A stretch of DNA of 64,000 nucleotides from Nitrospira sp. (GTDB lineage Bacteria > Nitrospirota > Nitrospiria > Nitrospirales > Nitrospiraceae). The stretch's first letter is position 1; each line of letters begins with the position of its first letter. The stretch covers positions 558,001-622,000 of the forward strand of contig JACOEK010000004.1 in NCBI GenBank assembly GCA_024998595.1, written 5' to 3'. The translations under genes and the position numbers were made by a program. The notes beneath the pieces are model-generated. The model saw nothing but the letters and a program-made list of their open reading frames with translations, made no database searches and was not told the DNA's origin. This document shows, one piece after another, positions 1 to 64,000 of this stretch.

Positions 1-906
1 GATGACACGATGGAGCAGCTCGTGGCCGTGGTGCGGACGTTACGTCAGGCGCACCGGTTCGGCGGCTACATTCATCTGAAGGCCATCCCGGGCGCATCGC
101 AGGGGCTCATCGAGGAGGCGGGACGCTGGGTGGACCGGCTGAGCGCCAACATCGAGCTGCCGACTCAGGCCGACTTGGTGCAGCTCGCCCCCGAGAAACA
201 GATCACGGTCATCGAAGGCACGATGTCGCAGATTCAAGAAGGCGTGCAGGCGGCGCGCGAGGAGAAATCGTATCGCCGAGCCGCGCCTGCGTTCGCGCCG
301 GCCGGCCAATCGACGCAGATGGTCATCGGGGCCACGCCGAGCACGGACGCGACGATTCTCGCCACGGCCGCGCATCTCTATCAGAGCTACGGCCTCAGGC
401 GGGTCTACTACTCCGCCTTCAGTCCCTATCCCCACGCCGATCCGCGCCTGCCGTTGCAGGCGCCGCCGCTCGTGCGTGAGCATCGTCTCTATCAAGCCGA
501 CTGGCTGACCCGGTTTTATGGGTTCTCGATGGAGGAGCTGACCACCACCGACGATCCGAATCTCTCGTTGGATCTCGACCCGAAACTGGCCTGGGCTCTA
601 CGACATCGAGATCGCTTTCCCGTGGATGTGAATCGCGCGTCGCGCGAAGTGCTGTTGCGGGTGCCTGGGTTGGGGTACAAGAACGTCGCTAAGATCCTGT
701 CTATTCGCCGCTACCATCGGGTGACGTTGGATGATCTGCGGAAGTTGCACGTGCCGTTGCGACGGGTGCGTCCGTTCGTGCTCACGCCCGCCCATTCGGA
801 GCGGTTCTTGCGATTGGACCGCGACGATCTCCCTTCGTTGCTCGTCAAACCGGCGCAGTTGGAACTGTTCTCCGCCTCGCTCGACACCCTCTCCGGGCAA
901 CTCTGA
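1..906 (+). CDS. Radical-SAM protein of the UDG-linked DNA repair pair (5' end cut by window)
   Basis: The frame is open to the first base, so the true start and the CxxxCxxC iron-sulfur motif expected of a radical-SAM enzyme lie outside the window. What is visible is the C-terminal half of the SAM barrel (IHLKAIPGAS, IELPT near the start) and a C-terminal helix-hairpin-helix segment (VNRASREVLLRVPGLG at about 605-690), which fits DNA contact. Family memory: this matches the putative DNA modification/repair radical-SAM proteins that sit next to a UDG-like partner. The stop is 2 nt before the next gene, so the two are almost certainly co-transcribed. The reaction is not known to me; the neighbour suggests work on damaged or uracil-containing DNA. 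Confidence 0.8.
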   Translation, partial: DDTMEQLVAVVRTLRQAHRFGGYIHLKAIPGASQGLIEEAGRWVDRLSANIELPTQADLVQLAPEKQITVIEGTMSQIQEGVQAAREEKSYRRAAPAFAPAGQSTQMVIGATPSTDATILATAAHLYQSYGLRRVYYSAFSPYPHADPRLPLQAPPLVREHRLYQADWLTRFYGFSMEELTTTDDPNLSLDLDPKLAWALRHRDRFPVDVNRASREVLLRVPGLGYKNVAKILSIRRYHRVTLDDLRKLHVPLRRVRPFVLTPAHSERFLRLDRDDLPSLLVKPAQLELFSASLDTLSGQL

Positions 907-908
907 CC

Positions 909-2309
909 ATGCGCGAGATTCGTTTCACGCCGACGCCTGACGGATGGCTGACAGCGGCTATGGAACAGTTGGGCGACCGCCGTATGCCTTCCGACCTGCT
1001 CTGGACGGAAAACACAGCCGACCAACCGGCGTTGCCAGGCCTCTTTGCCGAGGGACCGGACGAAGGCCTGACAGCGAATCCTCCAGTACGTTCTGCGCCG
1101 GCGGCTTCAGTACCCGGTGAGTTTCGCAAGTTGCTTCGCATGGTGGCCTGCCATCGGGATCGCTCCAAGTGGGCGCTGCTCTATTCCGTCTTGTGGCGAC
1201 TGACGACCAGCCAACCGCGATTGTTGGCGATCGAAGTGGATGGTGAGGTGAGTCGCCTGCTGACGATGCAACGGCAGGTCCAGCGCGACGTCTATCACAT
1301 GAAGGCCTACGTGCGGTTTCGGAAAGTCACGGATGGCCCGGACGACCACTACATCGCCTGGCACCAGCCGGATCATCCCGTGCTGCCGCTCGCGGCTCCT
1401 TTTTTCGTAGAGCGGTTTGCCGCGCTGCGCTGGTCGATCCTGACTCCGGATGCCTCGGCCCATTGGGACGGGGAGACCGTCTCCTTCGGCCCCGGCATGA
1501 CGCAGCGGGAAGCCCCGACCGACGATGCGTTGGAGACGGCCTGGCGGACCTATTACGCCGCGACGTTCAACCCGGCCCGCATTAATCCGACGGCCATGCG
1601 GGCGCAGTTACCTGGACGATTTTGGAAAGGCCTGCCGGAATCTCGCCTGATCGCGCCGCTCACGCAGGCGGTGCGCGCCAGCGTGGGGCACGTAATGGAC
1701 ACCCGTCACCACATGGCCGCCTTGCCGATGGCCGCCTCCTTGCCGGAGCTCGCGCAAGCCGCCACGAGCTGTACAGGTTGCGATCTGCACCTGGCTGCCA
1801 CGCAGACTGTCTTCGGACGCGGCCCGTCCAATGCCCGCATCATGCTCGTGGGGGAGCAGCCTGGCGATCAGGAAGATCTGGCCGGCGAACCGTTCGTGGG
1901 CCCGGCCGGTGAGGTGTTGAATCACGCGTTGGAACAGGCGGGCATCGACCGTTCACAGCTGTATGTGACGAATGCCGTCAAACATTTCCGCTTCGTGTTC
2001 GAGGGCCGGCTCCGTCGGCACAAGGCTCCGAGGCCATCGGACATTGTCTCCTGCCGGCCCTGGCTCGAAGCGGAGCTGAAGGCGGTACAGCCGGAGGTGG
2101 TCGTCTGTCTGGGCCGAACCGCCGCGCAGTCACTCATCGGCGGGCAGGTGTCAGTGGAGCAACAGCGAGGACGGTTTTTCAGCAGCCCCTTCTCGTCCAG
2201 GATGTTGCTGACCTACCATCCCTCCAGCATTCTTCGCGCGCGGGATCGAGTGACGCAGGATCGGTTATTCAATCTTCTTGTGCAGGATCTGAAGACGGCC
2301 GTGGCTTGA
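909..2309 (+). CDS. DUF4130 / UdgX-type uracil-DNA glycosylase fusion
   Basis: 466 residues with two parts. Residues about 70-245 carry the DUF4130 pattern (WALLYSVLWRLT; YHMKAYVRFRKV; YIAWHQPDHPVLPL). Residues about 285-466 are a family-4-like uracil-DNA glycosylase with CTGC (C288, C291), GEQPGDQEDLAG at 315 and HPSSILR at 437. The loop RLRRHKAP places His371 where the UdgX subgroup (KRRIHKTP) has the histidine known to form a covalent bond with uracil-derived DNA sites, so suicidal UdgX chemistry is expected (inference from family). C288, C291 and C382 are candidate Fe-S ligands. The gene starts 2 nt after the radical-SAM gene. A short inverted repeat follows the stop. Confidence 0.88.
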   Translation: MREIRFTPTPDGWLTAAMEQLGDRRMPSDLLWTENTADQPALPGLFAEGPDEGLTANPPVRSAPAASVPGEFRKLLRMVACHRDRSKWALLYSVLWRLTTSQPRLLAIEVDGEVSRLLTMQRQVQRDVYHMKAYVRFRKVTDGPDDHYIAWHQPDHPVLPLAAPFFVERFAALRWSILTPDASAHWDGETVSFGPGMTQREAPTDDALETAWRTYYAATFNPARINPTAMRAQLPGRFWKGLPESRLIAPLTQAVRASVGHVMDTRHHMAALPMAASLPELAQAATSCTGCDLHLAATQTVFGRGPSNARIMLVGEQPGDQEDLAGEPFVGPAGEVLNHALEQAGIDRSQLYVTNAVKHFRFVFEGRLRRHKAPRPSDIVSCRPWLEAELKAVQPEVVVCLGRTAAQSLIGGQVSVEQQRGRFFSSPFSSRMLLTYHPSSILRARDRVTQDRLFNLLVQDLKTAVA

Positions 2310-2310
2310 G

Positions 2311-2335
2311 GGCAGAAGACTGGTTCTGCTCTGCC
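2311..2335 (+). terminator. Possible terminator hairpin after the UDG fusion
   Basis: GGCAGAA at 2311-2317 can pair with TTCTGC at 2324-2329, and GGCAG with CTGCC at 2331-2335. There is no T tract, so intrinsic termination is doubtful. Confidence 0.25.
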
Positions 2336-2365
2336 GGGCCGAAAGCGGTTAACGCCACGTTCGCT

Positions 2366-2385
2366 TAGCCGATTCAAATCGGCTA
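2366..2385. promoter_or_regulatory. 20-bp palindrome upstream of the pterin dehydratase gene
   Basis: TAGCCGATT and AATCGGCTA are perfect 9-bp arms separated by CA, centred about 87 nt before the dehydratase start. The size and near-zero spacer suit a dimeric repressor operator better than an RNA hairpin. The cognate regulator is unknown. Confidence 0.4.
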
Positions 2386-2462
2386 GAGTGTAAATGAAGG
2401 CGAAGCATCACAGAGTATCGACGCGAGCGTCACGCAACGAATCTGAAAAGGAGACTCACAGC

Positions 2463-2750
2463 ATGCCTGCAATGAAACCGAAAGACGTTCAGTTGCAATT
2501 GAAGTCCGTTCCCAAGTGGTCGAGACGTGCGAAAACCCTGGTGCGAACCTATCAGTTCAAGACTTTCATGGATAGCTTGAAGTTCGTCACGCTCGTCGCA
2601 AAGCGCGCCGAGAAGAGCCAGCACCATCCCGATATCGACATCCGCTACAACAAGGTCACCTTGAATCTCACTACTCATGACGAAGGCGGGCTGACGGAGA
2701 AGGACTTTCTCATGGCGCAGCAATGCGACGAGGCCTTCGCGAAACGGTAG
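2463..2750 (+). CDS. phhB: 4a-hydroxytetrahydrobiopterin dehydratase (pterin-4a-carbinolamine dehydratase)
   Basis: 95 residues. The active-site signature is complete: EKSQHHPDIDIRY followed nine residues later by the conserved H and then D. The enzyme dehydrates 4a-hydroxytetrahydropterin, normally to regenerate the cofactor of aromatic amino-acid hydroxylases. No hydroxylase gene is in the window, so the partner may be elsewhere or the enzyme may serve molybdopterin or general pterin housekeeping (inference). The start at 2463 is chosen because AAAAGGAG lies 9 nt upstream and the family signature follows at normal distance; an in-frame ATG at 2394 would add 23 residues unlike the family. 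Confidence 0.9.
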   Translation: MPAMKPKDVQLQLKSVPKWSRRAKTLVRTYQFKTFMDSLKFVTLVAKRAEKSQHHPDIDIRYNKVTLNLTTHDEGGLTEKDFLMAQQCDEAFAKR

Positions 2751-2864
2751 GAGGGTTGGTCTTCGTCCGGCGCATCCGGTCCGCAATTTCCCCCTGTTGA
2801 AAACTCCTCCCTTTCTGTAAGCTGGACTTTGGATCCATCCTATTGATCGAGGAGGGAGGTCAGC

Positions 2865-4106
2865 ATGAAATCTTTTCCCATGGTCATTCTGGGCGGAGGC
2901 GTGGGGACCGGATATGCGGCGAAGGAATTCGTCTCGCAAGGCGGCGGCAAGGGGCAGCTTGCGATCGTCACGGCGGAGCATATTCCGTCATACGAACGGC
3001 CGCCCCTGTCGAAGGAATTTCTGGCCGGCGAAAAGAAACGCGACGACATTCTGATTTCGGATAGCCAGTTCTATCAGAAACAGGGCATCACCCTGTTTCG
3101 AGACTTTCGCGTGCAGAAGGTGGACTTCAGACGCCGTCTGCTCCATGGTCCCTCCCGCCAAACCATCGGCTTCGAGAAACTGCTGGTCGCCACCGGGTCT
3201 TCGGTGCGCAAGTTGACCGTGCCTGGTGCCGATCAGCCATGGATCTATTATCTGCGACAACTGCTGGACTCGCAGCACATCCATCAGCACATCAAAAGGG
3301 GCAAACAGGCCGTGGTGATTGGATCCGGATTTATCGGCATGGAAGTCGCCTCGGTCCTCACCAGGCAAGGTATGCCGACCACCATGGTGTTTCCCGGCGA
3401 CCGCGTCTGGGAACATGTGTTCACGCCGGAGGTCTCAGCCTTTTTCGAGAAGCAGTTTTCCGGTCACGGCATCCGCTTGATGCGGGCGCAGAAAGTCGTC
3501 GGCTTCGCGCGCGAGCAGGGCACAGGACAGGTTCTGCTATCTACCGGCCGGCAGATCCCGGCAGACCTCGTCGTGGCCGGCATCGGCGTCACCCCGACCT
3601 TGGATCTTTTCAGACGATCACCGCTCGAACACGATGAGAACGGCATCAAGGTGAACGAGTATCTTGAGACCAGTGTGGATAGCGTGTGGGCGGCCGGCGA
3701 TATCGCGAACTATCCGGATCGGATTTTTCGCCGGCGCATGCGGATCGAGCATTGGGATAATGCGGTGGAGCAGGGGCGGGTTGCCATGCGCAACATGATG
3801 GACAAGTTCCAGCCCTTCATCCACGTGCCCTATTTCTTTTCCGACGAGTTCGATCTGTCGTACGAATACTGGGGCGATGCGAAGGGGCACGATCAGGTCG
3901 TGTACCGCGGGGAGATGAAGAAGAAACAGCTCAGTGTCTGGTGGCTCAAGAAAGGGACACTCTGCGCGGCCCTGCTGATGAATCGTCCCAACGAAGAACG
4001 CCAGTATGCGCCTCGCTGGATTCTCCGTCGCGCGAAGCTCGATCCCAACGCACTCAGAACGGCGAAGAGCGTGAGGTCGTTGGATCGCACGTTCGGTCAG
4101 GATTGA
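2865..4106 (+). CDS. FAD-dependent pyridine nucleotide oxidoreductase (ferredoxin/monodehydroascorbate reductase-like)
   Basis: 413 residues. FAD-binding GGGVGTG near residue 10, NAD(P)-binding GSGFIGME near 152 and the second FAD motif VWAAGDIAN near 275 are in family order. The C-terminal tail (EYWGDAKGHD; SVWWLKKGTLCAALLMN) resembles the reductases that pass electrons from NAD(P)H to a ferredoxin, rubredoxin or monodehydroascorbate. No CxxxxC redox disulfide is seen, so it is not a disulfide reductase. A strong GGAGGGAGG Shine-Dalgarno precedes the ATG. The acceptor protein is not encoded nearby. A hairpin at 4149-4170 may end the transcript. Confidence 0.85.
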   Translation: MKSFPMVILGGGVGTGYAAKEFVSQGGGKGQLAIVTAEHIPSYERPPLSKEFLAGEKKRDDILISDSQFYQKQGITLFRDFRVQKVDFRRRLLHGPSRQTIGFEKLLVATGSSVRKLTVPGADQPWIYYLRQLLDSQHIHQHIKRGKQAVVIGSGFIGMEVASVLTRQGMPTTMVFPGDRVWEHVFTPEVSAFFEKQFSGHGIRLMRAQKVVGFAREQGTGQVLLSTGRQIPADLVVAGIGVTPTLDLFRRSPLEHDENGIKVNEYLETSVDSVWAAGDIANYPDRIFRRRMRIEHWDNAVEQGRVAMRNMMDKFQPFIHVPYFFSDEFDLSYEYWGDAKGHDQVVYRGEMKKKQLSVWWLKKGTLCAALLMNRPNEERQYAPRWILRRAKLDPNALRTAKSVRSLDRTFGQD

Positions 4107-4148
4107 TGCGGGGTTAGCCGGCTTCCCTATTCATCAGACCAGTCTGTT

Positions 4149-4170
4149 AAAGCCGCGAGGCAGGGGCTTT
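4149..4170 (+). terminator. Possible terminator hairpin
   Basis: AAAGCC at 4149-4154 pairs with GGCTTT at 4165-4170 around a 10-nt loop, 43 nt after the oxidoreductase stop. The right arm ends in TTT but is followed by CCCC rather than more T. Confidence 0.35.
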
Positions 4171-4243
4171 CCCCAGTATGTCCTTCTCCCCATGAGGGTT
4201 ACGCTAACAGGTGATAGCGACTCGATTACAACATGGAGGACAT

Positions 4244-4561
4244 ATGATGAAACGAACTGTTGAAATGCTGCTCGTGGCAGCCTTGGTGACTTCAGGCGGT
4301 GGGCTCGCGTTCGCAGCCGATCCTATGAAGGATAAGGAAGCGACTCCGACCATCGGCGAGCGGATCACCAAGGATGCCGTAAAGGGTACGCTGATGAAGA
4401 TCGACGGGGAGTTTTACCAGATCCGAAATACAGACGGCGAGCTGGTGAAAGTCCATGTGGACAAGAGCACGAAACTCGACAAGGTGGTCGAGGGCGATAT
4501 GGTCAAGGCCTATGTCACCGACAAGGGTCATGTGACCACGTTGCAGCGGGTCGAGAAATAG
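4244..4561 (+). CDS. Small exported protein, unknown function
   Basis: About 105 residues. A Lys/Arg start followed by a hydrophobic run ending in AFAAD gives a clear signal peptide, so the mature chain of about 80 residues is periplasmic. It contains a strand-rich repeat pattern (GTLMKIDGEFYQIRN; VKVHVDKSTKLDKV; DMVKAYVTDKGHV), suggesting a small OB- or barrel-like fold. GGAGGA at 4235-4240 serves either ATG 4244 or ATG 4247; the second has the better spacing. I do not recognise a named family. Confidence 0.75.
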   Translation: MMKRTVEMLLVAALVTSGGGLAFAADPMKDKEATPTIGERITKDAVKGTLMKIDGEFYQIRNTDGELVKVHVDKSTKLDKVVEGDMVKAYVTDKGHVTTLQRVEK

Positions 4562-4579
4562 TCTCCGCGACGAAATCCT

Positions 4580-4607
4580 GGGCGGCGGGCCTGCAAGCCT
4601 GCCGCCC
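4580..4607 (+). terminator. GC-rich hairpin between the small exported protein and pssA
   Basis: GGGCGGCGGGC (4580-4590) pairs with GCCTGCCGCCC (4597-4607): 11 bp including one G.U pair, 6-nt loop. It has no T tract. It lies 18 nt past a stop and about 94 nt before the pssA start, so it could attenuate or block read-through. Confidence 0.4.
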
Positions 4608-4700
4608 GATTCGATGGTAGTGAATTCTGTTGCTGGACATTCGTCCAAACCCCGCGTAGATTTTCCAGCCGTGGCCGCTACACCACACAAACATTTCTCG

Positions 4701-5297
4701 ATGCTCCGCGAGTTTCATCTCGCCGATGTGCTTACGCTAGGCAACGCTGCCTGCGGGCTCGCGGGGGTGTTGCTCGCCATGCAGTACATGAGCAGCCCGT
4801 CGCAGACACATTTCTTCGCCGCCGCGGCCCTGGCTCCGGCGGCGCTGTTGTTCGACTGGTTCGACGGCCGGGTCGCGCGATGGCGTCATCAACAGTCGGT
4901 GCTCGGGCGGGAGTTGGATTCGCTGGCCGACATCATCTCCTTCGGCGTCGCGCCGGCCGCATTGGGCTTCGCCGCCGGACTGCGGGGAGGGTGGGACTGG
5001 ATGGCGCTGACGTACTTCGTCTGCTGCGGGGTGAGCCGATTGGCCCGCTACAATGTGACGGCCGAGAGTCTATTTGCCGGACGCGACAAGGTGGCCTATT
5101 TCGAAGGCACCCCGATTCCGACCACTGCGCTCTTGACCGGCATCCTCGCTCTGGCTGCCTGGCAAGACCGGCTCGGCGATCGGCTCTACTGGGGTGTATG
5201 GACCATCGGGCCGGCAGATTTGCATCCTCTGTCCTTCCTTTTCATCCTTTCCGGCACCCTGATGATCAGTAAAACCCTCCACATTCCCAAGCTGTAA
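4701..5297 (+). CDS. pssA: CDP-diacylglycerol--serine O-phosphatidyltransferase
   Basis: 198 residues from ATG 4701. The CDP-alcohol phosphatidyltransferase signature DG(x2)AR(x8)G(x3)D(x3)D is exact at residues 55-77. Hydrophobic segments give five to six membrane spans. The enzyme makes phosphatidylserine from CDP-diacylglycerol and serine in the inner membrane, the first step to phosphatidylethanolamine. The assignment to PssA rather than another family member rests on the N-terminal pattern (ADVLTLGNAACGLAG) and SLADIISFGVAPA. No psd gene is adjacent. An in-frame ATG at 4614 would add 29 polar residues not typical of the family. Confidence 0.85.
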   Translation: MLREFHLADVLTLGNAACGLAGVLLAMQYMSSPSQTHFFAAAALAPAALLFDWFDGRVARWRHQQSVLGRELDSLADIISFGVAPAALGFAAGLRGGWDWMALTYFVCCGVSRLARYNVTAESLFAGRDKVAYFEGTPIPTTALLTGILALAAWQDRLGDRLYWGVWTIGPADLHPLSFLFILSGTLMISKTLHIPKL

Positions 5298-5574
5298 TGG
5301 TCCGGGGGGGCGCACATCTCTTCCACATTTACTCCCAAACGGTCAGTACCTCATGTCCACCCTCTCTACTCTCCGTCTGGCCTGAAGCTCCCAACAACTC
5401 CCTAAGCATGGCCCATTTCGCGCCGCTTTGTAGGAATACGTCACGCCTGAGATAGCAGTTCACATCCTCTTGTCGCCAGAGACTCAAGCCTCACTGGCAG
5501 ATCACCGACAAAGAATCTCGAGAATCGTAGGCCGCGACAACGTAGGAATCCGAGCGAAGCAGAAGGAGCCTTTC

Positions 5575-7251
5575 ATGATGACCGCGCTGATGGACCGGCT
5601 GTCCATTCGTTTCAAACTCGCTTTGATTGCAGGCCCTTTTTTGCTGGGACTGGTGGTGATCGTGGTCACGGGCTACGCGACGATCGGCGAAGTGAAGGTC
5701 AATGGGCCCTTGTATCAAGGCATCGTTGAAACGAAGGATCTGGTGGCCGATGTCCTCCCCCCGCCGCAGTACCTTCTCGAGTCCTATCTCGTGACGCTTC
5801 AGATGCTTCAGGAAACGGATCAACGCGCGTTGCAGCAGTTGGTCGCACGGGGCAAACAACTGCGCAAGGAATATGAGGAGCGCCACGCCCATTGGGTAAG
5901 AACGCTGGCAGCAGGGCCGATGAAAACCGCGCTTGTGGAGAAGTCGTACAGATCCGGCGTGGCCTTCCTGGACTCACGCGACCAGGAGTTTGTCCCCGCG
6001 GTGCTGGCGGGAGATGTGATCAAAGCCCGTGCGCTTGCGGCAGGGAAATTGAATCAGCATTATCGCGAGCATCGGGAAGCGATCGACGAGGTTGTGGCCG
6101 CTGCGATGCCCTGGCAACTCCAGCAGGAAGCGCAGGCGACAGAAATCGTTCAAGCCCGTATCAATAAGATTGCGCTCGTCTCCCTGGTCATCCTAGGCGC
6201 CGCCACGGTGGTGGGGCTGACTATTGCCCGACGCATTACCAGTCGTCTGTCGACCATCGAGTCGTGTTTTCAGACGATCTCCGGCGGCGACTTACGCATT
6301 CGTATTCCCGTCCAAGGAGAAGACGAGGTGGCAAGGTTGAGCCGGGCGACGAATGCGCTGCTCGACAATCTCGAAGGCATGATCGGGCGGGTGGCGATGG
6401 TCACCGAACAATTGGCGTCTGCGGCCGTGCAGCTCTCAGCCACGGCGGTGGAAATTTCAGGCGGCACCGCTCGCCTGACGTCACGCGCCACTCACACGGC
6501 CGCGGCGGTCGAAGAGATGAACGCGACGGTCGGGCAGGTCGCGCAGAATTCCGGCAAGGCAGCCTGCCTGGCGCGGGAGACCGTCGAAACCGCGAAGGAC
6601 GGCGGGGTGGTGGTGTCGAATACAATCGAGGGGATGGAACTGCTGTCGGACGCGGTCTCCAGTTCGTCGACGATCATTACCGAGTTGGGAAAATCCTCCG
6701 ATCAAATCGGCGTGATTGTCGGCACGATCGAAGATATTGCCGATCAAACGAATTTGTTGGCGTTAAATGCCGCGATCGAAGCCGCGCGGGCCGGGGAACA
6801 AGGCCGCGGGTTTGCCGTCGTGGCCGATGAAGTTCGCAAGCTGGCGGAACGGACCACCAAGGCCACCAAAGAAATCAGCGATATGATCCGCCAGATTCAG
6901 CAGGACACACGCGGCGCGGTGGATTCCATGCAGCATGGCAAGGAGAAGGTGTCCGCCGGAGTGGACCTCGCCAATAAAACCGGCCAAGCACTGACCAAAA
7001 TTGTGCGGATGGTTTCGGAAAGCGCGGATATGATTCAGCAGATTGCCGTCGCTTCTGAAGAACAATCCACTGCGACCCAACAGATCGCGGCCGACATCGA
7101 GAATGTGGCCCAGGTGACCAAGGAGTCGGCCGCTGGAGCGAATGAATCGGCCAAAGCCTGCCAGGACCTGAGTCAAATTGCGATTGAACTGCAACGGCTG
7201 GTCGGAAATTTCCGTGTCTCCAAAACAGGCAGGCCTTCGACCGTGGCATAA
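5575..7251 (+). CDS. Methyl-accepting chemotaxis protein
   Basis: 558 residues. Span 1 at about 11-34, an extracytoplasmic helical sensor of about 165 residues, span 2 at about 199-218 ([20 protein letters not shown]), a HAMP domain, then a long coiled-coil signalling domain with the conserved tip [18 protein letters not shown] near residue 410. The sensor looks like a helical bundle and has no recognisable ligand motif. It would signal to CheA/CheW at the inner membrane, but no che gene is in the window. ATG 5575 follows AGAAGGAG; an upstream TTG at 5470 is in frame but lacks support. Confidence 0.92.
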
Positions 7252-7297
7252 TCTGTCCTCGAGAGGGTTTGCGCGGGATACGGTTGAGGCAATACGC

Positions 7298-7846
7298 TTA
7301 TTTCTTCGCCTTATACATTTCGACTGTCTCCCGAATTTTCACCCATTTGTCCCAGCCGTACCCTTTGGCTGTGTTCCTGATCGACTCCCTGGCGCCCTCG
7401 ATGACTTTCCTCACCTGTTCCCGGTCCATGGTCGACGCATGTCGCACCATGATGTGGAGCGTCTGCGGATCGGCGAGAAAGATGTCCAGCGAATAGGGAC
7501 GGTCGGGGCTGGCCTCTCGTCTGAGGCCTGCTCTCACAATCAAGGCCAACCATTCACCCTCCGTGGGCGTATAGGGCGAAAGGCCGGGCCGCCCGGGCGT
7601 CGCTTGCGTCTCGGTTATCTCCGCTTCATCCCTGACTTTCTGACATTGATTGTTGCTACAGGCTTTGTGACGTGTTTGCCGGGTTTCCAGGCAGCCATGT
7701 TTATCGTCTGCGCTGATGGCATTGTCGAGGCACTTTCGCGCTTCTTCTTCCGCTGCGTAGAAACAATCTGAACAGGGGCTTTGGGCGTAGACAGGGGCGG
7801 TAAGCCACAGCGGTAGAAGCAGGGCGCACAGCAGCCATCGGTTCAT
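7298..7846 (-). CDS. Exported cysteine-containing protein, unknown function
   Basis: 182 residues. The N-terminus is a signal peptide (LLCALLLPLWLTAPVYA, cut near residue 21). The mature N-terminal part has six Cys between about residues 25 and 68 (CSDC; RKC; HGC; KAC; NQC), likely paired as disulfides in the periplasm. The C-terminal half is a mixed helical/strand domain with RPYSLDIFLADPQTLHIMV. GGGAGG precedes the ATG. It converges on the chemoreceptor gene with a 46-nt gap. No family recognised. Confidence 0.7.
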   Translation of the reverse strand: MNRWLLCALLLPLWLTAPVYAQSPCSDCFYAAEEEARKCLDNAISADDKHGCLETRQTRHKACSNNQCQKVRDEAEITETQATPGRPGLSPYTPTEGEWLALIVRAGLRREASPDRPYSLDIFLADPQTLHIMVRHASTMDREQVRKVIEGARESIRNTAKGYGWDKWVKIRETVEMYKAKK

Positions 7847-7938
7847 GATCGGACCTCCCGTACCCTTCCTCTACGCCACTCGCGGCGCGATTTCAATCAT
7901 GTTCCCCGGAGAGAGTCGCAAGGCCGCATCCGGACGGC

Positions 7939-7961
7939 GATTGACGGGCAAGGCGTCAATC
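7939..7961. promoter_or_regulatory. Inverted repeat upstream of the haem-binding protein gene
   Basis: GATTGACG (7939-7946) and CGTCAATC (7954-7961) are perfect 8-bp arms around GGCAAGG, 56 nt before the start at 8017. It could be an operator or a short leader hairpin; nothing in the sequence decides. Confidence 0.3.
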
Positions 7962-8016
7962 GGCTAGTCTCCGGCACCTACGCGGGTTTTGTTGGATTTC
8001 CTTTGCGAGGCTTCCC

Positions 8017-8661
8017 ATGCGGCTGCGACACGGCATGATGGTGCTGATCCTGATCGGGTGCCTTCCTTTCCTGGGTTGGAATCTGGCCTCGGCCGAACCC
8101 TCTTTCGATCTTACGGCCCACTACATCCTGGACATCGTCAAAGCCTTTCGCACCGCCTACGTCTTGCAGGTGGTTGAGCACACACGAGAAGGCGGCCTAT
8201 CGCCTCAGGAAAATTGGGAAACCGACGCGCATCTGCTGCCTCTCCCTGCGCAGTTCGTCAAGGCGGCGGCCGGACAGGTGCAGAGCGTGGAGATCGGGCT
8301 GATCAGCCTCTCGCCTGTCAACCCGGAAAACCGCCCCCGCACCGCCGCCGAAGCCGATGCCTTGATCAGTCTGGAGAAAGACCGGTCGCGCAGCTTCGTG
8401 AGTTTTGTCGATGGCGATCAATTTAAGGCGCTGTCGGCGGATTTGGCGCTCGTTCGCTCCTGCCTCGATTGTCACAATAACCATCCCCGCGCAGTGCGGA
8501 GGAACTTTCAGCAAGGGGATGTGATGGGGGCGCTGGTGGTGCGGATGAATCGTGTGGAGCAGGGCCCCGGCCTGACGTTGCCTCCCGAGCCGCTCCCGCG
8601 TTCACCCGGATCCTACGACCGGCTGAAACCGCCCTCGTTCGAGACACCCTGGGTCAGGTGA
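8017..8661 (+). CDS. Exported Tll0287-like (DUF3365) protein with one c-type haem motif
   Basis: 214 residues. A signal peptide (LILIGCLPFLGWNLASA) precedes a domain resembling the DUF3365/Tll0287-like haem sensor fold. One CxxCH motif (CLDCH) has C149, C152 and H153, followed by NNHP. A single covalently attached haem in the periplasm is expected. Family members are stand-alone redox or gas-sensing proteins or the sensor parts of kinases; here there is no kinase domain. The C-terminus is a Pro/Arg-rich tail. The next gene starts 34 nt downstream. Confidence 0.8.
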   Translation: MRLRHGMMVLILIGCLPFLGWNLASAEPSFDLTAHYILDIVKAFRTAYVLQVVEHTREGGLSPQENWETDAHLLPLPAQFVKAAAGQVQSVEIGLISLSPVNPENRPRTAAEADALISLEKDRSRSFVSFVDGDQFKALSADLALVRSCLDCHNNHPRAVRRNFQQGDVMGALVVRMNRVEQGPGLTLPPEPLPRSPGSYDRLKPPSFETPWVR

Positions 8662-8695
8662 CGCCCGTCGCCTGAGGATTTCAAGGGGAGGCACG

Positions 8696-9175
8696 ATGAA
8701 CCCCTGTGACATCGCTGAACGGGTTGGAGTTCTGCCCCGCAACGTTCTCCTCAAAGAGACCTTCTTCTACGCCGCGCTTGTCCTGCCGTGGGCTCTGGGT
8801 GGTCACGTGATGGCTTCGGAACCTCCCGGCAAGTCCATTCAGGCAGCCGATCTCATCGGCGCCTGGCAATTGACCATGATGATCACCGACAAAAATGCGA
8901 ATAACAGACTGGAGGATGAGGAGCGCAAGGATCCCATCCTCGGCGCGGAGGACTACATGAAGCTCAATGCCGACGGGAGCTGCGAGTTTTATACGCTCAA
9001 GGTCAAAGGCCGCTACGAGATCAAGACGTCTTCGAGCGGCTACCAGACGGTCGTGTTGTTCGACAAGGACAAGAACAAATCAAGCCGTGGGCGAATCTAC
9101 TCCGTGACCAAGGACGAACTCATCCTCCTGGACCATTCGAGCGGATCGACCTTCAAGGTATACAAACGCCTGTAG
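8696..9175 (+). CDS. Exported lipocalin-like small protein, unknown function
   Basis: 159 residues. A hydrophobic stretch (FFYAALVLPWALGGHVMA) near residue 23-40 fits a long signal peptide or anchor. The rest reads like a lipocalin-type barrel: a GAWQLTMMI opening strand, NADGSCEFYTLKVKGRYEI, then paired strands ending in FKVYKRL, a pattern common to small secreted proteins that start with 'G.W'. AGGGGAGG precedes ATG 8696. Ligand and role are unknown. Confidence 0.65.
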   Translation: MNPCDIAERVGVLPRNVLLKETFFYAALVLPWALGGHVMASEPPGKSIQAADLIGAWQLTMMITDKNANNRLEDEERKDPILGAEDYMKLNADGSCEFYTLKVKGRYEIKTSSSGYQTVVLFDKDKNKSSRGRIYSVTKDELILLDHSSGSTFKVYKRL

Positions 9176-9257
9176 GTTGGCGCGGCGAGTCGGACTGCGA
9201 TCTGTTCGAGCGGCCTTGCAAGAAGATTCTCCAGTACCTGAACAAAAAGAGGTTTCG

Positions 9258-9602
9258 ATGTTACAGCCCGATGTGATGGCGGCGGTGCTGGAATTCCGGC
9301 GGAAGCGCAATTGGGAACAGTTTCACAAGCCCAAAGAATTGGCGGCCGCCATTGCGGTCGAAGCGAGCGAACTCCTGGAAGTCTTCCAGTGGAAATCCCA
9401 TGAGGAAGTGGCGCGGTTGCTAGAAGGCTCCTCGCGAGAACGGGTCACCGACGAGATTGCCGATGTGGTGATTCTTCTCTCCTATCTCTGCCACGACCTC
9501 GGCCTCGATGTGAACGATGCGGTGCGCTCGAAGCTCAAGAAGAACGAGGCCAAGTATCCGGTGGAGAAGTCGTACGGTAGTGCCCGGAAATACGATGAGT
9601 GA
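9258..9602 (+). CDS. MazG-like nucleotide pyrophosphohydrolase
   Basis: 114 residues. The all-alpha NTP pyrophosphohydrolase motifs are present: EASELLEVFQW for the first acidic metal site and DEIADVVI for the second. Length and the C-terminal pattern (KNEAKYPVEKSYGSARKYDE) match the short single-domain RS21-C6/dCTPase-like group rather than two-domain MazG. It would hydrolyse a non-canonical or excess dNTP to dNMP and pyrophosphate in the cytosol, a house-cleaning role. ATG 9258 follows AAAAAGAGG; the frame is open upstream but family similarity begins here. Confidence 0.87.
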   Translation: MLQPDVMAAVLEFRRKRNWEQFHKPKELAAAIAVEASELLEVFQWKSHEEVARLLEGSSRERVTDEIADVVILLSYLCHDLGLDVNDAVRSKLKKNEAKYPVEKSYGSARKYDE

Positions 9603-9695
9603 TCCGACGAGCCGGGCCTCAGGCCCCCGGGATGATCGAGCGGGAGCCCGCGGGGCCTGCTGGTCGATAGGTGGGAGTGGAGGGGCCAATCGCGC

Positions 9696-9896
9696 TCACA
9701 CGGCAGCGGCGACCTCTTCCCAATCATACTCTCCCACGATGTCCCGGCCCTGAGTGATTTCGAGGATCCCGATGTAGATCATCTGCGCCTTCCTGGACCA
9801 GTGGGAATCCAGGGGAAGGCCTCGGAATGCCGCTTCGGCGGCTTTGCGTTCGTCATGCGTCAGCAGGCTCTCATCAGTCAACATAGTGCACCTCAT
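9696..9896 (-). CDS. Small acidic protein, second gene of a two-gene unit
   Basis: 66 residues, acidic and mostly helical (LTHDERKAAEAAFRGLP; WSRKAQMIYIGILEITQG), no signal or membrane segment. The start may be ATG 9896 or ATG 9884, the latter with GAGGTG just upstream. It begins 17 nt after the stop of the small gene at 9914-10093, so the pair is probably one transcript. I do not recognise a family. Confidence 0.55.
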   Translation of the reverse strand: MRCTMLTDESLLTHDERKAAEAAFRGLPLDSHWSRKAQMIYIGILEITQGRDIVGEYDWEEVAAAV

Positions 9897-9913
9897 CAAT
9901 CCTTTCTCGCGCC

Positions 9914-10093
9914 TTATGCGGCTTGGTCGGAAGGCGTCAGGCGCGTGAACCGGATGCGTTTCCCGGTCGTGAGCAATCCCGACACGGGAAGCTTCATGAA
10001 TTCGCGAGCCGACAGGGGCCAGACCCCGTCTTTGTCCTGTGCGGGCCGCTGCTGTTCGGTGCGACGAACCGGACGTTGCATCTGCTGTTTCAT
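9914..10093 (-). CDS. Small basic protein, unknown function
   Basis: 59 residues, rich in Arg and Gln (KQQMQRPVRRTEQQRPAQDK) followed by a compact region with LSAREFMKLPVSG. ATG 10093 has a very strong GAGGAGG Shine-Dalgarno 5 nt upstream, which is the main evidence that this is a gene. The open frame continues upstream to 10276 without support. It heads the two-gene minus-strand unit with the acidic protein at 9696-9896; opposite charge could mean the two bind each other (speculation). Confidence 0.6.
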   Translation of the reverse strand: MKQQMQRPVRRTEQQRPAQDKDGVWPLSAREFMKLPVSGLLTTGKRIRFTRLTPSDQAA

Positions 10094-10243
10094 GATGGCC
10101 TCCTCGTACTTTGAAGAGTAGAACCGTCTTGTACACCTGGCTGTAATTTGTTCTACCGCGTGTCGTCGGGAGTCACGACTAGCGGAATCCCTGGGCGACG
10201 GAGGCCATCGCCCTAGTCTTTTGGACAGTCCTTTGGTTGCACG

Positions 10244-10262
10244 GTACCTGTTGGCCAGGTAC
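10244..10262. promoter_or_regulatory. Inverted repeat in the leader of the MBL-fold gene
   Basis: GTACCTG (10244-10250) and CAGGTAC (10256-10262) around TTGGC, ending 31 nt before the start at 10294. It could be an operator or a short RNA hairpin. Confidence 0.3.
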
Positions 10263-10293
10263 GATGCCAGCCACATTCTTGCTGGAGGGCAGC

Positions 10294-11049
10294 ATGGCGA
10301 AGATTACCGAGGTCGCTCCGGACCTGTTCCGTATCACGACCTTCCTTGAACCGTTCAATCTCCAATTCAGTCAATTCCTGGTGCGCGATGAACAGCCGCT
10401 GCTGTTTCACACCGGCCCGCGCGCGTTGTTTGCCGACGTGAAAGAGGCGGTGGCCTCGCTGATCGATGTGCGTACGCTCCGATGGATCAGCTTCAGCCAT
10501 TTCGAGGCTGACGAATGCGGCTCGCTGCCGGAATGGCAACAGCTCGCCCCCCAGTCGGATGCGGTCTGCAGTCTGGTGGGCAAGCTGGTCAGCGTAGATG
10601 ATTGCCTGGCGATTCGGCCCGCGAAGGGGATGGCGGACGGGGAGGTGCTGCAGACGGGCCGATACCGGTTCCAATTTCTGGCGACGCCGCATGTGCCACA
10701 TTGTTGGGAGTCGGGCCTCTTGTTCGAAGAGACCCAGCGGACGCTCCTTTGTTCCGATCTGTTCCACCAGGCGGGCAACGGTGAACCGGTGACACAGTCT
10801 GATGTCGTCGGCCGCTGTCGCGAGGTCCTGACGGAGTATCAGCAAGGCCCGCTGGCCAACTACATGCCCTATTGCACGTTGACGGATCCCACGCTCACCA
10901 GGCTGGCGGCCTTGAAGCCGAAAACCCTGGCGACGATGCATGGCTCCGTCTATGCCGGCGATGGAGCGCAAGCACTGCACGATCTGGCCCAGGTGTTTCG
11001 TGAAGTCCTCGGCGGCGGACCAGCCATCGCGCCTCGTCCGTCTCGATGA
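10294..11049 (+). CDS. MBL-fold protein of the oxygen-binding diiron (flavodiiron-like) type
   Basis: 251 residues from ATG 10294 (GGAGGG 4 nt upstream). Metal ligand order follows flavodiiron proteins: H69-x-E71-x-D73, then H133/H136, D155 and H216. The residue after D73, His in the HxExDH pattern, is Glu here. There is no flavodoxin domain, so it would need an outside electron donor to reduce oxygen or nitric oxide, or it may be a sensor or hydrolase (inference). Cytosolic: no signal peptide. Confidence 0.8.
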
Positions 11050-11178
11050 ATCGTTTTTCATGCTGCACTAATCCAATCCTCATGTCGCCGCACTACAGTG
11101 GAGCAGAGTGAGACGGAAGACACCCACCCGGCCGCCATGGTGACGGCCGTCGAGTCGGGCACATGGGAGGGAGCGCAC

Positions 11179-11502
11179 ATGAAAGACGTGACGACATCTC
11201 CATCGATAGTCGAACGCAGTCTTCAATCGGAAAGACCCGGACCGCTGTCACCGGGTCTCTCGAACTTGACCGCCCGGCTGTTCGCCGTCGGTGCCGAGCG
11301 CTGGCGACGTCGGGCGCAGTTTTACGAACGCCATCGCGATTATTTCCCGCGGCTGGCCTCGGGCCCGTTCGTCGACCGGTGCCGTGAGTTGGAGTCGGCC
11401 TATCGTGGCATTGCGCAGAAGTTGTTCGCAATGCCGCCCCGGGTCGAATTGGTGCCGGTCCGGATCACGGTCTCGCGGCTCAAGTCATCGCGGCCGATGT
11501 AA
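11179..11502 (+). CDS. Hypothetical protein
   Basis: 107 residues from ATG 11179, preceded by GGGAGGGAG. It is basic and probably helical in the middle (ERWRRRAQFYERHRDYFPRL; CRELESAYRGIAQKLFAMP) with a strand-like end (VELVPVRITVSRL). No signal peptide or known motif. A GTG at 11098 would extend it by 27 residues but has no ribosome site. Confidence 0.5.
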   Translation: MKDVTTSPSIVERSLQSERPGPLSPGLSNLTARLFAVGAERWRRRAQFYERHRDYFPRLASGPFVDRCRELESAYRGIAQKLFAMPPRVELVPVRITVSRLKSSRPM

Positions 11503-11606
11503 CCCGCGTGCAGTTCGTGCCTGGTCAGATTCCAGCATTGAATCTGTGTGGCTGACAGCTTAGGCTAGGTTTGTGCGCGGTCGGCCTCTTCAGAAAGGAA
11601 AACCCT

Positions 11607-12518
11607 ATGCTGGTTTCTAGACTCGTTCTCGCCCTTATAATAATGGTTGGGCTCGTCGGGTGCGCTGGCCAGGCCCCTCCGGTCCGTACCAATAGCGGAG
11701 CGCATCCACCGCAACTCGCCGATGTGATCCCGCCCGATCAGCCCTTCCAACGCCATATGGTCGACCTCGACGGCCTGCATCTGAGCGTGCTGGAAGCGGG
11801 GACCGGCGATCCGATTATCTTTGTGCATGGCGTCGTCACGACGAGCAATATCTTTCCCAAATACGTGGGCGCCTATTCGCCGGAGTTTCGCGGTATCGCG
11901 GTGGACCTGCGCGGGTATGGCGACTCGGAAAAGCCGGAGACGGGTTATTCCATCCCTCAGTTTTCTAACGACCTGATCAAACTGGCCGACGTGCTTCAGA
12001 TCAAGAAGGCGGTGTGGGTCGGTGTGTCGATGGGCGGCATGATCCTCCAACGACTGGCGCTGGATCATCCTGAACGCGTGCGGGCCCTCGTGCTGGTTTC
12101 GACCACGGACGGGCCGATGATTCTCGACAAGGACATTCCCACCATCGGCGCGCCGCGCGACTATCGCGAGGTCTCGAAGAGCATGATCGTGGAGAGTTTT
12201 CCAACCGGCACATTGCCGAAGACGTATCAGCCGCTGCTCGAGCGTATTCCTACCTGGAACGGCACGGTGATCCGGGAAGCGCTGACCTCCATGTCGCAAT
12301 TCAGGGTGCAGGGCCAATTGACGCGCATCCACGTGCCGACTTTGATCATGGTCGGGGCGAAGGATGATGTGGCGACGCCGGCGATTGCGAAGGGCATCCA
12401 GGCGCAGATTTCCGGCTCGCAGCTGGTGGAATTCAAGACCGGCCATTTCATGATGGCGGAAGATCCCGATCAGTTCCGCGCCGTGCTCGGGGAATTCTTG
12501 AAAGGGTTGCCGCAATAA
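11607..12518 (+). CDS. Alpha/beta-hydrolase lipoprotein
   Basis: 303 residues. A lipoprotein signal ends in the lipobox LVGC with C19 as the lipidated residue; the next residues AGQ do not include the Asp that retains lipoproteins in the inner membrane of enterobacteria. The hydrolase fold shows an HG motif (FVHGVVT), the nucleophile elbow GVSMGG with Ser141, an acid at D253/D254 (GAKDD) and His280 (TGHFM), so the triad looks complete. The substrate is unknown; small ester or peroxidase-type activity is usual for such single-domain hydrolases. AGAAAGGA supports the start. Confidence 0.85.
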   Translation: MLVSRLVLALIIMVGLVGCAGQAPPVRTNSGAHPPQLADVIPPDQPFQRHMVDLDGLHLSVLEAGTGDPIIFVHGVVTTSNIFPKYVGAYSPEFRGIAVDLRGYGDSEKPETGYSIPQFSNDLIKLADVLQIKKAVWVGVSMGGMILQRLALDHPERVRALVLVSTTDGPMILDKDIPTIGAPRDYREVSKSMIVESFPTGTLPKTYQPLLERIPTWNGTVIREALTSMSQFRVQGQLTRIHVPTLIMVGAKDDVATPAIAKGIQAQISGSQLVEFKTGHFMMAEDPDQFRAVLGEFLKGLPQ

Positions 12519-12920
12519 CCCGGTGTTTCGTGGTGTCATGCTCCATTGATCACCGGGGTGAGTCTTCCAGGCCGCTGCGCGTCCTCTTGCCCTTTGCTGC
12601 TAACGGCTACGTACTGTGGTTCTACCGGATCTGCTCGCGCCGCAACGTTTACGAGCCCCATTATAAAGCTTGACGCCGTTGTGGATAGCGCGTAGCGTGA
12701 TGCTGTGACGTGTGATGCTCCGCTGACTGTCCTATTCTCACGCATCTCCATTTCTTTCCTCGCGTGACCAATTCCCCAGTCTCCGCTGCTCTTGCGCCAG
12801 AGTCTCTCTGATGTACGGTCTGGTCGATGTTAAGGCCTCCTGATGGAGGAGGCTCGGATTACGCCCAGGCTCCAGGTGACTGTTCGGTTCACGTCCGCAT
12901 TCCATAGAGAGGAGTGAGCC
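12519..12920. other. Intergenic stretch of about 400 nt
   Basis: No gene with ribosome site or family likeness was found. The only structure is GCCTCC (12835-12840) pairing with GGAGGC (12848-12853), 68 nt before the DUF1328 start, which could be a short leader hairpin. Confidence 0.4.
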
Positions 12921-13091
12921 ATGCTCTATTACGCACTGATGTTTTTGGTGGTCGGTCTGATCGCCGGCGCCCTGAATTTCCTGGGGGTGTCCGAAGCTGC
13001 GGTCCAGATTTCCTGGATGTTGTTCCTAGTGGGGATGGTTCTGATTGCCGTGCATCTGTTTTCGAATCGTCCCAAGACTCGGATGACGTGA
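12921..13091 (+). CDS. DUF1328 (YtjA-like) small membrane protein
   Basis: 56 residues, nearly all hydrophobic: two membrane spans (ALMFLVVGLIAGALNFLGV and ISWMLFLVGMVLIAVHLF). Length and the LYYAL...GLIAGALNF...A pattern match the DUF1328/YtjA family of tiny inner-membrane proteins often found near BON-domain stress genes. GAGGAGTGAGCC precedes the ATG. The function is not established. The BON gene starts 73 nt downstream, supporting a shared stress transcript. Confidence 0.85.
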   Translation: MLYYALMFLVVGLIAGALNFLGVSEAAVQISWMLFLVGMVLIAVHLFSNRPKTRMT

Positions 13092-13164
13092 TGGACGCTC
13101 TCGCCCATTCGGATCCCGAGAGTCGATTGATCACCGTTTAATGGCTCACTTTAAGGAGAACTCA

Positions 13165-13722
13165 ATGAACACACGCTCTGTCATGAACGTCTGCACAGCT
13201 TTGGTAGTCGGTGGAGTCCTCATCACCGGATCGGCCTATGCGTTCGGCAAGGCTGAAGAGAAGACACCGATGACGGACTCGTGGATTACGGCGAAGACCA
13301 AGATTGCGCTCTTTGCCGATTCGCGTGTGAAGGGGAGTGAGATCTCTGTCGAGACCGCGCAGGGTGCGGTGATGATGCGTGGTAAGGTCGATTCCGATGC
13401 GGCCAAACAGGCAGCGGAAGGCATTGCCAAAGGGATCGACGGCGCCAAGACGGTGAAGAATGACTTGCAGGTGGTAGCCCCATCCAAGCGCGAAGCCACG
13501 GATGACAAGGATGATGCGATCACGGCTCGCGTCAATGAGCAAATCTCGAAGAATGCATATTTGAAACAGGCCGGCATCCATGCGCAGACGAATGCGGGCG
13601 TTGTGTCGTTGACCGGTGAGGTGATGGATCTCACCACCAGTGCCGATGCATCGTGGTCTGCCTGGCAGGTCCCCGGCGTGAAGTCAGTGAAGAATGATCT
13701 CACGGTGAAGGAAAAGGCCTAG
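13165..13722 (+). CDS. Periplasmic protein with two BON domains (OsmY-like)
   Basis: 185 residues. A signal peptide (VCTALVVGGVLITGSAYA) is followed by two BON repeats: the first around TAKTKIALFADSRVKG...VMMRGKVDS, the second around TARVNEQISKNAYLKQAG...VVSLTGEVMD. BON domains are thought to bind phospholipid membranes; OsmY-type proteins protect the envelope in osmotic stress. TTAAGGAG precedes ATG 13165. Confidence 0.88.
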   Translation: MNTRSVMNVCTALVVGGVLITGSAYAFGKAEEKTPMTDSWITAKTKIALFADSRVKGSEISVETAQGAVMMRGKVDSDAAKQAAEGIAKGIDGAKTVKNDLQVVAPSKREATDDKDDAITARVNEQISKNAYLKQAGIHAQTNAGVVSLTGEVMDLTTSADASWSAWQVPGVKSVKNDLTVKEKA

Positions 13723-13750
13723 GTTTTACCAGTTCAGCACGGACACTCTT

Positions 13751-13787
13751 CGTCCGCCGGGAACCGGCCATGCAGCCGCGGCGGACG
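13751..13787. terminator. Inverted repeat after the BON gene
   Basis: CGTCCGCC (13751-13758) and GGCGGACG (13780-13787), perfect 8-bp arms around a 21-nt GC-rich loop, 28 nt past the stop. It has no T tract; possible terminator of a convergent pair. Confidence 0.3.
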
Positions 13788-13971
13788 ATAGAGCCTCGGG
13801 TTCAAGCAGGAGATGATCGAGAAGTTGTTTAGCAGTCGCCGCCGTTGAGGAATCAAGAGTATTTTGGAGAGCCTTGGGACAGCGAGAGACTGCCGGGGCT
13901 TTCCTGGCGTTTTTCCGCCGTGGGTGCGATAGGTCAGGTTCAGGGATGCGCTCGATCGATACGGCCGTGAT

Positions 13972-14667
13972 TCAACCTGTGGTTCCGAACAGGACTCCTA
14001 CACCCGCCGTTGCGGCCATGGCCAATGCTCCCCAGAAGGTGACGCGGAGCGCACCCCAGAGTATGTTGGCTCCCCCTACGTAGGCCGCCAAGCCGCCAAG
14101 CAGCGCCAGGAATGCCAGCGAAAATCCCGATACGAGCCAGATGAGCGTTGCCATTGGGGCCCAGATCACGGTCAACAGTGGCATAGCTGCCCCGATAGCA
14201 AAGGCGCCGGCTGATGCGAGGGCCGCTTGCACCGGACGGGCACTGAGCGTTTCTGAAATACCCAGTTCATCGCGGGCATGTGCGCCCAAGGCGTCATGGG
14301 CCATCAATTGGCGGGCCACCTGTTTGGCCAGGGACGGCTCCAAACCACGGCGAATATAGATGGTCGTCAGTTCCTTGTGCTCGCCCGCCTCGTCATCCTG
14401 AAGTTCCTTCCGTTCCACTTCGAGCGCTGCATCCTCCGTATCGGCCTGCGAACGAAGGGAGACATATTCACCCGCCGCCATCGACATCGCGCCTGCGACC
14501 AGGCCGGCGGCGCCGGCGATGACGATGCCGTCGCGGGTCCCGTGCGCAGCGGCTATACCGACCAGCAGGGAGGCCGTCGAAATAATTCCGTCGTTGGCGC
14601 CTAACACCGCCGCGCGTAACCAGCCGAGGCGCTCCGTGCGGTGCCGTTCATTCTGGTGCGCAGACAT
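13972..14667 (-). CDS. VIT1/CCC1-family Fe2+/Mn2+ transporter
   Basis: 231 residues. The family opening is clear (LRAAVLGANDGIISTASLLVG), followed by SMAAGEYVSLRSQADTE, a cytoplasmic helical metal-binding stretch rich in Glu (DAALEVERKELQDDEAGEHKEL, split here as two motifs) and three more membrane spans near the C-terminus. It should export iron or manganese across the inner membrane. It lies downstream of the GroES-like gene on the same strand with a 141-nt gap, so co-transcription is uncertain. Confidence 0.88.
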   Translation of the reverse strand: MSAHQNERHRTERLGWLRAAVLGANDGIISTASLLVGIAAAHGTRDGIVIAGAAGLVAGAMSMAAGEYVSLRSQADTEDAALEVERKELQDDEAGEHKELTTIYIRRGLEPSLAKQVARQLMAHDALGAHARDELGISETLSARPVQAALASAGAFAIGAAMPLLTVIWAPMATLIWLVSGFSLAFLALLGGLAAYVGGANILWGALRVTFWGALAMAATAGVGVLFGTTG

Positions 14668-14808
14668 AGTCGCAGTTGCCCCTTCCGGTCAGCTCAGGTT
14701 CAGGTCAGCGTTCACGCTTCGCATGTATTTGGTCAGCGCACGACTCGTCACAAGGTCCTGGTTACCGACGTGCGAGCCGCGCTAGGCGCACTTACGGGTG
14801 CCGTATGA

Positions 14809-15126
14809 TCATGACCGAAGCGACCCCAGGACGTCCTCTTCGCGCACCAGCACCAACTCTTCATCGTCACCGTCCACTTCTCTGGCGGCGTATTTCTTAT
14901 ACAGAATATGCTCGCCCGGTTTGAGAGTGGTTTTCACGAAGGTCTTTGTCTTGACCTTCTCTGTCGAATCCTTGTCCTCGACGAAGCGACCTCCGCCCAC
15001 GGCGAGGACCTCTCCCTCTTCCGGTTCTTCTTGTGCCGAATCCGGGATGATGATGCCGCCGCTGCTTTTCCCGCGCGGCTCTCCGCTTCGGATCAGGACC
15101 CAATCCTGTAATGGTGTGAGCTTCAT
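14809..15126 (-). CDS. GroES-like co-chaperonin (extra copy)
   Basis: 105 residues. The N-terminus (LTPLQDWVLIR), the mobile-loop region before GGIIIPDSA, EGEVLAVGGG, and the C-terminal EELVLVREEDVLG follow GroES. The segment between GGGRFVEDKD and LKPGEHILY is several residues longer than in canonical GroES. No groEL is adjacent, so this is probably a divergent second copy rather than the housekeeping one. AAAGGAGAG precedes the ATG. Confidence 0.85.
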   Translation of the reverse strand: MKLTPLQDWVLIRSGEPRGKSSGGIIIPDSAQEEPEEGEVLAVGGGRFVEDKDSTEKVKTKTFVKTTLKPGEHILYKKYAAREVDGDDEELVLVREEDVLGSLRS

Positions 15127-15333
15127 GGACTCTCTCCTTTCCTCTACGCAAGGAGTGCCTTGGCGGTGTCCCGATACAACAGATGGCCGGGACTGCCCAC
15201 TGCCTCAGCTTAGCACGTCCTGTAGCTCGAAAGTCCGCCCCTGGCAGGGTGCAGACCATTCTCGGCTCACCTCTGCCGGCCTTCTCGAAGATCCCAAATG
15301 GGATTGCGGACAGTGCACCTCCGTCGGAGGAGA

Positions 15334-15342
15334 TGTTATGAT
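15334..15342 (+). promoter_or_regulatory. Extended -10 promoter candidate
   Basis: TGTTATGAT gives an extended -10 (TG-n-TATGAT) about 55 nt before the exported protein at 15397. No clear -35, which extended -10 promoters can lack. Confidence 0.4.
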
Positions 15343-15396
15343 GCCATTAATCAGTGTCGTTATTTCTTACTCACCCTTTGAGAGGACAGTATCGTG

Positions 15397-15807
15397 ATGA
15401 ATTCTGCACGTATGATCATCGGCATGTCGTTGGGAATGATCTTGTTCGCTGGGGCTGCCTCCGCGGTTGAACCGGCTGAAGTGGAAAAGTACGTGAATGC
15501 CCGAATCGAGATCGGCGAAATGATGACGAACTATTTCAAGGGTGGGGAGTCGTACGGAGCGGGGCAACGGCCGTCGCCGGAGAAAATGAAGGAAATGGGC
15601 GACGACATCAACGGCAAGCTCAGCGATTTATTGTCAAAACGCGGGCTGTCATTGGAAGAGTATCGCGTGCGCAGCAAAGAAATCTTTGCTGACAAGGATG
15701 CCGTCGATGCCTATTTGGCCAAACATCCCGATCTGAAGACCCGGTATGACGCGCTGCCACTGAGCCGGATGAGCGGGAGCGGAGGGAGCACCGGTCGGGG
15801 GTATTAG
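15397..15807 (+). CDS. Exported helical protein, unknown function
   Basis: 136 residues. Signal peptide MIIGMSLGMILFAGAASA, then a mostly helical mature chain (VEKYVNARIEIGEMMTNYF; GDDINGKLSDLLSKRGLSLEEY; DAVDAYLAKHPDLKTRYDALP) and a Gly/Ser-rich tail. No Cys and no metal motif. GAGAGGA lies about 11 nt upstream; a GTG two codons earlier (15394) is an equal start candidate. No family recognised. A strong bidirectional terminator follows. Confidence 0.7.
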   Translation: MNSARMIIGMSLGMILFAGAASAVEPAEVEKYVNARIEIGEMMTNYFKGGESYGAGQRPSPEKMKEMGDDINGKLSDLLSKRGLSLEEYRVRSKEIFADKDAVDAYLAKHPDLKTRYDALPLSRMSGSGGSTGRGY

Positions 15808-15847
15808 CAGGCGGGTGACTCTCGCTATACTGCTCGTTCATACAGAG

Positions 15848-15885
15848 AAACGCTCGGCGTACCGGATCAGTACGCCGAGCGTTTT
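15848..15885. terminator. Strong bidirectional intrinsic terminator
   Basis: AAA then CGCTCGGCGTAC (15851-15862), loop CGGATCA, then GTACGCCGAGCG (15870-15881) and TTTT. The 12-bp stem is perfect and flanked by A on the left and T on the right, so it can terminate the + gene ending at 15807. It can also stop read-in from the opposite gene ending at 15928. Confidence 0.85.
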
Positions 15886-15927
15886 CATGTCACATTGACT
15901 AGTTAAATAGCTGTTTGACGAGCCTGG

Positions 15928-16377
15928 TCAGACCACCTGGATGAACAGATTCGTCAAGTGCTCCATGCCGATGCAGTCGAGGATGCAGTACGCGCGATAC
16001 TGCATGCGGCCCTTTTCGCCGGCGAGAAAACTGACCGTCGATTCCCGGTTCATCATCCACAGGGGGCTGGTTTCCTGCTTCCAGCCATCTTCGGCGCGAA
16101 CCGTAATCTGGTGCGTATCCCCCGCGGCCAGGCTGGTGAGATCTTCACTGAAGACGAAGGTGATCTTCACCATCGTGTCCTTGGGGACCTGCAGCATTCG
16201 CTTTCCACCATAGGGCTTGCCCTTCTCATCGAAAAATCCCTTTTCGCTCACCCGGATCTTGATCTCCACCGGAGCCTTGTCGGGGCCGTTGGCGTAGGTC
16301 AACGCCGGCGCAGCCAAGGCGGCGGCAAAAGCCAAGGTGGTGAGTGCGGTGGCGAATCGCTTCATGATCTCCTTCAT
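15928..16377 (-). CDS. Exported cupredoxin-like copper protein
   Basis: 149 residues. Signal peptide (ALTTLAFAAALAAPALTYA) and a beta-rich domain like cupredoxins. Candidate copper ligands are His in GDTHQITV and the C-terminal loop C-ILD-C-IGME-H. This resembles the CuA loop of cytochrome oxidase subunit II and N2O reductase (C-x3-C-x3-H), but with one extra residue before His; M also lies inside the loop. Without a quinol or haem partner nearby, it may be a soluble electron carrier or copper chaperone (inference). AGGAG lies 9 nt before the ATG. Confidence 0.72.
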   Translation of the reverse strand: MKEIMKRFATALTTLAFAAALAAPALTYANGPDKAPVEIKIRVSEKGFFDEKGKPYGGKRMLQVPKDTMVKITFVFSEDLTSLAAGDTHQITVRAEDGWKQETSPLWMMNRESTVSFLAGEKGRMQYRAYCILDCIGMEHLTNLFIQVV

Positions 16378-16649
16378 GGTCCTGATCTCCTGTATTCCGA
16401 CCGGCGTGCTGTTCGAGCCGGCCCTTCCCTGATGGGGAGCGACGGTGGTGAAAGGTTGTGGAGACGAGAGCGGAGAGGGAGTGCCCTACGACGCGGACTG
16501 TGTGTTCCCGAACGCTTCGCCTGCTGTATTGACCTTAGCACAGCACTGGTACTTGGCAAGTTCTTTCACCGGAAAAGCATCCGCAGCAGGTAGGAAAAGG
16601 TGAGGCGCGCAAACCCTTGTCACGACAGGAAAAATAGCTGCAGTACGCC

Positions 16650-17450
16650 TCAGGGTAAACCCTTGGCAAGCAGGGTCTTGGCTTCTGCGATCGGGAGCTC
16701 GCGCCAGGCGCCCGGCTGGAGATCCTCAAGAGCAAAAGGGCCGTATTGAATGCGGCGCAACCGCGTGACTTCGTGGCCCAGCGCTTTAAACAAACGCCGG
16801 ATTTCCCGGTTCTTCCCCTCGGTCAACGTGACGTCAACATGTGATTCCCGGCCCGAACGCTTTTGAATCTTCAGCTCCGCGCAATGCAGGTGCTCGCCTT
16901 GATCGTCAACCCCATCGATGGCCGCCTGTGCCCGGTCATCCGTCAGCTCGCCGCGCACGGTTACGAGATAACGCCGCGGCACCCGCCGCGTGGGATCTGT
17001 GAGAAAGCTCGAGAGCGCGGTGTCGTTGGTGAGGAGGAGCAGGCCACTGGTGGCCTGGTCCAACCGTCCGACCGCATGCAGACGGATGAACTCCGGAGGC
17101 AGCACGTCAAAAATGGTGCGGCGGCCTTTCTCGTCGTCATGCGTCGTGACCAAGCCTTTGGGCTTATGAAAGAGGATGAAGCGCGGCGCACCTTGTTGAA
17201 GCGGTTGGTTATCGAGGGTGACCACATCACCGGGCCAGGCCACCCAGGTTTCCGGCTGGCGCGCGAGGCGTTGATTGATGCGGACGCGTCCGGCCTTGAT
17301 CCATTCCTGCGCCTGGCTTCGGCTCGCGATGCCAAGCTTGGACAGCAAACGATCCAGGGTGACGCGTTTTGCATTGTCGGAAGCGGCCGAAGGTTGAGGG
17401 CGAATTGCTCCGGGGTTGTCCTTCCGTTTGCTTGGGGATCGTTTGAACAT
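16650..17450 (-). CDS. rRNA pseudouridine synthase, RsuA/RluB family
   Basis: 266 residues. An N-terminal basic extension of about 28 residues is followed by an S4 RNA-binding domain (TLDRLLSKLGIASRSQAQEWI) and the catalytic domain with GRLDQATSGLLLLTND, whose Asp is the family nucleophile. The C-terminal EGKNREIRRLFKALGHEV is also typical. It likely modifies a uridine of 23S or 16S rRNA; family members of this length with the S4 domain are mostly RluB. Confidence 0.9.
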   Translation of the reverse strand: MFKRSPSKRKDNPGAIRPQPSAASDNAKRVTLDRLLSKLGIASRSQAQEWIKAGRVRINQRLARQPETWVAWPGDVVTLDNQPLQQGAPRFILFHKPKGLVTTHDDEKGRRTIFDVLPPEFIRLHAVGRLDQATSGLLLLTNDTALSSFLTDPTRRVPRRYLVTVRGELTDDRAQAAIDGVDDQGEHLHCAELKIQKRSGRESHVDVTLTEGKNREIRRLFKALGHEVTRLRRIQYGPFALEDLQPGAWRELPIAEAKTLLAKGLP

Positions 17451-17519
17451 GGTCTGACTCTACACCGCCGGATGGTGAAAGAGAAGCAGCGGCGACGGCT
17501 GCATGTCACGCGCCGCCGA

Positions 17520-17528
17520 TGGTATGAT
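17520..17528 (+). promoter_or_regulatory. Extended -10 promoter candidate
   Basis: TGGTATGAT (TG-n-TATGAT) about 95 nt before the exported protein at 17622. No good -35. Confidence 0.35.
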
Positions 17529-17621
17529 GGGCGCGGGTTGGCGGACGAATCACGCATTGGCTCGTTCGCCGGCGAAAGAATCGTCACTGATGGATCGTAT
17601 GCCGATGGGGAGTCAGATGTG

Positions 17622-18014
17622 ATGCTGAACTATGTTGGGGTGGTGGTGGTCTCGACGCTGTTCTTTGTGAATACGGCATCGGCCGAATGGTTGATGGTCG
17701 GGGGCACGCATAAGTATGACGGGTACGTGGACATGTCCACGATCGGGCCGACCGGCAAAACAGTCACGCTCTGGACGTTGAAGGACTTTAAGGTGGATCG
17801 GCAGATTCCGCAAGGCACGTATCGGTCCGTGCGGATCAAAAAACAAATCGATTGCGAGGGCCATAAGAGCCGCCCGTTGCAGACCAAATATTACGCGAGC
17901 CAAATGGGAAAGGGACGTCCCCTGCAATCGGGAAAGGCGACACGTGAATGGTCGCGGGTCACGCCCGGGAGTGACGGCGAGGCCGAATTGAAGATCGCCT
18001 GCAAGAAGGTGTAG
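17622..18014 (+). CDS. Exported surface-adhesin-E-like protein
   Basis: 130 residues. Signal peptide (YVGVVVVSTLFFVNTASA) then a domain beginning EWLMVGGTHKYDGYVDMSTI and continuing with TVTLWTLKDFK, YRSVRIKKQIDCEG. This order (Trp, strand, YVD, W.L.D, S.K...DC) matches the Adhesin_E-like family of small secreted proteins. Two Cys (IDC and IAC) may form a disulfide. GGGGAG lies 9 nt upstream; GTG 17619 is an alternative. The flavoprotein gene starts 10 nt after its stop, so they may be co-transcribed, though the functions have no obvious link. Confidence 0.72.
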   Translation: MLNYVGVVVVSTLFFVNTASAEWLMVGGTHKYDGYVDMSTIGPTGKTVTLWTLKDFKVDRQIPQGTYRSVRIKKQIDCEGHKSRPLQTKYYASQMGKGRPLQSGKATREWSRVTPGSDGEAELKIACKKV

Positions 18015-18024
18015 CGGCCGCGTC

Positions 18025-19275
18025 ATGTCTGCCACCCCTCGCGTCATCATCATCGGCGCCGGTCTTGCCGGTCTGGCTTGCGCCAAGCACTTGGTCCGGC
18101 ACGGGTTGGCCTGCACCGTCGTCGAGGCGTCGGATGAAGTGGGCGGCCGGGTTCACACCGACCGTGTGGACGGCTTTCAACTCGATCGGGGTTTTCAGGT
18201 CTTCCTCACCGGCTATCCAGAAGCCGCGACTGTGCTGGATTATCCGGCCCTGCACTTGCGCTCTTTTCACCCCGGCGCCCTGGTGCGTTACGCGGGCGGC
18301 TTTCACCGAATCAGTGATCCCCTGCGTCGCCCGCAGGATCTGTTCTCCAGCCTGATGAGCCCGATCGGCTCGTTGCGTGACAAGCTTACGATCTTTCGTC
18401 TTCGGCAGGATGCGCTGAATCACCGTCTCTGCGCGCAAGCGGGCGGAGGGAATCGCACGACCATGGAGGCGCTCGAGGCCTATGGATTTTCCCCGTCGAT
18501 GCGAGACCGTTTCCTCCGGCCGTTCCTCGGTGGCGTGTTCCTCGATCCAACCTTATCGACGCCTTGTCGGCTGTTTGCGCACGTGTGGGCGGCCTTTTCG
18601 CGCGGGGCCATTGCGTTACCGCGGGCCGGCATGGGCGCCATCCCGGCGCAGTTAGCCTCGTCGCTTCCGGCCGATGCGATCCGGCTGCGCGCGCCCGTGG
18701 CGCACCTCGACGGGAAGCAGCTGGTCCTGGCTTCCGGTGAGCGTCTTTCGGCCGATGCCCTGGTTTTGGCCACCGATTATGCTACGGCGGCAACCCTGCG
18801 CGGAGAGGATGCACCGGCCGCACCGGCGCGTCAGGCGACCACATTGTATTTCGAAGCCGCCACTCCGCCGGTGACTGGGCCGTGGCTGCTGTTGAACGGA
18901 GAACAGCAGGGACCGATCGGAACCGCTTGCGTGTTGAGCGAGGTGGCGCCGAACTATGCGCCTTCCGGGCGGGCGCTGATTTCGGTCAGTCTGTCTGATC
19001 AGACAATGTCAGTCGGAGAAACCCAGCAGCAGGCGGTACGAGCCCAGCTGCGCGATTGGTTCGGGGCGGCAGTGAATGCCTGGCGGCACCTTCGAACCGA
19101 TCACCTCAGCCGTGCGCTGCCTCCCATCGCCTCCCTCGCTGCTGAGCAGGGATCCTCATCTCCTCACCTGAAGTCCGGGTTGTACCAATGCGGCGACTAT
19201 TGCGACACCGGCACGCTGGACGGTGCGCTGCTGTCCGGGCGTCATGCCGCCGACGCGATCCTGGCCGATCTGTGA
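18025..19275 (+). CDS. FAD-dependent amine-oxidase/protoporphyrinogen-oxidase-like protein
   Basis: 416 residues. The N-terminal Rossmann motif GAGLAGLACAKHL and the second FAD motif EASDEVGGRVHTD are exact for the FAD/NAD(P) amine-oxidoreductase superfamily. The C-terminal FAD contact is QCGDYCDTGTLDGALLSGR. Similar proteins include phytoene desaturase-like and protoporphyrinogen oxidase-like enzymes; the substrate cannot be told from sequence. Soluble, no signal. Confidence 0.82.
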   Translation: MSATPRVIIIGAGLAGLACAKHLVRHGLACTVVEASDEVGGRVHTDRVDGFQLDRGFQVFLTGYPEAATVLDYPALHLRSFHPGALVRYAGGFHRISDPLRRPQDLFSSLMSPIGSLRDKLTIFRLRQDALNHRLCAQAGGGNRTTMEALEAYGFSPSMRDRFLRPFLGGVFLDPTLSTPCRLFAHVWAAFSRGAIALPRAGMGAIPAQLASSLPADAIRLRAPVAHLDGKQLVLASGERLSADALVLATDYATAATLRGEDAPAAPARQATTLYFEAATPPVTGPWLLLNGEQQGPIGTACVLSEVAPNYAPSGRALISVSLSDQTMSVGETQQQAVRAQLRDWFGAAVNAWRHLRTDHLSRALPPIASLAAEQGSSSPHLKSGLYQCGDYCDTGTLDGALLSGRHAADAILADL

Positions 19276-19289
19276 GTGGGGGACGGAGC

Positions 19290-19742
19290 GTGAACTTGGC
19301 GGACCGTAGCATGTGGGGACTGATACTGACGATGACGGGGACATTGCTGATCTCTGCTGCTCCGTTTGCCTTAGCCGATCCCGCCTCTGAACAGCAGTTG
19401 CAGGCCCTCGCCGGCCAGGGGGACGCGAATGCGCAATGGATGTTGGGCCAGGCCTTGCTCACGGGAAATCTGGGCACGATCGACGAAGCCGAAGCGGTGC
19501 GCTGGCTGCAACTGGCGGCGGATAAGGGCCATGCGCTGGCGCAGCGGGACATGGGGATGTTGTATGAACAGGGGCAGGGCGTGACCCAGGATACGTTGGA
19601 AGCGTTCTTCTGGTATTCCCTCGCCAGTCGCCAGGACAGCGGGCGGGCCAGATTGCGGCGCGATGTGTTGGCGGCGATGCTCACACCCGATCAGCGGGAA
19701 GCCATTGCGGCCCGCCTCAAAGGATGGCGGCCGAGCAGATAG
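19290..19742 (+). CDS. Exported Sel1-repeat protein
   Basis: 150 residues from GTG 19290, or 143 from ATG 19311. A signal peptide (WGLILTMTGTLLISAAPFALA) is followed by two or three Sel1-type TPR repeats (GDANAQWMLGQALLTG; EAVRWLQLAADKGHALAQRDMGMLYEQGQGV; EAFFWYSLASRQ, each cited in part). Sel1 repeats form helical scaffolds for protein binding in the periplasm. GGGGGACGGAG precedes the GTG. It begins 14 nt after the flavoprotein stop. Confidence 0.75.
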   Translation: MNLADRSMWGLILTMTGTLLISAAPFALADPASEQQLQALAGQGDANAQWMLGQALLTGNLGTIDEAEAVRWLQLAADKGHALAQRDMGMLYEQGQGVTQDTLEAFFWYSLASRQDSGRARLRRDVLAAMLTPDQREAIAARLKGWRPSR

Positions 19743-19772
19743 TGAGCGAAGGCTTCTCCGGGGGGGATGATC

Positions 19773-20270
19773 CTACCCTCTGGTCTTTCGTCGAAAAAGA
19801 TCCGTACTGAGCGACTGAATGCGATCGAGGAACAGCATCCCGTTCAGATGGTCTACCTCGTGTTGGAAGGCGAGTGCTTCAAATCCCCTCGCATTGATCG
19901 TGATGATCCGGCCGTCTTGCGCCAGGCCTTCGACGATGGCCTCCTCGTGTCGCAACACATTGCCTGTGTAATCCGGCGCGCTCAAGCATCCTTCCCGAAC
20001 GATCTTCCGGCCTTCCAGAGCCAGGATGACCGGGTTTAACAAGACGACCAGCCCGTGCCCCGTCTCGCCCTTCTTGCGTGACACGTCCACGACAATAATC
20101 TGCACGGCATGCCCGATTTGCGGCGCGGCCAATGCCACGCCGGGTGACGCCGCGAGCGTGTCCAGGAGGTCTTGCACCACGTCATCCACCGCCGGGTCGG
20201 CCGGAAGCACGGCGGCACTATTGGATTTGAGGCCTTGATGGGGATACTGCAGAATCGGACGGATAGCCAC
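19773..20270 (-). CDS. def: Peptide deformylase
   Basis: 165 residues with all three motifs: GVALAAPQ at 44-51, EGCLS at 93-97 and QHEVDH at 136-141. Metal ligands are C95, H137 and H141; E138 is the catalytic acid. It removes the N-formyl group from nascent proteins. Length and motifs match active type-1 enzymes. The start is GTG, 2 nt after the ACT-protein stop, so the two are translationally linked. The usual fmt neighbour is absent. Confidence 0.93.
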   Translation of the reverse strand: MAIRPILQYPHQGLKSNSAAVLPADPAVDDVVQDLLDTLAASPGVALAAPQIGHAVQIIVVDVSRKKGETGHGLVVLLNPVILALEGRKIVREGCLSAPDYTGNVLRHEEAIVEGLAQDGRIITINARGFEALAFQHEVDHLNGMLFLDRIQSLSTDLFRRKTRG

Positions 20271-20272
20271 GG

Positions 20273-20821
20273 TCAGAAGGTGACGCTTTCGAGCGGACGC
20301 AAGGTCAGGTCTACTCCCAATAGAGGCTTGAGTGCATCCAGTGCTTGCCGGAGAGACTCCGCCTGCTGAGGCTGGGGGAGTTGAATTTCCAGCACCATCA
20401 CGTAGACGGGGACTTCACCCGAGCCGATCACGCGCGTATTCATATCGGTGATATTGCCGCCCTGTTGGGCGACGGTGCTTGCGACCTGTGCCACAATACC
20501 CGGATGGTCGGCGCCATAGACCGACAACATGAACGTCGGCACGTCCGGGGCGCTGTGCCTCGTTGCTGCCTGGTCAGGCAGCGCCCGGCACAAGAGGGCG
20601 AGATCCAATGGCGCGGTCTTGGAGGTCAGGCGACTGCCGAGGGTGTCGGCATCGATTCCAGCCGGGAGGCGCACCATCAGCATCATGGTGAATTCGCCAC
20701 GCAGCCGCGTCATGCAGCTGTCTTCGATGTTACAGCCTAATCGGTAGAGGCTATCGGCCATCAGGGCGACGATGCCCGGACGATCCTGGCCGAAGGCGGT
20801 GACGATGGCAAACCGGTCCAT
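20273..20821 (-). CDS. Double-ACT-domain regulator (GcvR-like)
   Basis: 182 residues made of two ACT domains: the first begins FAIVTAFGQDRPGIVALMADSL, the second FMLSVYGADHPGIVAQVASTV (motifs cited separately). This layout matches the glycine-cleavage repressor GcvR group, which binds amino acids and acts through a partner rather than DNA directly. No gcv gene is in the window, so the target is open. It is the first gene of a two-gene unit with deformylase. Confidence 0.82.
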   Translation of the reverse strand: MDRFAIVTAFGQDRPGIVALMADSLYRLGCNIEDSCMTRLRGEFTMMLMVRLPAGIDADTLGSRLTSKTAPLDLALLCRALPDQAATRHSAPDVPTFMLSVYGADHPGIVAQVASTVAQQGGNITDMNTRVIGSGEVPVYVMVLEIQLPQPQQAESLRQALDALKPLLGVDLTLRPLESVTF

Positions 20822-20931
20822 TCGACTCTCTCTGGCTCACGTTTAAAAAAACCACTCGGGCAGCATGCGGCAATTGAAGCCGATTATCAAGCACCGGCAT
20901 GGCTCGAATGGGCGTACGAAACTCTTGCTCC

Positions 20932-23430
20932 CTATATTCGTCGTTTAGTTCGATTCGTCGGTTGCGCGCTCAGCGGGTCGTCGGGCCAGTGGTGGCGCGG
21001 GTACCGACCGCGCAACTCTTTCTTCACTTCCTGGTAAGCCGACCGCCAGAAACTCGCCAGGTCTTTCGTCACCTGCACGGGCCTGCCCGCCGGTGAGAGT
21101 AGATGCACCATGACCGGTATTTTTCCGCCCGCAATGCGGGGCGTGTCCTGACACCCGAACATTTCCTGCAGGCGCACCGCCAGCACCGGCGACTCACCCT
21201 GCTCGTAGTCCAGCCGCACGTGTGATCCGCTGGGCACCGTGATGTGTGTTGGGGCGACTCGAGGCAATTCCTGGCGTTGTTGCCAGGTCAGCAGGCTGTC
21301 GAGCGGGGCTTGCAGGTCCAGGCGACGCAGTTGCGCCAGGCTCGTGAGTCCGTTCAGAAAGGGCCCCAGCCATTGTTCGAGGGTTGTCGTCAGTGCCTCG
21401 TCGGAGAGATCCGGCCAGGCTGAGTCGACGCGATACAGGAGGGCGATGCGTGCCCGCCACTGTTGCTGTTCCTTCGTCCAAGGGAGCGCGGCGAGTCCGG
21501 TGCGCCGAAGACCAAAGAGCAGCGCCGCCGTGACCTGGGCTTGATCCGGTTCGTGAGTGGCGCGATCTTCCAGAATCAGTTGGCCCAGGCGCCGCTGTCT
21601 GCGTGCCCGGACTGCTTCCGAGCGGTCGTCCCATTCCAGCAGGTCGACGGCGGAGATCTGCCCGGCGCAGTAGCGCTCCAGATCCGGAAGGCGCACCGGC
21701 GCGGCGGCGAGGATACGTGCCCAGTCTCCCGTGCCGTCGAGCTGCGCGACGGCGAGATAGTCCTCCTGCGACAGACTCTGTTGTCCTTGGAACGAAGCGC
21801 CGCGTCCGTTGGCCAACCGGTACCGCCCCTCACTGCCGGCGAGCCGTTGCGCCACACGATCCGGGTAGGCGAACGCCAGCAGGATGCCGAGATGGTCGAG
21901 GCCGTCGCCCGATGGTCCGCCCAGTTGAAGTTGCCGCCGCCACTGCTCCGACGCTCGCCGAACCCGTTCGCAGGCAGCCCGGTTGATCGTCGCGCCGGCG
22001 AGGTGTTCCTTGTTGCCGTATAACGCTTCCATCCGCAGCCGGAGGTCGGCATTGCGCCAACCGGCGCCGCCTTGCAAAATGTCGCGTTCGCTGAGCAGGG
22101 CGGCGAGGTCGCAGGCCAAGGAGCCGTAGCCCAGCGGCACGGCGGCGACCATCATGTGGGCCAGGCGCGGGTGCACCGTGACGTGGGCCAACCGCCGCCC
22201 GTGGGCCGTCAGGCTACCCTGCGCATCGAGTGCGCCCAGTTGCCTGAGCAGATCCCTTGCCTGCGCGAGTGCCCCGGCAGGTGCCGGGTCGAGCCAGGAC
22301 AGTTCGGTGGCGTCGAGTACGCCCCATTCCGCCAGATCCAGTGCGAGCGGCGCCAGGTCCGCCTCAAGGATCTCCGGTGGTCGCCGTGGGAGCAGCGCGT
22401 GATGTTCGGCGTTGGTCCAAAGCCGATAGCAGGTACCAGGCTCCAACCGTCCGGCGCGTCCTCGACGCTGGTCGGCGGCGTCTTGCGTGACGCGAATGGT
22501 GTCGAGCCTGGTGAGGCCTGAGCGGGGATCGAAGCGGGGGACGCGCATGAGTCCGGCATCGATGACGCAGCGCACGCCTTCGATGGTCAAACTGGTTTCG
22601 GCGATGGAGGTCGCCAGGACGATTTTTCGATGGCCTGGTGGCGCGGGGCGAATGGCCTGTTCCTGTTCGTCCTGCGGCAGTTCCCCATGCAGCGGGGCAA
22701 TGATGACGTCCGGTCCGAGCCGCGTCTCGCGCAGCTGTCGTTCGACGCGCCGGATCTCCGCCATGCCTGGAAGGAAGACCAACAGACTGCCTGATTCGTT
22801 GGTCAGCGCCAGCCGGATGCTTCGCACGACTGCCGGTTCCAGGTGGCCTTCGATCGGCCGGTCGAGATACTGTGTCGTGACGGGAAACAGCCGACCTTCA
22901 CAGCTGATAGTCGTGGCATCGGACAACAGACCGGTTACGGCGGCGCAGTCGAGGGTGGCCGACATGACGAGCAGGCGAAGGTCTTCACGGAACAGCCGCT
23001 GTGATTCCCTCGCGAAGGCCAATCCCAGATCGGCCTGGAGACTGCGCTCGTGAAATTCGTCGAAGATGACGAGGCCATACCCGGCAAGCGAAGGATCCTG
23101 TTGCAGGAGACGCGTAAGGATACCTTCCGTCACCACCTCGATACGCGTGGCCGCGCTCACCTTTGAGTCGTGGCGGATACGGTAGCCGACGGTTCGCCCC
23201 AGCGGCTCGCCGAGACCCGCGGCCATGTAAGTCGCGGCCGCGCGGGCGGCCAGCCGTCGCGGCTCCAGCATGATGAGCTTCTGTCCGGCCAGCCACGGTG
23301 CGTCGAGCAGAGCCAGCGGAACGCGAGTCGTTTTGCCCGCGCCCGGTTGTGCGGTCAAGAGCACCGACCGTCTGGTCGCCAGTTGCTCGCGGAGGGCGGG
23401 GATCGCCTCTTCTATTGGTAATCGGTCCAT
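20932..23430 (-). CDS. hrpB: ATP-dependent helicase HrpB
   Basis: 832 residues, the usual length. Walker A QPGAGKTT lies near residue 28, the DExH box as DEFH near 125, SATL, and the helicase C region with ATSIAETSLTIEGV and QRRGRAGRLEPG. The C-terminal HrpB-specific domain ends with ATPRAGG-like residues (DTPRIAGGKIPVMVHLLSP). It is a DEAH-type RNA helicase whose precise role is poorly known. It stands alone on the minus strand. Confidence 0.92.
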   Translation of the reverse strand: MDRLPIEEAIPALREQLATRRSVLLTAQPGAGKTTRVPLALLDAPWLAGQKLIMLEPRRLAARAAATYMAAGLGEPLGRTVGYRIRHDSKVSAATRIEVVTEGILTRLLQQDPSLAGYGLVIFDEFHERSLQADLGLAFARESQRLFREDLRLLVMSATLDCAAVTGLLSDATTISCEGRLFPVTTQYLDRPIEGHLEPAVVRSIRLALTNESGSLLVFLPGMAEIRRVERQLRETRLGPDVIIAPLHGELPQDEQEQAIRPAPPGHRKIVLATSIAETSLTIEGVRCVIDAGLMRVPRFDPRSGLTRLDTIRVTQDAADQRRGRAGRLEPGTCYRLWTNAEHHALLPRRPPEILEADLAPLALDLAEWGVLDATELSWLDPAPAGALAQARDLLRQLGALDAQGSLTAHGRRLAHVTVHPRLAHMMVAAVPLGYGSLACDLAALLSERDILQGGAGWRNADLRLRMEALYGNKEHLAGATINRAACERVRRASEQWRRQLQLGGPSGDGLDHLGILLAFAYPDRVAQRLAGSEGRYRLANGRGASFQGQQSLSQEDYLAVAQLDGTGDWARILAAAPVRLPDLERYCAGQISAVDLLEWDDRSEAVRARRQRRLGQLILEDRATHEPDQAQVTAALLFGLRRTGLAALPWTKEQQQWRARIALLYRVDSAWPDLSDEALTTTLEQWLGPFLNGLTSLAQLRRLDLQAPLDSLLTWQQRQELPRVAPTHITVPSGSHVRLDYEQGESPVLAVRLQEMFGCQDTPRIAGGKIPVMVHLLSPAGRPVQVTKDLASFWRSAYQEVKKELRGRYPRHHWPDDPLSAQPTNRTKRRI

Positions 23431-23525
23431 GATAGGGTGCGCTTCCTGAGGAGCCTATAGCGTATAGCACAGAGCGTCTCGGGAATGGGACAGGTCTCAT
23501 AGGCTGCACGATTCACGGGAGGATC

Positions 23526-23723
23526 ATGACGCACTTAGTATGGACAAGCGACAAGCCGAAGCAGGCCGGCTGGTATTGGTGGCGCGGGCTGGGAGAAGAC
23601 ATGGATCCGCTGATTCTCTACGTCGATGAAGTGGGATATTTTCAATGGCCCGATGGAGCGTCGCAGGAAGTCGGACTGACGAAGGGCGAGTGGGCCGGTC
23701 CGATCGCCCCGCCGGAGGAGTAA
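23526..23723 (+). CDS. Small Trp-rich protein, unknown function
   Basis: 65 residues with seven Trp/Tyr-dense positions (PKQAGWYWWRGLG; GYFQWPDGAS; KGEWAGPI). The pattern 'KP...GWYWWRG' resembles short domains found in many bacteria that lack an assigned function. A strong GGGAGGATC site precedes the ATG. The stop TAA overlaps the ATG of the ferritin-like gene (TAATG), so the two are translationally coupled. Confidence 0.65.
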   Translation: MTHLVWTSDKPKQAGWYWWRGLGEDMDPLILYVDEVGYFQWPDGASQEVGLTKGEWAGPIAPPEE

Positions 23724-24325
23724 TGAGTGCCACGATGATGATTCTGCCTGCGACCTGTGAACGAGCCTTGCTCGAACGATTCCTGCGCGCCGAAGCGATG
23801 GCCTTGTGGGCCGTGCGTGCCGCTCAGACTCAACAGCTCCCTCGCCATGTGCAGACGTTTCTCCAACGGCATGAGACGGACGAGCAGGATCACCTGCGGC
23901 AATTCGAAGGTATGCTCGGAATCATGTCTCAGCGGCCGTCGACGTTGCCGACCGTGCCCTCGCAGTGGGAAATGCTGGCGGTCTTGTTGTTCGGGTACGA
24001 AGCGCTGGGGCTGGAATTCGCCTCGTTGCTGGCCACGATCAGGCCTGATCTCTCAGACATCCTGGAAGATGAACTGGTGCATGTCGGCTTCTTCGAGAAG
24101 GAATTGACGACGATTCTGGCGGGCGGCGGCATCGGCGCGCAACAGGCGCGGGACGCCGCGCGCACGTGGTGGAAAAAACTGCCTCGCACGGTGGACCGGT
24201 ACCTCAGCGATGCGTCGCTGAATCCCTATCGCACCGAGTTGCGGCACCACATATTATCCGCGATCAGCCAACGGTTTGTCGGGCTCGGCCTGCTCGCCGA
24301 GGCCACGCTGCCAAAGTGCCAATGA
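23723..24325 (+). CDS. Ferritin-like diiron-type protein
   Basis: 200 residues, all helical. Candidate ligands in four-helix-bundle order: Glu in the first helix (LRAEAMALW), E-x-x-x-x-H in RHETDEQDHL, Glu in GYEALGLEF, and E-x-x-H in EDELVHVGFFE. This fits a ferritin-like/rubrerythrin-like diiron site, but the function (iron storage, oxidase, demethoxyubiquinone-type hydroxylase) is open. ATG 23723 overlaps the previous stop with GGAGGAG upstream. It ends 152 nt before a palindromic element. Confidence 0.72.
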   Translation: MSATMMILPATCERALLERFLRAEAMALWAVRAAQTQQLPRHVQTFLQRHETDEQDHLRQFEGMLGIMSQRPSTLPTVPSQWEMLAVLLFGYEALGLEFASLLATIRPDLSDILEDELVHVGFFEKELTTILAGGGIGAQQARDAARTWWKKLPRTVDRYLSDASLNPYRTELRHHILSAISQRFVGLGLLAEATLPKCQ

Positions 24326-24477
24326 CGATCCCGGTTGACGGACGAACGTGCAGGATGGTTGTTGGCCCAACCTGCACGCTCACCGATTCCATTCTCCCTA
24401 GCAGGTAACGAACAGCTCGCTTGTTGCGTTATGGCTCGCGCTGGGTTTCACGTGCCGGCTCACGTGGCCACACGTTG

Positions 24478-24600
24478 CAGGATGCGTAAAAGGACCGTCC
24501 AGCAAGGCCGCAGCGAGCGAAGAGGCGAATCGTACTCTCGCGGTACGGTGAGCCTCTGAGTGATGCGAGAACGCCGCTGGCGGACCGTTTCCGCATCCTG
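24478..24600. repeat. Palindromic dispersed element, copy A
   Basis: 123 bp with outer arms CAGGATGCG (24478-24486) and CGCATCCTG (24592-24600), continued inward by pairing of GTCCAGC with GCTGG. Core 11-mer CAAGGCCGCAG lies at 24503-24513 and a GTAC...GTAC hairpin near the centre; GAGAACG follows. It sits between the ferritin-like gene and the porin gene, which converge, and its right end abuts the porin stop. Copies B (42767) and C (57301) share the 11-mer, GAGGCG and GAGAACG. Confidence 0.8.
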
Positions 24601-25917
24601 TCAGAACTGTAGGTTCCCGTTGATCGCCGCCAGCACCTGATTCTTGTTCAGGCCGTCGTTGTATGGCGAGCGCTGCCCGTCGAACCAATCGGCTCGAATC
24701 TCCGGACGAATCAGCACATTGGGGTGCGGACGGTAATTGAGTCCGGCACTGACCGAATAAAAGGAGCCGGCAAACGGCCCGAGATTGGGGTTGTCGCGCA
24801 CCGGGTTTCCGCCGACCCGGGTACCGGCTTCGTCGCGCATCCACTCGAAGCGCAGCCCGGCCCGCCACTCATCGGCGAAGGCGTAATACAGGTAATTGTC
24901 GATGCCGTACCAGCGAGCGGTACCCCCGTCGAACCTGCCCTGGTTCTGGTATGCGTAGTGATGGTGCAACACATATTCCCACCGCTCAGCCGGATGCAGC
25001 GTGAAAATGGCGCTATAGCGGGTACGGGTTTCAAATTGCGTCGCCACCGCGCTGGGTTCGTTGCCGGTGACCATCGAGAAGGAGAGCGACCAGAGATTTT
25101 CCGGTGCGGTGTACTTGATGCTCGCCAGCCCCGTGGCGCTGTCCTTTGTCCGGTCCAGCGAATCCCAGCCGGTCACCACGCCGCCTTGCAGCGTCACCCG
25201 GTCGTTCACATGCCACGTAGCCAGTCCGCCCCAGTGGGTGAAGGGGCCCGCGAATTGATAGGCAAAGGACTTGGAGTAGAAGAAGTTATTGATGGAGGGC
25301 ACGCCTTCATACCCGATGATCGTGTAGAAATGTCCGACTTTGACGGAGAAGGTCTGGTTGCCGATTTCGGCATAGGCCTGGGGCATCGCCAGTCCATAGT
25401 GCTGGCCCTGCGCGTTCCAACGCTGCGCGCCGTTTTCCCGCCGCTCCACTCCGTTGCTCTGTGTCAGGAAGAAGTCGTAGCCGTACATGAAATCCAAGCG
25501 CCCGCCGATGCCCCAATTGCTGCCCGTGGCCGTCAACGGCTTCTCGATGATCATGTACAACTGATTGAGGACCGGGATGTCCCGGTCGATGGCATTGTAC
25601 GGTCCGTTGAAGTTGCTGCGCGGGCTGCTCGTATTGTACGTATACCCGCCGTCGATCCAGCCGCGTACGCGGAGGAATCCGTCCTGTGGAAAAAAGCGGT
25701 GGACTCCGGTTTGATCGGCCTGCCACAAAGCATCGGTCCAGAGCGGATCAGATGGGCCATGACCATCCGATCCGGGCATTTGCGCGGAGAACACTGGTGA
25801 GAGCCGGTCGCCGAGCGAGATGCCGGTGAGCAGCGATTGTCCCCATGCGTCTCCGGTCCACGCGCCCCACGTGCATAGCAGCGACAGGATGCAAGCGTTT
25901 ACGATCGACTTCGACAT
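24601..25917 (-). CDS. Outer-membrane beta-barrel porin (BBP2/OmpL-like)
   Basis: 438 residues from ATG 25917 with AGGAGGTGA upstream. A signal peptide (ACILSLLCTWGAWTGDAWG) is followed by alternating amphipathic strands rich in Tyr, Trp, Asn and Gly (GWIDGGYTYNTSS; NWGIGGRLDFMYGYDFF; VKVGHFYTIIGYEG). The C-terminus ends in Phe (INGNLQF), the beta-barrel assembly signal. It matches the putative beta-barrel porin-2 family. The 3' end touches palindromic element copy A. Confidence 0.85.
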   Translation of the reverse strand: MSKSIVNACILSLLCTWGAWTGDAWGQSLLTGISLGDRLSPVFSAQMPGSDGHGPSDPLWTDALWQADQTGVHRFFPQDGFLRVRGWIDGGYTYNTSSPRSNFNGPYNAIDRDIPVLNQLYMIIEKPLTATGSNWGIGGRLDFMYGYDFFLTQSNGVERRENGAQRWNAQGQHYGLAMPQAYAEIGNQTFSVKVGHFYTIIGYEGVPSINNFFYSKSFAYQFAGPFTHWGGLATWHVNDRVTLQGGVVTGWDSLDRTKDSATGLASIKYTAPENLWSLSFSMVTGNEPSAVATQFETRTRYSAIFTLHPAERWEYVLHHHYAYQNQGRFDGGTARWYGIDNYLYYAFADEWRAGLRFEWMRDEAGTRVGGNPVRDNPNLGPFAGSFYSVSAGLNYRPHPNVLIRPEIRADWFDGQRSPYNDGLNKNQVLAAINGNLQF

Positions 25918-26250
25918 ACCTCTATTCACCTCCTGTGAAAAATCTCCCTTGGTCTCTTGAGTGATGACCCAGCGCGCAAGTTGACTCGGTCGATACGGCA
26001 TCGACGCGGCTTGCGCAGGCGGGCGGCAGTGTACCAACTCGTCGGGCGATGGAAAATCAGGCCAAGTCTGTAGGTGGTTTCAGCGGGTCTTGATAGCCGG
26101 GGCCGGATGGAGACGAGACCGCCTTAGCAGCGGCGGGGATGATCGCCCTCGCAGAGCAATACGTGAACGTCAGAATGGCGCGACAGACGAGGTGTTCCGC
26201 GGCTTGTGAGGATTGACTACGGACGAATGAGGTCGGGGATTCGAGAGTGG
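25918..26250. other. Intergenic stretch of about 330 nt
   Basis: This lies between the porin start and the accA stop, both minus strand. I see the porin ribosome site but no clear sigma-70 promoter, no gene and no repeat. Confidence 0.4.
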
Positions 26251-27219
26251 CTACGCTCCTACCGGTACGAGCCCGCCGACGACGCCGATCTTGCGGAACT
26301 TTTGATCGCGCTGCGCGATGAGCTGATCGGTCGGCAATTCAACGAGCGCATACAACTGATTGGCCAGCGCTTTGGCAACCCGGTCGCACATGGCCCGTGG
26401 GTCGCGGTGCGCGCCGCCGAGCGGTTCGGGAATGACTTCGTCCACGATGCCGAGCCCGACGAGGTCTTGCGCGGTCATCTTCAGCGAAGCGGCTGCATCC
26501 GGCACCTTGGTGGGATCGTCATACAGAATCGCGGCGCAACCTTCGGGGGAAATGACGGAGTAGACGGAATGCTCCAACATCAAAATACGGTCGCTCACGC
26601 CGAGAGCCAGCGCGCCGCCGCTGCCGCCTTCGCCGATGACGACGGAGATGATGGGTACTGAGAGTCGGGACATGACGAACAGGTTTCGGGCAATGGCTTC
26701 AGCCTGTCCGCGTTCTTCCGCGCCGATGCCGGGATAGGCGCCGGGGGTGTCGATCAGGGTAATGATAGGACGGCCGAATTTTTCCGCCAGGCGCATGAGC
26801 CGCAGGGCCTTACGATAGCCTTCAGGATTGGGCATGCCGAAGTTTCGCTGCATGCGTTCCTTGAGGGTTTTGCCTTTTTGATGGCCGATGATCATGACCG
26901 TTCGGTCGTTGAAACGGGCGAATCCGCCTACGATGGCGCGGTCGTCGCCGAAGTTGCGATCGCCGTGCAGTTCGAGAAATTCGCGGGAGAGTTCGTTGAT
27001 ATAGTCGAGGGTCGTGGGCCGTTGGGGATGACGGGCCAGCTGAGTGCGTTGCCAGGGGGTCAGTGTGGTGTAGAGCTGATGCTCGACCTGCGCGAGTTTG
27101 GTCCTGAGCTTTCGGATTTCGTCCTGTGTCCCGGATTTGGGTGACTCGGCGGAAGCCAGCTTCTCGATTTTCTCTTCGAGTTCGCGGATCGGTTTTTCAA
27201 AGTCGAGGTAGTCTCTCAT
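26251..27219 (-). CDS. accA: Acetyl-CoA carboxylase carboxyltransferase subunit alpha
   Basis: 322 residues, the usual length. The N-terminal helical region (YLDFEKPIRELEEKI) and the crotonase-like core with GHQKGKTLKERM, FGMPNPEGYRKALRLM, DTPGAYPGIGAEERGQ and EGGSGGALAL are all present. With AccD it moves the carboxyl group from biotin-carrier protein to acetyl-CoA, the first step of fatty-acid synthesis. It lies 37 nt downstream of dnaE on the same strand, so it is likely expressed with it, an arrangement also seen in other bacteria. AAGGGGG precedes the ATG by 9 nt. Confidence 0.95.
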   Translation of the reverse strand: MRDYLDFEKPIRELEEKIEKLASAESPKSGTQDEIRKLRTKLAQVEHQLYTTLTPWQRTQLARHPQRPTTLDYINELSREFLELHGDRNFGDDRAIVGGFARFNDRTVMIIGHQKGKTLKERMQRNFGMPNPEGYRKALRLMRLAEKFGRPIITLIDTPGAYPGIGAEERGQAEAIARNLFVMSRLSVPIISVVIGEGGSGGALALGVSDRILMLEHSVYSVISPEGCAAILYDDPTKVPDAAASLKMTAQDLVGLGIVDEVIPEPLGGAHRDPRAMCDRVAKALANQLYALVELPTDQLIAQRDQKFRKIGVVGGLVPVGA

Positions 27220-27245
27220 ACTGCTGAACCCCCTTAAGGGTGTTG

Positions 27246-27261
27246 CCTAGGTTCGCCTAGG
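27246..27261 (-). promoter_or_regulatory. CCTAGG-loop-CCTAGG hairpin over the dnaE stop
   Basis: CCTAGG (27246-27251), TTCG, CCTAGG (27256-27261): 6-bp hairpin whose right arm contains the dnaE stop codon. A separate 10-bp palindrome CCCTTAAGGG at 27231-27240 overlaps the accA ribosome site. Either could modulate dnaE-accA coupling; no T tract, so not a normal terminator. Confidence 0.35.
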
Positions 27262-30200
27262 TTACCAAAGTGATGGCGCCTTTGCCCAGCACTTCCTCAA
27301 TATCGGCGACGAAATGCTCGCTGGGCGTGATCTTCACGTTGGGAAGGGGAGACGTCCGGGCTTCGATGGCGCCGCCGAGCGCCATGACCAGGGCGACGGT
27401 CGAGGAACCGGGATACTTCTGAAACACCTGACGCAGCATCGGAAGTCTGGTGGAGGCCGTCGGCCCGTCATGCAGGCGTATCATCACCCGCGAGATGCCC
27501 TTATTCTGCAGTTCCGCCAACGGTTCGATCTTGGTCCCGCGCAACTTGGTGCCCTTGTCTCCGCGATCCACGGTGCCCGTCAATCGCACGACCTGTTCCG
27601 GCACGATCATGTCGGCATGGTCTCGGTACAAGTCAGGAAAGGCTATCACTTCTACCAGCCCATGTAAATCCTCCAGGGTGATGTACGCCATGCGATCGCC
27701 CTTTTTGGTCAGCATGGATTTCACCGCCGTGATGATGCCGCAAAGCTTGACCTCGCGTCCGTCCGGCACGTCGGCCACCTGCATGGTCGTCGTGGTGGCA
27801 AAGAGTTGGATGGCGGCTTCATAGCGCGCCAGCGGATGGGCGCTGATGTAGAAGCCGGTCAGCTCGCGCTCGTACTTCAGCATCTCGCCCTGGCTCCATT
27901 CGGGCACATCGGGCAAGGCCGGTTCATCGAGCGTCTGCGGCAGGCCCGGCGTCTCGTCGCCGAAGATGCTGGTCTGGCCGACGGCGCGCTCCTTTTGAAT
28001 ACTCACCCCTTCGTCCATCGCCTGGTCGAGGACGGCGAGGTATTGCGAGCGCCGCCCGCCCATGGAGTCGAAGGCGCCTGACTTGATGAGTCCCTCCATC
28101 ATCCGCTTGTTCAGCTTGCGGAGATCGACCCGGCGGAACAGATCGAAGAAGGAGCGGAACGGTCCGGTGTCGTTGCGCGCTTCGATGATGGCTTCCACGG
28201 CGCCTTCGCCGACATTTTTGATCGCCGCGAGCCCGAAACGGATGCTCTTCTCGACGACGGCAAAATTTTTCTGGCTCTGATTCACATCGGGGGGCAACAC
28301 GGGAATCCCCAGCCCACGGCATTCGGTGAAGTAGCCGACGATCTTGTCGGCGTTCCCCATGTCGGTCGTCATCAGGGCGGCCATGAACTCCGTCGGGTAG
28401 TGCGCCTTGAGATAGGCCGTGTGGTAACAGACCACGGCATAGGCGGCGGCGTGCGACTTATTGAAGCCATAGCCGGCGAATTTCTGGATCAACTCATACA
28501 GTTTGTCGGCCTTCTTCTCAGCAATTTTTTTCTGCTTCGCGCCTTCCAGGAATTGGACTCGGAGCTTCTCCATCTCCTCGGGCTTCTTTTTGCCCATGGC
28601 GCGACGGAGAATATCCGCTTGTCCCAGCGAGAACCCGGCCACCTTGTTGGCGATGGCCATGACCTGTTCCTGGTACACGATGACGCCGTAGGTGTCCTTC
28701 AGGATCGGCTCGAGCTCGGGCATCTCGTAGGCGATCGGAATTTTGCCCTGCTTGCGTTTGATGAAGTCCGGGATCAGATCCATTGGACCGGGACGATAGA
28801 GCGCGATGATGGCGATGATATCCTCGAACCGGTCGGGTTTGAGTCCCATCAGCAGGTCGCGCATCCCGGAGCTTTCCAATTGGAACACGCCGGTGGTTTT
28901 TCCTGATGACAGCAGCGCGAAGGTCTCGGGGTCGTCGAAGGCCAATTGCTCGACGCGCAAGGGCGGCTGGTCAGGGCGCACCTCGTTCACCAACGTCTCG
29001 GCCCGGTGAATCATGGTGAGGGTCTTCAAACCGAGGAAGTCGAACTTGACGAGGCCGATTTTTTCGACGTCGCCCATGGAGTATTGGGTGACGATTTCGT
29101 CCTTGGGGCCTTTGTACAGCGGGACATGTTCCGTCAGCGGCTGATCGGAAATCACGATGCCGGCCGCGTGCGTAGACGCGTGGCGCGCCAGTCCTTCGAG
29201 CGACTGCGCCACCGACATGAGTTCCTTGACCTTCACATCTTTGTCGACGAGTTCCTTGAGGCGCGGTTCCTGTTCGAGCGCCTTATCGAGCGTCATCTTC
29301 AAGTCGTCCGGGACGAGTTTGGCGATTCGGTCGACTTCGGCATAGGGCATTTCGAGCACGCGGCCGACATCGCGAATGGCGGCCTTGGCCTTCATCGTTC
29401 CGAACGTGATGATCTGCGCGACGTGGTCTTCGCCGTATTTATGGATGACGTAGTTGATGACCTCGTCCCGACGGTCCATGCAGAAGTCCATGTCGATGTC
29501 GGGGAGGGACACGCGTTCGGGGTTCAAGAATCGTTCGAACAGCAGCGAATACACCAGCGGATCGAGGTCGGTAATCCGCAGGGCATAGGCGACGAGGCTG
29601 CCGGCGGCGGAGCCGCGTCCCGGTCCGACGGGGATGCCGCGCGAGCGCGCGAACTTGATGATGTCCCAGACGATGAGAAAATATCCCGCGAATCCCATCG
29701 AGCAGATCACCGCGATTTCTTCTTTCAACCGGACCTGATAGGCGATCGCGGGAATGGAGCTCGGCCGTTCCTTGAGGCGGGCGGTGAGCCCTTCCATCGC
29801 GAGTTGCTCGACGTACGTTTCGCGAGTGAACCCTTCCGGCACTTTGAACTGGGGCAGATAGGTTTTGTTGAGCGCCAGTTCGAGGGTGCAGGCTTCGGCG
29901 ATCTTGACGGTGTTCGAGACCGCCGTCGGCATTTCCTTGAACTCGGCCAGCGCCTGCTGGGTGGATTTGACGTAGAGCTGGTCCGTGTCGAACTTCATGC
30001 GGTTGGGATCGTTGATCGTTTTCCCGGTCTGCAAGCAGAGCATGAGGTCGTGCGGCCGCGAGTCTTCTTTCTTCAGGTAGTGGCAGTCATTGGTGCCGGC
30101 CAGCGGGATGCCGAGTTTTTTGTGGATCTCCAGGAGCCCGTCGTTAGCGATCCGCTGGTGCTCCAGTCCGTTGGCTTGCAGCTCGAGATAATAGTTGTCC

Positions 30201-30709
30201 TTGCCGAAAATCTCCCGGTACTCGCCCGCCGCCTGGGTCGCTCCGGCCAGATCTTTTTGTCCAATGAGGTAGGCGACTTCGCCGCTGAGACAGCCGGAAA
30301 GGCCGATCAGCCCTTCGTGGTGCTGTTGCAAAATTTCTTTATCCATCCGCGGCTTATAGTAGAAACCTTCAAGGTAGGCTTTGCTCACCAGCTTGATGAG
30401 GTTCTGGTATCCCTTGAGGTTTGTCGCGAGCAGGATCAGGTGGTAGTAGTCGTTGTGCGCGAGGTGAGAATTCTTCTCCAAACGACTGCCAGGCGCCATG
30501 TAGGCTTCGCACCCGATGATGGGTTTGACGCCGGCTTCCCTGGCCTTCCGATAGAACTCCACCGCCCCGAACATGTTGCCGTGATCGGTCATCGCGACGG
30601 CCGGTTGTCCGAACGACTTCACCTGTTGCATCAGGGGGTCGATCTGATTAGCGCCGTCGAGAAGGCTGTATTGGGTGTGGAGATGAAGATGAACGAATTG
30701 TGATGCCAC
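27257..30709 (-). CDS. dnaE: DNA polymerase III alpha subunit
   Basis: 1150 residues, normal for DnaE1. The PHP domain opens with FVHLHLHTQYSLLDG; the catalytic aspartates lie in SLPDIDMDFCMDRRDE; further on come palm/fingers motifs such as [16 protein letters not shown] and HASTHAAGIVIS; a C-terminal OB domain (REVKLCGIITAVKSML) and tail follow. It is the replicative polymerase. The start is GTG 30709, with no Shine-Dalgarno and a promoter only a few bases upstream, so the message may be leaderless. Confidence 0.96.
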   Translation of the reverse strand: MASQFVHLHLHTQYSLLDGANQIDPLMQQVKSFGQPAVAMTDHGNMFGAVEFYRKAREAGVKPIIGCEAYMAPGSRLEKNSHLAHNDYYHLILLATNLKGYQNLIKLVSKAYLEGFYYKPRMDKEILQQHHEGLIGLSGCLSGEVAYLIGQKDLAGATQAAGEYREIFGKDNYYLELQANGLEHQRIANDGLLEIHKKLGIPLAGTNDCHYLKKEDSRPHDLMLCLQTGKTINDPNRMKFDTDQLYVKSTQQALAEFKEMPTAVSNTVKIAEACTLELALNKTYLPQFKVPEGFTRETYVEQLAMEGLTARLKERPSSIPAIAYQVRLKEEIAVICSMGFAGYFLIVWDIIKFARSRGIPVGPGRGSAAGSLVAYALRITDLDPLVYSLLFERFLNPERVSLPDIDMDFCMDRRDEVINYVIHKYGEDHVAQIITFGTMKAKAAIRDVGRVLEMPYAEVDRIAKLVPDDLKMTLDKALEQEPRLKELVDKDVKVKELMSVAQSLEGLARHASTHAAGIVISDQPLTEHVPLYKGPKDEIVTQYSMGDVEKIGLVKFDFLGLKTLTMIHRAETLVNEVRPDQPPLRVEQLAFDDPETFALLSSGKTTGVFQLESSGMRDLLMGLKPDRFEDIIAIIALYRPGPMDLIPDFIKRKQGKIPIAYEMPELEPILKDTYGVIVYQEQVMAIANKVAGFSLGQADILRRAMGKKKPEEMEKLRVQFLEGAKQKKIAEKKADKLYELIQKFAGYGFNKSHAAAYAVVCYHTAYLKAHYPTEFMAALMTTDMGNADKIVGYFTECRGLGIPVLPPDVNQSQKNFAVVEKSIRFGLAAIKNVGEGAVEAIIEARNDTGPFRSFFDLFRRVDLRKLNKRMMEGLIKSGAFDSMGGRRSQYLAVLDQAMDEGVSIQKERAVGQTSIFGDETPGLPQTLDEPALPDVPEWSQGEMLKYERELTGFYISAHPLARYEAAIQLFATTTTMQVADVPDGREVKLCGIITAVKSMLTKKGDRMAYITLEDLHGLVEVIAFPDLYRDHADMIVPEQVVRLTGTVDRGDKGTKLRGTKIEPLAELQNKGISRVMIRLHDGPTASTRLPMLRQVFQKYPGSSTVALVMALGGAIEARTSPLPNVKITPSEHFVADIEEVLGKGAITLVT

Positions 30710-30717
30710 GGGGTCCG

Positions 30718-30746
30718 ATTGTAGTGAGGGGGAAAGTTGAAGTCAA
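30718..30746 (-). promoter_or_regulatory. dnaE promoter, TTGACT-N17-TACAAT
   Basis: On the minus strand TTGACT occupies 30746-30741, the spacer is 17 nt, and TACAAT occupies 30723-30718. Expected transcription start is near 30711, only about two bases before the dnaE GTG at 30709. Confidence 0.7.
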
Positions 30747-30763
30747 ACAGAGGGGGGAGAGGG

Positions 30764-30990
30764 GAGGGTGGTGTGACGGTCTCCTTTGCTCGCGCAACGC
30801 GCGGCCTCCGAAGGCCCTCGTTGGACGCGCGCAGTCGGAGACCCTCATACCACCCTCCATGGAGAGACGAGATGTGGGATCGGCAGCCCTCGCCTGGGTA
30901 ACTGGCGCGTCTCGGCGCGCCAGTGGGCTGGGCGGGTAAGAAGGTGGCGTACAGTCGGAGACCACCACACCACCCTCCATGTAGAGGGAA
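30764..30990. repeat. Repeat cluster between dnaE and the 1031-residue orphan
   Basis: Two direct copies of CAGTCGGAGACC...ACCACCCTCCATG start at 30832 and 30952, exactly 120 bp apart. A shorter inverted copy (GAGGGTGGT...GGTCTCC) is at 30764-30784 and matches 19 of 21 positions. Between the direct copies lies a perfect hairpin, ACTGGCGCG (30901-30909) with CGCGCCAGT (30916-30924). The cluster occupies the gap between divergent genes and has no coding potential that I trust. Confidence 0.75.
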
Positions 30991-31050
30991 GTAGCTGATT
31001 CGGCATCCGTTGGACGCTGCCCTGACCACCCGTTTACCTCATTTCCTCCG

Positions 31051-31079
31051 TTGACACTTTACTTTCTCAAGACTAGCCT
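31051..31079 (+). promoter_or_regulatory. Promoter candidate for the orphan membrane protein
   Basis: Perfect -35 TTGACA at 31051-31056, 17-nt spacer, weak -10 TAGCCT at 31074-31079, about 80 nt before the start at 31167. Confidence 0.45.
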
Positions 31080-31166
31080 ATCGTTGATTTTGCGTAGAGA
31101 GCGATCTTGGCGTTTCCTGCTTGAAGACCGGAGCGTCGACTCAATCTGGTTGTGAACAGGCTTCGA

Positions 31167-34100
31167 ATGGCTGAGCAAAAAGACGACAAACCGAAACTAC
31201 CACTGGCTGGTCTCATGGCGTTGCTGTTGGCCGCGGTGAGTAGCTTGATCATCTATCAGGTTCCGATCAAGACGTCGCGACCGATCGATAAGGAGGCGGA
31301 GAAGTCCGTCTCGGTGCGTGATCGCGTCCAGTCGCGGCTCTGGCAGGATCCATTCGAGGCCGTGGCCAGCCATATCCAGAAGGAGAAAGCCGCTGGAGGT
31401 GACGCGGGGCATGAGCACCATGCTTCGCCTGGTTTGGTAAACGGGGCTCAAACAACCAAGGAGGCGTTTCGCTTTCGCTTGATGCCGGTCTGTGTCGATG
31501 GGAGTCCTTATGCCAATGGGGTGGAATCGAGGTTGCGGGACCGCTATGCGCTGGTGTCGGCGCTGGGCGTGGCCGGGTATCTGCCCGAGTCCGGAGAATC
31601 CATTCGTTACTTCGAATGGAAACCGACGGCGGGGCCGAGTTCGATTGTTCCAGCCGAATGGTTCGTCCCGGGGCCGAGAGTGCCACAAACGAATCAGCAG
31701 GGGCAGCACGATGCTCAGCCGATTCTCGTTCTCTGGCTGAAGGAGCAGGATCTTGGTGCTCAACCGCTGAGCACCCTGACGAGTCTCGTGGGCTATCTCA
31801 CGAAGAATATGCACACGCCCCCTTCGGCTTATCGCGTGTTGGGGCCCCGCAGTTCCGGTTCGTTGAGTGCCATGCTGCAGGAGCTCAAATCTGTTTCCAC
31901 GCCGGGAGGTTCGCTTGCGTCTGCCGATACAGCGCCCCGGCCTGGTGCTGCTTCGGTGTTGAGTGGCGCCGAATTCTATTCCTCCTGGGCCACGGCTGCC
32001 GACCCGGTGCTTCTGGATGACGCTTCCGGCGAGCAACCCAGCGACGCAGTCGAAGGACGATTCAAGTCTGCCGGCCTGACGTTGATCCGAACGATCGGAA
32101 CCGATGACGCGCTGGCGAACGAATTGGTCCTTGAGCTGCAAAGACGAAAGATCGACCTGACTGAACCGGAAAAGATTCCCCATATTGCCCTGATCTCCGA
32201 ATGGGACACGCTCTATGGACGATCGTTGCCGCGCACATTCGTGGCGGTCGCAAAGCGATTGGCTGAAGAAGCCGCGCAGAAGGAAGCCGAATCAACTGGA
32301 GAGAAGACACCTGTTCACACATTGGCACAGCACCTTCATGCCCTTCGTGATGAGCAGTACCCGAATTGGGTGCATCGGTATTCGTATCTCGCCGGCCTCG
32401 ATGGTGAATTGCCGCCCAAGGAGAACGGAAAGGACGCGGGTGGTGCCAAGGGGAAACCAGGTGACAAGGGGTTCGGTGTTGAGCCGGTCGAGGAGACACC
32501 TGTCGGTCGAAGCCAGCTCGACTATCTGCGTCGCTTGGTCGAACAGTTGAAGCGGGAGGAAATCACCTCCGATGGGGAATTCAAGGCGATCGGTGTGTTG
32601 GGCAGCGACGTCTATGACAAGCTGATGATCCTGCAGGCCTTGCGCAAAGATTTTCCCCACGCCCTGTTTTTCACCACCGATCTCGACTCCAGGTTGACGC
32701 ATTCCAGTCAGTTGCCCTGGACGAGGAATTTAGTCGTCGCTTCCCATTTCGGTCTCGAACTCGATCCCCGGCTGCAGACACCGATTCCTCCCTTCCGCGA
32801 CAGTTATCAGACGGCGCTGTTTTATTCGGTGTTGCGGGCGGTGGATGCTCTTGAGCCCGTCCCGAGACCCCCCGGGTTGAAGCTGTCCACCGGCGCGATG
32901 TTTTCTGCGGAGGTGCTGCCGCGTCTGTATGAAGTCGGACGGCATGGCGCAGTCGATCTGAGTCCAGATCCGGCCCATGCGGCGACGGCGCTCCCGAGTA
33001 TTCATTTGCTTCGTTCCGATGTGGAGCCGGCGACCGCCGCGCTGCGCCTCCCGTCGCTCCGCACCATCAGTCTCCTCCTTTTGGCCGCCGGGCTGATGGT
33101 CTTTTGTGCGATGCTCATCAACAGTCAACTCTGGTCGTTGTGCCGGGGACGGACACTGGCGAGTCTTCTGGCCTTGCCGGTCCTGATGGCGGTGATGGTG
33201 GTCGCGTTCCTGGCCGGGGCCAGACTGGATGGGACAGGTGGCGAACCGTTTACCGTTACCGATGGCATCAGCGTGTGGCCGACGACAAGTCTGCGTCTAT
33301 TTGCCTTTGTATTGTGCGTGATCTTTTTCGCCCATTCCTGGTGGCGTTTGTGGGAAAGCGATCGGGACCTGATCCGGCAGTTTCGCTTGTCGCGTCTTGA
33401 TGCCGTGCTCTCGCGCCCGTTCCGTTCGTGGATCGGCATCCATCGTTGGCTATCGCCTCTCTCTGGTCATGCGGAGGCACGGGAGCTCTGGCACGAATAT
33501 CGTCTCCTAGGAGCGTGGAAGGAACGAGTACGGCGCGTGGTGCCGCAGGTGGTGGTGTATGGGCTCTTCGGCATCGTCTTGATGCTGCAGTCCGGCTTTC
33601 CCGTCATGCCCTGTCGGGGTGACGCCTGTTTCACGCTGAATTACATCATTCTGGGAGTGAGTGTCGTCGCCATGACGCTGCTGATGTTTTATGTCCTGGA
33701 TGCGACACGCCTGTGCCGTCGCCTGATTACGATCATGATCGATACCACGATTGAATGGCCCAAGCGGCTGCTTGCCCGGGAAGCCGCCAAGCATAGCGTG
33801 GATCAGGCGTACGTACATGAATGGCTGGGCATTCAGTTCATCGCCAAGCGGACGGCGATCATCAGCGCCATGATCTACTATCCGTTTGTGATTGTGTTCC
33901 TGATGGCGGTGGCGCGGCACAGTTATTTCGACCGCTGGGATTTTCCCGCGGGCTTGCTGGTCATCTTTGCCCTCAATGCGTCGTACGCCTTCGGCAACGG
34001 AGTGCTCCTGCGTCGGTCGGCCGAAGAAGCGAAACAGGAGGCGGTTCGGCAATTGAAGAGCCGGCTCAAGAGCTTGTCCGATGAGCCGGTGAGCAAGCGG

Positions 34101-34262
34101 ACCAAGCGACGGCAAATTGACCGCATGGTCGAGCTGATCGAGCAGACGCAGGAAGGTGCATTTTTGCCCTTCACCCAGCATCCCTTGTTCGGGGCAATTG
34201 CCTTACCGACGGGCGGCACCGGCTTACTGTTCTTGCTGGAATATCTGGCCACGCTATTCTGA
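31167..34262 (+). CDS. Large receptor-like inner-membrane protein, unknown function
   Basis: 1031 residues. A charged N-terminus, one span at about 12-35, then about 600 residues outside the cytoplasm, then eight spans from about residue 633. Loop charges follow the positive-inside rule throughout, predicting N-in, C-out, nine spans. The outer region has two segments like the lobes of periplasmic binding proteins (IPHIALISEWDTLYGRSLP; FKAIGVLGSDVYDKLMILQAL), and a short outer loop carries a Cys pair (MPCRGDACF). A cytoplasmic basic helix (RLKSLSDEPVSKRTKRRQIDR) precedes the last span. No enzyme motif is visible. ATG 31167 is preferred over GTG 31152. I do not recognise a named family. Confidence 0.75.
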   Translation: MAEQKDDKPKLPLAGLMALLLAAVSSLIIYQVPIKTSRPIDKEAEKSVSVRDRVQSRLWQDPFEAVASHIQKEKAAGGDAGHEHHASPGLVNGAQTTKEAFRFRLMPVCVDGSPYANGVESRLRDRYALVSALGVAGYLPESGESIRYFEWKPTAGPSSIVPAEWFVPGPRVPQTNQQGQHDAQPILVLWLKEQDLGAQPLSTLTSLVGYLTKNMHTPPSAYRVLGPRSSGSLSAMLQELKSVSTPGGSLASADTAPRPGAASVLSGAEFYSSWATAADPVLLDDASGEQPSDAVEGRFKSAGLTLIRTIGTDDALANELVLELQRRKIDLTEPEKIPHIALISEWDTLYGRSLPRTFVAVAKRLAEEAAQKEAESTGEKTPVHTLAQHLHALRDEQYPNWVHRYSYLAGLDGELPPKENGKDAGGAKGKPGDKGFGVEPVEETPVGRSQLDYLRRLVEQLKREEITSDGEFKAIGVLGSDVYDKLMILQALRKDFPHALFFTTDLDSRLTHSSQLPWTRNLVVASHFGLELDPRLQTPIPPFRDSYQTALFYSVLRAVDALEPVPRPPGLKLSTGAMFSAEVLPRLYEVGRHGAVDLSPDPAHAATALPSIHLLRSDVEPATAALRLPSLRTISLLLLAAGLMVFCAMLINSQLWSLCRGRTLASLLALPVLMAVMVVAFLAGARLDGTGGEPFTVTDGISVWPTTSLRLFAFVLCVIFFAHSWWRLWESDRDLIRQFRLSRLDAVLSRPFRSWIGIHRWLSPLSGHAEARELWHEYRLLGAWKERVRRVVPQVVVYGLFGIVLMLQSGFPVMPCRGDACFTLNYIILGVSVVAMTLLMFYVLDATRLCRRLITIMIDTTIEWPKRLLAREAAKHSVDQAYVHEWLGIQFIAKRTAIISAMIYYPFVIVFLMAVARHSYFDRWDFPAGLLVIFALNASYAFGNGVLLRRSAEEAKQEAVRQLKSRLKSLSDEPVSKRTKRRQIDRMVELIEQTQEGAFLPFTQHPLFGAIALPTGGTGLLFLLEYLATLF

Positions 34263-34383
34263 CGAGAGTGGTTGTGAATGGGACTGGCTTGTGTCTCTTT
34301 CGCCTTCGTGCCGGTTGAGCACCGAGGGAGGTGGGTTGTGTATCGCGCTGCCCGACAGGGCGGGTCATCAGGAGTGCCTTTTC

Positions 34384-35189
34384 ATGAATAAGATATCTCC
34401 ACGCACCGATACACGGAGAAAACGGTCTGCCGCGCCCGCGCCTGTGAGTCGTGTGCTGAAAGAACACGGAAAGGTGGAACAGGCTCACGCATTGATCTCC
34501 CGGGCCTGGGAGGCTACGACCGACCGGCAAGCGGCGTCATTGGCCCGCCAGGCGCTGGAGCTGTATCCCGATTGTGCGGATGCCTACACGGTGCTGGCTG
34601 AATCTGAGGCAGGGTCGGCAGAAGAAGCCTGTCAGTTGTATCAGCAAGGCGTCGATGCGGGGCGGCGTACACTCGGCGAGGCCTTGTTTGATCGACAGGC
34701 GGGCCACTTCTGGGGACTGATTGAAACCAGGCCATACATGCGTGCGAGTCAAGGATTAGCCGATTGTTTATGGGCTCTCGGCCGGAAAGGCGAGTCCATC
34801 GCGTATTGGAACTGAATCCCGACGATCACCAGGGGATTCGTCAGGGGTTGTTGAGCCGGTATCTTGCCGTGGGGGATGATGCCGGGGCAGAACGTCTTTT
34901 TCATCGGTATGCGAATGAGTCATCCGCCGCATTCCTCTGGAGCCGTGTCGTGCTGGATCTTCGCCGGGGGGATCAGGCCGCTGCAAAGGAAGACTTACGG
35001 GCGGCGCGGCATGGCAATCCCCATGTGGCCGACTTATTCATCGCAAAACGGAAGCTGCCTGTTCAGTTGCCGGAACGCTATAGTCCCGGAGACCGGAACG
35101 AAGCGGTCCTCTATTTTGCGGGGTTTGCCGAAGCCTGGCTTGCGTCATCGGATGCGATGGAATGGCTGTTGGATCAACTGACGGCGTGA
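34384..35189 (+). pseudogene. ST7-type tetratricopeptide-repeat gene, frameshifted
   Basis: The first frame (34384-34815) gives a basic N-terminus, TPR-like helices (ASLARQALELYPDCADAYTVLA) and GHFWGLIETRPYMRASQGLADCLWALGRKGESIA, then stops at TGA. The -1 frame picks up the next TPR without a gap in likeness: RVLELNPDDHQGIRQGLLSRY and on to EAWLASSDAMEWLLDQL at 35189. In the family these halves are continuous, with about four more residues at the joint (the HYR of 'EHYRxxLELNP'), so a small deletion of 3n+1 nt near 34790-34800 is likely. Sequencing error cannot be excluded. If real, the protein is truncated at 143 residues. Confidence 0.75.
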
Positions 35190-35280
35190 GTCACAGGACT
35201 GGTGTCGAATCACCGGGTAGATACGCTTTACCATTCCTGTTCTTGCGTCACGTTACCGGACCTGGTACAGTGCAGGTGTT

Positions 35281-35338
35281 CGCGTAAGACCTTCTGTAGC
35301 CGGGGGCAGCAGCCCTTGGATCTCTGAAGTCTTACGCG
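35281..35338 (+). ncRNA. 58-nt structured hairpin upstream of the PLD-like gene
   Basis: CGCGTAAGACCTTC (35281-35294) pairs with GAAGTCTTACGCG (35326-35338) with one bulge. Inside, CCGGGGGC pairs with GCCCTTGG around AGCA when two G.U pairs are allowed; on the other strand these would be mismatches, so the + strand RNA is the better folder. It lies 130 nt before the next start, with no T tract. It may be a leader element, a small RNA or an attenuator. Confidence 0.45.
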
Positions 35339-35467
35339 ATTGTTGTTTGTGCCCGCAGATGTGTCGTCTCCGCTGAGCCTACCGCCGAAGGGTGTTCCTC
35401 CGTCGTTCGCACCGCCAGCTCGTCACCGCCGTGGGATTCTTTCTTTACCTGTTCTAGAGGTGTTTCC

Positions 35468-36460
35468 TTGTTTCACGAATTCCGTTTCATTCTCCGGGCA
35501 TTCCTCCGCCATGCGGCAGGGAGCCTGTATCACATCGTCATCGTCGCGATGAGCGCAGGCATTGCGCTGCTCCTGCCGGCCGGCGCCAGACAGCTCTTGT
35601 CGTTCTGGTCGCGGGTCGAACATGACACATTGTCATTGATTGCGGTCGAGATGGCCGCCGCCGTGTTGTTGATGGCCGGGTTGAACTATGTCCATCGCAG
35701 TCTGCGGGATCGGGCGCTCGCCGCCGCCGCGCTCGGCGCCGGGCTCGTCTCGTTCTTTCCCCGGCGCGGGCCGGACGCGCGAGAGCGCATTCAGGCCTTG
35801 AAAGATGAGCAGGGCACCGGCCGTTCTGTAATGGTGATCGGATCCAGCGGAGCCGGGACCCTGGTCGATCAAGTCGGGGATTTGTCGTCGGTCCTCGACA
35901 AATGTCTGGAGGCGAAGATCCTCCTGGTGAATCCGTTCAATCAGGGCGCGCGGGCGCGGATGCAGGCATTGGCCCATCCTTCCTGCGTGTACCCGACCTT
36001 TCGCGAGGAGGTTCGGCAAAGCATCGCGCTGCTCAAGCGGCTCAAGGCGATCGGCAAGGTCGTAAAGCTGAAGCTCTACGCCGATGCGCCGTTGGTCAAG
36101 CTGGTGATCCTCGGTGACTATCTCTGGTTGCAGCATTACCATGCCGATCTGGACGTTCAGAACATGCCCGAGTATGTCTTGCAGCGGAACCGCAAGGAGC
36201 ACGGTCTGTATACGTTCTACGCCCACTACTTCATGCAGCGATGGGAGAGCCCGGAGTTGCCTGAATACGACCTGGATACCGACGAGCTGGTGTACCGCAG
36301 CCGGACTGGCCAGGAGATCCGGCGGGAGCCGGTGGAGATCGGGGCCGCTCCGGTTAACGCACATGCCGCGGAAACTGCGCGGGTCGATGCCCGCGACGCG
36401 TTTCAATTGCTGCACGCGCCAGGTCCGTACCTGCCGGTTCGCGGGTACGATCTGGAGTAA
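35468..36460 (+). CDS. Membrane-anchored PLD-like domain protein
   Basis: 330 residues from TTG 35468 (AGAGGTG upstream). Two N-terminal spans (YHIVIVAMSAGIALLLPAGA; LIAVEMAAAVLLMAGLNYV) anchor a cytoplasmic domain. That domain has ILLVNPFNQGARARMQAL, then KLKLYADAPLVKLVILGDYLWLQHYHADLDVQ (cited as KLKLY...LVILGDY...HYHADLD) and PEYV. This resembles the phospholipase-D-like superfamily half that lacks a classic HxK motif. A Tyr-rich YTFYAHYFMQRW and an acidic C-terminal part follow. Activity on lipid or nucleic acid cannot be claimed. Confidence 0.62.
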   Translation: MFHEFRFILRAFLRHAAGSLYHIVIVAMSAGIALLLPAGARQLLSFWSRVEHDTLSLIAVEMAAAVLLMAGLNYVHRSLRDRALAAAALGAGLVSFFPRRGPDARERIQALKDEQGTGRSVMVIGSSGAGTLVDQVGDLSSVLDKCLEAKILLVNPFNQGARARMQALAHPSCVYPTFREEVRQSIALLKRLKAIGKVVKLKLYADAPLVKLVILGDYLWLQHYHADLDVQNMPEYVLQRNRKEHGLYTFYAHYFMQRWESPELPEYDLDTDELVYRSRTGQEIRREPVEIGAAPVNAHAAETARVDARDAFQLLHAPGPYLPVRGYDLE

Positions 36461-36607
36461 GACATTCCTCCATCACTTACCCCGGCTGCTCAATGACCTC
36501 GGGGATTCTCTCCCACGACATAGCCCGACCGCCGGCTCTGTGGTATGAGTATGGCAGTCGTGCCGATGCACCGCCGGGCCGGTCGAGTGCACGAGAGGGA
36601 GTCACGG

Positions 36608-37795
36608 ATGATACGTAGTGGGACGGAGCGAACCGGAGCCTTGTCGATGACGGCGTTCTTTTCGTACGGATTCCGTCCGTTTTTTCTGGGGGCTGCACTG
36701 TTTGCCGGGGTGGCGGTTCCGGCCTGGATTCTGATCCTGGCGGGAACCGGAAATCCGGTCCTGCTCTCCACCGCCCGCGACTGGCATCTGCATGAGATGC
36801 TCTTCGGTTTTTTGCCTGCAGTGATTACCGGATTCGTGCTGACGGCCGTGCCCAATTGGACAGACCGTCCCGCGATCAAAGGGCGGCAATTGGCGAGGCT
36901 GTTTGGCCTGTGGCTGGCGGGGCGAGCGGTGTTGGCCTTGCCCTGGGTTCCGCCGGCCCCGGCGGCCATCATCGATGCGGCCTATCTCCTGGTATTGGCA
37001 GGAATGCTGTGGCGCGAAATCGCAGGGGGAAAGAGCTGGAATCACGCGCCGATCGGCGTCCTGCTTAGTCTCTATGCCGGCGCAAATATGCTCTTTCATT
37101 TCTTCGCGCTCACTGGCCTGCCGACGGATCTCCCCGAACGCATAACATTAGGGTTGGACATGACGCTATTGGCGTTCATCGGCGGTCGCGTGACGCCGAA
37201 TTTTACGCGCGAGTTTCTGGCGCAGACACGAAGGCCTGAGAAACCGGCGCGGTTTTCTCATCTCGATATGGTGGCGATAGGATCGGTCGCGGCCGCCTCG
37301 ACGAGTTGGGCGATCCTCCCGCAGGGAGCTGTGGCCGGGTGGTGCCTCATACTTGCCGGAATCGTCAATCTTGTTCGACTGTCGCGGTGGTATGGCTGGC
37401 ACACCTGGCGGGAGCCGCTGGTGTTCGTGTTGCACTGGGGATACGGCTGGCTCACCCTGGCGCTCTTCCTGCTCGGATGCGCCGCTCTCGGCGTCGGCCT
37501 GCCGAAGGAAGATGCCGTCCATGCCCTGACGACCGGGGCGGTAGGCGTGATGACGCTGGGCATTATGACTCGCGCAAGTTTAGGGCATACCGGCCGCCAG
37601 CGGGAGGCCGGCCCAGCGACGGTTGCCATGTATGTGCTGGTCACTTGCGGCGCGATGCTGCGGGTGTTCGGGCCGGGTACAGGCCTGCCGAATACGCTCG
37701 TACTCGGTTCTGCCGCCGCTTGTTGGAGCGGCGCGTATCTTTTGTTCGCCTTGGTCTATGGCCCGTACCTCTTGCGATCCAGTGTGGATGAGTGA
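36608..37795 (+). CDS. nnrS: NnrS family protein
   Basis: 395 residues and about 12 membrane spans. Family motifs: FSYGFRPFFLGAALFA, DWHLHEMLFGFLPAVITGF, GGRVTPNFTREFL and LGIMTRASLGHTGR. NnrS is a haem- and copper-containing membrane protein tied to nitric-oxide stress in denitrifiers and other nitrogen-cycle bacteria; His residues in HLHEM and the C-terminal TRASLGHTG region are conserved. ATG 36608 has GAGGGAG upstream; a start at 36545 would add 21 residues unlike the family. The gene is monocistronic here. Confidence 0.93.
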   Translation: MIRSGTERTGALSMTAFFSYGFRPFFLGAALFAGVAVPAWILILAGTGNPVLLSTARDWHLHEMLFGFLPAVITGFVLTAVPNWTDRPAIKGRQLARLFGLWLAGRAVLALPWVPPAPAAIIDAAYLLVLAGMLWREIAGGKSWNHAPIGVLLSLYAGANMLFHFFALTGLPTDLPERITLGLDMTLLAFIGGRVTPNFTREFLAQTRRPEKPARFSHLDMVAIGSVAAASTSWAILPQGAVAGWCLILAGIVNLVRLSRWYGWHTWREPLVFVLHWGYGWLTLALFLLGCAALGVGLPKEDAVHALTTGAVGVMTLGIMTRASLGHTGRQREAGPATVAMYVLVTCGAMLRVFGPGTGLPNTLVLGSAAACWSGAYLLFALVYGPYLLRSSVDE

Positions 37796-37831
37796 GGGAA
37801 AAAGCGGGTGGGTATATCGAGAGCGATGCCG

Positions 37832-38620
37832 TCAGCGATAGGTTGCTGGATCCAGCCCCTGTTGACCGCGAGCCTCCTCCAGTCCAGACGCCAACACCAG
37901 ACGGCAATACAACGCATCCGCGAGGGGCTGGAGGTTCACGCAATCGGCCTCGTTGTACGCCAGCAACAGTTCCCGCGCTCCCTCATCGCGCTGGTGGCGC
38001 CACCGGTTCCACTGGCGGACGGCATCGTCTCCCGAAAAACCCTGGAGCGCCGTTATACGATTGATGCCCATCCGGCGTTCAATGGCTTTGAGCCCTCCGT
38101 GATAGCCTAGCTGCCGGCCTATACCGCAGAGATCGATGTGCGGCTGGTCCAGCGTCAGGTCGGAAAAGTGGGCTCGCAACATGGGGAGATCGAACGTCGA
38201 GCCGCAGAATGTGATGAGGAGGTCGTACTGCGACAATTCCTCTCGCAGACGAAGCAGGCTCAGTGACTCGTTGCGAACGAGGGCGGTATAACGCCCCTGG
38301 CCGTACAATCCCACCACTGTGATCTGCCCGAACGAGTCGGTTTCGATATCGAGATACAGCGCTCGTTCCCGCAACCACTCATAGAGACGCCATTGATGAC
38401 GCGCGGCCAGTGTTCTCGCAAAGTAGCGGCTATCCTGCTGGACAACGTGCTCCTGTGCCTCTCTCATGCGGTCGTCGAAGAGAGCCTTTCGGAGGGCGCT
38501 GACTCCGGGCACCTGGCGCGCCAGGAGAAATCGATCCCAAGTCAAAATGCCGTGGCGCCAGAACCGTCGTTCCGTGCGGAGGCCGACACCCGGCAGCAGG
38601 CAAAAGCTGGACGTAATCAT
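37832..38620 (-). CDS. RNase-H-like (YprB-type) DnaQ-fold exonuclease
   Basis: About 262 residues. DEDD-type acidic residues are in order: YLDIETDSFG (D-x-E), TFCGSTFDLPML (D) and YNEADCVNLQPLA (D), the pattern of the RNase_H_2/YprB domain. A preceding helical segment (FLLARQVPGVSALRKALFDDRM) is like the DNA-binding lead-in of these nucleases. Start choice is uncertain: ATG 38620 lacks a strong ribosome site and the frame is open to 38698. It is the last gene of a minus-strand group of three. Confidence 0.82.
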   Translation of the reverse strand: MITSSFCLLPGVGLRTERRFWRHGILTWDRFLLARQVPGVSALRKALFDDRMREAQEHVVQQDSRYFARTLAARHQWRLYEWLRERALYLDIETDSFGQITVVGLYGQGRYTALVRNESLSLLRLREELSQYDLLITFCGSTFDLPMLRAHFSDLTLDQPHIDLCGIGRQLGYHGGLKAIERRMGINRITALQGFSGDDAVRQWNRWRHQRDEGARELLLAYNEADCVNLQPLADALYCRLVLASGLEEARGQQGLDPATYR

Positions 38621-38714
38621 GACAGTCACCCGAACGGGTCGAAGCGGAATGAAGGAAAGGAGTCGTGGACAACAGCGAGGAGGAAAGCGGCCGGTCAAGT
38701 CTGGTCAGGACGTC

Positions 38715-39965
38715 CTACAGTTCCTCACCGTATTTCAGAAAATGTTGTTCCTTGGCACCGTCGATCCAATTGTCGTGGCGGATGCGGTCCGGGAACGTGT
38801 TGAGTTCCGACGCCATATGTTCGACGTCTTGATCCTTCCATTCGGCGATCTGACGAAACGTGAACATCCCCATGCGATTCAATACGCGCTCCATCACCGG
38901 TCCGATCCCATGTATCTGCTTGAGGTCGTCTTTTTGGGCGGCGCGCGATTTTCCGGCGCCCCGTGCTGCGGCGGAGGCACTGTGCGAAGCCGCTTCGCCG
39001 GGGTTGGTTGATTTGGCTTGTGTATGGTGCCGCTGAGCGACCCGGTATTCGACCAGCCGCTTGCGCAACGCCCCGATTTCTTCTTCCCGTTCACTGACGT
39101 CCATCACCCGGCGTTCTTCCGCCTCGCGGAGCGCGAGCTCTTTTTTCTCCACCTCTCCACGGAAGACTTCCAATTCTTCCACCGTCACACGGAGGCGTTG
39201 AATATCTTGATCTCGCTGTTGCAGCGTTTCGGTGAAACGCGTGAGGTCTTCTTGATTCTGCGTCCGCAGGCGAGCGAGTTCCGATTCCATTTCCCTGATG
39301 TGGGTTTGATGCCGGGCCAGTTCCTGATCCTTCCCCTGAATCATGGCGGAGGCGCGCGAACGATCCTGTTCGAGGTCCTTTTCTAATCGTCGGGTTCGTT
39401 CCTGGAACGGCTCCAACTCCTCGGTGCGCGCCCGCAGACGGGCGATCTCGGCGTCTTTCGGCGCCAGTTGCTCGACCCAGGTCTTGAGTGTGGCGATCTC
39501 CTGATCCCGGCTGACCAACACGTCTTCCGCATTCTCCATCTGCGTCTGCATTTCAGCGAAACCCGTCGATTGCGCCTGGAGCCTGGCTTCGGCTTCCTCG
39601 AGTTCCCGCCGCAGGGTATCCCGTTCACGTTCGGCCGCATGGAGATGCACTCCCTTTTCGCGGACTTCGGACTGCAGCGTCGAGAGTTGTTCGACCTTTG
39701 TCGCAAGATCGGCGGTCAGGTCCTTGAGCGCCGCTTCGGAGGTGATCATCTTCCCTTCCAGCATCTGGACGGCCGAGGTGCGCACTTTCAACTCATGGTT
39801 CAGAGTGTCCAGCTCATGTTCGCGGCCACGGAGCCGGGTGGCAATTTCAGACAACTGCTGACGTTTCTCCGACGTGGCGAAACTGCGTAGCAGCCATCCC
39901 ATCATGAGCCCGATGGTCGCCGCCACCAGTAAGCATCCGATCATTTGCAGAACTAAGGCTCCCAT
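38715..39965 (-). CDS. Membrane-anchored coiled-coil protein with C-terminal HhH domain (COG3743-like)
   Basis: 416 residues. One N-terminal span (GALVLQMIGCLLVAATIGLMMGW), a coiled coil from about 30 to 315, a Ser/Ala linker and a C-terminal domain of about 70 residues with DDLKQIHGIGPVMERVLNRMGMFTF (HhH), ending QHFLKYGEEL. That last domain matches predicted '5' DNA nuclease'-type HhH modules. It starts 4 nt after the OmpA/BON stop with AGAGGA inside the upstream gene, so the two are translated together. Membrane tethering of a DNA-contact domain suggests a link between envelope and nucleoid (inference). Confidence 0.8.
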   Translation of the reverse strand: MGALVLQMIGCLLVAATIGLMMGWLLRSFATSEKRQQLSEIATRLRGREHELDTLNHELKVRTSAVQMLEGKMITSEAALKDLTADLATKVEQLSTLQSEVREKGVHLHAAERERDTLRRELEEAEARLQAQSTGFAEMQTQMENAEDVLVSRDQEIATLKTWVEQLAPKDAEIARLRARTEELEPFQERTRRLEKDLEQDRSRASAMIQGKDQELARHQTHIREMESELARLRTQNQEDLTRFTETLQQRDQDIQRLRVTVEELEVFRGEVEKKELALREAEERRVMDVSEREEEIGALRKRLVEYRVAQRHHTQAKSTNPGEAASHSASAAARGAGKSRAAQKDDLKQIHGIGPVMERVLNRMGMFTFRQIAEWKDQDVEHMASELNTFPDRIRHDNWIDGAKEQHFLKYGEEL

Positions 39966-39969
39966 ACGT

Positions 39970-40863
39970 TCACCGTTCCTCTTTCACACGAAATTCAATC
40001 CGCCGGTTCTTTTTGGACGCGGCGCGCGTCCGGTCCTGGCTCAGGGGCCGGGATGCTCCATAGCCCACCGCGGTCAACCGATTGGTCACCCCGTGGTCCG
40101 TCAGATATTGTCGAACCGACTCGGCTCTGGTCCGGCTGAGCTGGAGGTTGTACTCCGGGTCACCATAGGAATCGGTATGGCCGCCGATTTCGATGACCGC
40201 CTCGGGTGAGCGCTTGAGGGCAGGAATCAGTTTATCGACGACGGCTCGTCCCTTGGGGGTCATGACGGCGCTGTTGCTTTCAAAGGCGATATGTTCTCCA
40301 CGCACGATCTCATCCAACCCTGCTTGCACTTGAGCACGGGAGGCGTGCGCAGGCGTTGGCGTCGGTGTGGAAGAGGGGGAGGCGGGGCCTGCTGAAGCCA
40401 CGGTGACCTGATCCTGCACATGAATCGAGGTGCCCAGCAGCGAACTAATCTCATGCACGAGTCTGGTTTTGGTGTCCCCGTTCACGGCCGCGCCTTTGAT
40501 TGTGGCCGTCTGGCCGGAGACGGAGAGGGTGGCCTGGTGTTGATGGAGGGTCGCCACCTGCGTCAGTAATGCCGGTACCGCGGGTTCCCACGCAGCGGCT
40601 CCGCCGTCCTCAAGGACCTCGAGATTGTCGGTGACACGCAGCTTGAGATTTTTGGCGAGCTCCTGCGCGCGGGCGACGGTCGCAAGTTTCGCCTCTTCGC
40701 TTCCCATGGCACCGGAGAGCGTGAGGTGACCATTTTCGATGTGGGCACTGAACGAGGGATGGCCGGTCGCCGACGACGTCACCGGCAGGTGTCGAGGGAT
40801 ACAAATGAATGCCAGCAATGTGAGTGCGAAGAGTCCTACGCCGAAAATAATTCCGCGCGACAT
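39970..40863 (-). CDS. OmpA-domain protein with BON-like repeats
   Basis: 297 residues from ATG 40863 (AAGGGC upstream; ATG 40917 is possible). One span (IIFGVGLFALTLLAFICIP) is followed by two BON-like repeats (HIENGHLTLSGAMGSEEAK; LSVSGQTATIKGAAVNGDTK), a Thr/Pro linker, and a C-terminal OmpA peptidoglycan-binding domain with GHTDSYGDPEYNLQLSRTRAESV and ASKKNRRIEFRV. It should hold peptidoglycan at the periplasmic face of the inner membrane. It is the first gene of the group with the coiled-coil protein. Confidence 0.87.
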   Translation of the reverse strand: MSRGIIFGVGLFALTLLAFICIPRHLPVTSSATGHPSFSAHIENGHLTLSGAMGSEEAKLATVARAQELAKNLKLRVTDNLEVLEDGGAAAWEPAVPALLTQVATLHQHQATLSVSGQTATIKGAAVNGDTKTRLVHEISSLLGTSIHVQDQVTVASAGPASPSSTPTPTPAHASRAQVQAGLDEIVRGEHIAFESNSAVMTPKGRAVVDKLIPALKRSPEAVIEIGGHTDSYGDPEYNLQLSRTRAESVRQYLTDHGVTNRLTAVGYGASRPLSQDRTRAASKKNRRIEFRVKEER

Positions 40864-41209
40864 GCGCCAGCCCTTATCGCCCCGGGGACGGGGCCTCGCT
40901 GCGGCGTCGTACGCCACAGGAATGGTGTGGTTTGAAGACTTCGAGTGTTACTTGATTTCCTGATTGCGCAGCGCCGTGCCGCCCGATCATGAATCTGCGA
41001 AGGGTATCACATCGCCAGAGCTCATGCTAGCCTGGATTATCCGTCACGGAGCCGCTCGTGAATCACCCACCGGGTTGCGAGGAGACCGCCGCGGTCGGAT
41101 GCCGTTCTCGATCGGCTTGCAGTGGCGTCGAGGCATCTGCTATTGTCACGGCGTTTTTTCGTCCATTGTGATCCCACCCACCCGATATCCATAGTTGAAG
41201 GAGTTCATC
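40864..41209. other. Intergenic stretch before purH, with a weak promoter candidate
   Basis: No gene seen. TTGCAG (41117-41122) is followed after 18 nt by TATTGT (41141-41146) with an extended TG, about 65 nt before the purH start; this may be the purH promoter. No purine riboswitch core was recognised. Confidence 0.35.
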
Positions 41210-42763
41210 ATGGCCAGCATTGCGCGGGCACTGATCAGTGTTTCTGACAAGACCGGAGTTGTTGAAATGGCCAGGGGTTTGGCAGCCCTCGGCGCAGAAG
41301 TATTGTCCACCGGCGGAACGGCCAAAGCCTTGCGTGAAGCGGGTGTGGCGGTGACGGATGTCGCTGCCTACACGGGGTCGCCGGAAATTCTCGATGGCCG
41401 CGTGAAAACCCTGCATCCCAAAATCCATGGTGGGTTATTGGGGCGTCGGGGTGTTCCCGACCATGTGAAGCAGATGCAGCAGCACGGCATCGGCAACATC
41501 GATGTGGTCGTGGTGAATCTGTATCCCTTCGAGGCGACAATCGCGAAACCCAATTGCCCCTTCGAAGAGGCGATCGAGAACATCGACATCGGCGGCCCAT
41601 CGATGTTGCGCTCCGCCGCGAAGAATCATGAGGACGTGCTCGTCGTGGTCGATCCCGCTGACTATCCCCGCGTGTTGGAGGCGGTGAAGGCCGGGTCCGT
41701 GACGCCCGCCTTGCGCCGAGAACTGGCCATGAAAGTCTTTCAACACACGGCGCGCTACGACAGTTTGATCGCCGGCTATCTCGAAAAACAGGTGCAGGGG
41801 AGCGAAGTCAAGTTTCCCGCCATTCTGTCATTGCAGTTCCAGCGCGTGGAAACGCTGCGTTACGGGGAGAATCCGCATCAGCAGGGCGCGTTCTACCGCG
41901 AGATGCATGCCAAGGAGCCGGCGGTGTCACGCGGGAAAATCCTGCACGGCAAAGCCATGTCCTATAATAACTTTCTCGATTCCAATTCGGCCCTTGAACT
42001 CGTGAAGGAATTCGACGAGACGGCCGTGGCGATCATCAAGCACAATAATCCCTGCGGCTGCGCCCTCGGCGCCACGCCGGTGGAAGCCTACGTCAAGGCG
42101 CGCGCGACTGATCCCGTGTCGGCGTTCGGCGGGGTGATTGCGTTTAATCGTCCCGTGGATCTTGCGGCCGCGAAGGAGATTACCTCGACGTTTGTCGAAG
42201 TGGTCATCGCGCCGGGTTTTGCGGAGGATGCGCTGGCGGAGCTCAAGCGGAAGAAAGACATTCGGCTTCTAGATGTCGGTCCGCTCAGCAAGGCGACAGC
42301 CGAAGGGTATGACCTCAAGAAGTTGGTCGGCGGATTGATCGTGCAGGATCGCGATCTGGGCGTCATCAAGGACATCAAGGCCTTGACTGTGCCGACTTCA
42401 CGCAAACCGACCGAGCAGGAATATGCGGCCTGCGCATTTGCCTGGGTGGTCTGCAAACATGTGAAGTCGAATGCCATCATTTACGGTCGTCCCGGTGAAA
42501 TCGTCGGTATCGGCGCAGGACAGATGAGTCGCGTGGACTCAGTGAAGCTGGCCGTGATGAAAGCGCAGTCCGCTGTCAAAGGATGTGTGATGGCGTCCGA
42601 CGCCTTCTTCCCGTTCCGGGACGGCATCGATGCCGCGGCGGAAGCCGGCATTACCTGTGTGATTCAGCCCGGTGGATCCATTCGCGACGCCGAAGTGACC
42701 AAGGCCGTGGATGAACATGGGATGGCGATGATTCTGACCGGCATGCGCCACTTCCGTCACTAG
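41210..42763 (+). CDS. purH: Bifunctional AICAR transformylase / IMP cyclohydrolase
   Basis: 517 residues. The N-terminal cyclohydrolase opens with ALISVSDKTGVVEMARGLAALG and STGGTAKALREAG; the C-terminal transformylase carries LRYGENPHQQGAFY, KHNNPCGCALG and SDAFFPFRDGIDAAAEAGI. It does the last two steps of IMP synthesis. ATG 41210 has AAGGAG 6 nt upstream. Palindromic element copy B begins 4 nt after the stop and purD follows, so purine genes are grouped here. Confidence 0.96.
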   Translation: MASIARALISVSDKTGVVEMARGLAALGAEVLSTGGTAKALREAGVAVTDVAAYTGSPEILDGRVKTLHPKIHGGLLGRRGVPDHVKQMQQHGIGNIDVVVVNLYPFEATIAKPNCPFEEAIENIDIGGPSMLRSAAKNHEDVLVVVDPADYPRVLEAVKAGSVTPALRRELAMKVFQHTARYDSLIAGYLEKQVQGSEVKFPAILSLQFQRVETLRYGENPHQQGAFYREMHAKEPAVSRGKILHGKAMSYNNFLDSNSALELVKEFDETAVAIIKHNNPCGCALGATPVEAYVKARATDPVSAFGGVIAFNRPVDLAAAKEITSTFVEVVIAPGFAEDALAELKRKKDIRLLDVGPLSKATAEGYDLKKLVGGLIVQDRDLGVIKDIKALTVPTSRKPTEQEYAACAFAWVVCKHVKSNAIIYGRPGEIVGIGAGQMSRVDSVKLAVMKAQSAVKGCVMASDAFFPFRDGIDAAAEAGITCVIQPGGSIRDAEVTKAVDEHGMAMILTGMRHFRH

Positions 42764-42766
42764 ATC

Positions 42767-42887
42767 GGATGCTGAAACAGGTTTCTAACTTCGTTCTCGG
42801 CTGGAAAAAATCCTCAACGTAGCCCAGAGGCTACGCCTCCGGTTTTTTCTCGCCTGCGGCCTTGTCGGCCGGCCCGTTTGAACGCCC
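42767..42887. repeat. Palindromic dispersed element, copy B
   Basis: About 121 bp in the opposite orientation to copies A and C. Conserved on the minus strand: CAAGGCCGCAG (42864-42854), GAGGCGTA and GAGAACG. It has a perfect inner hairpin CGTAGCC-CAGA-GGCTACG (42818-42835). The outer arms are more decayed than in A and C. It lies between purH and purD. Confidence 0.7.
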
Positions 42888-43001
42888 TCAAGGCAATGGG
42901 CCGTGTAGACTGATCCTGACGAACAGGGAAGTGGCCCTGTCGTTTCGTAAAGTCTGTCGGCCTTGAGGCTGCACGCACTTCATTCAAGTAAAGGTTGAGC
43001 T

Positions 43002-44279
43002 GTGAGAATTCTTGTCGTCGGCAGTGGTGGTCGGGAACATGCGCTGGTCTGGAAGATTGCCCAGAGTCCTCGGAAGCCGCAGATATTCTGTGCGCCGGGG
43101 AATGCGGGCATCGAAGGTTTGGCCACCTGTGTCCCGATTAAGGCCGATGATATCGAGGGGCTCAAAGCGTTTGCGCTCAAGGAGCAGATTGATCTCACCG
43201 TGGTCGGGCCGGAAGCGCCGTTGGCGTTGGGCATTGCGGATGAATTTCGCAAGGCGCGACTGAAAATTTTCGGTCCCACCAAGGCTGCCGCCCGCTTGGA
43301 AGCCAGCAAGAGTTTTTCCAAGGAGATCATGGCTGCCAATCATATTCCGACGGCCACCGCGCGCAGCTTCGAGCAGATGGACCAGGCGCTGGCCTATCTG
43401 GATGCTCAGCCCGTGCCCATTGTGGTAAAGGCGGACGGCCTTGCGCAGGGCAAAGGGGTGGTCGTGGCGACGACCCGCGAAGAGGCCAAGCAGGCGGTAC
43501 GCGACGCCATGGAAAACTCCGTATTCGGCCAGGCCGGCCAACGGGTGTTGATCGAAGAGTTTCTCGACGGTGAAGAATTGACGATCATGGCGTTTACAGA
43601 TGGGAACACGGTCGTGCCCATGATCCCCGCACAGGATCACAAGCGGATCGGAGACGGGGATGCCGGACCCAATACCGGCGGCATGGGCGCCTATGCGCCG
43701 GCTCCCATTGCGACGGCGGCGATTCGTGAGCAGGTCACGCGACAGGTGTTGCAGCCGACCGTCGATGCGATGGCCCGTCTCGGCTGCCCCTTTCAAGGTG
43801 TGCTGTACGCAGGCCTGATGATTGTGAAAGGGACGCCCTACGTGTTGGAATTCAACGCGCGCATGGGAGATCCGGAAACCGAAGTCGTGTTGCCGTTGTT
43901 GAAGACCGATCTGCTGGATGTGCTGGAGGCGGTGGTAGAACATCGCCTCGATCAATTGGCCGTGGAATGGCGGCAGGACACGGCCGTGTGTGTGGTGATG
44001 ACCTCGCCGGGCTACCCCGGGTCTTACCAGACGGGCTTTCCCATTCAAGGATTGCCGGCGTCATCCGGTGATGCGCCCATTGCGGTCTTCCACGCGGGAA
44101 CGAAGCGGGAGGCAGGGCAGGTGGTGACAGCCGGTGGACGGGTGTTGGCCGTGGCGGCATGGGCTCCGTCGTTACTCCAGGCGCGGGCGCAGGTCTATCA
44201 AGCCGTGCCGGCGATCACCTTCCAGGGCCGTCATTATCGAACCGACATCGCGCACCGAGCTCTCCCACGCCAGTCTTAA
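43002..44279 (+). CDS. purD: Phosphoribosylamine--glycine ligase
   Basis: 425 residues. ATP-grasp enzyme with MRILVVGSGGREHALVWK, KADGLAQGKGVVVA, EEFLDGEE, HKRIGDGDAGPNTGGMGAYAPAP (cited in parts) and LEFNARMGDPETE. It joins glycine to phosphoribosylamine in purine synthesis. The start is GTG 43002 with AAAGG upstream. sua5 starts 24 nt after it. Length and motifs are complete. Confidence 0.96.
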   Translation: MRILVVGSGGREHALVWKIAQSPRKPQIFCAPGNAGIEGLATCVPIKADDIEGLKAFALKEQIDLTVVGPEAPLALGIADEFRKARLKIFGPTKAAARLEASKSFSKEIMAANHIPTATARSFEQMDQALAYLDAQPVPIVVKADGLAQGKGVVVATTREEAKQAVRDAMENSVFGQAGQRVLIEEFLDGEELTIMAFTDGNTVVPMIPAQDHKRIGDGDAGPNTGGMGAYAPAPIATAAIREQVTRQVLQPTVDAMARLGCPFQGVLYAGLMIVKGTPYVLEFNARMGDPETEVVLPLLKTDLLDVLEAVVEHRLDQLAVEWRQDTAVCVVMTSPGYPGSYQTGFPIQGLPASSGDAPIAVFHAGTKREAGQVVTAGGRVLAVAAWAPSLLQARAQVYQAVPAITFQGRHYRTDIAHRALPRQS

Positions 44280-44303
44280 TCCGACACTGCCACAGGCCGT
44301 GAT

Positions 44304-44951
44304 ATGGCTCTGGTTCTTCCCTTTATCGACAAGACTTGCGACGCCGTGTTCCCGGAGGTGCAGCGTGTCTTGTCCGCGCAGGGTCTCATTGCGCTGCCGA
44401 CGGAAACCTACTATGGCTTAGCGGTTCGTCCCACCGACGAGGGCGCGGTCCGCCGACTGATTGAGGTCAAAGGCCGGCCGACGGACAAGCCGATTCTTGT
44501 GCTCATTGGCGCCCGCGATCAGTTGTCTACATTGGTAGAGTCGATTCCTCCGGCCGCAGCGATGTTGATGGATCTGTTTTGGCCGGGGCCTTTGACCATC
44601 GTGTTTCCCGCCGCACCCGGCTTGTCGCCATTGCTGACGGCGGGGACCGCCACCATCGGGGTTCGATGGTCACCGCTGGCGACTCTGCAGCGCCTGTTGA
44701 TGGAGACCGGTCCTCTGACCGGGACCAGTGCCAACCGGTCTTCCGAGCCTCCGCTCGACCATGCAGAGGCGGTGCAGCAAACACTCGGGCCTCTCCTTGA
44801 TCTGATTCTCGACGGGGGGCGCACGCCGGGTGGTGCTGCATCGACCATCATTGATGCGCGCGAACAGCCGCGTGTGCTGCGAGCGGGGGTGTTGTCTCCG
44901 GATCGGCTCCGCGCGGCTCTGGAACAACAGGGGTACACACTTTCATCATGA
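44304..44951 (+). CDS. L-threonylcarbamoyladenylate synthase (Sua5/YciO/YrdC family)
   Basis: 215 residues. RNA-binding and nucleotide motifs KGRPTDKPILVL, LWPGPLTIVFPA (here FWPGPLTIVFPA), VRWSP and TGTSANRS follow the YrdC fold, with the K-R...S-N set intact. It makes threonylcarbamoyl-AMP for t6A37 of tRNAs reading ANN codons. Closeness to purD is probably transcriptional convenience. The C-terminal Sua5 extension is absent, so this is the YrdC-type short form. Confidence 0.9.
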   Translation: MALVLPFIDKTCDAVFPEVQRVLSAQGLIALPTETYYGLAVRPTDEGAVRRLIEVKGRPTDKPILVLIGARDQLSTLVESIPPAAAMLMDLFWPGPLTIVFPAAPGLSPLLTAGTATIGVRWSPLATLQRLLMETGPLTGTSANRSSEPPLDHAEAVQQTLGPLLDLILDGGRTPGGAASTIIDAREQPRVLRAGVLSPDRLRAALEQQGYTLSS

Positions 44952-44970
44952 TTTGACGATTCGTTGTGGG

Positions 44971-44976
44971 TATAAT
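44971..44976 (+). promoter_or_regulatory. TATAAT -10 box before the lipoprotein gene
   Basis: Perfect TATAAT 24 nt before the start at 45000. The nearest TTGACG (44953-44958) is only 12 nt away, too close for a normal -35, so the -35 is uncertain. Confidence 0.4.
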
Positions 44977-44999
44977 TCACCCACACGGGAGGATCACTT

Positions 45000-45443
45000 A
45001 TGCTCATTCGTTCACGTCGCGCGGTGATGGGAGTGTCGATGCTCGGGATCAGCAGCATGCTGCTGCTGGGGGGATGTGATTTTTGGCCGCCGGCGCTCCA
45101 GGCCCAGATTGAACAACTGCATTCAGAGGCTCAACAGGCGGCGGCGGACAAGGCGCTCTTGCAGAATCAGCTCAACGCAGCGAATAAGGCGAAAGAAGAA
45201 CTGCAAATTCGTGTAGAAGATTTGACGCGGGTGAATAAAGAGAAGTCGGCGATGATTGCGAATTTGGAACACACGATTGCGGCGGCGAGGGAGCGAGCCG
45301 TGAAAGCCGTAAAGACTCCTACCGTCAAGCCGGCCACGAAAACGGCCGTGAAGAAGCCGGTCAAATCGACATCCAAGGCGACGTCGAAATCCTCTGCCAA
45401 GTCCTCGACCCTCAAGAAACCCAAACCTGCCCAGCTGCGATAA
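45000..45443 (+). CDS. Coiled-coil lipoprotein with Lys-rich tail
   Basis: 147 residues. Lipoprotein signal with lipobox LLGGC (Cys26) followed by a coiled coil (QAQIEQLHSEAQQAAADKALL...EELQIRVEDLTRVNKEK, cited in parts) and a C-terminal stretch of Lys/Ala/Ser/Thr repeats (KPATKTAVKKPVKSTSK). The basic tail could bind peptidoglycan or nucleic acid (inference). GGGAGGATC precedes the ATG. No family recognised. Confidence 0.7.
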   Translation: MLIRSRRAVMGVSMLGISSMLLLGGCDFWPPALQAQIEQLHSEAQQAAADKALLQNQLNAANKAKEELQIRVEDLTRVNKEKSAMIANLEHTIAAARERAVKAVKTPTVKPATKTAVKKPVKSTSKATSKSSAKSSTLKKPKPAQLR

Positions 45444-45546
45444 GTCTGTTGCAGTCAGTGGTTCAGGCCGGCCTTCTGTTTCCGCAGGCCCACGTCCGAA
45501 GGATCAGGCGGTTCGATCCTGTTCCTGACGACAGCGAGTTCGCCGA

Positions 45547-45957
45547 TCAAGGTTTACTCGTGGATGGAGCGGAAGACGGAGAACTCGTGGCGCCAGTGCC
45601 GGATGGACTCGTGCTCGTCGACGAGGGTGAACTGGGTGTAGTCGAAGGCGTGGACGGTGCAGGGGCCGACGCCGTAGACGGGCTGGCGCTCGTCCCTTCG
45701 GACGAGGCCGGAGCTTTCGTTTTCTCCGTGTCGGGCGCCGCTGGCTTGTCGGACGTATCGCTTCCTCCCGGTTTCATCTTGTCCGAGTAGTCAGTGATGT
45801 ACCACCCGCTGCCTTTGAACATGATGGCAGGGGGCGAGATCAGCTTCGTCACTTCCTTGCCGCATCGAACGCATTCCTTGATGGGCTCATCCTTGATGCT
45901 TTGCTTCACCTCGAACCGGTGCGCGCAGCTGCTACAGAGATACTCATAGATTGGCAC
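45547..45957 (-). CDS. FmdB-type zinc-ribbon protein with low-complexity tail
   Basis: 136 residues. The first 45 form the FmdB/CxxC zinc ribbon (PIYEYLCSSCAHRFEVKQ; CVRCGKEVTKL) with four Cys. The next about 25 include MFKGSGWYITDY, typical of the family. The last 65 are almost only Ser, Thr, Pro, Ala, Gly and some Lys and are likely disordered. The family is annotated as putative regulatory; its function is not known. It converges on the lipoprotein gene. Confidence 0.88.
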   Translation of the reverse strand: MPIYEYLCSSCAHRFEVKQSIKDEPIKECVRCGKEVTKLISPPAIMFKGSGWYITDYSDKMKPGGSDTSDKPAAPDTEKTKAPASSEGTSASPSTASAPAPSTPSTTPSSPSSTSTSPSGTGATSSPSSAPSTSKP

Positions 45958-46090
45958 AGGTCATTCCTCCTCTGATCTCACTCCGCACAGGATTCTGATT
46001 CTTGATTCCATCGCCTGTGCGGGAACCCTTTCTACATAGCCTCGATTTCACGGCAATCAAGGGGGCGAGGGATGTTCAGATCCTGCGATC

Positions 46091-47284
46091 CTACACCAAC
46101 CGGCGAATCGCAGCCTCGATACGGGTAAGCCCGCGCTCAATCGCTTCCATGGAGGTCGCGTAGGACAGCCGGATATGGATGTCGCTGCCGAACGGTTCGC
46201 CGGGCACCAAGGCTACCTGCGCCTCGTTGAGCAGATACGTCGCCAGGTTCGCCGCCGAGCCGATGGGCTGATCCTTCCACCGCTTTGCGAGCAGACCGCT
46301 CACATTCGGAAAGGCATAGAAGGCTCCGGTCGGCATTCGACAGGTGACGCCGGGCATCTTGTTCAGGCGCTCGACCATGAGGCGTCGTCGCCGATCGAAC
46401 TCCGCGACCATCACGGTGGTAAACGGGTTCCCGAGACGGAGGGCGGCCACCGCGGCCTTTTGCGAAATGGAACAGGGGTTCGAGGTGCTTTGACTTTGAA
46501 TGTTCGCCATGGCCGTCAGCAACGCTTTCGGTCCCGCGGCATAGCCGATGCGCCAGCCGGTCATGGCATAGGCCTTGGAAACCCCGTTGATCACCACCGT
46601 GCGTGCCGCGACTTCCGGGCTCAAGCTGGCGATGCTGATGTGCTGAACGCCGTCATACAGCACCTTTTCGTAGATCTCGTCTGAAATGATGACGAGGTCG
46701 TGACGCAACGCGACGGCGGCGATACGCTCCAGGGTCGTCCGGTCGTACGTCGCGCCGGTGGGATTGCAGGGGCTGTTGACAATAATGGCTTTGGTGCGCG
46801 GCGTGATCACGGCTTCCAGCGCTTCTTGCGTGATCGTGTACCCCTCCCGTTCCTGTGTCTGGAGCAGGACCGGGGTGGCGTCGTTCAGCAGGGTCTGATC
46901 CTGATACGAGACCCAGAAGGGGACCGGGATAATCAATTCATCGCCCGCTTCCAGCAGGGCTTCCGCGACGTTGTAGAGCGAATGTTTGGCGCCGCAGGAC
47001 ACCAGAATCTGGGACTTGTCGTAGTGGAGTCCCTGCTCTTCTTTCAACTTGTCCGCGATCGCAGTGCGCAGTTCGTCGATGCCTGACGAAGGCGTATATT
47101 TCGTAAAGCCGGCGCGGATCGCGGCTTCAGCCGCGGCTTTCACCGGTTCCGGCGTATCGAAGTCCGGTTCGCCGGACGCAAAATCGATCACGTCGATGCC
47201 TTGCGCTGCCATGGCTTTCGCGGTGGCGGTGATGCTCAGGGTAGGAGAGGGCACAATACGTCCGACACGGGCTGCCAGTTTCAT
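46091..47284 (-). CDS. Class-I pyridoxal-phosphate aminotransferase (aspartate aminotransferase-like)
   Basis: 397 residues. NPTGATYDRTTL, SDEIYEKVLYDG, the PLP lysine in NGVSKAYAMTGWRIGY, and a C-terminal RLSYATSMEAIERGL are typical of AspC subgroup I-gamma. It should move amino groups between aspartate and 2-oxoglutarate or a related pair; prephenate activity is common in this subgroup. It is the third gene of rsmD-coaD-aminotransferase, with ATGA overlap to coaD. Confidence 0.9.
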   Translation of the reverse strand: MKLAARVGRIVPSPTLSITATAKAMAAQGIDVIDFASGEPDFDTPEPVKAAAEAAIRAGFTKYTPSSGIDELRTAIADKLKEEQGLHYDKSQILVSCGAKHSLYNVAEALLEAGDELIIPVPFWVSYQDQTLLNDATPVLLQTQEREGYTITQEALEAVITPRTKAIIVNSPCNPTGATYDRTTLERIAAVALRHDLVIISDEIYEKVLYDGVQHISIASLSPEVAARTVVINGVSKAYAMTGWRIGYAAGPKALLTAMANIQSQSTSNPCSISQKAAVAALRLGNPFTTVMVAEFDRRRRLMVERLNKMPGVTCRMPTGAFYAFPNVSGLLAKRWKDQPIGSAANLATYLLNEAQVALVPGEPFGSDIHIRLSYATSMEAIERGLTRIEAAIRRLV

Positions 47285-47769
47285 CCTTTGAAACTCCGAA
47301 TTCGTTCTTGGAGCCTCCGCGCCACTTCCGGGTGCACAAAGTCTTTTAGAGACCCGCCGTGGCCGGCGACATCCTTAATGATGGTGGAAGAGAGATAGGA
47401 ATATTCTTCGCTGGGCATGAGGAACACCGTTTCGACGGTTTCCGCCAGTTTTCGGTTGACCAGTGCCATTTGAAACTCGTGCTCGAAATCAGAAATCGCG
47501 CGCAGTCCCCGCAGAATAGCATGCGCGCCGCTAGTGCGCACAAAATCCACCAACAGCCCCTCGAAGGTCGTGACTTCCAGGTTGGGGAGATCCTTGGTGA
47601 CCAGGCGTACCATGTCCAGTCGTTCCTGCGTGCTGAATAGCGGATGCTTACCTGGATTGGGGGCGATGGCCACGATGACCCGCGTGAACATCCGGAATCC
47701 GCGCCGGATGATATCACTGTGACCATGCGTGATCGGATCGAATGTGCCGGGGTAGACGGCGGTCTTCAT
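47281..47769 (-). CDS. coaD: Phosphopantetheine adenylyltransferase
   Basis: 162 residues. The nucleotidyltransferase motif GTFDPITHGHSDII (T/HxGH) and the C-terminal EYSYLSSTIIKDVAGHGGS are canonical. It makes dephospho-CoA from ATP and 4'-phosphopantetheine. It overlaps the rsmD stop and the aminotransferase start by 4 nt each (ATGA), so all three are coupled. The rsmD-coaD order is common in bacteria. Confidence 0.95.
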   Translation of the reverse strand: MKTAVYPGTFDPITHGHSDIIRRGFRMFTRVIVAIAPNPGKHPLFSTQERLDMVRLVTKDLPNLEVTTFEGLLVDFVRTSGAHAILRGLRAISDFEHEFQMALVNRKLAETVETVFLMPSEEYSYLSSTIIKDVAGHGGSLKDFVHPEVARRLQERIRSFKG

Positions 47770-48338
47770 GCCGATTGGGCTTCTTTCGGCGTGACGTGAA
47801 ATCGGGTCAGCGCGGTGTCACCGTAGTCGTAGCGCTTCACCTGCGAGAGCGGGCCCAGGACGGAGGGAATGTCTGCCTTTCGTCCATGTTCCAGGATGAC
47901 GACGGCATTGTCCGCCAGCCAACCCGCGCGCCAGTCTGTCGCCAGGGTAATCACTTCAGGGGTGAGTAGATAGGGCGGATCACAGAAGACAATGTCATAG
48001 GGGCCTGACCACTGCGTGCCGCGACGAAAAAACTGACTCACCTGACAGGCACAGATGTTGGCGCACTGTTCCAACCCGCACTGCCGAAGATTGGAATGGA
48101 TCAGGCGTAACGCGTCGCGATCGGCTTCCACAAAGGTCACGTGCGTCGCGCCGCGGCTCAAGGCCTCAATACCGATCGAACCGGTTCCCGCATAGAGGTC
48201 GAGTACGCGAGCTCCCATGATGCGTTCGCCCAGGATGGAAAAGAGCGCTTCTTTGACTCGATCGGAGGTCGGGCGGATAGCCTGTCCCCTGGGACCCAGC
48301 AACCGTCGGCCCCGATGAAGCCCAGCGATGACACGCAT
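47766..48338 (-). CDS. rsmD: 16S rRNA (guanine-966-N2)-methyltransferase
   Basis: 190 residues from ATG 48338, chosen because MRVIAG is the family start; ATG 48368 also fits the frame. SAM-binding LDLYAGTGSIGIEALSRGA and the catalytic DPPY of the N2-guanine methylases (VFCDPPYLL) are present. It methylates G966 of 16S rRNA. It heads the rsmD-coaD-aminotransferase operon. Confidence 0.92.
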   Translation of the reverse strand: MRVIAGLHRGRRLLGPRGQAIRPTSDRVKEALFSILGERIMGARVLDLYAGTGSIGIEALSRGATHVTFVEADRDALRLIHSNLRQCGLEQCANICACQVSQFFRRGTQWSGPYDIVFCDPPYLLTPEVITLATDWRAGWLADNAVVILEHGRKADIPSVLGPLSQVKRYDYGDTALTRFHVTPKEAQSA

Positions 48339-48460
48339 GATCGTATTCAGGTGAGAGCCATTCGTCACTGGCTAAGCAGTGAGAGAATGTAACACAGCGT
48401 TTTTGAAGGGGTCAAGGTGACGGGACGCGGTGAGGAGAGGCTGTGAGCCGGAAAGGTCTT

Positions 48461-48482
48461 CTCCCCGCCGCGGGGCGGGGAG
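48461..48482. terminator. GC hairpin upstream of rsmD and the orphan promoter
   Basis: CTCCCCGCC (48461-48469), loop GCGG, GGCGGGGAG (48474-48482): perfect 9-bp stem with no T tract. It stands 33 nt before the promoter at 48515 and could insulate it. Confidence 0.35.
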
Positions 48483-48514
48483 CGCTGTAGACGTCGAGGA
48501 GGAGTTAGCGCGCT

Positions 48515-48543
48515 TTGACGCGTGACAGGCGGCTCGCTATAAT
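48515..48543 (+). promoter_or_regulatory. Near-consensus sigma-70 promoter with no sense gene
   Basis: TTGACG (48515-48520), 17 nt, TATAAT (48538-48543). Transcription would start near 48550 on the + strand and run antisense through the zinc-ribbon gene (48645-48818) towards radC at 49003. The region 48339-48644 contains no convincing gene. Confidence 0.65.
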
Positions 48544-48644
48544 CGGGCGACACCAAGACTCGGTTCACGCGGGCTGAGGAGGTGGCCACATTCCGGGCCG
48601 TCACACCACCACATCACACAGAGAACAGAGCGCTGGATCCGCGC

Positions 48645-48818
48645 TTAGCGGGTCGCAACCGGCTGAGCGTCGCGAGCGGCGAGGCTCTTTCTACGATTGG
48701 CCGAAATGGTTCGATCGATGATGGCTCCGCAGTTGATGCATTTCCAGGCGTAGAAAATGAGAAAAAAGTCTGAGAACCGTTCCAACATCATCATGCCTTT
48801 GCACTTCGGACATTCCAT
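48645..48818 (-). CDS. Small zinc-ribbon protein
   Basis: 57 residues. Two CxxC pairs (ECPKC and KCINC) make one zinc ribbon, with MMMLERFSDFF between and a basic Ser/Arg tail. ATG 48818 has AGGAGG 5 nt upstream, strong evidence for translation. From memory, Nitrospira-type genomes carry many such short zinc-ribbon proteins; their function is unknown. A promoter-like site at 48515 reads across it in antisense. Confidence 0.72.
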   Translation of the reverse strand: MECPKCKGMMMLERFSDFFLIFYAWKCINCGAIIDRTISANRRKSLAARDAQPVATR

Positions 48819-49002
48819 TGTTTCCTCCTGGGTGTTGACGTTTACAGCTGTGTCTGCTCTCAAGCAAGAGCTGCACCAAAATGTCAAGCGTTTATATTTC
48901 AATGAGTTACGAGTTGAAAGTGGCATACATGACATGCGCCAGGCGTCAAGTCTCCGGCACAAAATGGTGCACGCTGACATTTTTTTGTCGTAGAAGGTGA
49001 GC

Positions 49003-49719
49003 ATGACAGTCAAAAAGACGGGCCGTGGAATTGGAGAATGGCCGGAAACTGAACGGCCGCGTGAACGATTGCTCAGCGAGGGGGCAGAAAGCTTGTCTGA
49101 TGCTCAATTACTGGCGATTCTGTTACGTGTGGGACGACAGGATGCATCGGCCGTCAAAGTTGGCATGGAGGTGCTCGGGCGCGTCGGGGGCATTTTCGGG
49201 CTGCTGCATTGCAGCACCGAAGAACTCTGCGCCATCCCTGGTGTCGGGCCGGCTAAGGCCGCGCAATTGAAAGCGGCGGTGGAAGTAGGGAAACGCGCCG
49301 TGTCTGCGCCCTTGACCACCGGGACGCGCATCAATTCCAGCGCAGATCTGTTTAAGCACTATCACGCACGCCTGCGGGATCTGCGTCATGAGATTTTCGC
49401 CGTGGTCTTGCTGGATGCCAAGAATCAGGTCATCCGCGACGTGACCATTTCGGAAGGGAGTTTAACCTTAAGCATCGTGCATCCGAGGGAAGTCTTTATT
49501 CCTGCCATGCGTGCGTCAGCCGCCGGAGTCATTTTTCTCCACAATCATCCCAGCGGAGACCCCACACCCAGCCAGGAAGACCGTGTGCTGACGGCCAGGC
49601 TTGTCTCTGCGGGGTCGCTTTTGGGAATTCAGGTCCTGGATCACCTCATCGTGGGGGACGGGCGGTATGTCAGTTTCGCCGACCTGGGATGGCTTACCGG
49701 CGAGGGGCAGAAAGTATGA
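49003..49719 (+). CDS. radC: RadC-family JAB-domain protein
   Basis: 238 residues. An N-terminal HhH segment (LCAIPGVGPAKAAQLKAAVEVG) and a C-terminal JAMM/MPN+ metal site HNHPSGDPTPSQED with both His and the Asp. RadC is often named for DNA repair, but its real biochemical role is unresolved. ATG 49003 (AAGG upstream) or GTG 48997. The EF-G-like gene starts 129 nt later. Confidence 0.92.
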   Translation: MTVKKTGRGIGEWPETERPRERLLSEGAESLSDAQLLAILLRVGRQDASAVKVGMEVLGRVGGIFGLLHCSTEELCAIPGVGPAKAAQLKAAVEVGKRAVSAPLTTGTRINSSADLFKHYHARLRDLRHEIFAVVLLDAKNQVIRDVTISEGSLTLSIVHPREVFIPAMRASAAGVIFLHNHPSGDPTPSQEDRVLTARLVSAGSLLGIQVLDHLIVGDGRYVSFADLGWLTGEGQKV

Positions 49720-49848
49720 CCGAGTACATCCGGCGCACGTCTCATCCGGCGCCGCCGGCCGAGACGCCACAGAGAAAGAAAGGATGGTGTCCCCGACAGG
49801 TCTCCCTCTAACCAGGCCCACAGTGGCCGCCGACTAGCGGAGGAGGTC

Positions 49849-51957
49849 ATGATGAATGTTCCCCTCACCGAATCCATCAGGAATGTGGCTGTGGTATCGA
49901 ATGCGGGATCGGGCAAAACCTCATTGATCGAAGCCTTGGCCTGCTCCGCAGGCGGTCTGTCCTCTCCCGGATCTATCCAGACCGGAACCACCGTCTCCGA
50001 TTTTGAACCGGAAGAAATCCATCACCGCACCTCACTCCACACGAGCGTCATTCGTTGCCTGTGCCACGACACCGTGCTCAATCTCCTCGATACCCCGGGA
50101 TCGCCGAGTTTCACTGCCGAGGTGCGGTCGGCGCTGCGTGTCGCGGATGGCGTCGTGCTGGTGGTGAATGCGGCGACGGGCATACGCAGCGAACTGCAGC
50201 GCCTGTGGTCTCATATCCGGGAGACCGGGCTTCCCTGTCTGGTGTTCGTGAATGGTTTGGATAAGGAGGGGACCACGTTTACGACGACTCTCGAACAGGT
50301 GACGAAAGAACTGGAGATGCCCGCGGTCCCGCTGATCCTCGCCAATGCAGAGGGCACGGAGTTGAAAACCATTGTGGACCTGCTTCAGAACTGCGTCGTG
50401 ACAGCGCGGCCCGATCGCCCGCAAACAGAGCAGTTGCCGGTTCCTTCCGAGTGGCGCGACCGCACCGACCAGGCGCGGCGCCGCCTCATCGAGATGGTGG
50501 CCGAAAGCGACGAAGCCTTGCTGGAACGCTACCTCACTGACGGGACATTGACGGACACCGCCTTGTTGGAGGGATTACGGGCCGGTGTCCAACGAGGCGC
50601 ACTGGTTCCGGTGCTTGGAGGATCGGCCCTGCGCCAACTGGGGGTGCCTACGCTGCTCCAGGGCCTGCTCCAACTCATGCCGTCACCGTGTACTCGAGCT
50701 GAAATCATGCCCGTACAAGGAGTAGCACTCACGGAGGGCGCAGCGCCCATCATGCGGGAGCCGCAGGCAACGGCGCCGTTGTCAGGACTGGTGTTCAAGA
50801 CCATCATCGATCCGTTCGCCGGGCGGCTGTCGTACGTACGACTCTATTCAGGGACCTTGGACGCGGATAGCAGTCTGTACAATGCGACGAGGCAGGTGCG
50901 GGAACGCGGCGGCCATCTGTTCTCGATATTCGGAAAAAAATATACCCCTGTTTCTCGCGCGATGGCCGGCGACATCGTGGCAATCGGAAAACTGAAAGAC
51001 AGCCTGACTGGCGATACGCTCTGTGATGAGCACGCTCCGATCCGGCTGCCCGGGATTCAACTTGGACGGCCCGTGATGTCGTTCGCCATCGAGCCGAAAT
51101 CCCAAGCTGATATCGAGAAGGTGAGCGTCGGCTTGCACAAGTTGATCGAGGAAGATCCGAGTCTTGAATTCGTTCGCCACATGGAGACGAAGGAGATGGT
51201 GTTGAGCGGCATGGGGCAACTGCATATCGACGTCTCACTGGAAAAATTGCACCGCAAGTATGGCGCGGATGTGATGCTCCATGCCCCGAAAATCCCCTAT
51301 CGCGAAACGATTCGGAGTGTGGCACAGGCGCAGGGTAAATATAAAAAGCAGACGGGTGGACATGGCCAGTATGGGGATTGCTGGGTAGAAGTCGGTCCGC
51401 TCCCGCGCGGCCAGGGATTTGAGTTTCAGAACAAAATTGTCGGCGGCGCCATTCCGCGCAATTTCGTGCCGGCCGTCGAGAAAGGCGTCGTTGAAGCGCT
51501 CCATGAAGGCCCGCTGGCGGGGTATCCGGCCGTTGATGTGCGGGTGACCGTCTACGACGGGTCCTACCATGTGGTCGATTCTTCTGAAATGGCCTTCAAG
51601 ATTGCCGGATCTATGGCTGTAAAAAAGGCGCTGGAAGCGGCCCATCCGGTTCTCCTGGAGCCGCTCATGACCGTGGAGGTCGAGGTGCCGGCTGAGTGCG
51701 TCGGCGGGGTACTCGGTGATCTCAACGCCCGGCGTGGGCGGATTGTCCTGGTGGAAGCCAGTGGCCACATGGAAACCGTGAAGGCGCTTGTGCCTCAGGC
51801 AGAGATGGTCAGCTATGCCACCTCATTAAACTCGATGACCGGAGGGCAAGGCAGTTACGTGATGGAATTCACCCACTACGAGGAGGTGCCGCGAGAGCTG
51901 GCGGGTCGCATCGTTGAAGAACACAAAGCGGAGCGCCACGGGGTAGTGGCCCATTGA
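49849..51957 (+). CDS. EF-G-like translation GTPase (FusA2-type)
   Basis: 702 residues with the five-domain EF-G layout. The P-loop is SNAGSGKTS (residues 17-25) and G3 is LDTPGSPSFTAEV. G4, normally NKxD, reads NGLD, losing the conserved Lys. The domain IV/V part (GGHGQYGDCWVEVGP; GGVLGDLNARRG) is well kept. It groups with the EF-G-like paralogues (EF-G-2 type) rather than housekeeping EF-G and may act in ribosome recycling or under stress (inference). AGGAGGTC precedes the ATG. Confidence 0.87.
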   Translation: MMNVPLTESIRNVAVVSNAGSGKTSLIEALACSAGGLSSPGSIQTGTTVSDFEPEEIHHRTSLHTSVIRCLCHDTVLNLLDTPGSPSFTAEVRSALRVADGVVLVVNAATGIRSELQRLWSHIRETGLPCLVFVNGLDKEGTTFTTTLEQVTKELEMPAVPLILANAEGTELKTIVDLLQNCVVTARPDRPQTEQLPVPSEWRDRTDQARRRLIEMVAESDEALLERYLTDGTLTDTALLEGLRAGVQRGALVPVLGGSALRQLGVPTLLQGLLQLMPSPCTRAEIMPVQGVALTEGAAPIMREPQATAPLSGLVFKTIIDPFAGRLSYVRLYSGTLDADSSLYNATRQVRERGGHLFSIFGKKYTPVSRAMAGDIVAIGKLKDSLTGDTLCDEHAPIRLPGIQLGRPVMSFAIEPKSQADIEKVSVGLHKLIEEDPSLEFVRHMETKEMVLSGMGQLHIDVSLEKLHRKYGADVMLHAPKIPYRETIRSVAQAQGKYKKQTGGHGQYGDCWVEVGPLPRGQGFEFQNKIVGGAIPRNFVPAVEKGVVEALHEGPLAGYPAVDVRVTVYDGSYHVVDSSEMAFKIAGSMAVKKALEAAHPVLLEPLMTVEVEVPAECVGGVLGDLNARRGRIVLVEASGHMETVKALVPQAEMVSYATSLNSMTGGQGSYVMEFTHYEEVPRELAGRIVEEHKAERHGVVAH

Positions 51958-52002
51958 CGAACCGCTTCCCGGGGTGAAGCGATACGACTCCGCTGCGTAG
52001 TT

Positions 52003-53409
52003 CTAGTGATCGGCTGGTTTCAGCACGACGTAGAAGGCTCGTCCTTCTCGCAGTACGCGCAGGAGAATCGTGTCGCCGCGTTTGACCTTGGCGACGGCGA
52101 TAGTAAATTCTCCGACCGTGCCGGTATCGACGCGGTTGACCTCTTTGATCAAATCGCCTTCCCGCAAGCCCTCCGCTTGGGCGAGGCTTCCCGCGTCTAC
52201 CTTTGAGATCAGCACACCACGGCTCTCATTCAGTCGAAACTTCTCGGCCAGACCAGCCGTCAAGTCCTGCACATCGATACCCAACTTCAAGTCGGTTCGG
52301 CTCTGCGGCAAAGAGGCCGTGACGACCGTATCCCGGCGCTCGCTCAGCGCGACCTGGAGATTGATGCGTTTGCCGTCGCGGACCACTTCGACCCTGGTCG
52401 TGGACCCGGGATCCAAGGCGGCGACCAGACGAGACAGTTTGTTGGGGGTGTCCACGAGCGCGCCATCGACCTTCGTAATCACGTCGCCGGGCTTGATGCC
52501 GGCCAGCGCTGCCGGATCCCGCTCAAACACTTCATTGACCAGGACCCCTTCGTTTTCCTCCACGCCGAACTTGTTGGCCAGATCCGGCGTGAGCGGTTGC
52601 AACCCGACGCCCAACCAGGCGCGCACGACTTTGCCTTTAGCGATCAGCTGGTGCATCACCTGCTTGGCCATGTTGGACGGGATCGCGAAACCGATGCCCT
52701 GCGCAAAGTTGATGATCGCCGTATTGATGCCGATGATGTCCCCCCGGAGATCGAAGAGCGGCCCGCCGGAGTTGCCCGGGTTGATCGAGGCATCAGTCTG
52801 AATAAAGTTTTCGTAGCGGGAGAGATTGATGTTTTCCCGTCCGATGCCGCTCACGACGCCCAGGGTCACCGTGCGGTCGAGGCCGAACGGATTCCCGACG
52901 GCCAGCACCCATTGCCCGACCTTCACGCTGGAGGAGTCCCCGAAATGGGCCGCGGGGAGGGGATGATCCGTCGTGATTTTCAGGACTGCGAGATCGGTGT
53001 CCGGATCCTTGCCGATGACCTGCGCAAACAATTTGCTTTTATCCGAGAGGCGGACCTCCACCTCCGTGGCATCGCCGACCACATGATTATTCGTAATGAT
53101 ATGGCCGACGGGATCGATGATGACGCCGGAACCGGAGCCGGTCGAGCTGGGAACCCGGTCTCCCGATCCGTCCCGAGAGCGTCCGGTGGCCGGGATTGGA
53201 AAGATGCTGACGACCGACGGCTTTGCCGTTTCGGCCAGATCTGTAATGACGGTCTGCAGTTCTTCCAGGAGGCGCAATCCGGGAGACACGGTGTGTGGCG
53301 TGGATGCGACATCGGCCGCGGCAACGGTGGAGAGGGGAAGCCCCAGCCACGACCCGGCGAAACCAAGTCCGACAAGCAGCACTGCCGAAACGGAAATCGG
53401 TGTGTTCAT
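52003..53409 (-). CDS. Periplasmic serine protease Do (HtrA/DegP-like)
   Basis: 468 residues from ATG 53409 with signal peptide VSAVLLVGLGFAGSWLGLPLSTVAAA. The trypsin-like domain has His in ITNNHVVG, Asp in DTDLAVLK and Ser in INPGNSGGPLF; two PDZ domains follow (GVLVNEVFERDPAALAGIKPGD; GVLISKVDAGSLAQAEGLREGD, cited as separate motifs). It degrades or refolds misfolded envelope proteins. ATG 53433 is an alternative start. As the last gene of the envelope run it may be co-expressed with lipid and LPS genes. Confidence 0.92.
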   Translation of the reverse strand: MNTPISVSAVLLVGLGFAGSWLGLPLSTVAAADVASTPHTVSPGLRLLEELQTVITDLAETAKPSVVSIFPIPATGRSRDGSGDRVPSSTGSGSGVIIDPVGHIITNNHVVGDATEVEVRLSDKSKLFAQVIGKDPDTDLAVLKITTDHPLPAAHFGDSSSVKVGQWVLAVGNPFGLDRTVTLGVVSGIGRENINLSRYENFIQTDASINPGNSGGPLFDLRGDIIGINTAIINFAQGIGFAIPSNMAKQVMHQLIAKGKVVRAWLGVGLQPLTPDLANKFGVEENEGVLVNEVFERDPAALAGIKPGDVITKVDGALVDTPNKLSRLVAALDPGSTTRVEVVRDGKRINLQVALSERRDTVVTASLPQSRTDLKLGIDVQDLTAGLAEKFRLNESRGVLISKVDAGSLAQAEGLREGDLIKEVNRVDTGTVGEFTIAVAKVKRGDTILLRVLREGRAFYVVLKPADH

Positions 53410-53494
53410 GTTGAGGCAAGCTCCGAGGGCCATACCTGGACAGGTTGACGATGCCTCAGAATAGCAGATTTTCTCGTGACGGCGAAAGGAAGGA

Positions 53495-54133
53495 TCAGGC
53501 TGATTTGGATGCGGCCGAGTGCTGGAAATGCGGCAGCCAGTGGACCAGGTCATGGCGCAGGCCCACCAGGATCACGATGTCATCGGGACGAAGCGTCATG
53601 GAGGGGGAGAGAGGCAGGAGAAACGGGCCGCGAAAGACCGCGACGATGTGCGTCGTGGCCGGCAAGTCGAATTCGCCGATCGGATGGCCGATGACCGGCG
53701 CGCCTCGGGCGACCAGCACGCGCTCGAGGCCGGCGTCGCGGAGGCCCAATTCGCGCTGCATGGTGAGCAGGTCTTCGTGCGCCAACTCGATCTTGAGCTC
53801 GCGGATCTGGCGTTCAACCAGCTGCAACGCGGTGTGTTGCCCCTTGATGCGGTCAGAGGCGGTGCGGATCGCCTCCTGCAACGAGGCCAACTCGGAAGGC
53901 GCGATTGGATGTATTCCCGCGGCTGGTTTGGCTGCGAGGGCGGCCACGCGTTGTCCGATGTGTCGATGAATGGCGTGAGTCTGGTGCAGAATTGTCGCGG
54001 CCTGGCTATGGAGACGCAAGACATGGACTTTGCGATTGACGCGTTCCGCGATCGCGACAATCGTCTCGTAGAGTGCGCTGCCGGTAAGGGAAAGTTCTTT
54101 GCGGATGCGAGCTAAGAGCTCAAAAGACAGCAT
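53495..54133 (-). CDS. RCK_C (TrkA-C) domain protein
   Basis: 212 residues. The first about 135 are helical, with a coiled-coil-like region (EAIRTASDRIKGQHTALQLV). The C-terminal part (GAPVIGHPIGEFDLP; LRPDDIVILVGL) is an RCK_C ligand-binding domain as in K+-channel and transporter regulators. There is no channel or RCK_N domain, so it must act through a partner; none is adjacent. ATG 54133 lacks a ribosome site. The position 29 nt after plsY suggests it belongs to the envelope operon. Confidence 0.68.
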   Translation of the reverse strand: MLSFELLARIRKELSLTGSALYETIVAIAERVNRKVHVLRLHSQAATILHQTHAIHRHIGQRVAALAAKPAAGIHPIAPSELASLQEAIRTASDRIKGQHTALQLVERQIRELKIELAHEDLLTMQRELGLRDAGLERVLVARGAPVIGHPIGEFDLPATTHIVAVFRGPFLLPLSPSMTLRPDDIVILVGLRHDLVHWLPHFQHSAASKSA

Positions 54134-54162
54134 CGTAGTAATGTCTGATAAGATATATTATG

Positions 54163-54765
54163 TCAACTAGACTGTCCGATTCGAGATTCTGTTCCACTCC
54201 ACAATCGAATCAAATTGTCCTTATGTCGCATCCAGATCAAGAGACTGACGACACAGGCAAATCCGATAAACGTCCACGAGCGATGGAAGAACAGCGCCAC
54301 AATCGGAAACATCGCAAAGGCGAACAGTGCGCCGCCGGACGAATATTTCCACAACAATACCGCGCCGATCCAGAGCGCCATTAATGTGAGTCCGACCCAA
54401 GGAGCGACGCCCAGTGCGGCGCCCAAAGCCGTGGCCACGCCTTTTCCGCCCTTGAACCCAAGGAACACCGAGTGCAGATGGCCGATGATCGACGCCAGGG
54501 CGACCCACAGAATGGCGGCTTCCTGGTGCAGCACCATCGCGGCCACCCACCCTGCCAGCCAGCCTTTTCCAATATCCCCGAGCAGCGTCACGATACCCGC
54601 TTTTTTCCCGCTCACCCGCAAGACATTGGTGAAGCCGACATTCTTGCTGCCGGCGGTTCGCGGATCGACGGCGCCCAACAGGCGTGACACGACGACTCCA
54701 AAAGGAACCGACCCGAGGAGATACGCGGAGAGGATGAGGAAACCGATGAGCCAGGGACTGTCCAT
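54163..54765 (-). CDS. plsY: Acyl-phosphate glycerol-3-phosphate acyltransferase
   Basis: 200 residues from ATG 54765; a GTG one codon upstream is also possible. Five or six spans and family motifs AYLLGSVPFGVVVSRLL, GSKNVGFTNVLR, GHLHSVFLGFKGGKGVAT are complete. It acylates glycerol-3-phosphate with acyl-phosphate in the inner membrane to make lysophosphatidate. It follows pgsA by 29 nt in the same operon. Confidence 0.94.
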   Translation of the reverse strand: MDSPWLIGFLILSAYLLGSVPFGVVVSRLLGAVDPRTAGSKNVGFTNVLRVSGKKAGIVTLLGDIGKGWLAGWVAAMVLHQEAAILWVALASIIGHLHSVFLGFKGGKGVATALGAALGVAPWVGLTLMALWIGAVLLWKYSSGGALFAFAMFPIVALFFHRSWTFIGFACVVSLLIWMRHKDNLIRLWSGTESRIGQSS

Positions 54766-54794
54766 CACCGAGTGACTGCCGCCGGGTTGTCCAC

Positions 54795-55409
54795 CTAGAG
54801 ACCTTTTGCTCCGACTTGACGCCAGAAGCTCCAGACATATTGTGCGCCCGACACATATCCGAGGATCAAAGAGAGGTACAGGGTGACGATGCCGGCCAGA
54901 TGCAGGTTGCCGATGGCCTCCACGACGGTGCCCTCAAGCACCAGAAGGACGATGGCGATGACCTGCAACGCCATTTTGTATTTACCGGTGACTTCGGCCG
55001 ACATGATCAACCCTTCGGAAGCGGCAATTGCCCGCAAGCCGGTGACGGCCACCTCTCGCGCGATGATCAGAATGGCCACCAGTGCACTGACGCGATCGAC
55101 TTGCACCAGGAGAATCAAGGCAGATAACACGAGGAGCTTGTCGGCAATGGGATCCAGCAGTCGCCCGAGCTTCGTAATCTGGCCGGTTTTCCTGGCCACG
55201 TAGCCGTCCAAGAGATCCGTCACGGCAGCGACGACGAAGACGATGGCGGCGGCCAAGGCACGATCCGGCGTAGGGTCGATCAGCAGCATGACGAAGACCG
55301 GGATCAAAAGAATCCGGACAAGCGTCAGCACGTTCGGCAGATTGACGTTACTTTCCCGCCCTGCCGACCGCATCAACACCAGTCCTGCCTCTTTCCAGTT
55401 CTCTGCCAT
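54795..55409 (-). CDS. pgsA: CDP-diacylglycerol--glycerol-3-phosphate 3-phosphatidyltransferase
   Basis: 204 residues, multi-span. The CDP-alcohol signature DG(x2)AR(x8)G(x3)D(x3)D is met by DGYVARKTGQITKLGRLLDPIAD. The N-terminal NLPNVLTLVRILLIPVFVMLL is typical. It makes phosphatidylglycerol phosphate. With pssA at 4701 the window holds both main branches of acidic phospholipid synthesis. The start is ATG 55409. Confidence 0.93.
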   Translation of the reverse strand: MAENWKEAGLVLMRSAGRESNVNLPNVLTLVRILLIPVFVMLLIDPTPDRALAAAIVFVVAAVTDLLDGYVARKTGQITKLGRLLDPIADKLLVLSALILLVQVDRVSALVAILIIAREVAVTGLRAIAASEGLIMSAEVTGKYKMALQVIAIVLLVLEGTVVEAIGNLHLAGIVTLYLSLILGYVSGAQYVWSFWRQVGAKGL

Positions 55410-55441
55410 AGTCGCTTCCGCCCGGTTTCCTTGCGATTCTC

Positions 55442-56479
55442 CTATACAATGCCGTGTTTGAGCAGGTCATGCAAGTGAACCACCCCGGCCAGGCGATTTG
55501 GCGGCTCGATGACCACCAGCGCTGTGATCGAGAAACGCTCCATCATGGCGACAGCGGTCGTGGCGAGTTCATCGGGCCCGATCGTCTTCGGATGCCGGCT
55601 GGCCAGGTCACCGGCCGTGATGTGGCTGAAATTCCCGCCGGCTTGAATGAAGCGCCGCAAGTCACCGTCGGTCACGATTCCGTACAACGCCCCTTTCGCA
55701 TTGACCACCGTCGTCAGACCAAGTTTCTTCGACGTCATCTCCAGGATCGTATCCGCCCCTGACACATCGGCGCGCACGCGCGGCAAGTGGTCGCCATGCT
55801 GCATGAGATCGCGCACCTTCACGAGCAGTCGCCGCCCGAGGCTGCCGCCGGGATGAAACTGTGCGAAATCGTCGTGCTTGAACCCGCGCTTTTGCAGTAA
55901 GGCTACGGCTAGGGCATCACCCATTGCGAGGGTGGCGGTCGTGCTGGCGGTCGGCGCCAGGCCCAGTGGGCAGGCTTCCTCATTGACCGACACATCGAGC
56001 GTGACATCGCTGTTCTTTGCGAGCGTCGAGGTCATCTTTCCCGTCATGCCCACGACCGGCACATTCAGCCGTTTGACGAAGGGCAGCAGTTGCAGCACTT
56101 CCTGCGTCTCCCCGCTATTTGAAATCGCGATGAGCACATCCTGTTTGGCTAACATGCCCAAGTCGCCGTGGACGCCTTCGGCCGGATGCAAAAAGAAGGA
56201 GGGTGTCCCGGTGCTGGCCAACGTCGCCGCGATTTTCTGCCCGATGAGACCGGATTTGCCCATGCCGGAAATGACGACTTTCCCCTGGCACTCGTATAGC
56301 AACGTCACGGCTCGGGCGAATCGCTCATCCAGACGGGCTTTAAGATCGAGCACCGCGCGCGCTTCGATATCGAGGACGCGAATCCCCTCTCGCACGCTCG
56401 CATCGACTCGCGCAGATCGACCTTTGGTTGTCGTGGACTTGCCTGTTATCGGACCGGCTGTGTGGCGGCTGCGTCGCAT
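55442..56479 (-). CDS. kdsD: Arabinose-5-phosphate isomerase
   Basis: 345 residues. An SIS domain (VVISGMGKSGLIGQKIAATLAST; IAISNSGETQEVLQLLPF) is followed by two CBS domains (RDLMQHGDHLPRV; YGIVTDGDLRRFI). It converts ribulose-5-phosphate to arabinose-5-phosphate for Kdo. The start overlaps the kdsA 3' end by 34 nt, and its first about 28 residues lack family likeness, so a later start is possible. Gene order kdsA-kdsD is functionally matched. Confidence 0.93.
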   Translation of the reverse strand: MRRSRHTAGPITGKSTTTKGRSARVDASVREGIRVLDIEARAVLDLKARLDERFARAVTLLYECQGKVVISGMGKSGLIGQKIAATLASTGTPSFFLHPAEGVHGDLGMLAKQDVLIAISNSGETQEVLQLLPFVKRLNVPVVGMTGKMTSTLAKNSDVTLDVSVNEEACPLGLAPTASTTATLAMGDALAVALLQKRGFKHDDFAQFHPGGSLGRRLLVKVRDLMQHGDHLPRVRADVSGADTILEMTSKKLGLTTVVNAKGALYGIVTDGDLRRFIQAGGNFSHITAGDLASRHPKTIGPDELATTAVAMMERFSITALVVIEPPNRLAGVVHLHDLLKHGIV

Positions 56480-57279
56480 ATACGTAATACCCGTTCAAGG
56501 AGTGAGTGAAGCGCGTGAAGCGGAACCATATTCGGTCCATCGGATAAGGCGGAATCGGGATCCGGATGCACTTCCATGAAGAACCCGTCGCAGCCGGCTC
56601 CTGCCGCTGCGCAGGCTAATGGTTCCACGAATTCGCGTTGCCCGCTGGATTTGGTGCCACCCCCGCCCGGCAGCTGCACGCTATGGGTGGCATCGAAAAC
56701 CACCGGATAACCGAACCGCCGCATGATCGGAAACGAGCGCATGTCGACGACCAGATTGTTGTAGCCGAAGGAGGAGCCCCGCTCCGTCAGGACGATGCGA
56801 CGGTTGCCGCACTCTTCCACTTTCTTGACGGCATTGCTCATTTCCGGCGGTGATAGGAACTGCCCCTTCTTGATGTTCACGACCTTGCCGGTCTTCGCGG
56901 CGGCGATCAACAGGTCGGTCTGGCGGCAGAGAAAGGCGGGAATTTGCAGAATATCCACGACGCGGCCGGCCTCCGTCGCCTGCTCTTCCGAGTGAACGTC
57001 GGTGAGGATCGGGACACCGATCTGTTGCCTGACTTTGGTTAGGACGGCGAGGCCCTTTTCCAATCCCGGTCCCCGAAAGGAGGTGATGGAGGTGCGATTG
57101 GCCTTGTCGAAGGACGACTTGAAGACGTAGGGCATGCCGAGCGCCTTCGTGATTTCAGCGATGCGCCCCGCCGTATCCATGACGAGCTGTTCGCTTTCAA
57201 TCACGCAAGGTCCCGCGATCAAAAACGGCCGATGCCCAGCCCCGACGGTAAAATCTCCAATTTGAATAGCATGGCTCAT
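56446..57279 (-). CDS. kdsA: 3-deoxy-8-phosphooctulonate synthase
   Basis: 277 residues. Opening FLIAGPCVIES, FKSSFDKANRTSI, RVVDILQIPAFLCRQTDLLIAAAKTG (cited in part) and FDATHSVQLPGG are canonical. The enzyme condenses arabinose-5-phosphate with phosphoenolpyruvate to Kdo-8-phosphate. The metal class cannot be fixed without an alignment. A palindromic element (copy C) lies 21 nt upstream of the start, between pyrG and kdsA. Confidence 0.95.
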   Translation of the reverse strand: MSHAIQIGDFTVGAGHRPFLIAGPCVIESEQLVMDTAGRIAEITKALGMPYVFKSSFDKANRTSITSFRGPGLEKGLAVLTKVRQQIGVPILTDVHSEEQATEAGRVVDILQIPAFLCRQTDLLIAAAKTGKVVNIKKGQFLSPPEMSNAVKKVEECGNRRIVLTERGSSFGYNNLVVDMRSFPIMRRFGYPVVFDATHSVQLPGGGGTKSSGQREFVEPLACAAAGAGCDGFFMEVHPDPDSALSDGPNMVPLHALHSLLERVLRICDAAATQPVR

Positions 57280-57300
57280 AAATTATCCGACTCTCACAGG

Positions 57301-57421
57301 AGATGCTCAAACCGATCTTCCAGCAAGGCCGCAGGAAGCGTGCGGACTGAGGCGTACCCTTGCGGTACGTCGCAAGGATGCACGCGACCGAGAACGCAGG
57401 TGGAAGCCGGTTTCAGCATCT
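57301..57421. repeat. Palindromic dispersed element, copy C
   Basis: 121 bp with outer arms AGATGCT (57301-57307) and AGCATCT (57415-57421), extended to about 20 bp of imperfect stem (AAACCG with CGGTTT; CTTCC with GGAAG). Core CAAGGCCGCAG at 57324-57334 and an inner hairpin GTACC-CTTGC-GGTAC. Unlike A and B it lies inside a same-strand operon (pyrG to kdsA), 5 nt past the pyrG stop. Confidence 0.8.
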
Positions 57422-57426
57422 CACGC

Positions 57427-59028
57427 TTAGTGGCCGCACTTGCGCCGTAACGCCGCCCCCACAAACCCGCTAAACAGCGGATGCGGGTGATGCGGCCGCG
57501 ACTTGTACTCCGGGTGAAACTGTGTGGCCAAAAACCATGGGTGGTTTTGCAGTTCGACGATTTCGACCAAACGGCCGTCCGGTGACAGGCCGCTCAGAAT
57601 CAGCCCCTTGGCCGTTAATTGCTCGCGATAGGCATTGTTGAATTCATACCGGTGACGGTGCCGTTCCCGCACTTCGTTCACGCCATAGGTTTTCTGCGCT
57701 AATGTGCCTTCGCCCAGTTTGCAGGCATAGGCTCCGAGCCGCATGGTGCCACCCTTGTCGTTGACGGATTGCTGGTCGGACATCAGATGGATGACCGGAT
57801 GCGGCGTGTGGGCATCGAACTCCGCGCTGTTCGCGCCGGCGAGTCCGGCGACGTTGCGCGCAAACTCGATCGTGGCGCATTGCATGCCCAGACAGAGGCC
57901 GAGAAACGGAATCTGATGTTCCCGCGCATATTGAATGGTGACAATCTTGCCCTCGATCCCTCGTGAGCCAAACCCGCCGGGAATGAGGATGCCGTCTGCC
58001 TCGCGCAAGATTCGTTCTGTCCCCTGGCGTTCCACGTCTTCGGATTCAATCCACGTGACGTTCACGCGGGTTTCGTGGTCGATCCCGCCGTGTACCAGGG
58101 CTTCGGCCAGGCTCTTGTAACATTCCTTCAGCCCGGCGTATTTTCCCACGAGCGCGATCGACACTTCGTGTTTGGGGTGCTTGATCTTTTGCACCATCGC
58201 GTCCCATTCGCGCAGATTGGGCGGGCCGGTTTCCAGTTTCAATTGCCGCAGGATCAGTTCATCCAACCCTTCTTTGCGGAACACGATCGGCACTTCGTAG
58301 ATCGTCTCGACATCCTTGGCCGTGATGACCGCATCCTTCTCCACGTTGCAGAACATGGCAATCTTGGCCTTGAGTTCCGGCGGCAGGTATCGATCCGTAC
58401 GGCACAGGAGAATGTTCGGCTGAATACCGATCTCGCGCAGCTTGTTGACGGAATGCTGGGTCGGTTTGGTTTTCAGCTCGCCGGCGGCGCCGATATAGGG
58501 GACCAGGGTCAGGTGCACATAGAGGACGTTCTCGCGTCCCACGTCGTAAGGAATCTGCCGGATGGCTTCCAGAAACGGGAGGCTTTCGATGTCGCCGACC
58601 GTGCCGCCGATCTCCACGATCGTGACGTCCATGCCTTGGGAGGTCCGCATGATGCATTGCTTGATCTCGTCGGTCACATGCGGAACCACTTGCACCGTTC
58701 CGCCCAGATAATCTCCGCGCCGTTCCTTCGTGATGACGGAGTGATAAATGCGGCCGGTCGTGTAGTTGTTCTCGCGCGTCAGCGTTAGCGAGGTGTAACG
58801 TTCGTAATGCCCCAGGTCTAAATCCGTCTCCGCTCCGTCTTCGGTGACGTAGACCTCGCCATGCTGGTACGGATTCATGGTGCCGGGGTCGACGTTGATG
58901 TATGGGTCGAGCTTCAGAAAGGTAATCTTCAACCCCCGGCTTTCCAGTAGATTGCCGATGGACGCGGAAGCCAGTCCCTTTCCGAGTGACGATACGACAC
59001 CCCCGGTCACAAAGATCAGCTTGCTCAT
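57427..59028 (-). CDS. pyrG: CTP synthase
   Basis: 533 residues. The synthase domain has [20 protein letters not shown] and the glutaminase domain the class-I triad: Cys in GLCLGMQC ([15 protein letters not shown]) and His/Glu in [12 protein letters not shown]. It makes CTP from UTP and glutamine. CTP feeds both CDP-diacylglycerol and CMP-Kdo, so its place between kdsB and kdsA is metabolically sensible. AAGGTG precedes the ATG. Confidence 0.97.
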
Positions 59029-59059
59029 CGTGACACCTTCTTGTGAATGCAGCCTGTTG

Positions 59060-59830
59060 TCATAGTTGTCTGTTCCCCTGCCCGCTCATATGGGCGCGCA
59101 GTTGTGCGACGGCCACGGGCACGTCCTCGGGACTATCGATGCGCAAAGACGCCTGGGAGGTTTCCCATACGCGAATCCGGATGCCGTTCTCGAGTGCGCG
59201 CAGCTGCTCGAGTTTTTCCGCCTCTTCCAGGATTCCGGTCGGTAATGCCGCCAGGCGCGCGAGGGTTTCGCGAGTATAGATATACAGACCCAGATGAATA
59301 AAATGTAATCCCGGTACGGCCGTCCGTTTCGGATCGTCTCGAACCAGCGGGATCGGTGCTCGAGAAAAGTACAGGGCATGACCCTCCCGGTCGGTCGTGA
59401 CCTTGACCACTCCGGGATTCTGCAAGTCCTGGTCGGAGTCGATCCGCCGTTTGAGGGTGCCCATCGGCGCGTTCCCGGCCAGGAATGGCTCGACCAGGTC
59501 CGTGATCAGGTCGGGATGGAGCAGGATTTCATCCCCCTGCAGGTCTACGTAGCAATCACCGCCCCGGGTGCCGGCGACCGCCGCCACGCGGTCGGTGCCG
59601 GTGCGATAGGGCTCGGTCATCATGAGGACCTGGCCTCCGAATCCCTCGACTGCCTTCTTGATCCGGTCGTCGTCCGTGGCCACCAGCACATCGTCCACTA
59701 CGCGGCACGCCTTCGCCTGCTCATACACATGTTGAACCATCGGCTTGCCCAGTAAGTCGATCAGCGGCTTGCCCGGGAACCGTGACGACCCGTATCGGGC
59801 TGGAATGACCACCGTGACCGAGCGTTTCAC
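59060..59830 (-). CDS. kdsB: 3-deoxy-manno-octulosonate cytidylyltransferase
   Basis: 256 residues from GTG 59830, adjacent to the rfaE1 stop; ATG 59851 is an alternative. [46 protein letters not shown], and VDLQGDEI are family motifs (cited in part). It makes CMP-Kdo from CTP and Kdo for LPS. pyrG, its CTP source, follows after 31 nt. Confidence 0.94.
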
Positions 59831-59831
59831 C

Positions 59832-60812
59832 TCAGCTCTGCCCCAAGGCATCCGACAATTGGGCGGCGGTCACCGTAGCCGTGCCGATCATCCCGACCAC
59901 GACGCCGGCGGCTTGATTGGCGAGCATGGCGGCCTCGCGCATACTGGCTCCGGTCGAGAGCGCCAGCGCCAGGGTGCCGACCACCGTATCCCCGGCACCG
60001 GTGACGTCAAACACCTGTCTGGCGCGTGTGGGAATATGCCAATGTTCGCCATGGCCCTGATAAACGCTCATCCCTCGCTCGCCTCGGGTCACCAGAACGG
60101 TCTGGCATCCCAATCGTTGGCGAAGGACCATCCCGGCTTTGTTGATCGTCTTGTCATCCTCGCCTTGCACGCCCGCCGCTTGGGTGGCCTCGAGATGGTT
60201 GGGGGTAACGACAGTCACGCCCTTGTAATAGCTGAAATGCTCTACCTTGGGATCGACCACGATGGGGATCTTGCGCTGTCCGGCCAAACGAGTCAACTCA
60301 GTCATCAGGGAGGCCGTGACCACCCCCTTGGCATAGTCGGAGACCACCAGGCAGGACAGTTCCTTCAGGCGCGATTCGACGTACCGCAGGATACGACGCT
60401 GCAGCAGGCCGGAGAGCTCCGTGCGGCGTTCAACGTCATACCGAACGATTTGCTGGTTGTGGGCGACGACGCGTGACTTTCTCGTTGTCGGCCGGCTTTG
60501 ATCGATGACGACTCCGCCGCGTCCCTGCCGGCGCCCGCCCAATTCTTTCAACAGCAGCCGTCCGCTTTCGTCCGCTCCGATGACTCCGCAAATATCCGCT
60601 TGGCCGCCGAGCGCCAGGATGTTGTTGAAGACGTTCGCCGCGCCGCCGAGTTTCAGTGATTCCGATTCGACATGCACGACTGGCACGGGGGCTTCCGGAG
60701 AAATCCGGCTGACCCGGCCCCACACGTAATGATCCAGAATCAAATCTCCGATGACCAATACGCTGGCCCTGGAAAAACGCTGAATGTACGCGCCCAGCGC
60801 GGCCTGATCCAC
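59832..60812 (-). CDS. rfaE1: D-glycero-beta-D-manno-heptose-7-phosphate kinase
   Basis: 326 residues from GTG 60812, with GAGG 8 nt upstream and the normal family N-terminus; an ATG at 60932 would overlap lepB by 67 nt. PfkB/ribokinase fold: VLVIGDLILDHYVWG, KLGGAANVFNNILALGG and the catalytic anion-hole motif DVTGAGDTVVGTL. It phosphorylates heptose-7-phosphate at C1 in the ADP-heptose pathway. The adenylyltransferase domain of two-domain HldE is absent and must be coded elsewhere. Confidence 0.9.
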   Translation of the reverse strand: MDQAALGAYIQRFSRASVLVIGDLILDHYVWGRVSRISPEAPVPVVHVESESLKLGGAANVFNNILALGGQADICGVIGADESGRLLLKELGGRRQGRGGVVIDQSRPTTRKSRVVAHNQQIVRYDVERRTELSGLLQRRILRYVESRLKELSCLVVSDYAKGVVTASLMTELTRLAGQRKIPIVVDPKVEHFSYYKGVTVVTPNHLEATQAAGVQGEDDKTINKAGMVLRQRLGCQTVLVTRGERGMSVYQGHGEHWHIPTRARQVFDVTGAGDTVVGTLALALSTGASMREAAMLANQAAGVVVGMIGTATVTAAQLSDALGQS

Positions 60813-60865
60813 CGTCACATCCTCGCCCGAGTGCCCGTTCGACGGTCCGGCATGACCGGATCGCC

Positions 60866-61642
60866 CTACTGGATGGCTTTTCCTAACCTTTCCCATCGTA
60901 CCCATTCCGTCCACGATCCTTGGCCGCTCCACGACCAGTAAATGCGAAATGCTTTGCCGCGCACTTTCTCCGTGCGCACATACCCCCAGAACCGGCTGTC
61001 GAGACTGTGATCCCGGTTGTCCCCCATCACGAAGTACGCATCTTCCGGCACCGTCACCGGGCCGAAATTGTCTCGCGGGCTGATGTGCCCGTCATGGACG
61101 GGCGGATCGGTGTGCTGTGTAAAGGCATGGTCATCGAACGGCGTCCCGTTGATGTGCACGACCTTGTTGCGGACTTGAATGGTGTCGCCTGGCAGCCCGA
61201 TCACGCGCTTGATAAAGTCCTTGTCTTCATCCTCGGGGAATCGAAACACGATGATGTCGCCACGCTGGATCGATCCGAACGGAATCAGTGTTCGCGAGGA
61301 ATAGCAGGTGACCGGGGGAAAGCCCGGTTGAAACTTGCAGTCCGTCGGCCACTGGAGCCCGTAGGATAACTTGCTGACCAGAATATGATCCCCGACGAGA
61401 AGGGTGGGAATCATCGAACCCGAGGGAATTTTGAAGGCCTGGACTACGAAGACCCGTATCGCGAACGCGAGCAACATCGCAATGATGATGGCTTCCGCAT
61501 ACTCACGCAGGATCGACTTGTGGGTCGGTTGGTCCGCCACGACGAGGCGTGGTTCGTTGGTCGTCGGTTCGGTGGGCGCGGGCGTCGTCGGTCCGTTCGT
61601 CGCGGGGACCTCGTCGGGACGGGCATTGGGATCCACGCTCAT
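60866..61642 (-). CDS. lepB: Signal peptidase I
   Basis: 258 residues from ATG 61642, which overlaps the lepA stop as ATGA. A Pro/Thr-rich cytoplasmic leader of about 40 residues precedes one span ([19 protein letters not shown]). Catalytic Ser76 lies in IPSGSMIPT and Lys145 in [25 protein letters not shown] follows. It cuts signal peptides at the outer face of the inner membrane. lepA-lepB pairing is common. Confidence 0.94.
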
Positions 61643-63450
61643 TCCTCGCCCACCTTGAGGATGGCCAGGAAGGCTTCCTGCGGCACTTCCACGCGACCGA
61701 CCGCTTTCATGCGCTTCTTGCCCTCTTTCTGCTTGTCCCAGAGTTTGCGTTTGCGCGAGATGTCGCCGCCGTAGCACTTGGCCGTGACATTCTTCTTGAT
61801 GGCGCCGATGGTTTCGCGGGCGATGATTTTGTTGCCGATGGCCGCCTGGATGGCGATCTCGAACATTTGTTTGGGAATGAGCTCTTTCATTTTTTCGGCG
61901 ACCTGGCGCCCGCGCTGATAGGCCCGTTCCTTATGCGTGATAAACGACAGCGCATCGACGGGCTCGCCGTTGAGCAGAATGTCCAGTCGCACCAGTTCGG
62001 ACTCGCGGTAGCCCAGGAGTTCGTAATCGAGCGACGCATAGCCCTGGGTCTTGGATTTGAGTTTGTCGTAAAAATCGAGAATGACTTCGTTGAGTGGCAA
62101 TTCGTACGCGATGACCACGCGGGTCGGATCCAGATAATGGATGCTCCGTTGAATGCCGCGACGTTCCTGGCACAATTGCAGCAACGTCCCGAGGTAGCGT
62201 TCCGGTGCGATGAGCGTAGCCAGAATGAACGGTTCTTCGAACGAGGCGATGGAACTCGGTTCAGGCAATTCCGCGGGGTTATTCAGTTCAAGCACATCCC
62301 CGCCGGTGGTGAGGATCCGGTAGATGACGGTCGGCGCAGTAGTGATGAGCGTCAGCCCGTATTCCCGCTCCAGTCGCTCCTGAATGATTTCCATATGGAG
62401 CAGGCCGAGGAACCCGCAACGGAATCCGAATCCGAGCGCCAGAGAGGTTTCCGGCTCGTAGATGAAGGACGAGTCATTCAGCCGTAGCTTTAACAGTGCA
62501 TCGCGCAGATCTTCGTAGCGGGCAGTGTCCGTCGAATAGAGTCCGCAAAAGACGAGTGGTTTGACTTCCTTGTAACCGGGGAAGGGCTGATCGGTCGGAC
62601 GCACGGCGTCGGTTAAGGTGTCGCCGATTTTCACGTCGGCCACTTCCTTCATGTTGGCGCAGAGATACCCGACCTCTCCGGTGAGAAGTTGCGTGCCCTT
62701 CGTCCGCTTCGGCGTAAATTGCCCGACTTCCGTCACTTCGAACAACCGGTCATTCGACATAACCTTGATTTTCATGCCCGGGCGAACGGATCCGTCGATG
62801 ATGCGGGTCAGCACGATCACGCCCTGGTAATTGTCGAACCACGAATCGAAAATCAGGGCCTTGAGCGGGCGAGTCGGATCGCCGGATGGTGGCGGAATTC
62901 GTTTGACGATGGCCTCGAGCACTTCCGGAACGCCGAGTCCTTCTTTCGCGCTCACGAGCATGGCATCGGTGGCATCCAACGTCAGCACATCCGAGATCTG
63001 CTGCTTGGTGCCTTCGACGTCGGCGCTGGCGAGGTCGATTTTATTGATGACCGGGATGATGGTGTGATGGTTGCCCATGGCCAAGTTCACGTTGGCGATG
63101 GTCTGGGCCTGGACGCCTTGTGTCGCATCGACGAGCAAGAGCGATCCTTCGCATGCCGCAAGACTGCGTGAGACTTCGTACGTGAAGTCGACGTGACCAG
63201 GCGTATCGATCAAATGCAGTAAATAAGTCTTCCCGTCCTGCGCCTTGTAGCGGATGGCGACGGCGTGAGCTTTGATCGTGATGCCGCGCTCACGCTCCAG
63301 GTCCATCGCATCAAGGATCTGCTCCTTGGCCTCCCGCGCAGTGACTGCGCCAGTGGCGTCGAGGAGCCGGTCGGCGAGGGTCGATTTACCGTGATCGATA
63401 TGGGCGATGATCGAGAAATTTCGGATGAGACTTTGCAAATCCTGGCTCAT
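61639..63450 (-). CDS. lepA: Elongation factor 4 (back-translocating GTPase LepA)
   Basis: 603 residues from ATG 63450 (GGGGAAC upstream), the usual length; the frame is open to 63567 but the promoter at 63469-63497 would exclude a longer form. G1 [16 protein letters not shown]3 [13 protein letters not shown]4 NKIDL, and the LepA-specific C-terminal region ([22 protein letters not shown]) are intact. It is the first gene of the long envelope run and overlaps lepB by 4 nt. Confidence 0.96.
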
Positions 63451-63468
63451 GTTCCCCAAAATCGGTTC

Positions 63469-63497
63469 ATTATAGTGACCGCCTCCAACGTTGTCAA
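63469..63497 (-). promoter_or_regulatory. lepA promoter, perfect TTGACA-N17-TATAAT
   Basis: Minus strand: TTGACA at 63497-63492, 17-nt spacer, TATAAT at 63474-63469. Predicted start near 63462, giving a leader of about 12 nt before ATG 63450. The -35 shares five base pairs with the opposing bioA -35. Confidence 0.85.
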
Positions 63498-63519
63498 AGA
63501 AATCGCCCGCCGGTATAAT
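63491..63519 (+). promoter_or_regulatory. bioA promoter, TTGTCA-N17-TATAAT
   Basis: TTGTCA (63491-63496), 17-nt spacer, TATAAT (63514-63519), about 67 nt of leader before ATG 63593. It overlaps the lepA promoter on the other strand at the -35. Confidence 0.8.
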
Positions 63520-63592
63520 CCGCGTGCGACGCGGCGTTTCATGCATCCCAGAGGTCTTACCGCGCAACCACAGCGTTACCCCGCATCATCAG

Positions 63593-64000
63593 ATGACACG
63601 TCTATCCAAACGCCCGCCGCTCGCCGCCTGGGATCATGCCTATCTCTGGCATCCGTTCACCCAGATGCAGGAATGGGAACAAGATACACCTCTGATTATC
63701 GAAAAAGGCAAAGGCTCCTACCTGATCGACACGGAGGGGCGGAGATATCTCGACGGGACGTCTTCCATTTGGGTCAATCTCCACGGGCATCGGCATCCGC
63801 AACTGGATCACGCGCTGACGGCGCAGCTCAGGCAGATCGCGCATTCGACGTTTCTCGGACTGTCTAATCCTCCGGCAATTCGTCTGGCGAAAGAGCTGAT
63901 CCGGATTGCGCCGAAGGGGCTGCGGCGGGTGTTCTACTCCGATAACGGTTCGACTGCGGTGGAAGTAGCGCTCAAGATGGCGGTGCAGTACTGGCAACAA
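63593..64000 (+). CDS. bioA: Adenosylmethionine-8-amino-7-oxononanoate aminotransferase (3' end cut by window)
   Basis: 136 residues visible, open to the last base. [13 protein letters not shown] is the BioA opening; [23 protein letters not shown] and [17 protein letters not shown] follow the class-III aminotransferase pattern. The PLP lysine lies outside. It makes 7,8-diaminopelargonate for biotin, using S-adenosylmethionine or lysine as amino donor. There is no strong ribosome site. It diverges from lepA. Confidence 0.92.

Follow-up and report, generated by a model that had tools for sequence, protein, structure and literature searches.

Predicted back-to-back lepA and bioA promoters share a single -35 element across the order Nitrospirales

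Introduction

In E. coli, bioA and bioBFCD are transcribed from a divergent, overlapping operator-promoter; both units consist of biotin genes and are controlled by BirA. The gap between lepA and bioA in Nitrospira resembles this system in that the divergent promoter of a biotin gene overlaps that of its partner.

The bidirectional promoters of E. coli and Salmonella described by Warman, Grainger and colleagues often drive mRNAs. They share a -10 element, and their divergent starts lie about 10, 18 or 23 bp apart, within a window of 7–25 bp (PMC12825309, PMC10268837). Steric constraints stop opposing polymerases from binding together at overlapping promoters (PMC12825309; PMC4207663). Five natural E. 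coli bidirectional promoters proved too weak for competition, which arises there only with strong initiation, through an improved -35 or an added activator (PMC12825309). The lepA/bioA gap is similar to this class in having a symmetric element that would be read either way, one orientation excluding the other. With the Pc and Pr promoters of the Bacillus subtilis plasmid pLS20 it would have in common coincident divergent promoters of unequal strength and room for one polymerase (PMC4207663).

Here we describe the lepA/bioA gap in a 64,000-nucleotide stretch of a Nitrospira sp. genome (the window) and in its relatives. We consider it likely that the gap contains two back-to-back sigma-70-class promoters built on one -35 element, an arrangement that would be retained through selection on each promoter together with lock-in.

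Results

Two near-consensus promoters on one heptamer

Read directly from the sequence, positions 63469–63519 are ATTATA-N16-TTGTCAA-N16-TATAAT (Table 1). The minus strand carries TTGACA-N17-TATAAT, a 12/12 match to the consensus that faces lepA, and the plus strand carries TTGTCA-N17-TATAAT, an 11/12 match that faces bioA. The two -35 hexamers overlap by 5 bp within the 7-bp imperfect palindrome TTGTCAA. On re-reading, the coordinates, hexamers, N17 spacers and -35 overlap of the original prediction were all exact. Both promoters fall into the sigma-70 class, with near-consensus hexamers, spacing within 16–18 and order-wide conservation. The predicted lepA +1 lies about 24 nt ahead of a TTG start codon at 63438. 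Spacing alone places the predicted bioA +1 near 63526, and the two predicted starts are about 64 bp apart. A literature search for a Nitrospira transcription start-site map found none in the papers covered.

Table 1 Features of the lepA/bioA gap and its flanking genes in the window.
Feature	Position	Strand	Basis
lepA (translation elongation factor 4)	61639-63438	minus	TIGR01393; probable TTG start
Predicted lepA leader	63439-63462	minus	+1 near 63462, inferred from -10 spacing
lepA -10 TATAAT (plus-strand letters ATTATA)	63469-63474	minus	spacer 17
Shared -35, TTGTCAA heptamer	63491-63497	both strands	sequence and order-wide presence
lepA -35 TTGACA	63497-63492	minus	consensus hexamer
bioA -35 TTGTCA	63491-63496	plus	one base off consensus
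bioA -10 TATAAT	63514-63519	plus	spacer 17
G+C-rich discriminator	63520-63525	plus	between bioA -10 and predicted +1
bioA (adenosylmethionine-8-amino-7-oxononanoate transaminase)	63593-64000, runs beyond window end	plus	TIGR00508

Profile matches to TIGR01393 and TIGR00508 uphold the identities first given to lepA and bioA. The bioA gene is truncated by the end of the window and is full length in locus L074. LepA probably starts at the TTG at 63438 rather than at the ATG at 63450; an in-frame stop lies upstream of the equivalent TTG in 67/143 relatives, and in most of these the TTG is the sole usable start. The promoter assignments are unaffected by this correction. One genome (G015, L024) has one additional base between the ATG and the TTG of lepA. 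In the loci inspected the right-hand neighbour is bioA, while the next gene past bioA varies between genera; beyond the order, lepA stands next to different genes.

The shared geometry is not explained by chance

Perfect TTGACA-N16-18-TATAAT sites occur six times in the 4.23-Mb genome and are absent from a reversed control. The other perfect sites inspected include one near a tRNA-Leu gene and one just upstream of a gene that by eye resembles gpsA. This rarity, together with the gene-adjacent positions of these two sites, argues that the perfect consensus is probably a real promoter here.

The complete pattern, ATTATA-N16-TTGWCAA-N16-TATAAT with up to three mismatches, has one match in the genome, with zero mismatches; since the reversed control also gives one match at this tolerance, weight is placed only on the zero-mismatch result. 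The exact shared -35 pattern is found in 126 of the 235 genomes of the order, once per genome and never twice, and its reversed control in none of the 235; here, as in all our counts of loci and genomes, the genomes of one order are non-independent samples. Two separate perfect -35 boxes 0–30 bp apart were found in 0/235 genomes of the order. Chance does not account for the shared -35 geometry.

Both promoters are conserved across the order

We read the gap upstream of lepA at 145 loci representing four families; 144 of these loci are evaluable, as one contig ends inside the gap. LepA identity to the protein of the window goes down to 65% among the compared loci. TTGTCAA is present in 143/144 evaluable gaps, and 137/144 combine the shared -35 with recognisable -10 elements on both sides, small variants allowed. 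The lepA -10 is ATTATA in 132/143 loci and a single-base variant in the remaining 11, at a spacer of 17 (135 loci) or 18 (8 loci). For bioA, the -10 is TATAAT in 127/143 loci and TATACT in 12/143, with a spacer of 17 in 117 loci and 18 in 22. Neither -10 is poorly conserved: both are kept across the order, and spacers of 17–18 are retained on both sides in the relatives. The spacer sequences are far more variable than the boxes, in an alignment whose box columns served to select the sequences and in which only the other columns are unbiased. These patterns support the view that both predicted promoters are real.

The centre base of the heptamer gives TTGACA to lepA and TTGTCA to bioA in every shared locus and is never flipped.

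Two other sources of conservation in the gap were considered and rejected. A minus-strand reading frame is open in much of genus g1 but contains stops in many relatives, which argues against a coding explanation. The bioA spacer is nearly fixed in genus g1, yet it varies in the family, against a role as an operator.

Split, interrupted and duplicated loci

The genomes G033 and G032 (L067, L068) carry two copies of TTGTCAA, 11 bp apart, each with a -10 of its own: 17 nt separate the first copy from that of lepA, and 17 nt the second from that of bioA. The retention of both promoters after the -35 had split is strong evidence, within the reach of sequence comparison, for the use of both and against sharing as such being obligatory.

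The bioA half is interrupted by apparent inserted DNA in four loci (G041, L053; G109, L113; G080, L123; G112, L126), and in a fifth (G191, L095) the bioA -10 is gone. Disruptions thus number five on the bioA side and none on the lepA side.

A recurring repeat (GAGCGTATAGC.AATGGCGTATGG...) is apparently inserted at or just past the bioA promoter in L113 and L123, and also in L042 and L262. In L091 (G184), a stretch of about 60 bp upstream of lepA is duplicated in tandem; it contains the bioA -10 and start region, so that bioA has a second, unshared promoter-like copy.

Outgroups and the likely history of the gap

Several outgroups in which bioA does not adjoin lepA still have a strong lepA promoter. 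At the base needed only by bioA (63491), 4/7 outgroups with a strong lepA promoter and no bioA carry an A. It is likely that bioA came to adjoin a pre-existing strong lepA promoter and took over its -35.

The outgroups also bear on a different reading, that the lepA promoter alone is used, the right half serving lepA as an A+T-rich UP-like element or as the site of a regulator, with bioA transcribed from elsewhere. The persistence of a strong lepA promoter in outgroups without bioA would fit, as would the bioA -10, which sits at the position of a distal UP subsite. However, the right half is no loose A+T tract: it is an exact TATAAT or TATACT at a spacer of 17–18, it is not kept in the outgroup promoters, and the split locus has its second -35 17 nt from the bioA -10. 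We regard this reading as extremely improbable.

The bioA discriminator

The discriminator of bioA has a mean G+C content of 0.86 (139 loci), compared with 0.56 in the leader that follows and 0.65 at lepA. In E. coli, G+C-rich discriminators accompany unstable open complexes and growth-rate control. By analogy, the bioA discriminator would be a second asymmetry between the two promoters.

The CCGCG discriminator at 63520–63525 has a counterpart elsewhere in the genome, where TATAATCCGCG likewise comes directly behind a perfect promoter (L005, gpsA-like gene, seen by eye). The bioA and gpsA-like promoters possibly form a growth-rate-controlled set. The perfect inverted repeat CCGCGTGCGACGCGG (CCGCGT-GCG-ACGCGG, 63520–63534), directly after the bioA -10, was judged incidental, as its arms are kept in several congeners and broken in others.

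Predicted occupancy by one polymerase at a time

Sigma region 4 contacts the -35 element as double-stranded DNA. Given this known structure, the near-palindrome TTGTCAA should be readable from either side, and the gap would hold one RNA polymerase holoenzyme at once, facing either lepA or bioA. Whichever way it faces, a bound holoenzyme is expected to cover the shared -35 together with the greater part of the spacer on the other side, which would make simultaneous occupancy impossible. The lepA orientation would be favoured by its consensus -35. Interference would presumably matter only with frequent initiation; as both directions are near consensus, competition in which lepA is favoured is plausible. 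At consensus promoters the limiting step can be escape instead of binding, in which case competition could depart from this guess in either direction.

Retention of the geometry can be accounted for simply. Each promoter, taken alone, must retain its own -35, -10 and spacer, and this would keep the shared arrangement in place. Lock-in would act in addition: a small indel or a rearrangement that separates the genes would cost one of them its -35.

The mutual exclusion of polymerases that was originally proposed is sterically expected from known polymerase footprints and from work on overlapping promoters (PMC12825309, PMC4207663), with lepA favoured. It is not indispensable, since the -35s are split in one lineage and the bioA half is lost or moved at five loci.

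The distance between the predicted starts also bears on a co-expression model, in which initiation in the two directions reduces the superhelical density of the DNA between the genes, to the benefit of both promoters, while the shared -35 does no more than keep the gap compact. Close divergent promoters are known to couple through supercoiling (PMC4469952), and lepA and bioA are both housekeeping genes. With about 64 bp between the predicted starts, however, the two complexes would not be able to form together and any coupling would have to be sequential. We consider the model very unlikely.

The proposed biotin–envelope balance is not supported

The original prediction went on to suggest that exclusion balances biotin synthesis against envelope building without any regulator. 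The N-terminal repressor domain of BirA (TIGR00122) was found in 0/29 genomes of the genus, while 9/14 control genomes were positive. A BirA operator in the gap was rejected, as no BirA repressor domain occurs among these 29 genomes. The absence of the canonical biotin regulator is plausible on this basis, and other regulators could still act on the gap.

The balance itself is unsupported. If competition at the shared -35 were itself selected as a regulator-free switch between biotin synthesis and lepA with the envelope genes behind it, sharing should be retained, and it is retained order-wide. The genus also lacks a BirA-type repressor domain in its 29 genomes, and near-consensus elements on both sides are the condition under which competition arises in E. 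coli (PMC12825309). Yet the same retention is expected if selection acts on each promoter separately, the -35s have come apart in G032 and G033, the bioA half is lost or moved at five loci, and the -35 always has the polarity that favours lepA, which argues for dominance rather than balance. We find such a switch improbable. Selection on each promoter would explain the retention, so that a dedicated biotin–envelope switch does not appear to be needed, and the balance is a guess.

Shared -35 geometry in other lineages

A scan of 84,980 species genomes for the shared -35 geometry found at least 118 stretches. With three recurring gene pairs left out, 36/77 placeable sites among the matches listed lie in divergent gaps, compared with about 3% of random positions, and 0/77 placeable sites among the matches listed lie in convergent gaps.

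Two of the three recurring pairs involve yceD. In Bacillaceae, the divergent gap between yceD and tmcAL (ylbN/ylbM) has the identical ATTATA-N16-TTGTCAA-N16-TATAAT geometry with the almost fixed spacer TATTTTTTCTTTACAC (L191, L207, L210, L218, L226, L236, L249, L253, L257, L277, L279, L299). The divergent gap between yceD and a gene for an RluA-like pseudouridine synthase has the same shared -35 geometry in clostridial Oscillospiraceae/Ruminococcaceae (L205, L216, L229, L235, L291, L294, L302). In both pairs the perfect -35 faces yceD. As the gene pairs are unrelated and belong to another phylum, the yceD cases appear to have originated independently.

Discussion

Our literature search for a described class of shared -35 promoters found nothing, which is weak evidence, as subscription papers were thinly covered. 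The arrangement would represent a new form of overlapping divergent promoter, deeply conserved, with a mechanism that would be ordinary in principle. A broader proposal, that TTGWCAA shared -35 promoters form a general undescribed class in which competition biased by the centre base sets the ratio of two housekeeping genes without a regulator and ties them together for as long as an order lasts, is speculative and we consider it rather unlikely.

The conserved gap suggests that gene order can become frozen where promoters overlap. Loci in which the -35 is shared, split or has lost its bioA half constitute a natural series for asking whether competition matters at housekeeping promoters.

Differences from the known systems can be observed in each case. 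In E. coli, the partner of bioA is another set of biotin genes; here that place is taken by lepA, and a search of 29 genomes of the genus found no BirA repressor domain. In Pc/Pr of pLS20, the positions of the -10 and -35 elements are swapped between the strands and RcoLS20 runs the switch (PMC4207663), whereas lepA/bioA has no known regulator. The tested E. coli bidirectional promoters have low basal strength, unlike the lepA/bioA elements with their 12/12 and 11/12 matches. The lepA/bioA gap also falls outside the definition of Warman, Grainger and colleagues, which requires a shared -10 and starts 7–25 bp apart: it is the -35 that is shared, the -10 elements are separate, and the predicted starts are about 64 bp apart. 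While bidirectional bacterial promoters are now defined by a shared -10, lepA/bioA points to a second, shared -35 type, in which one base would decide which gene receives the consensus.
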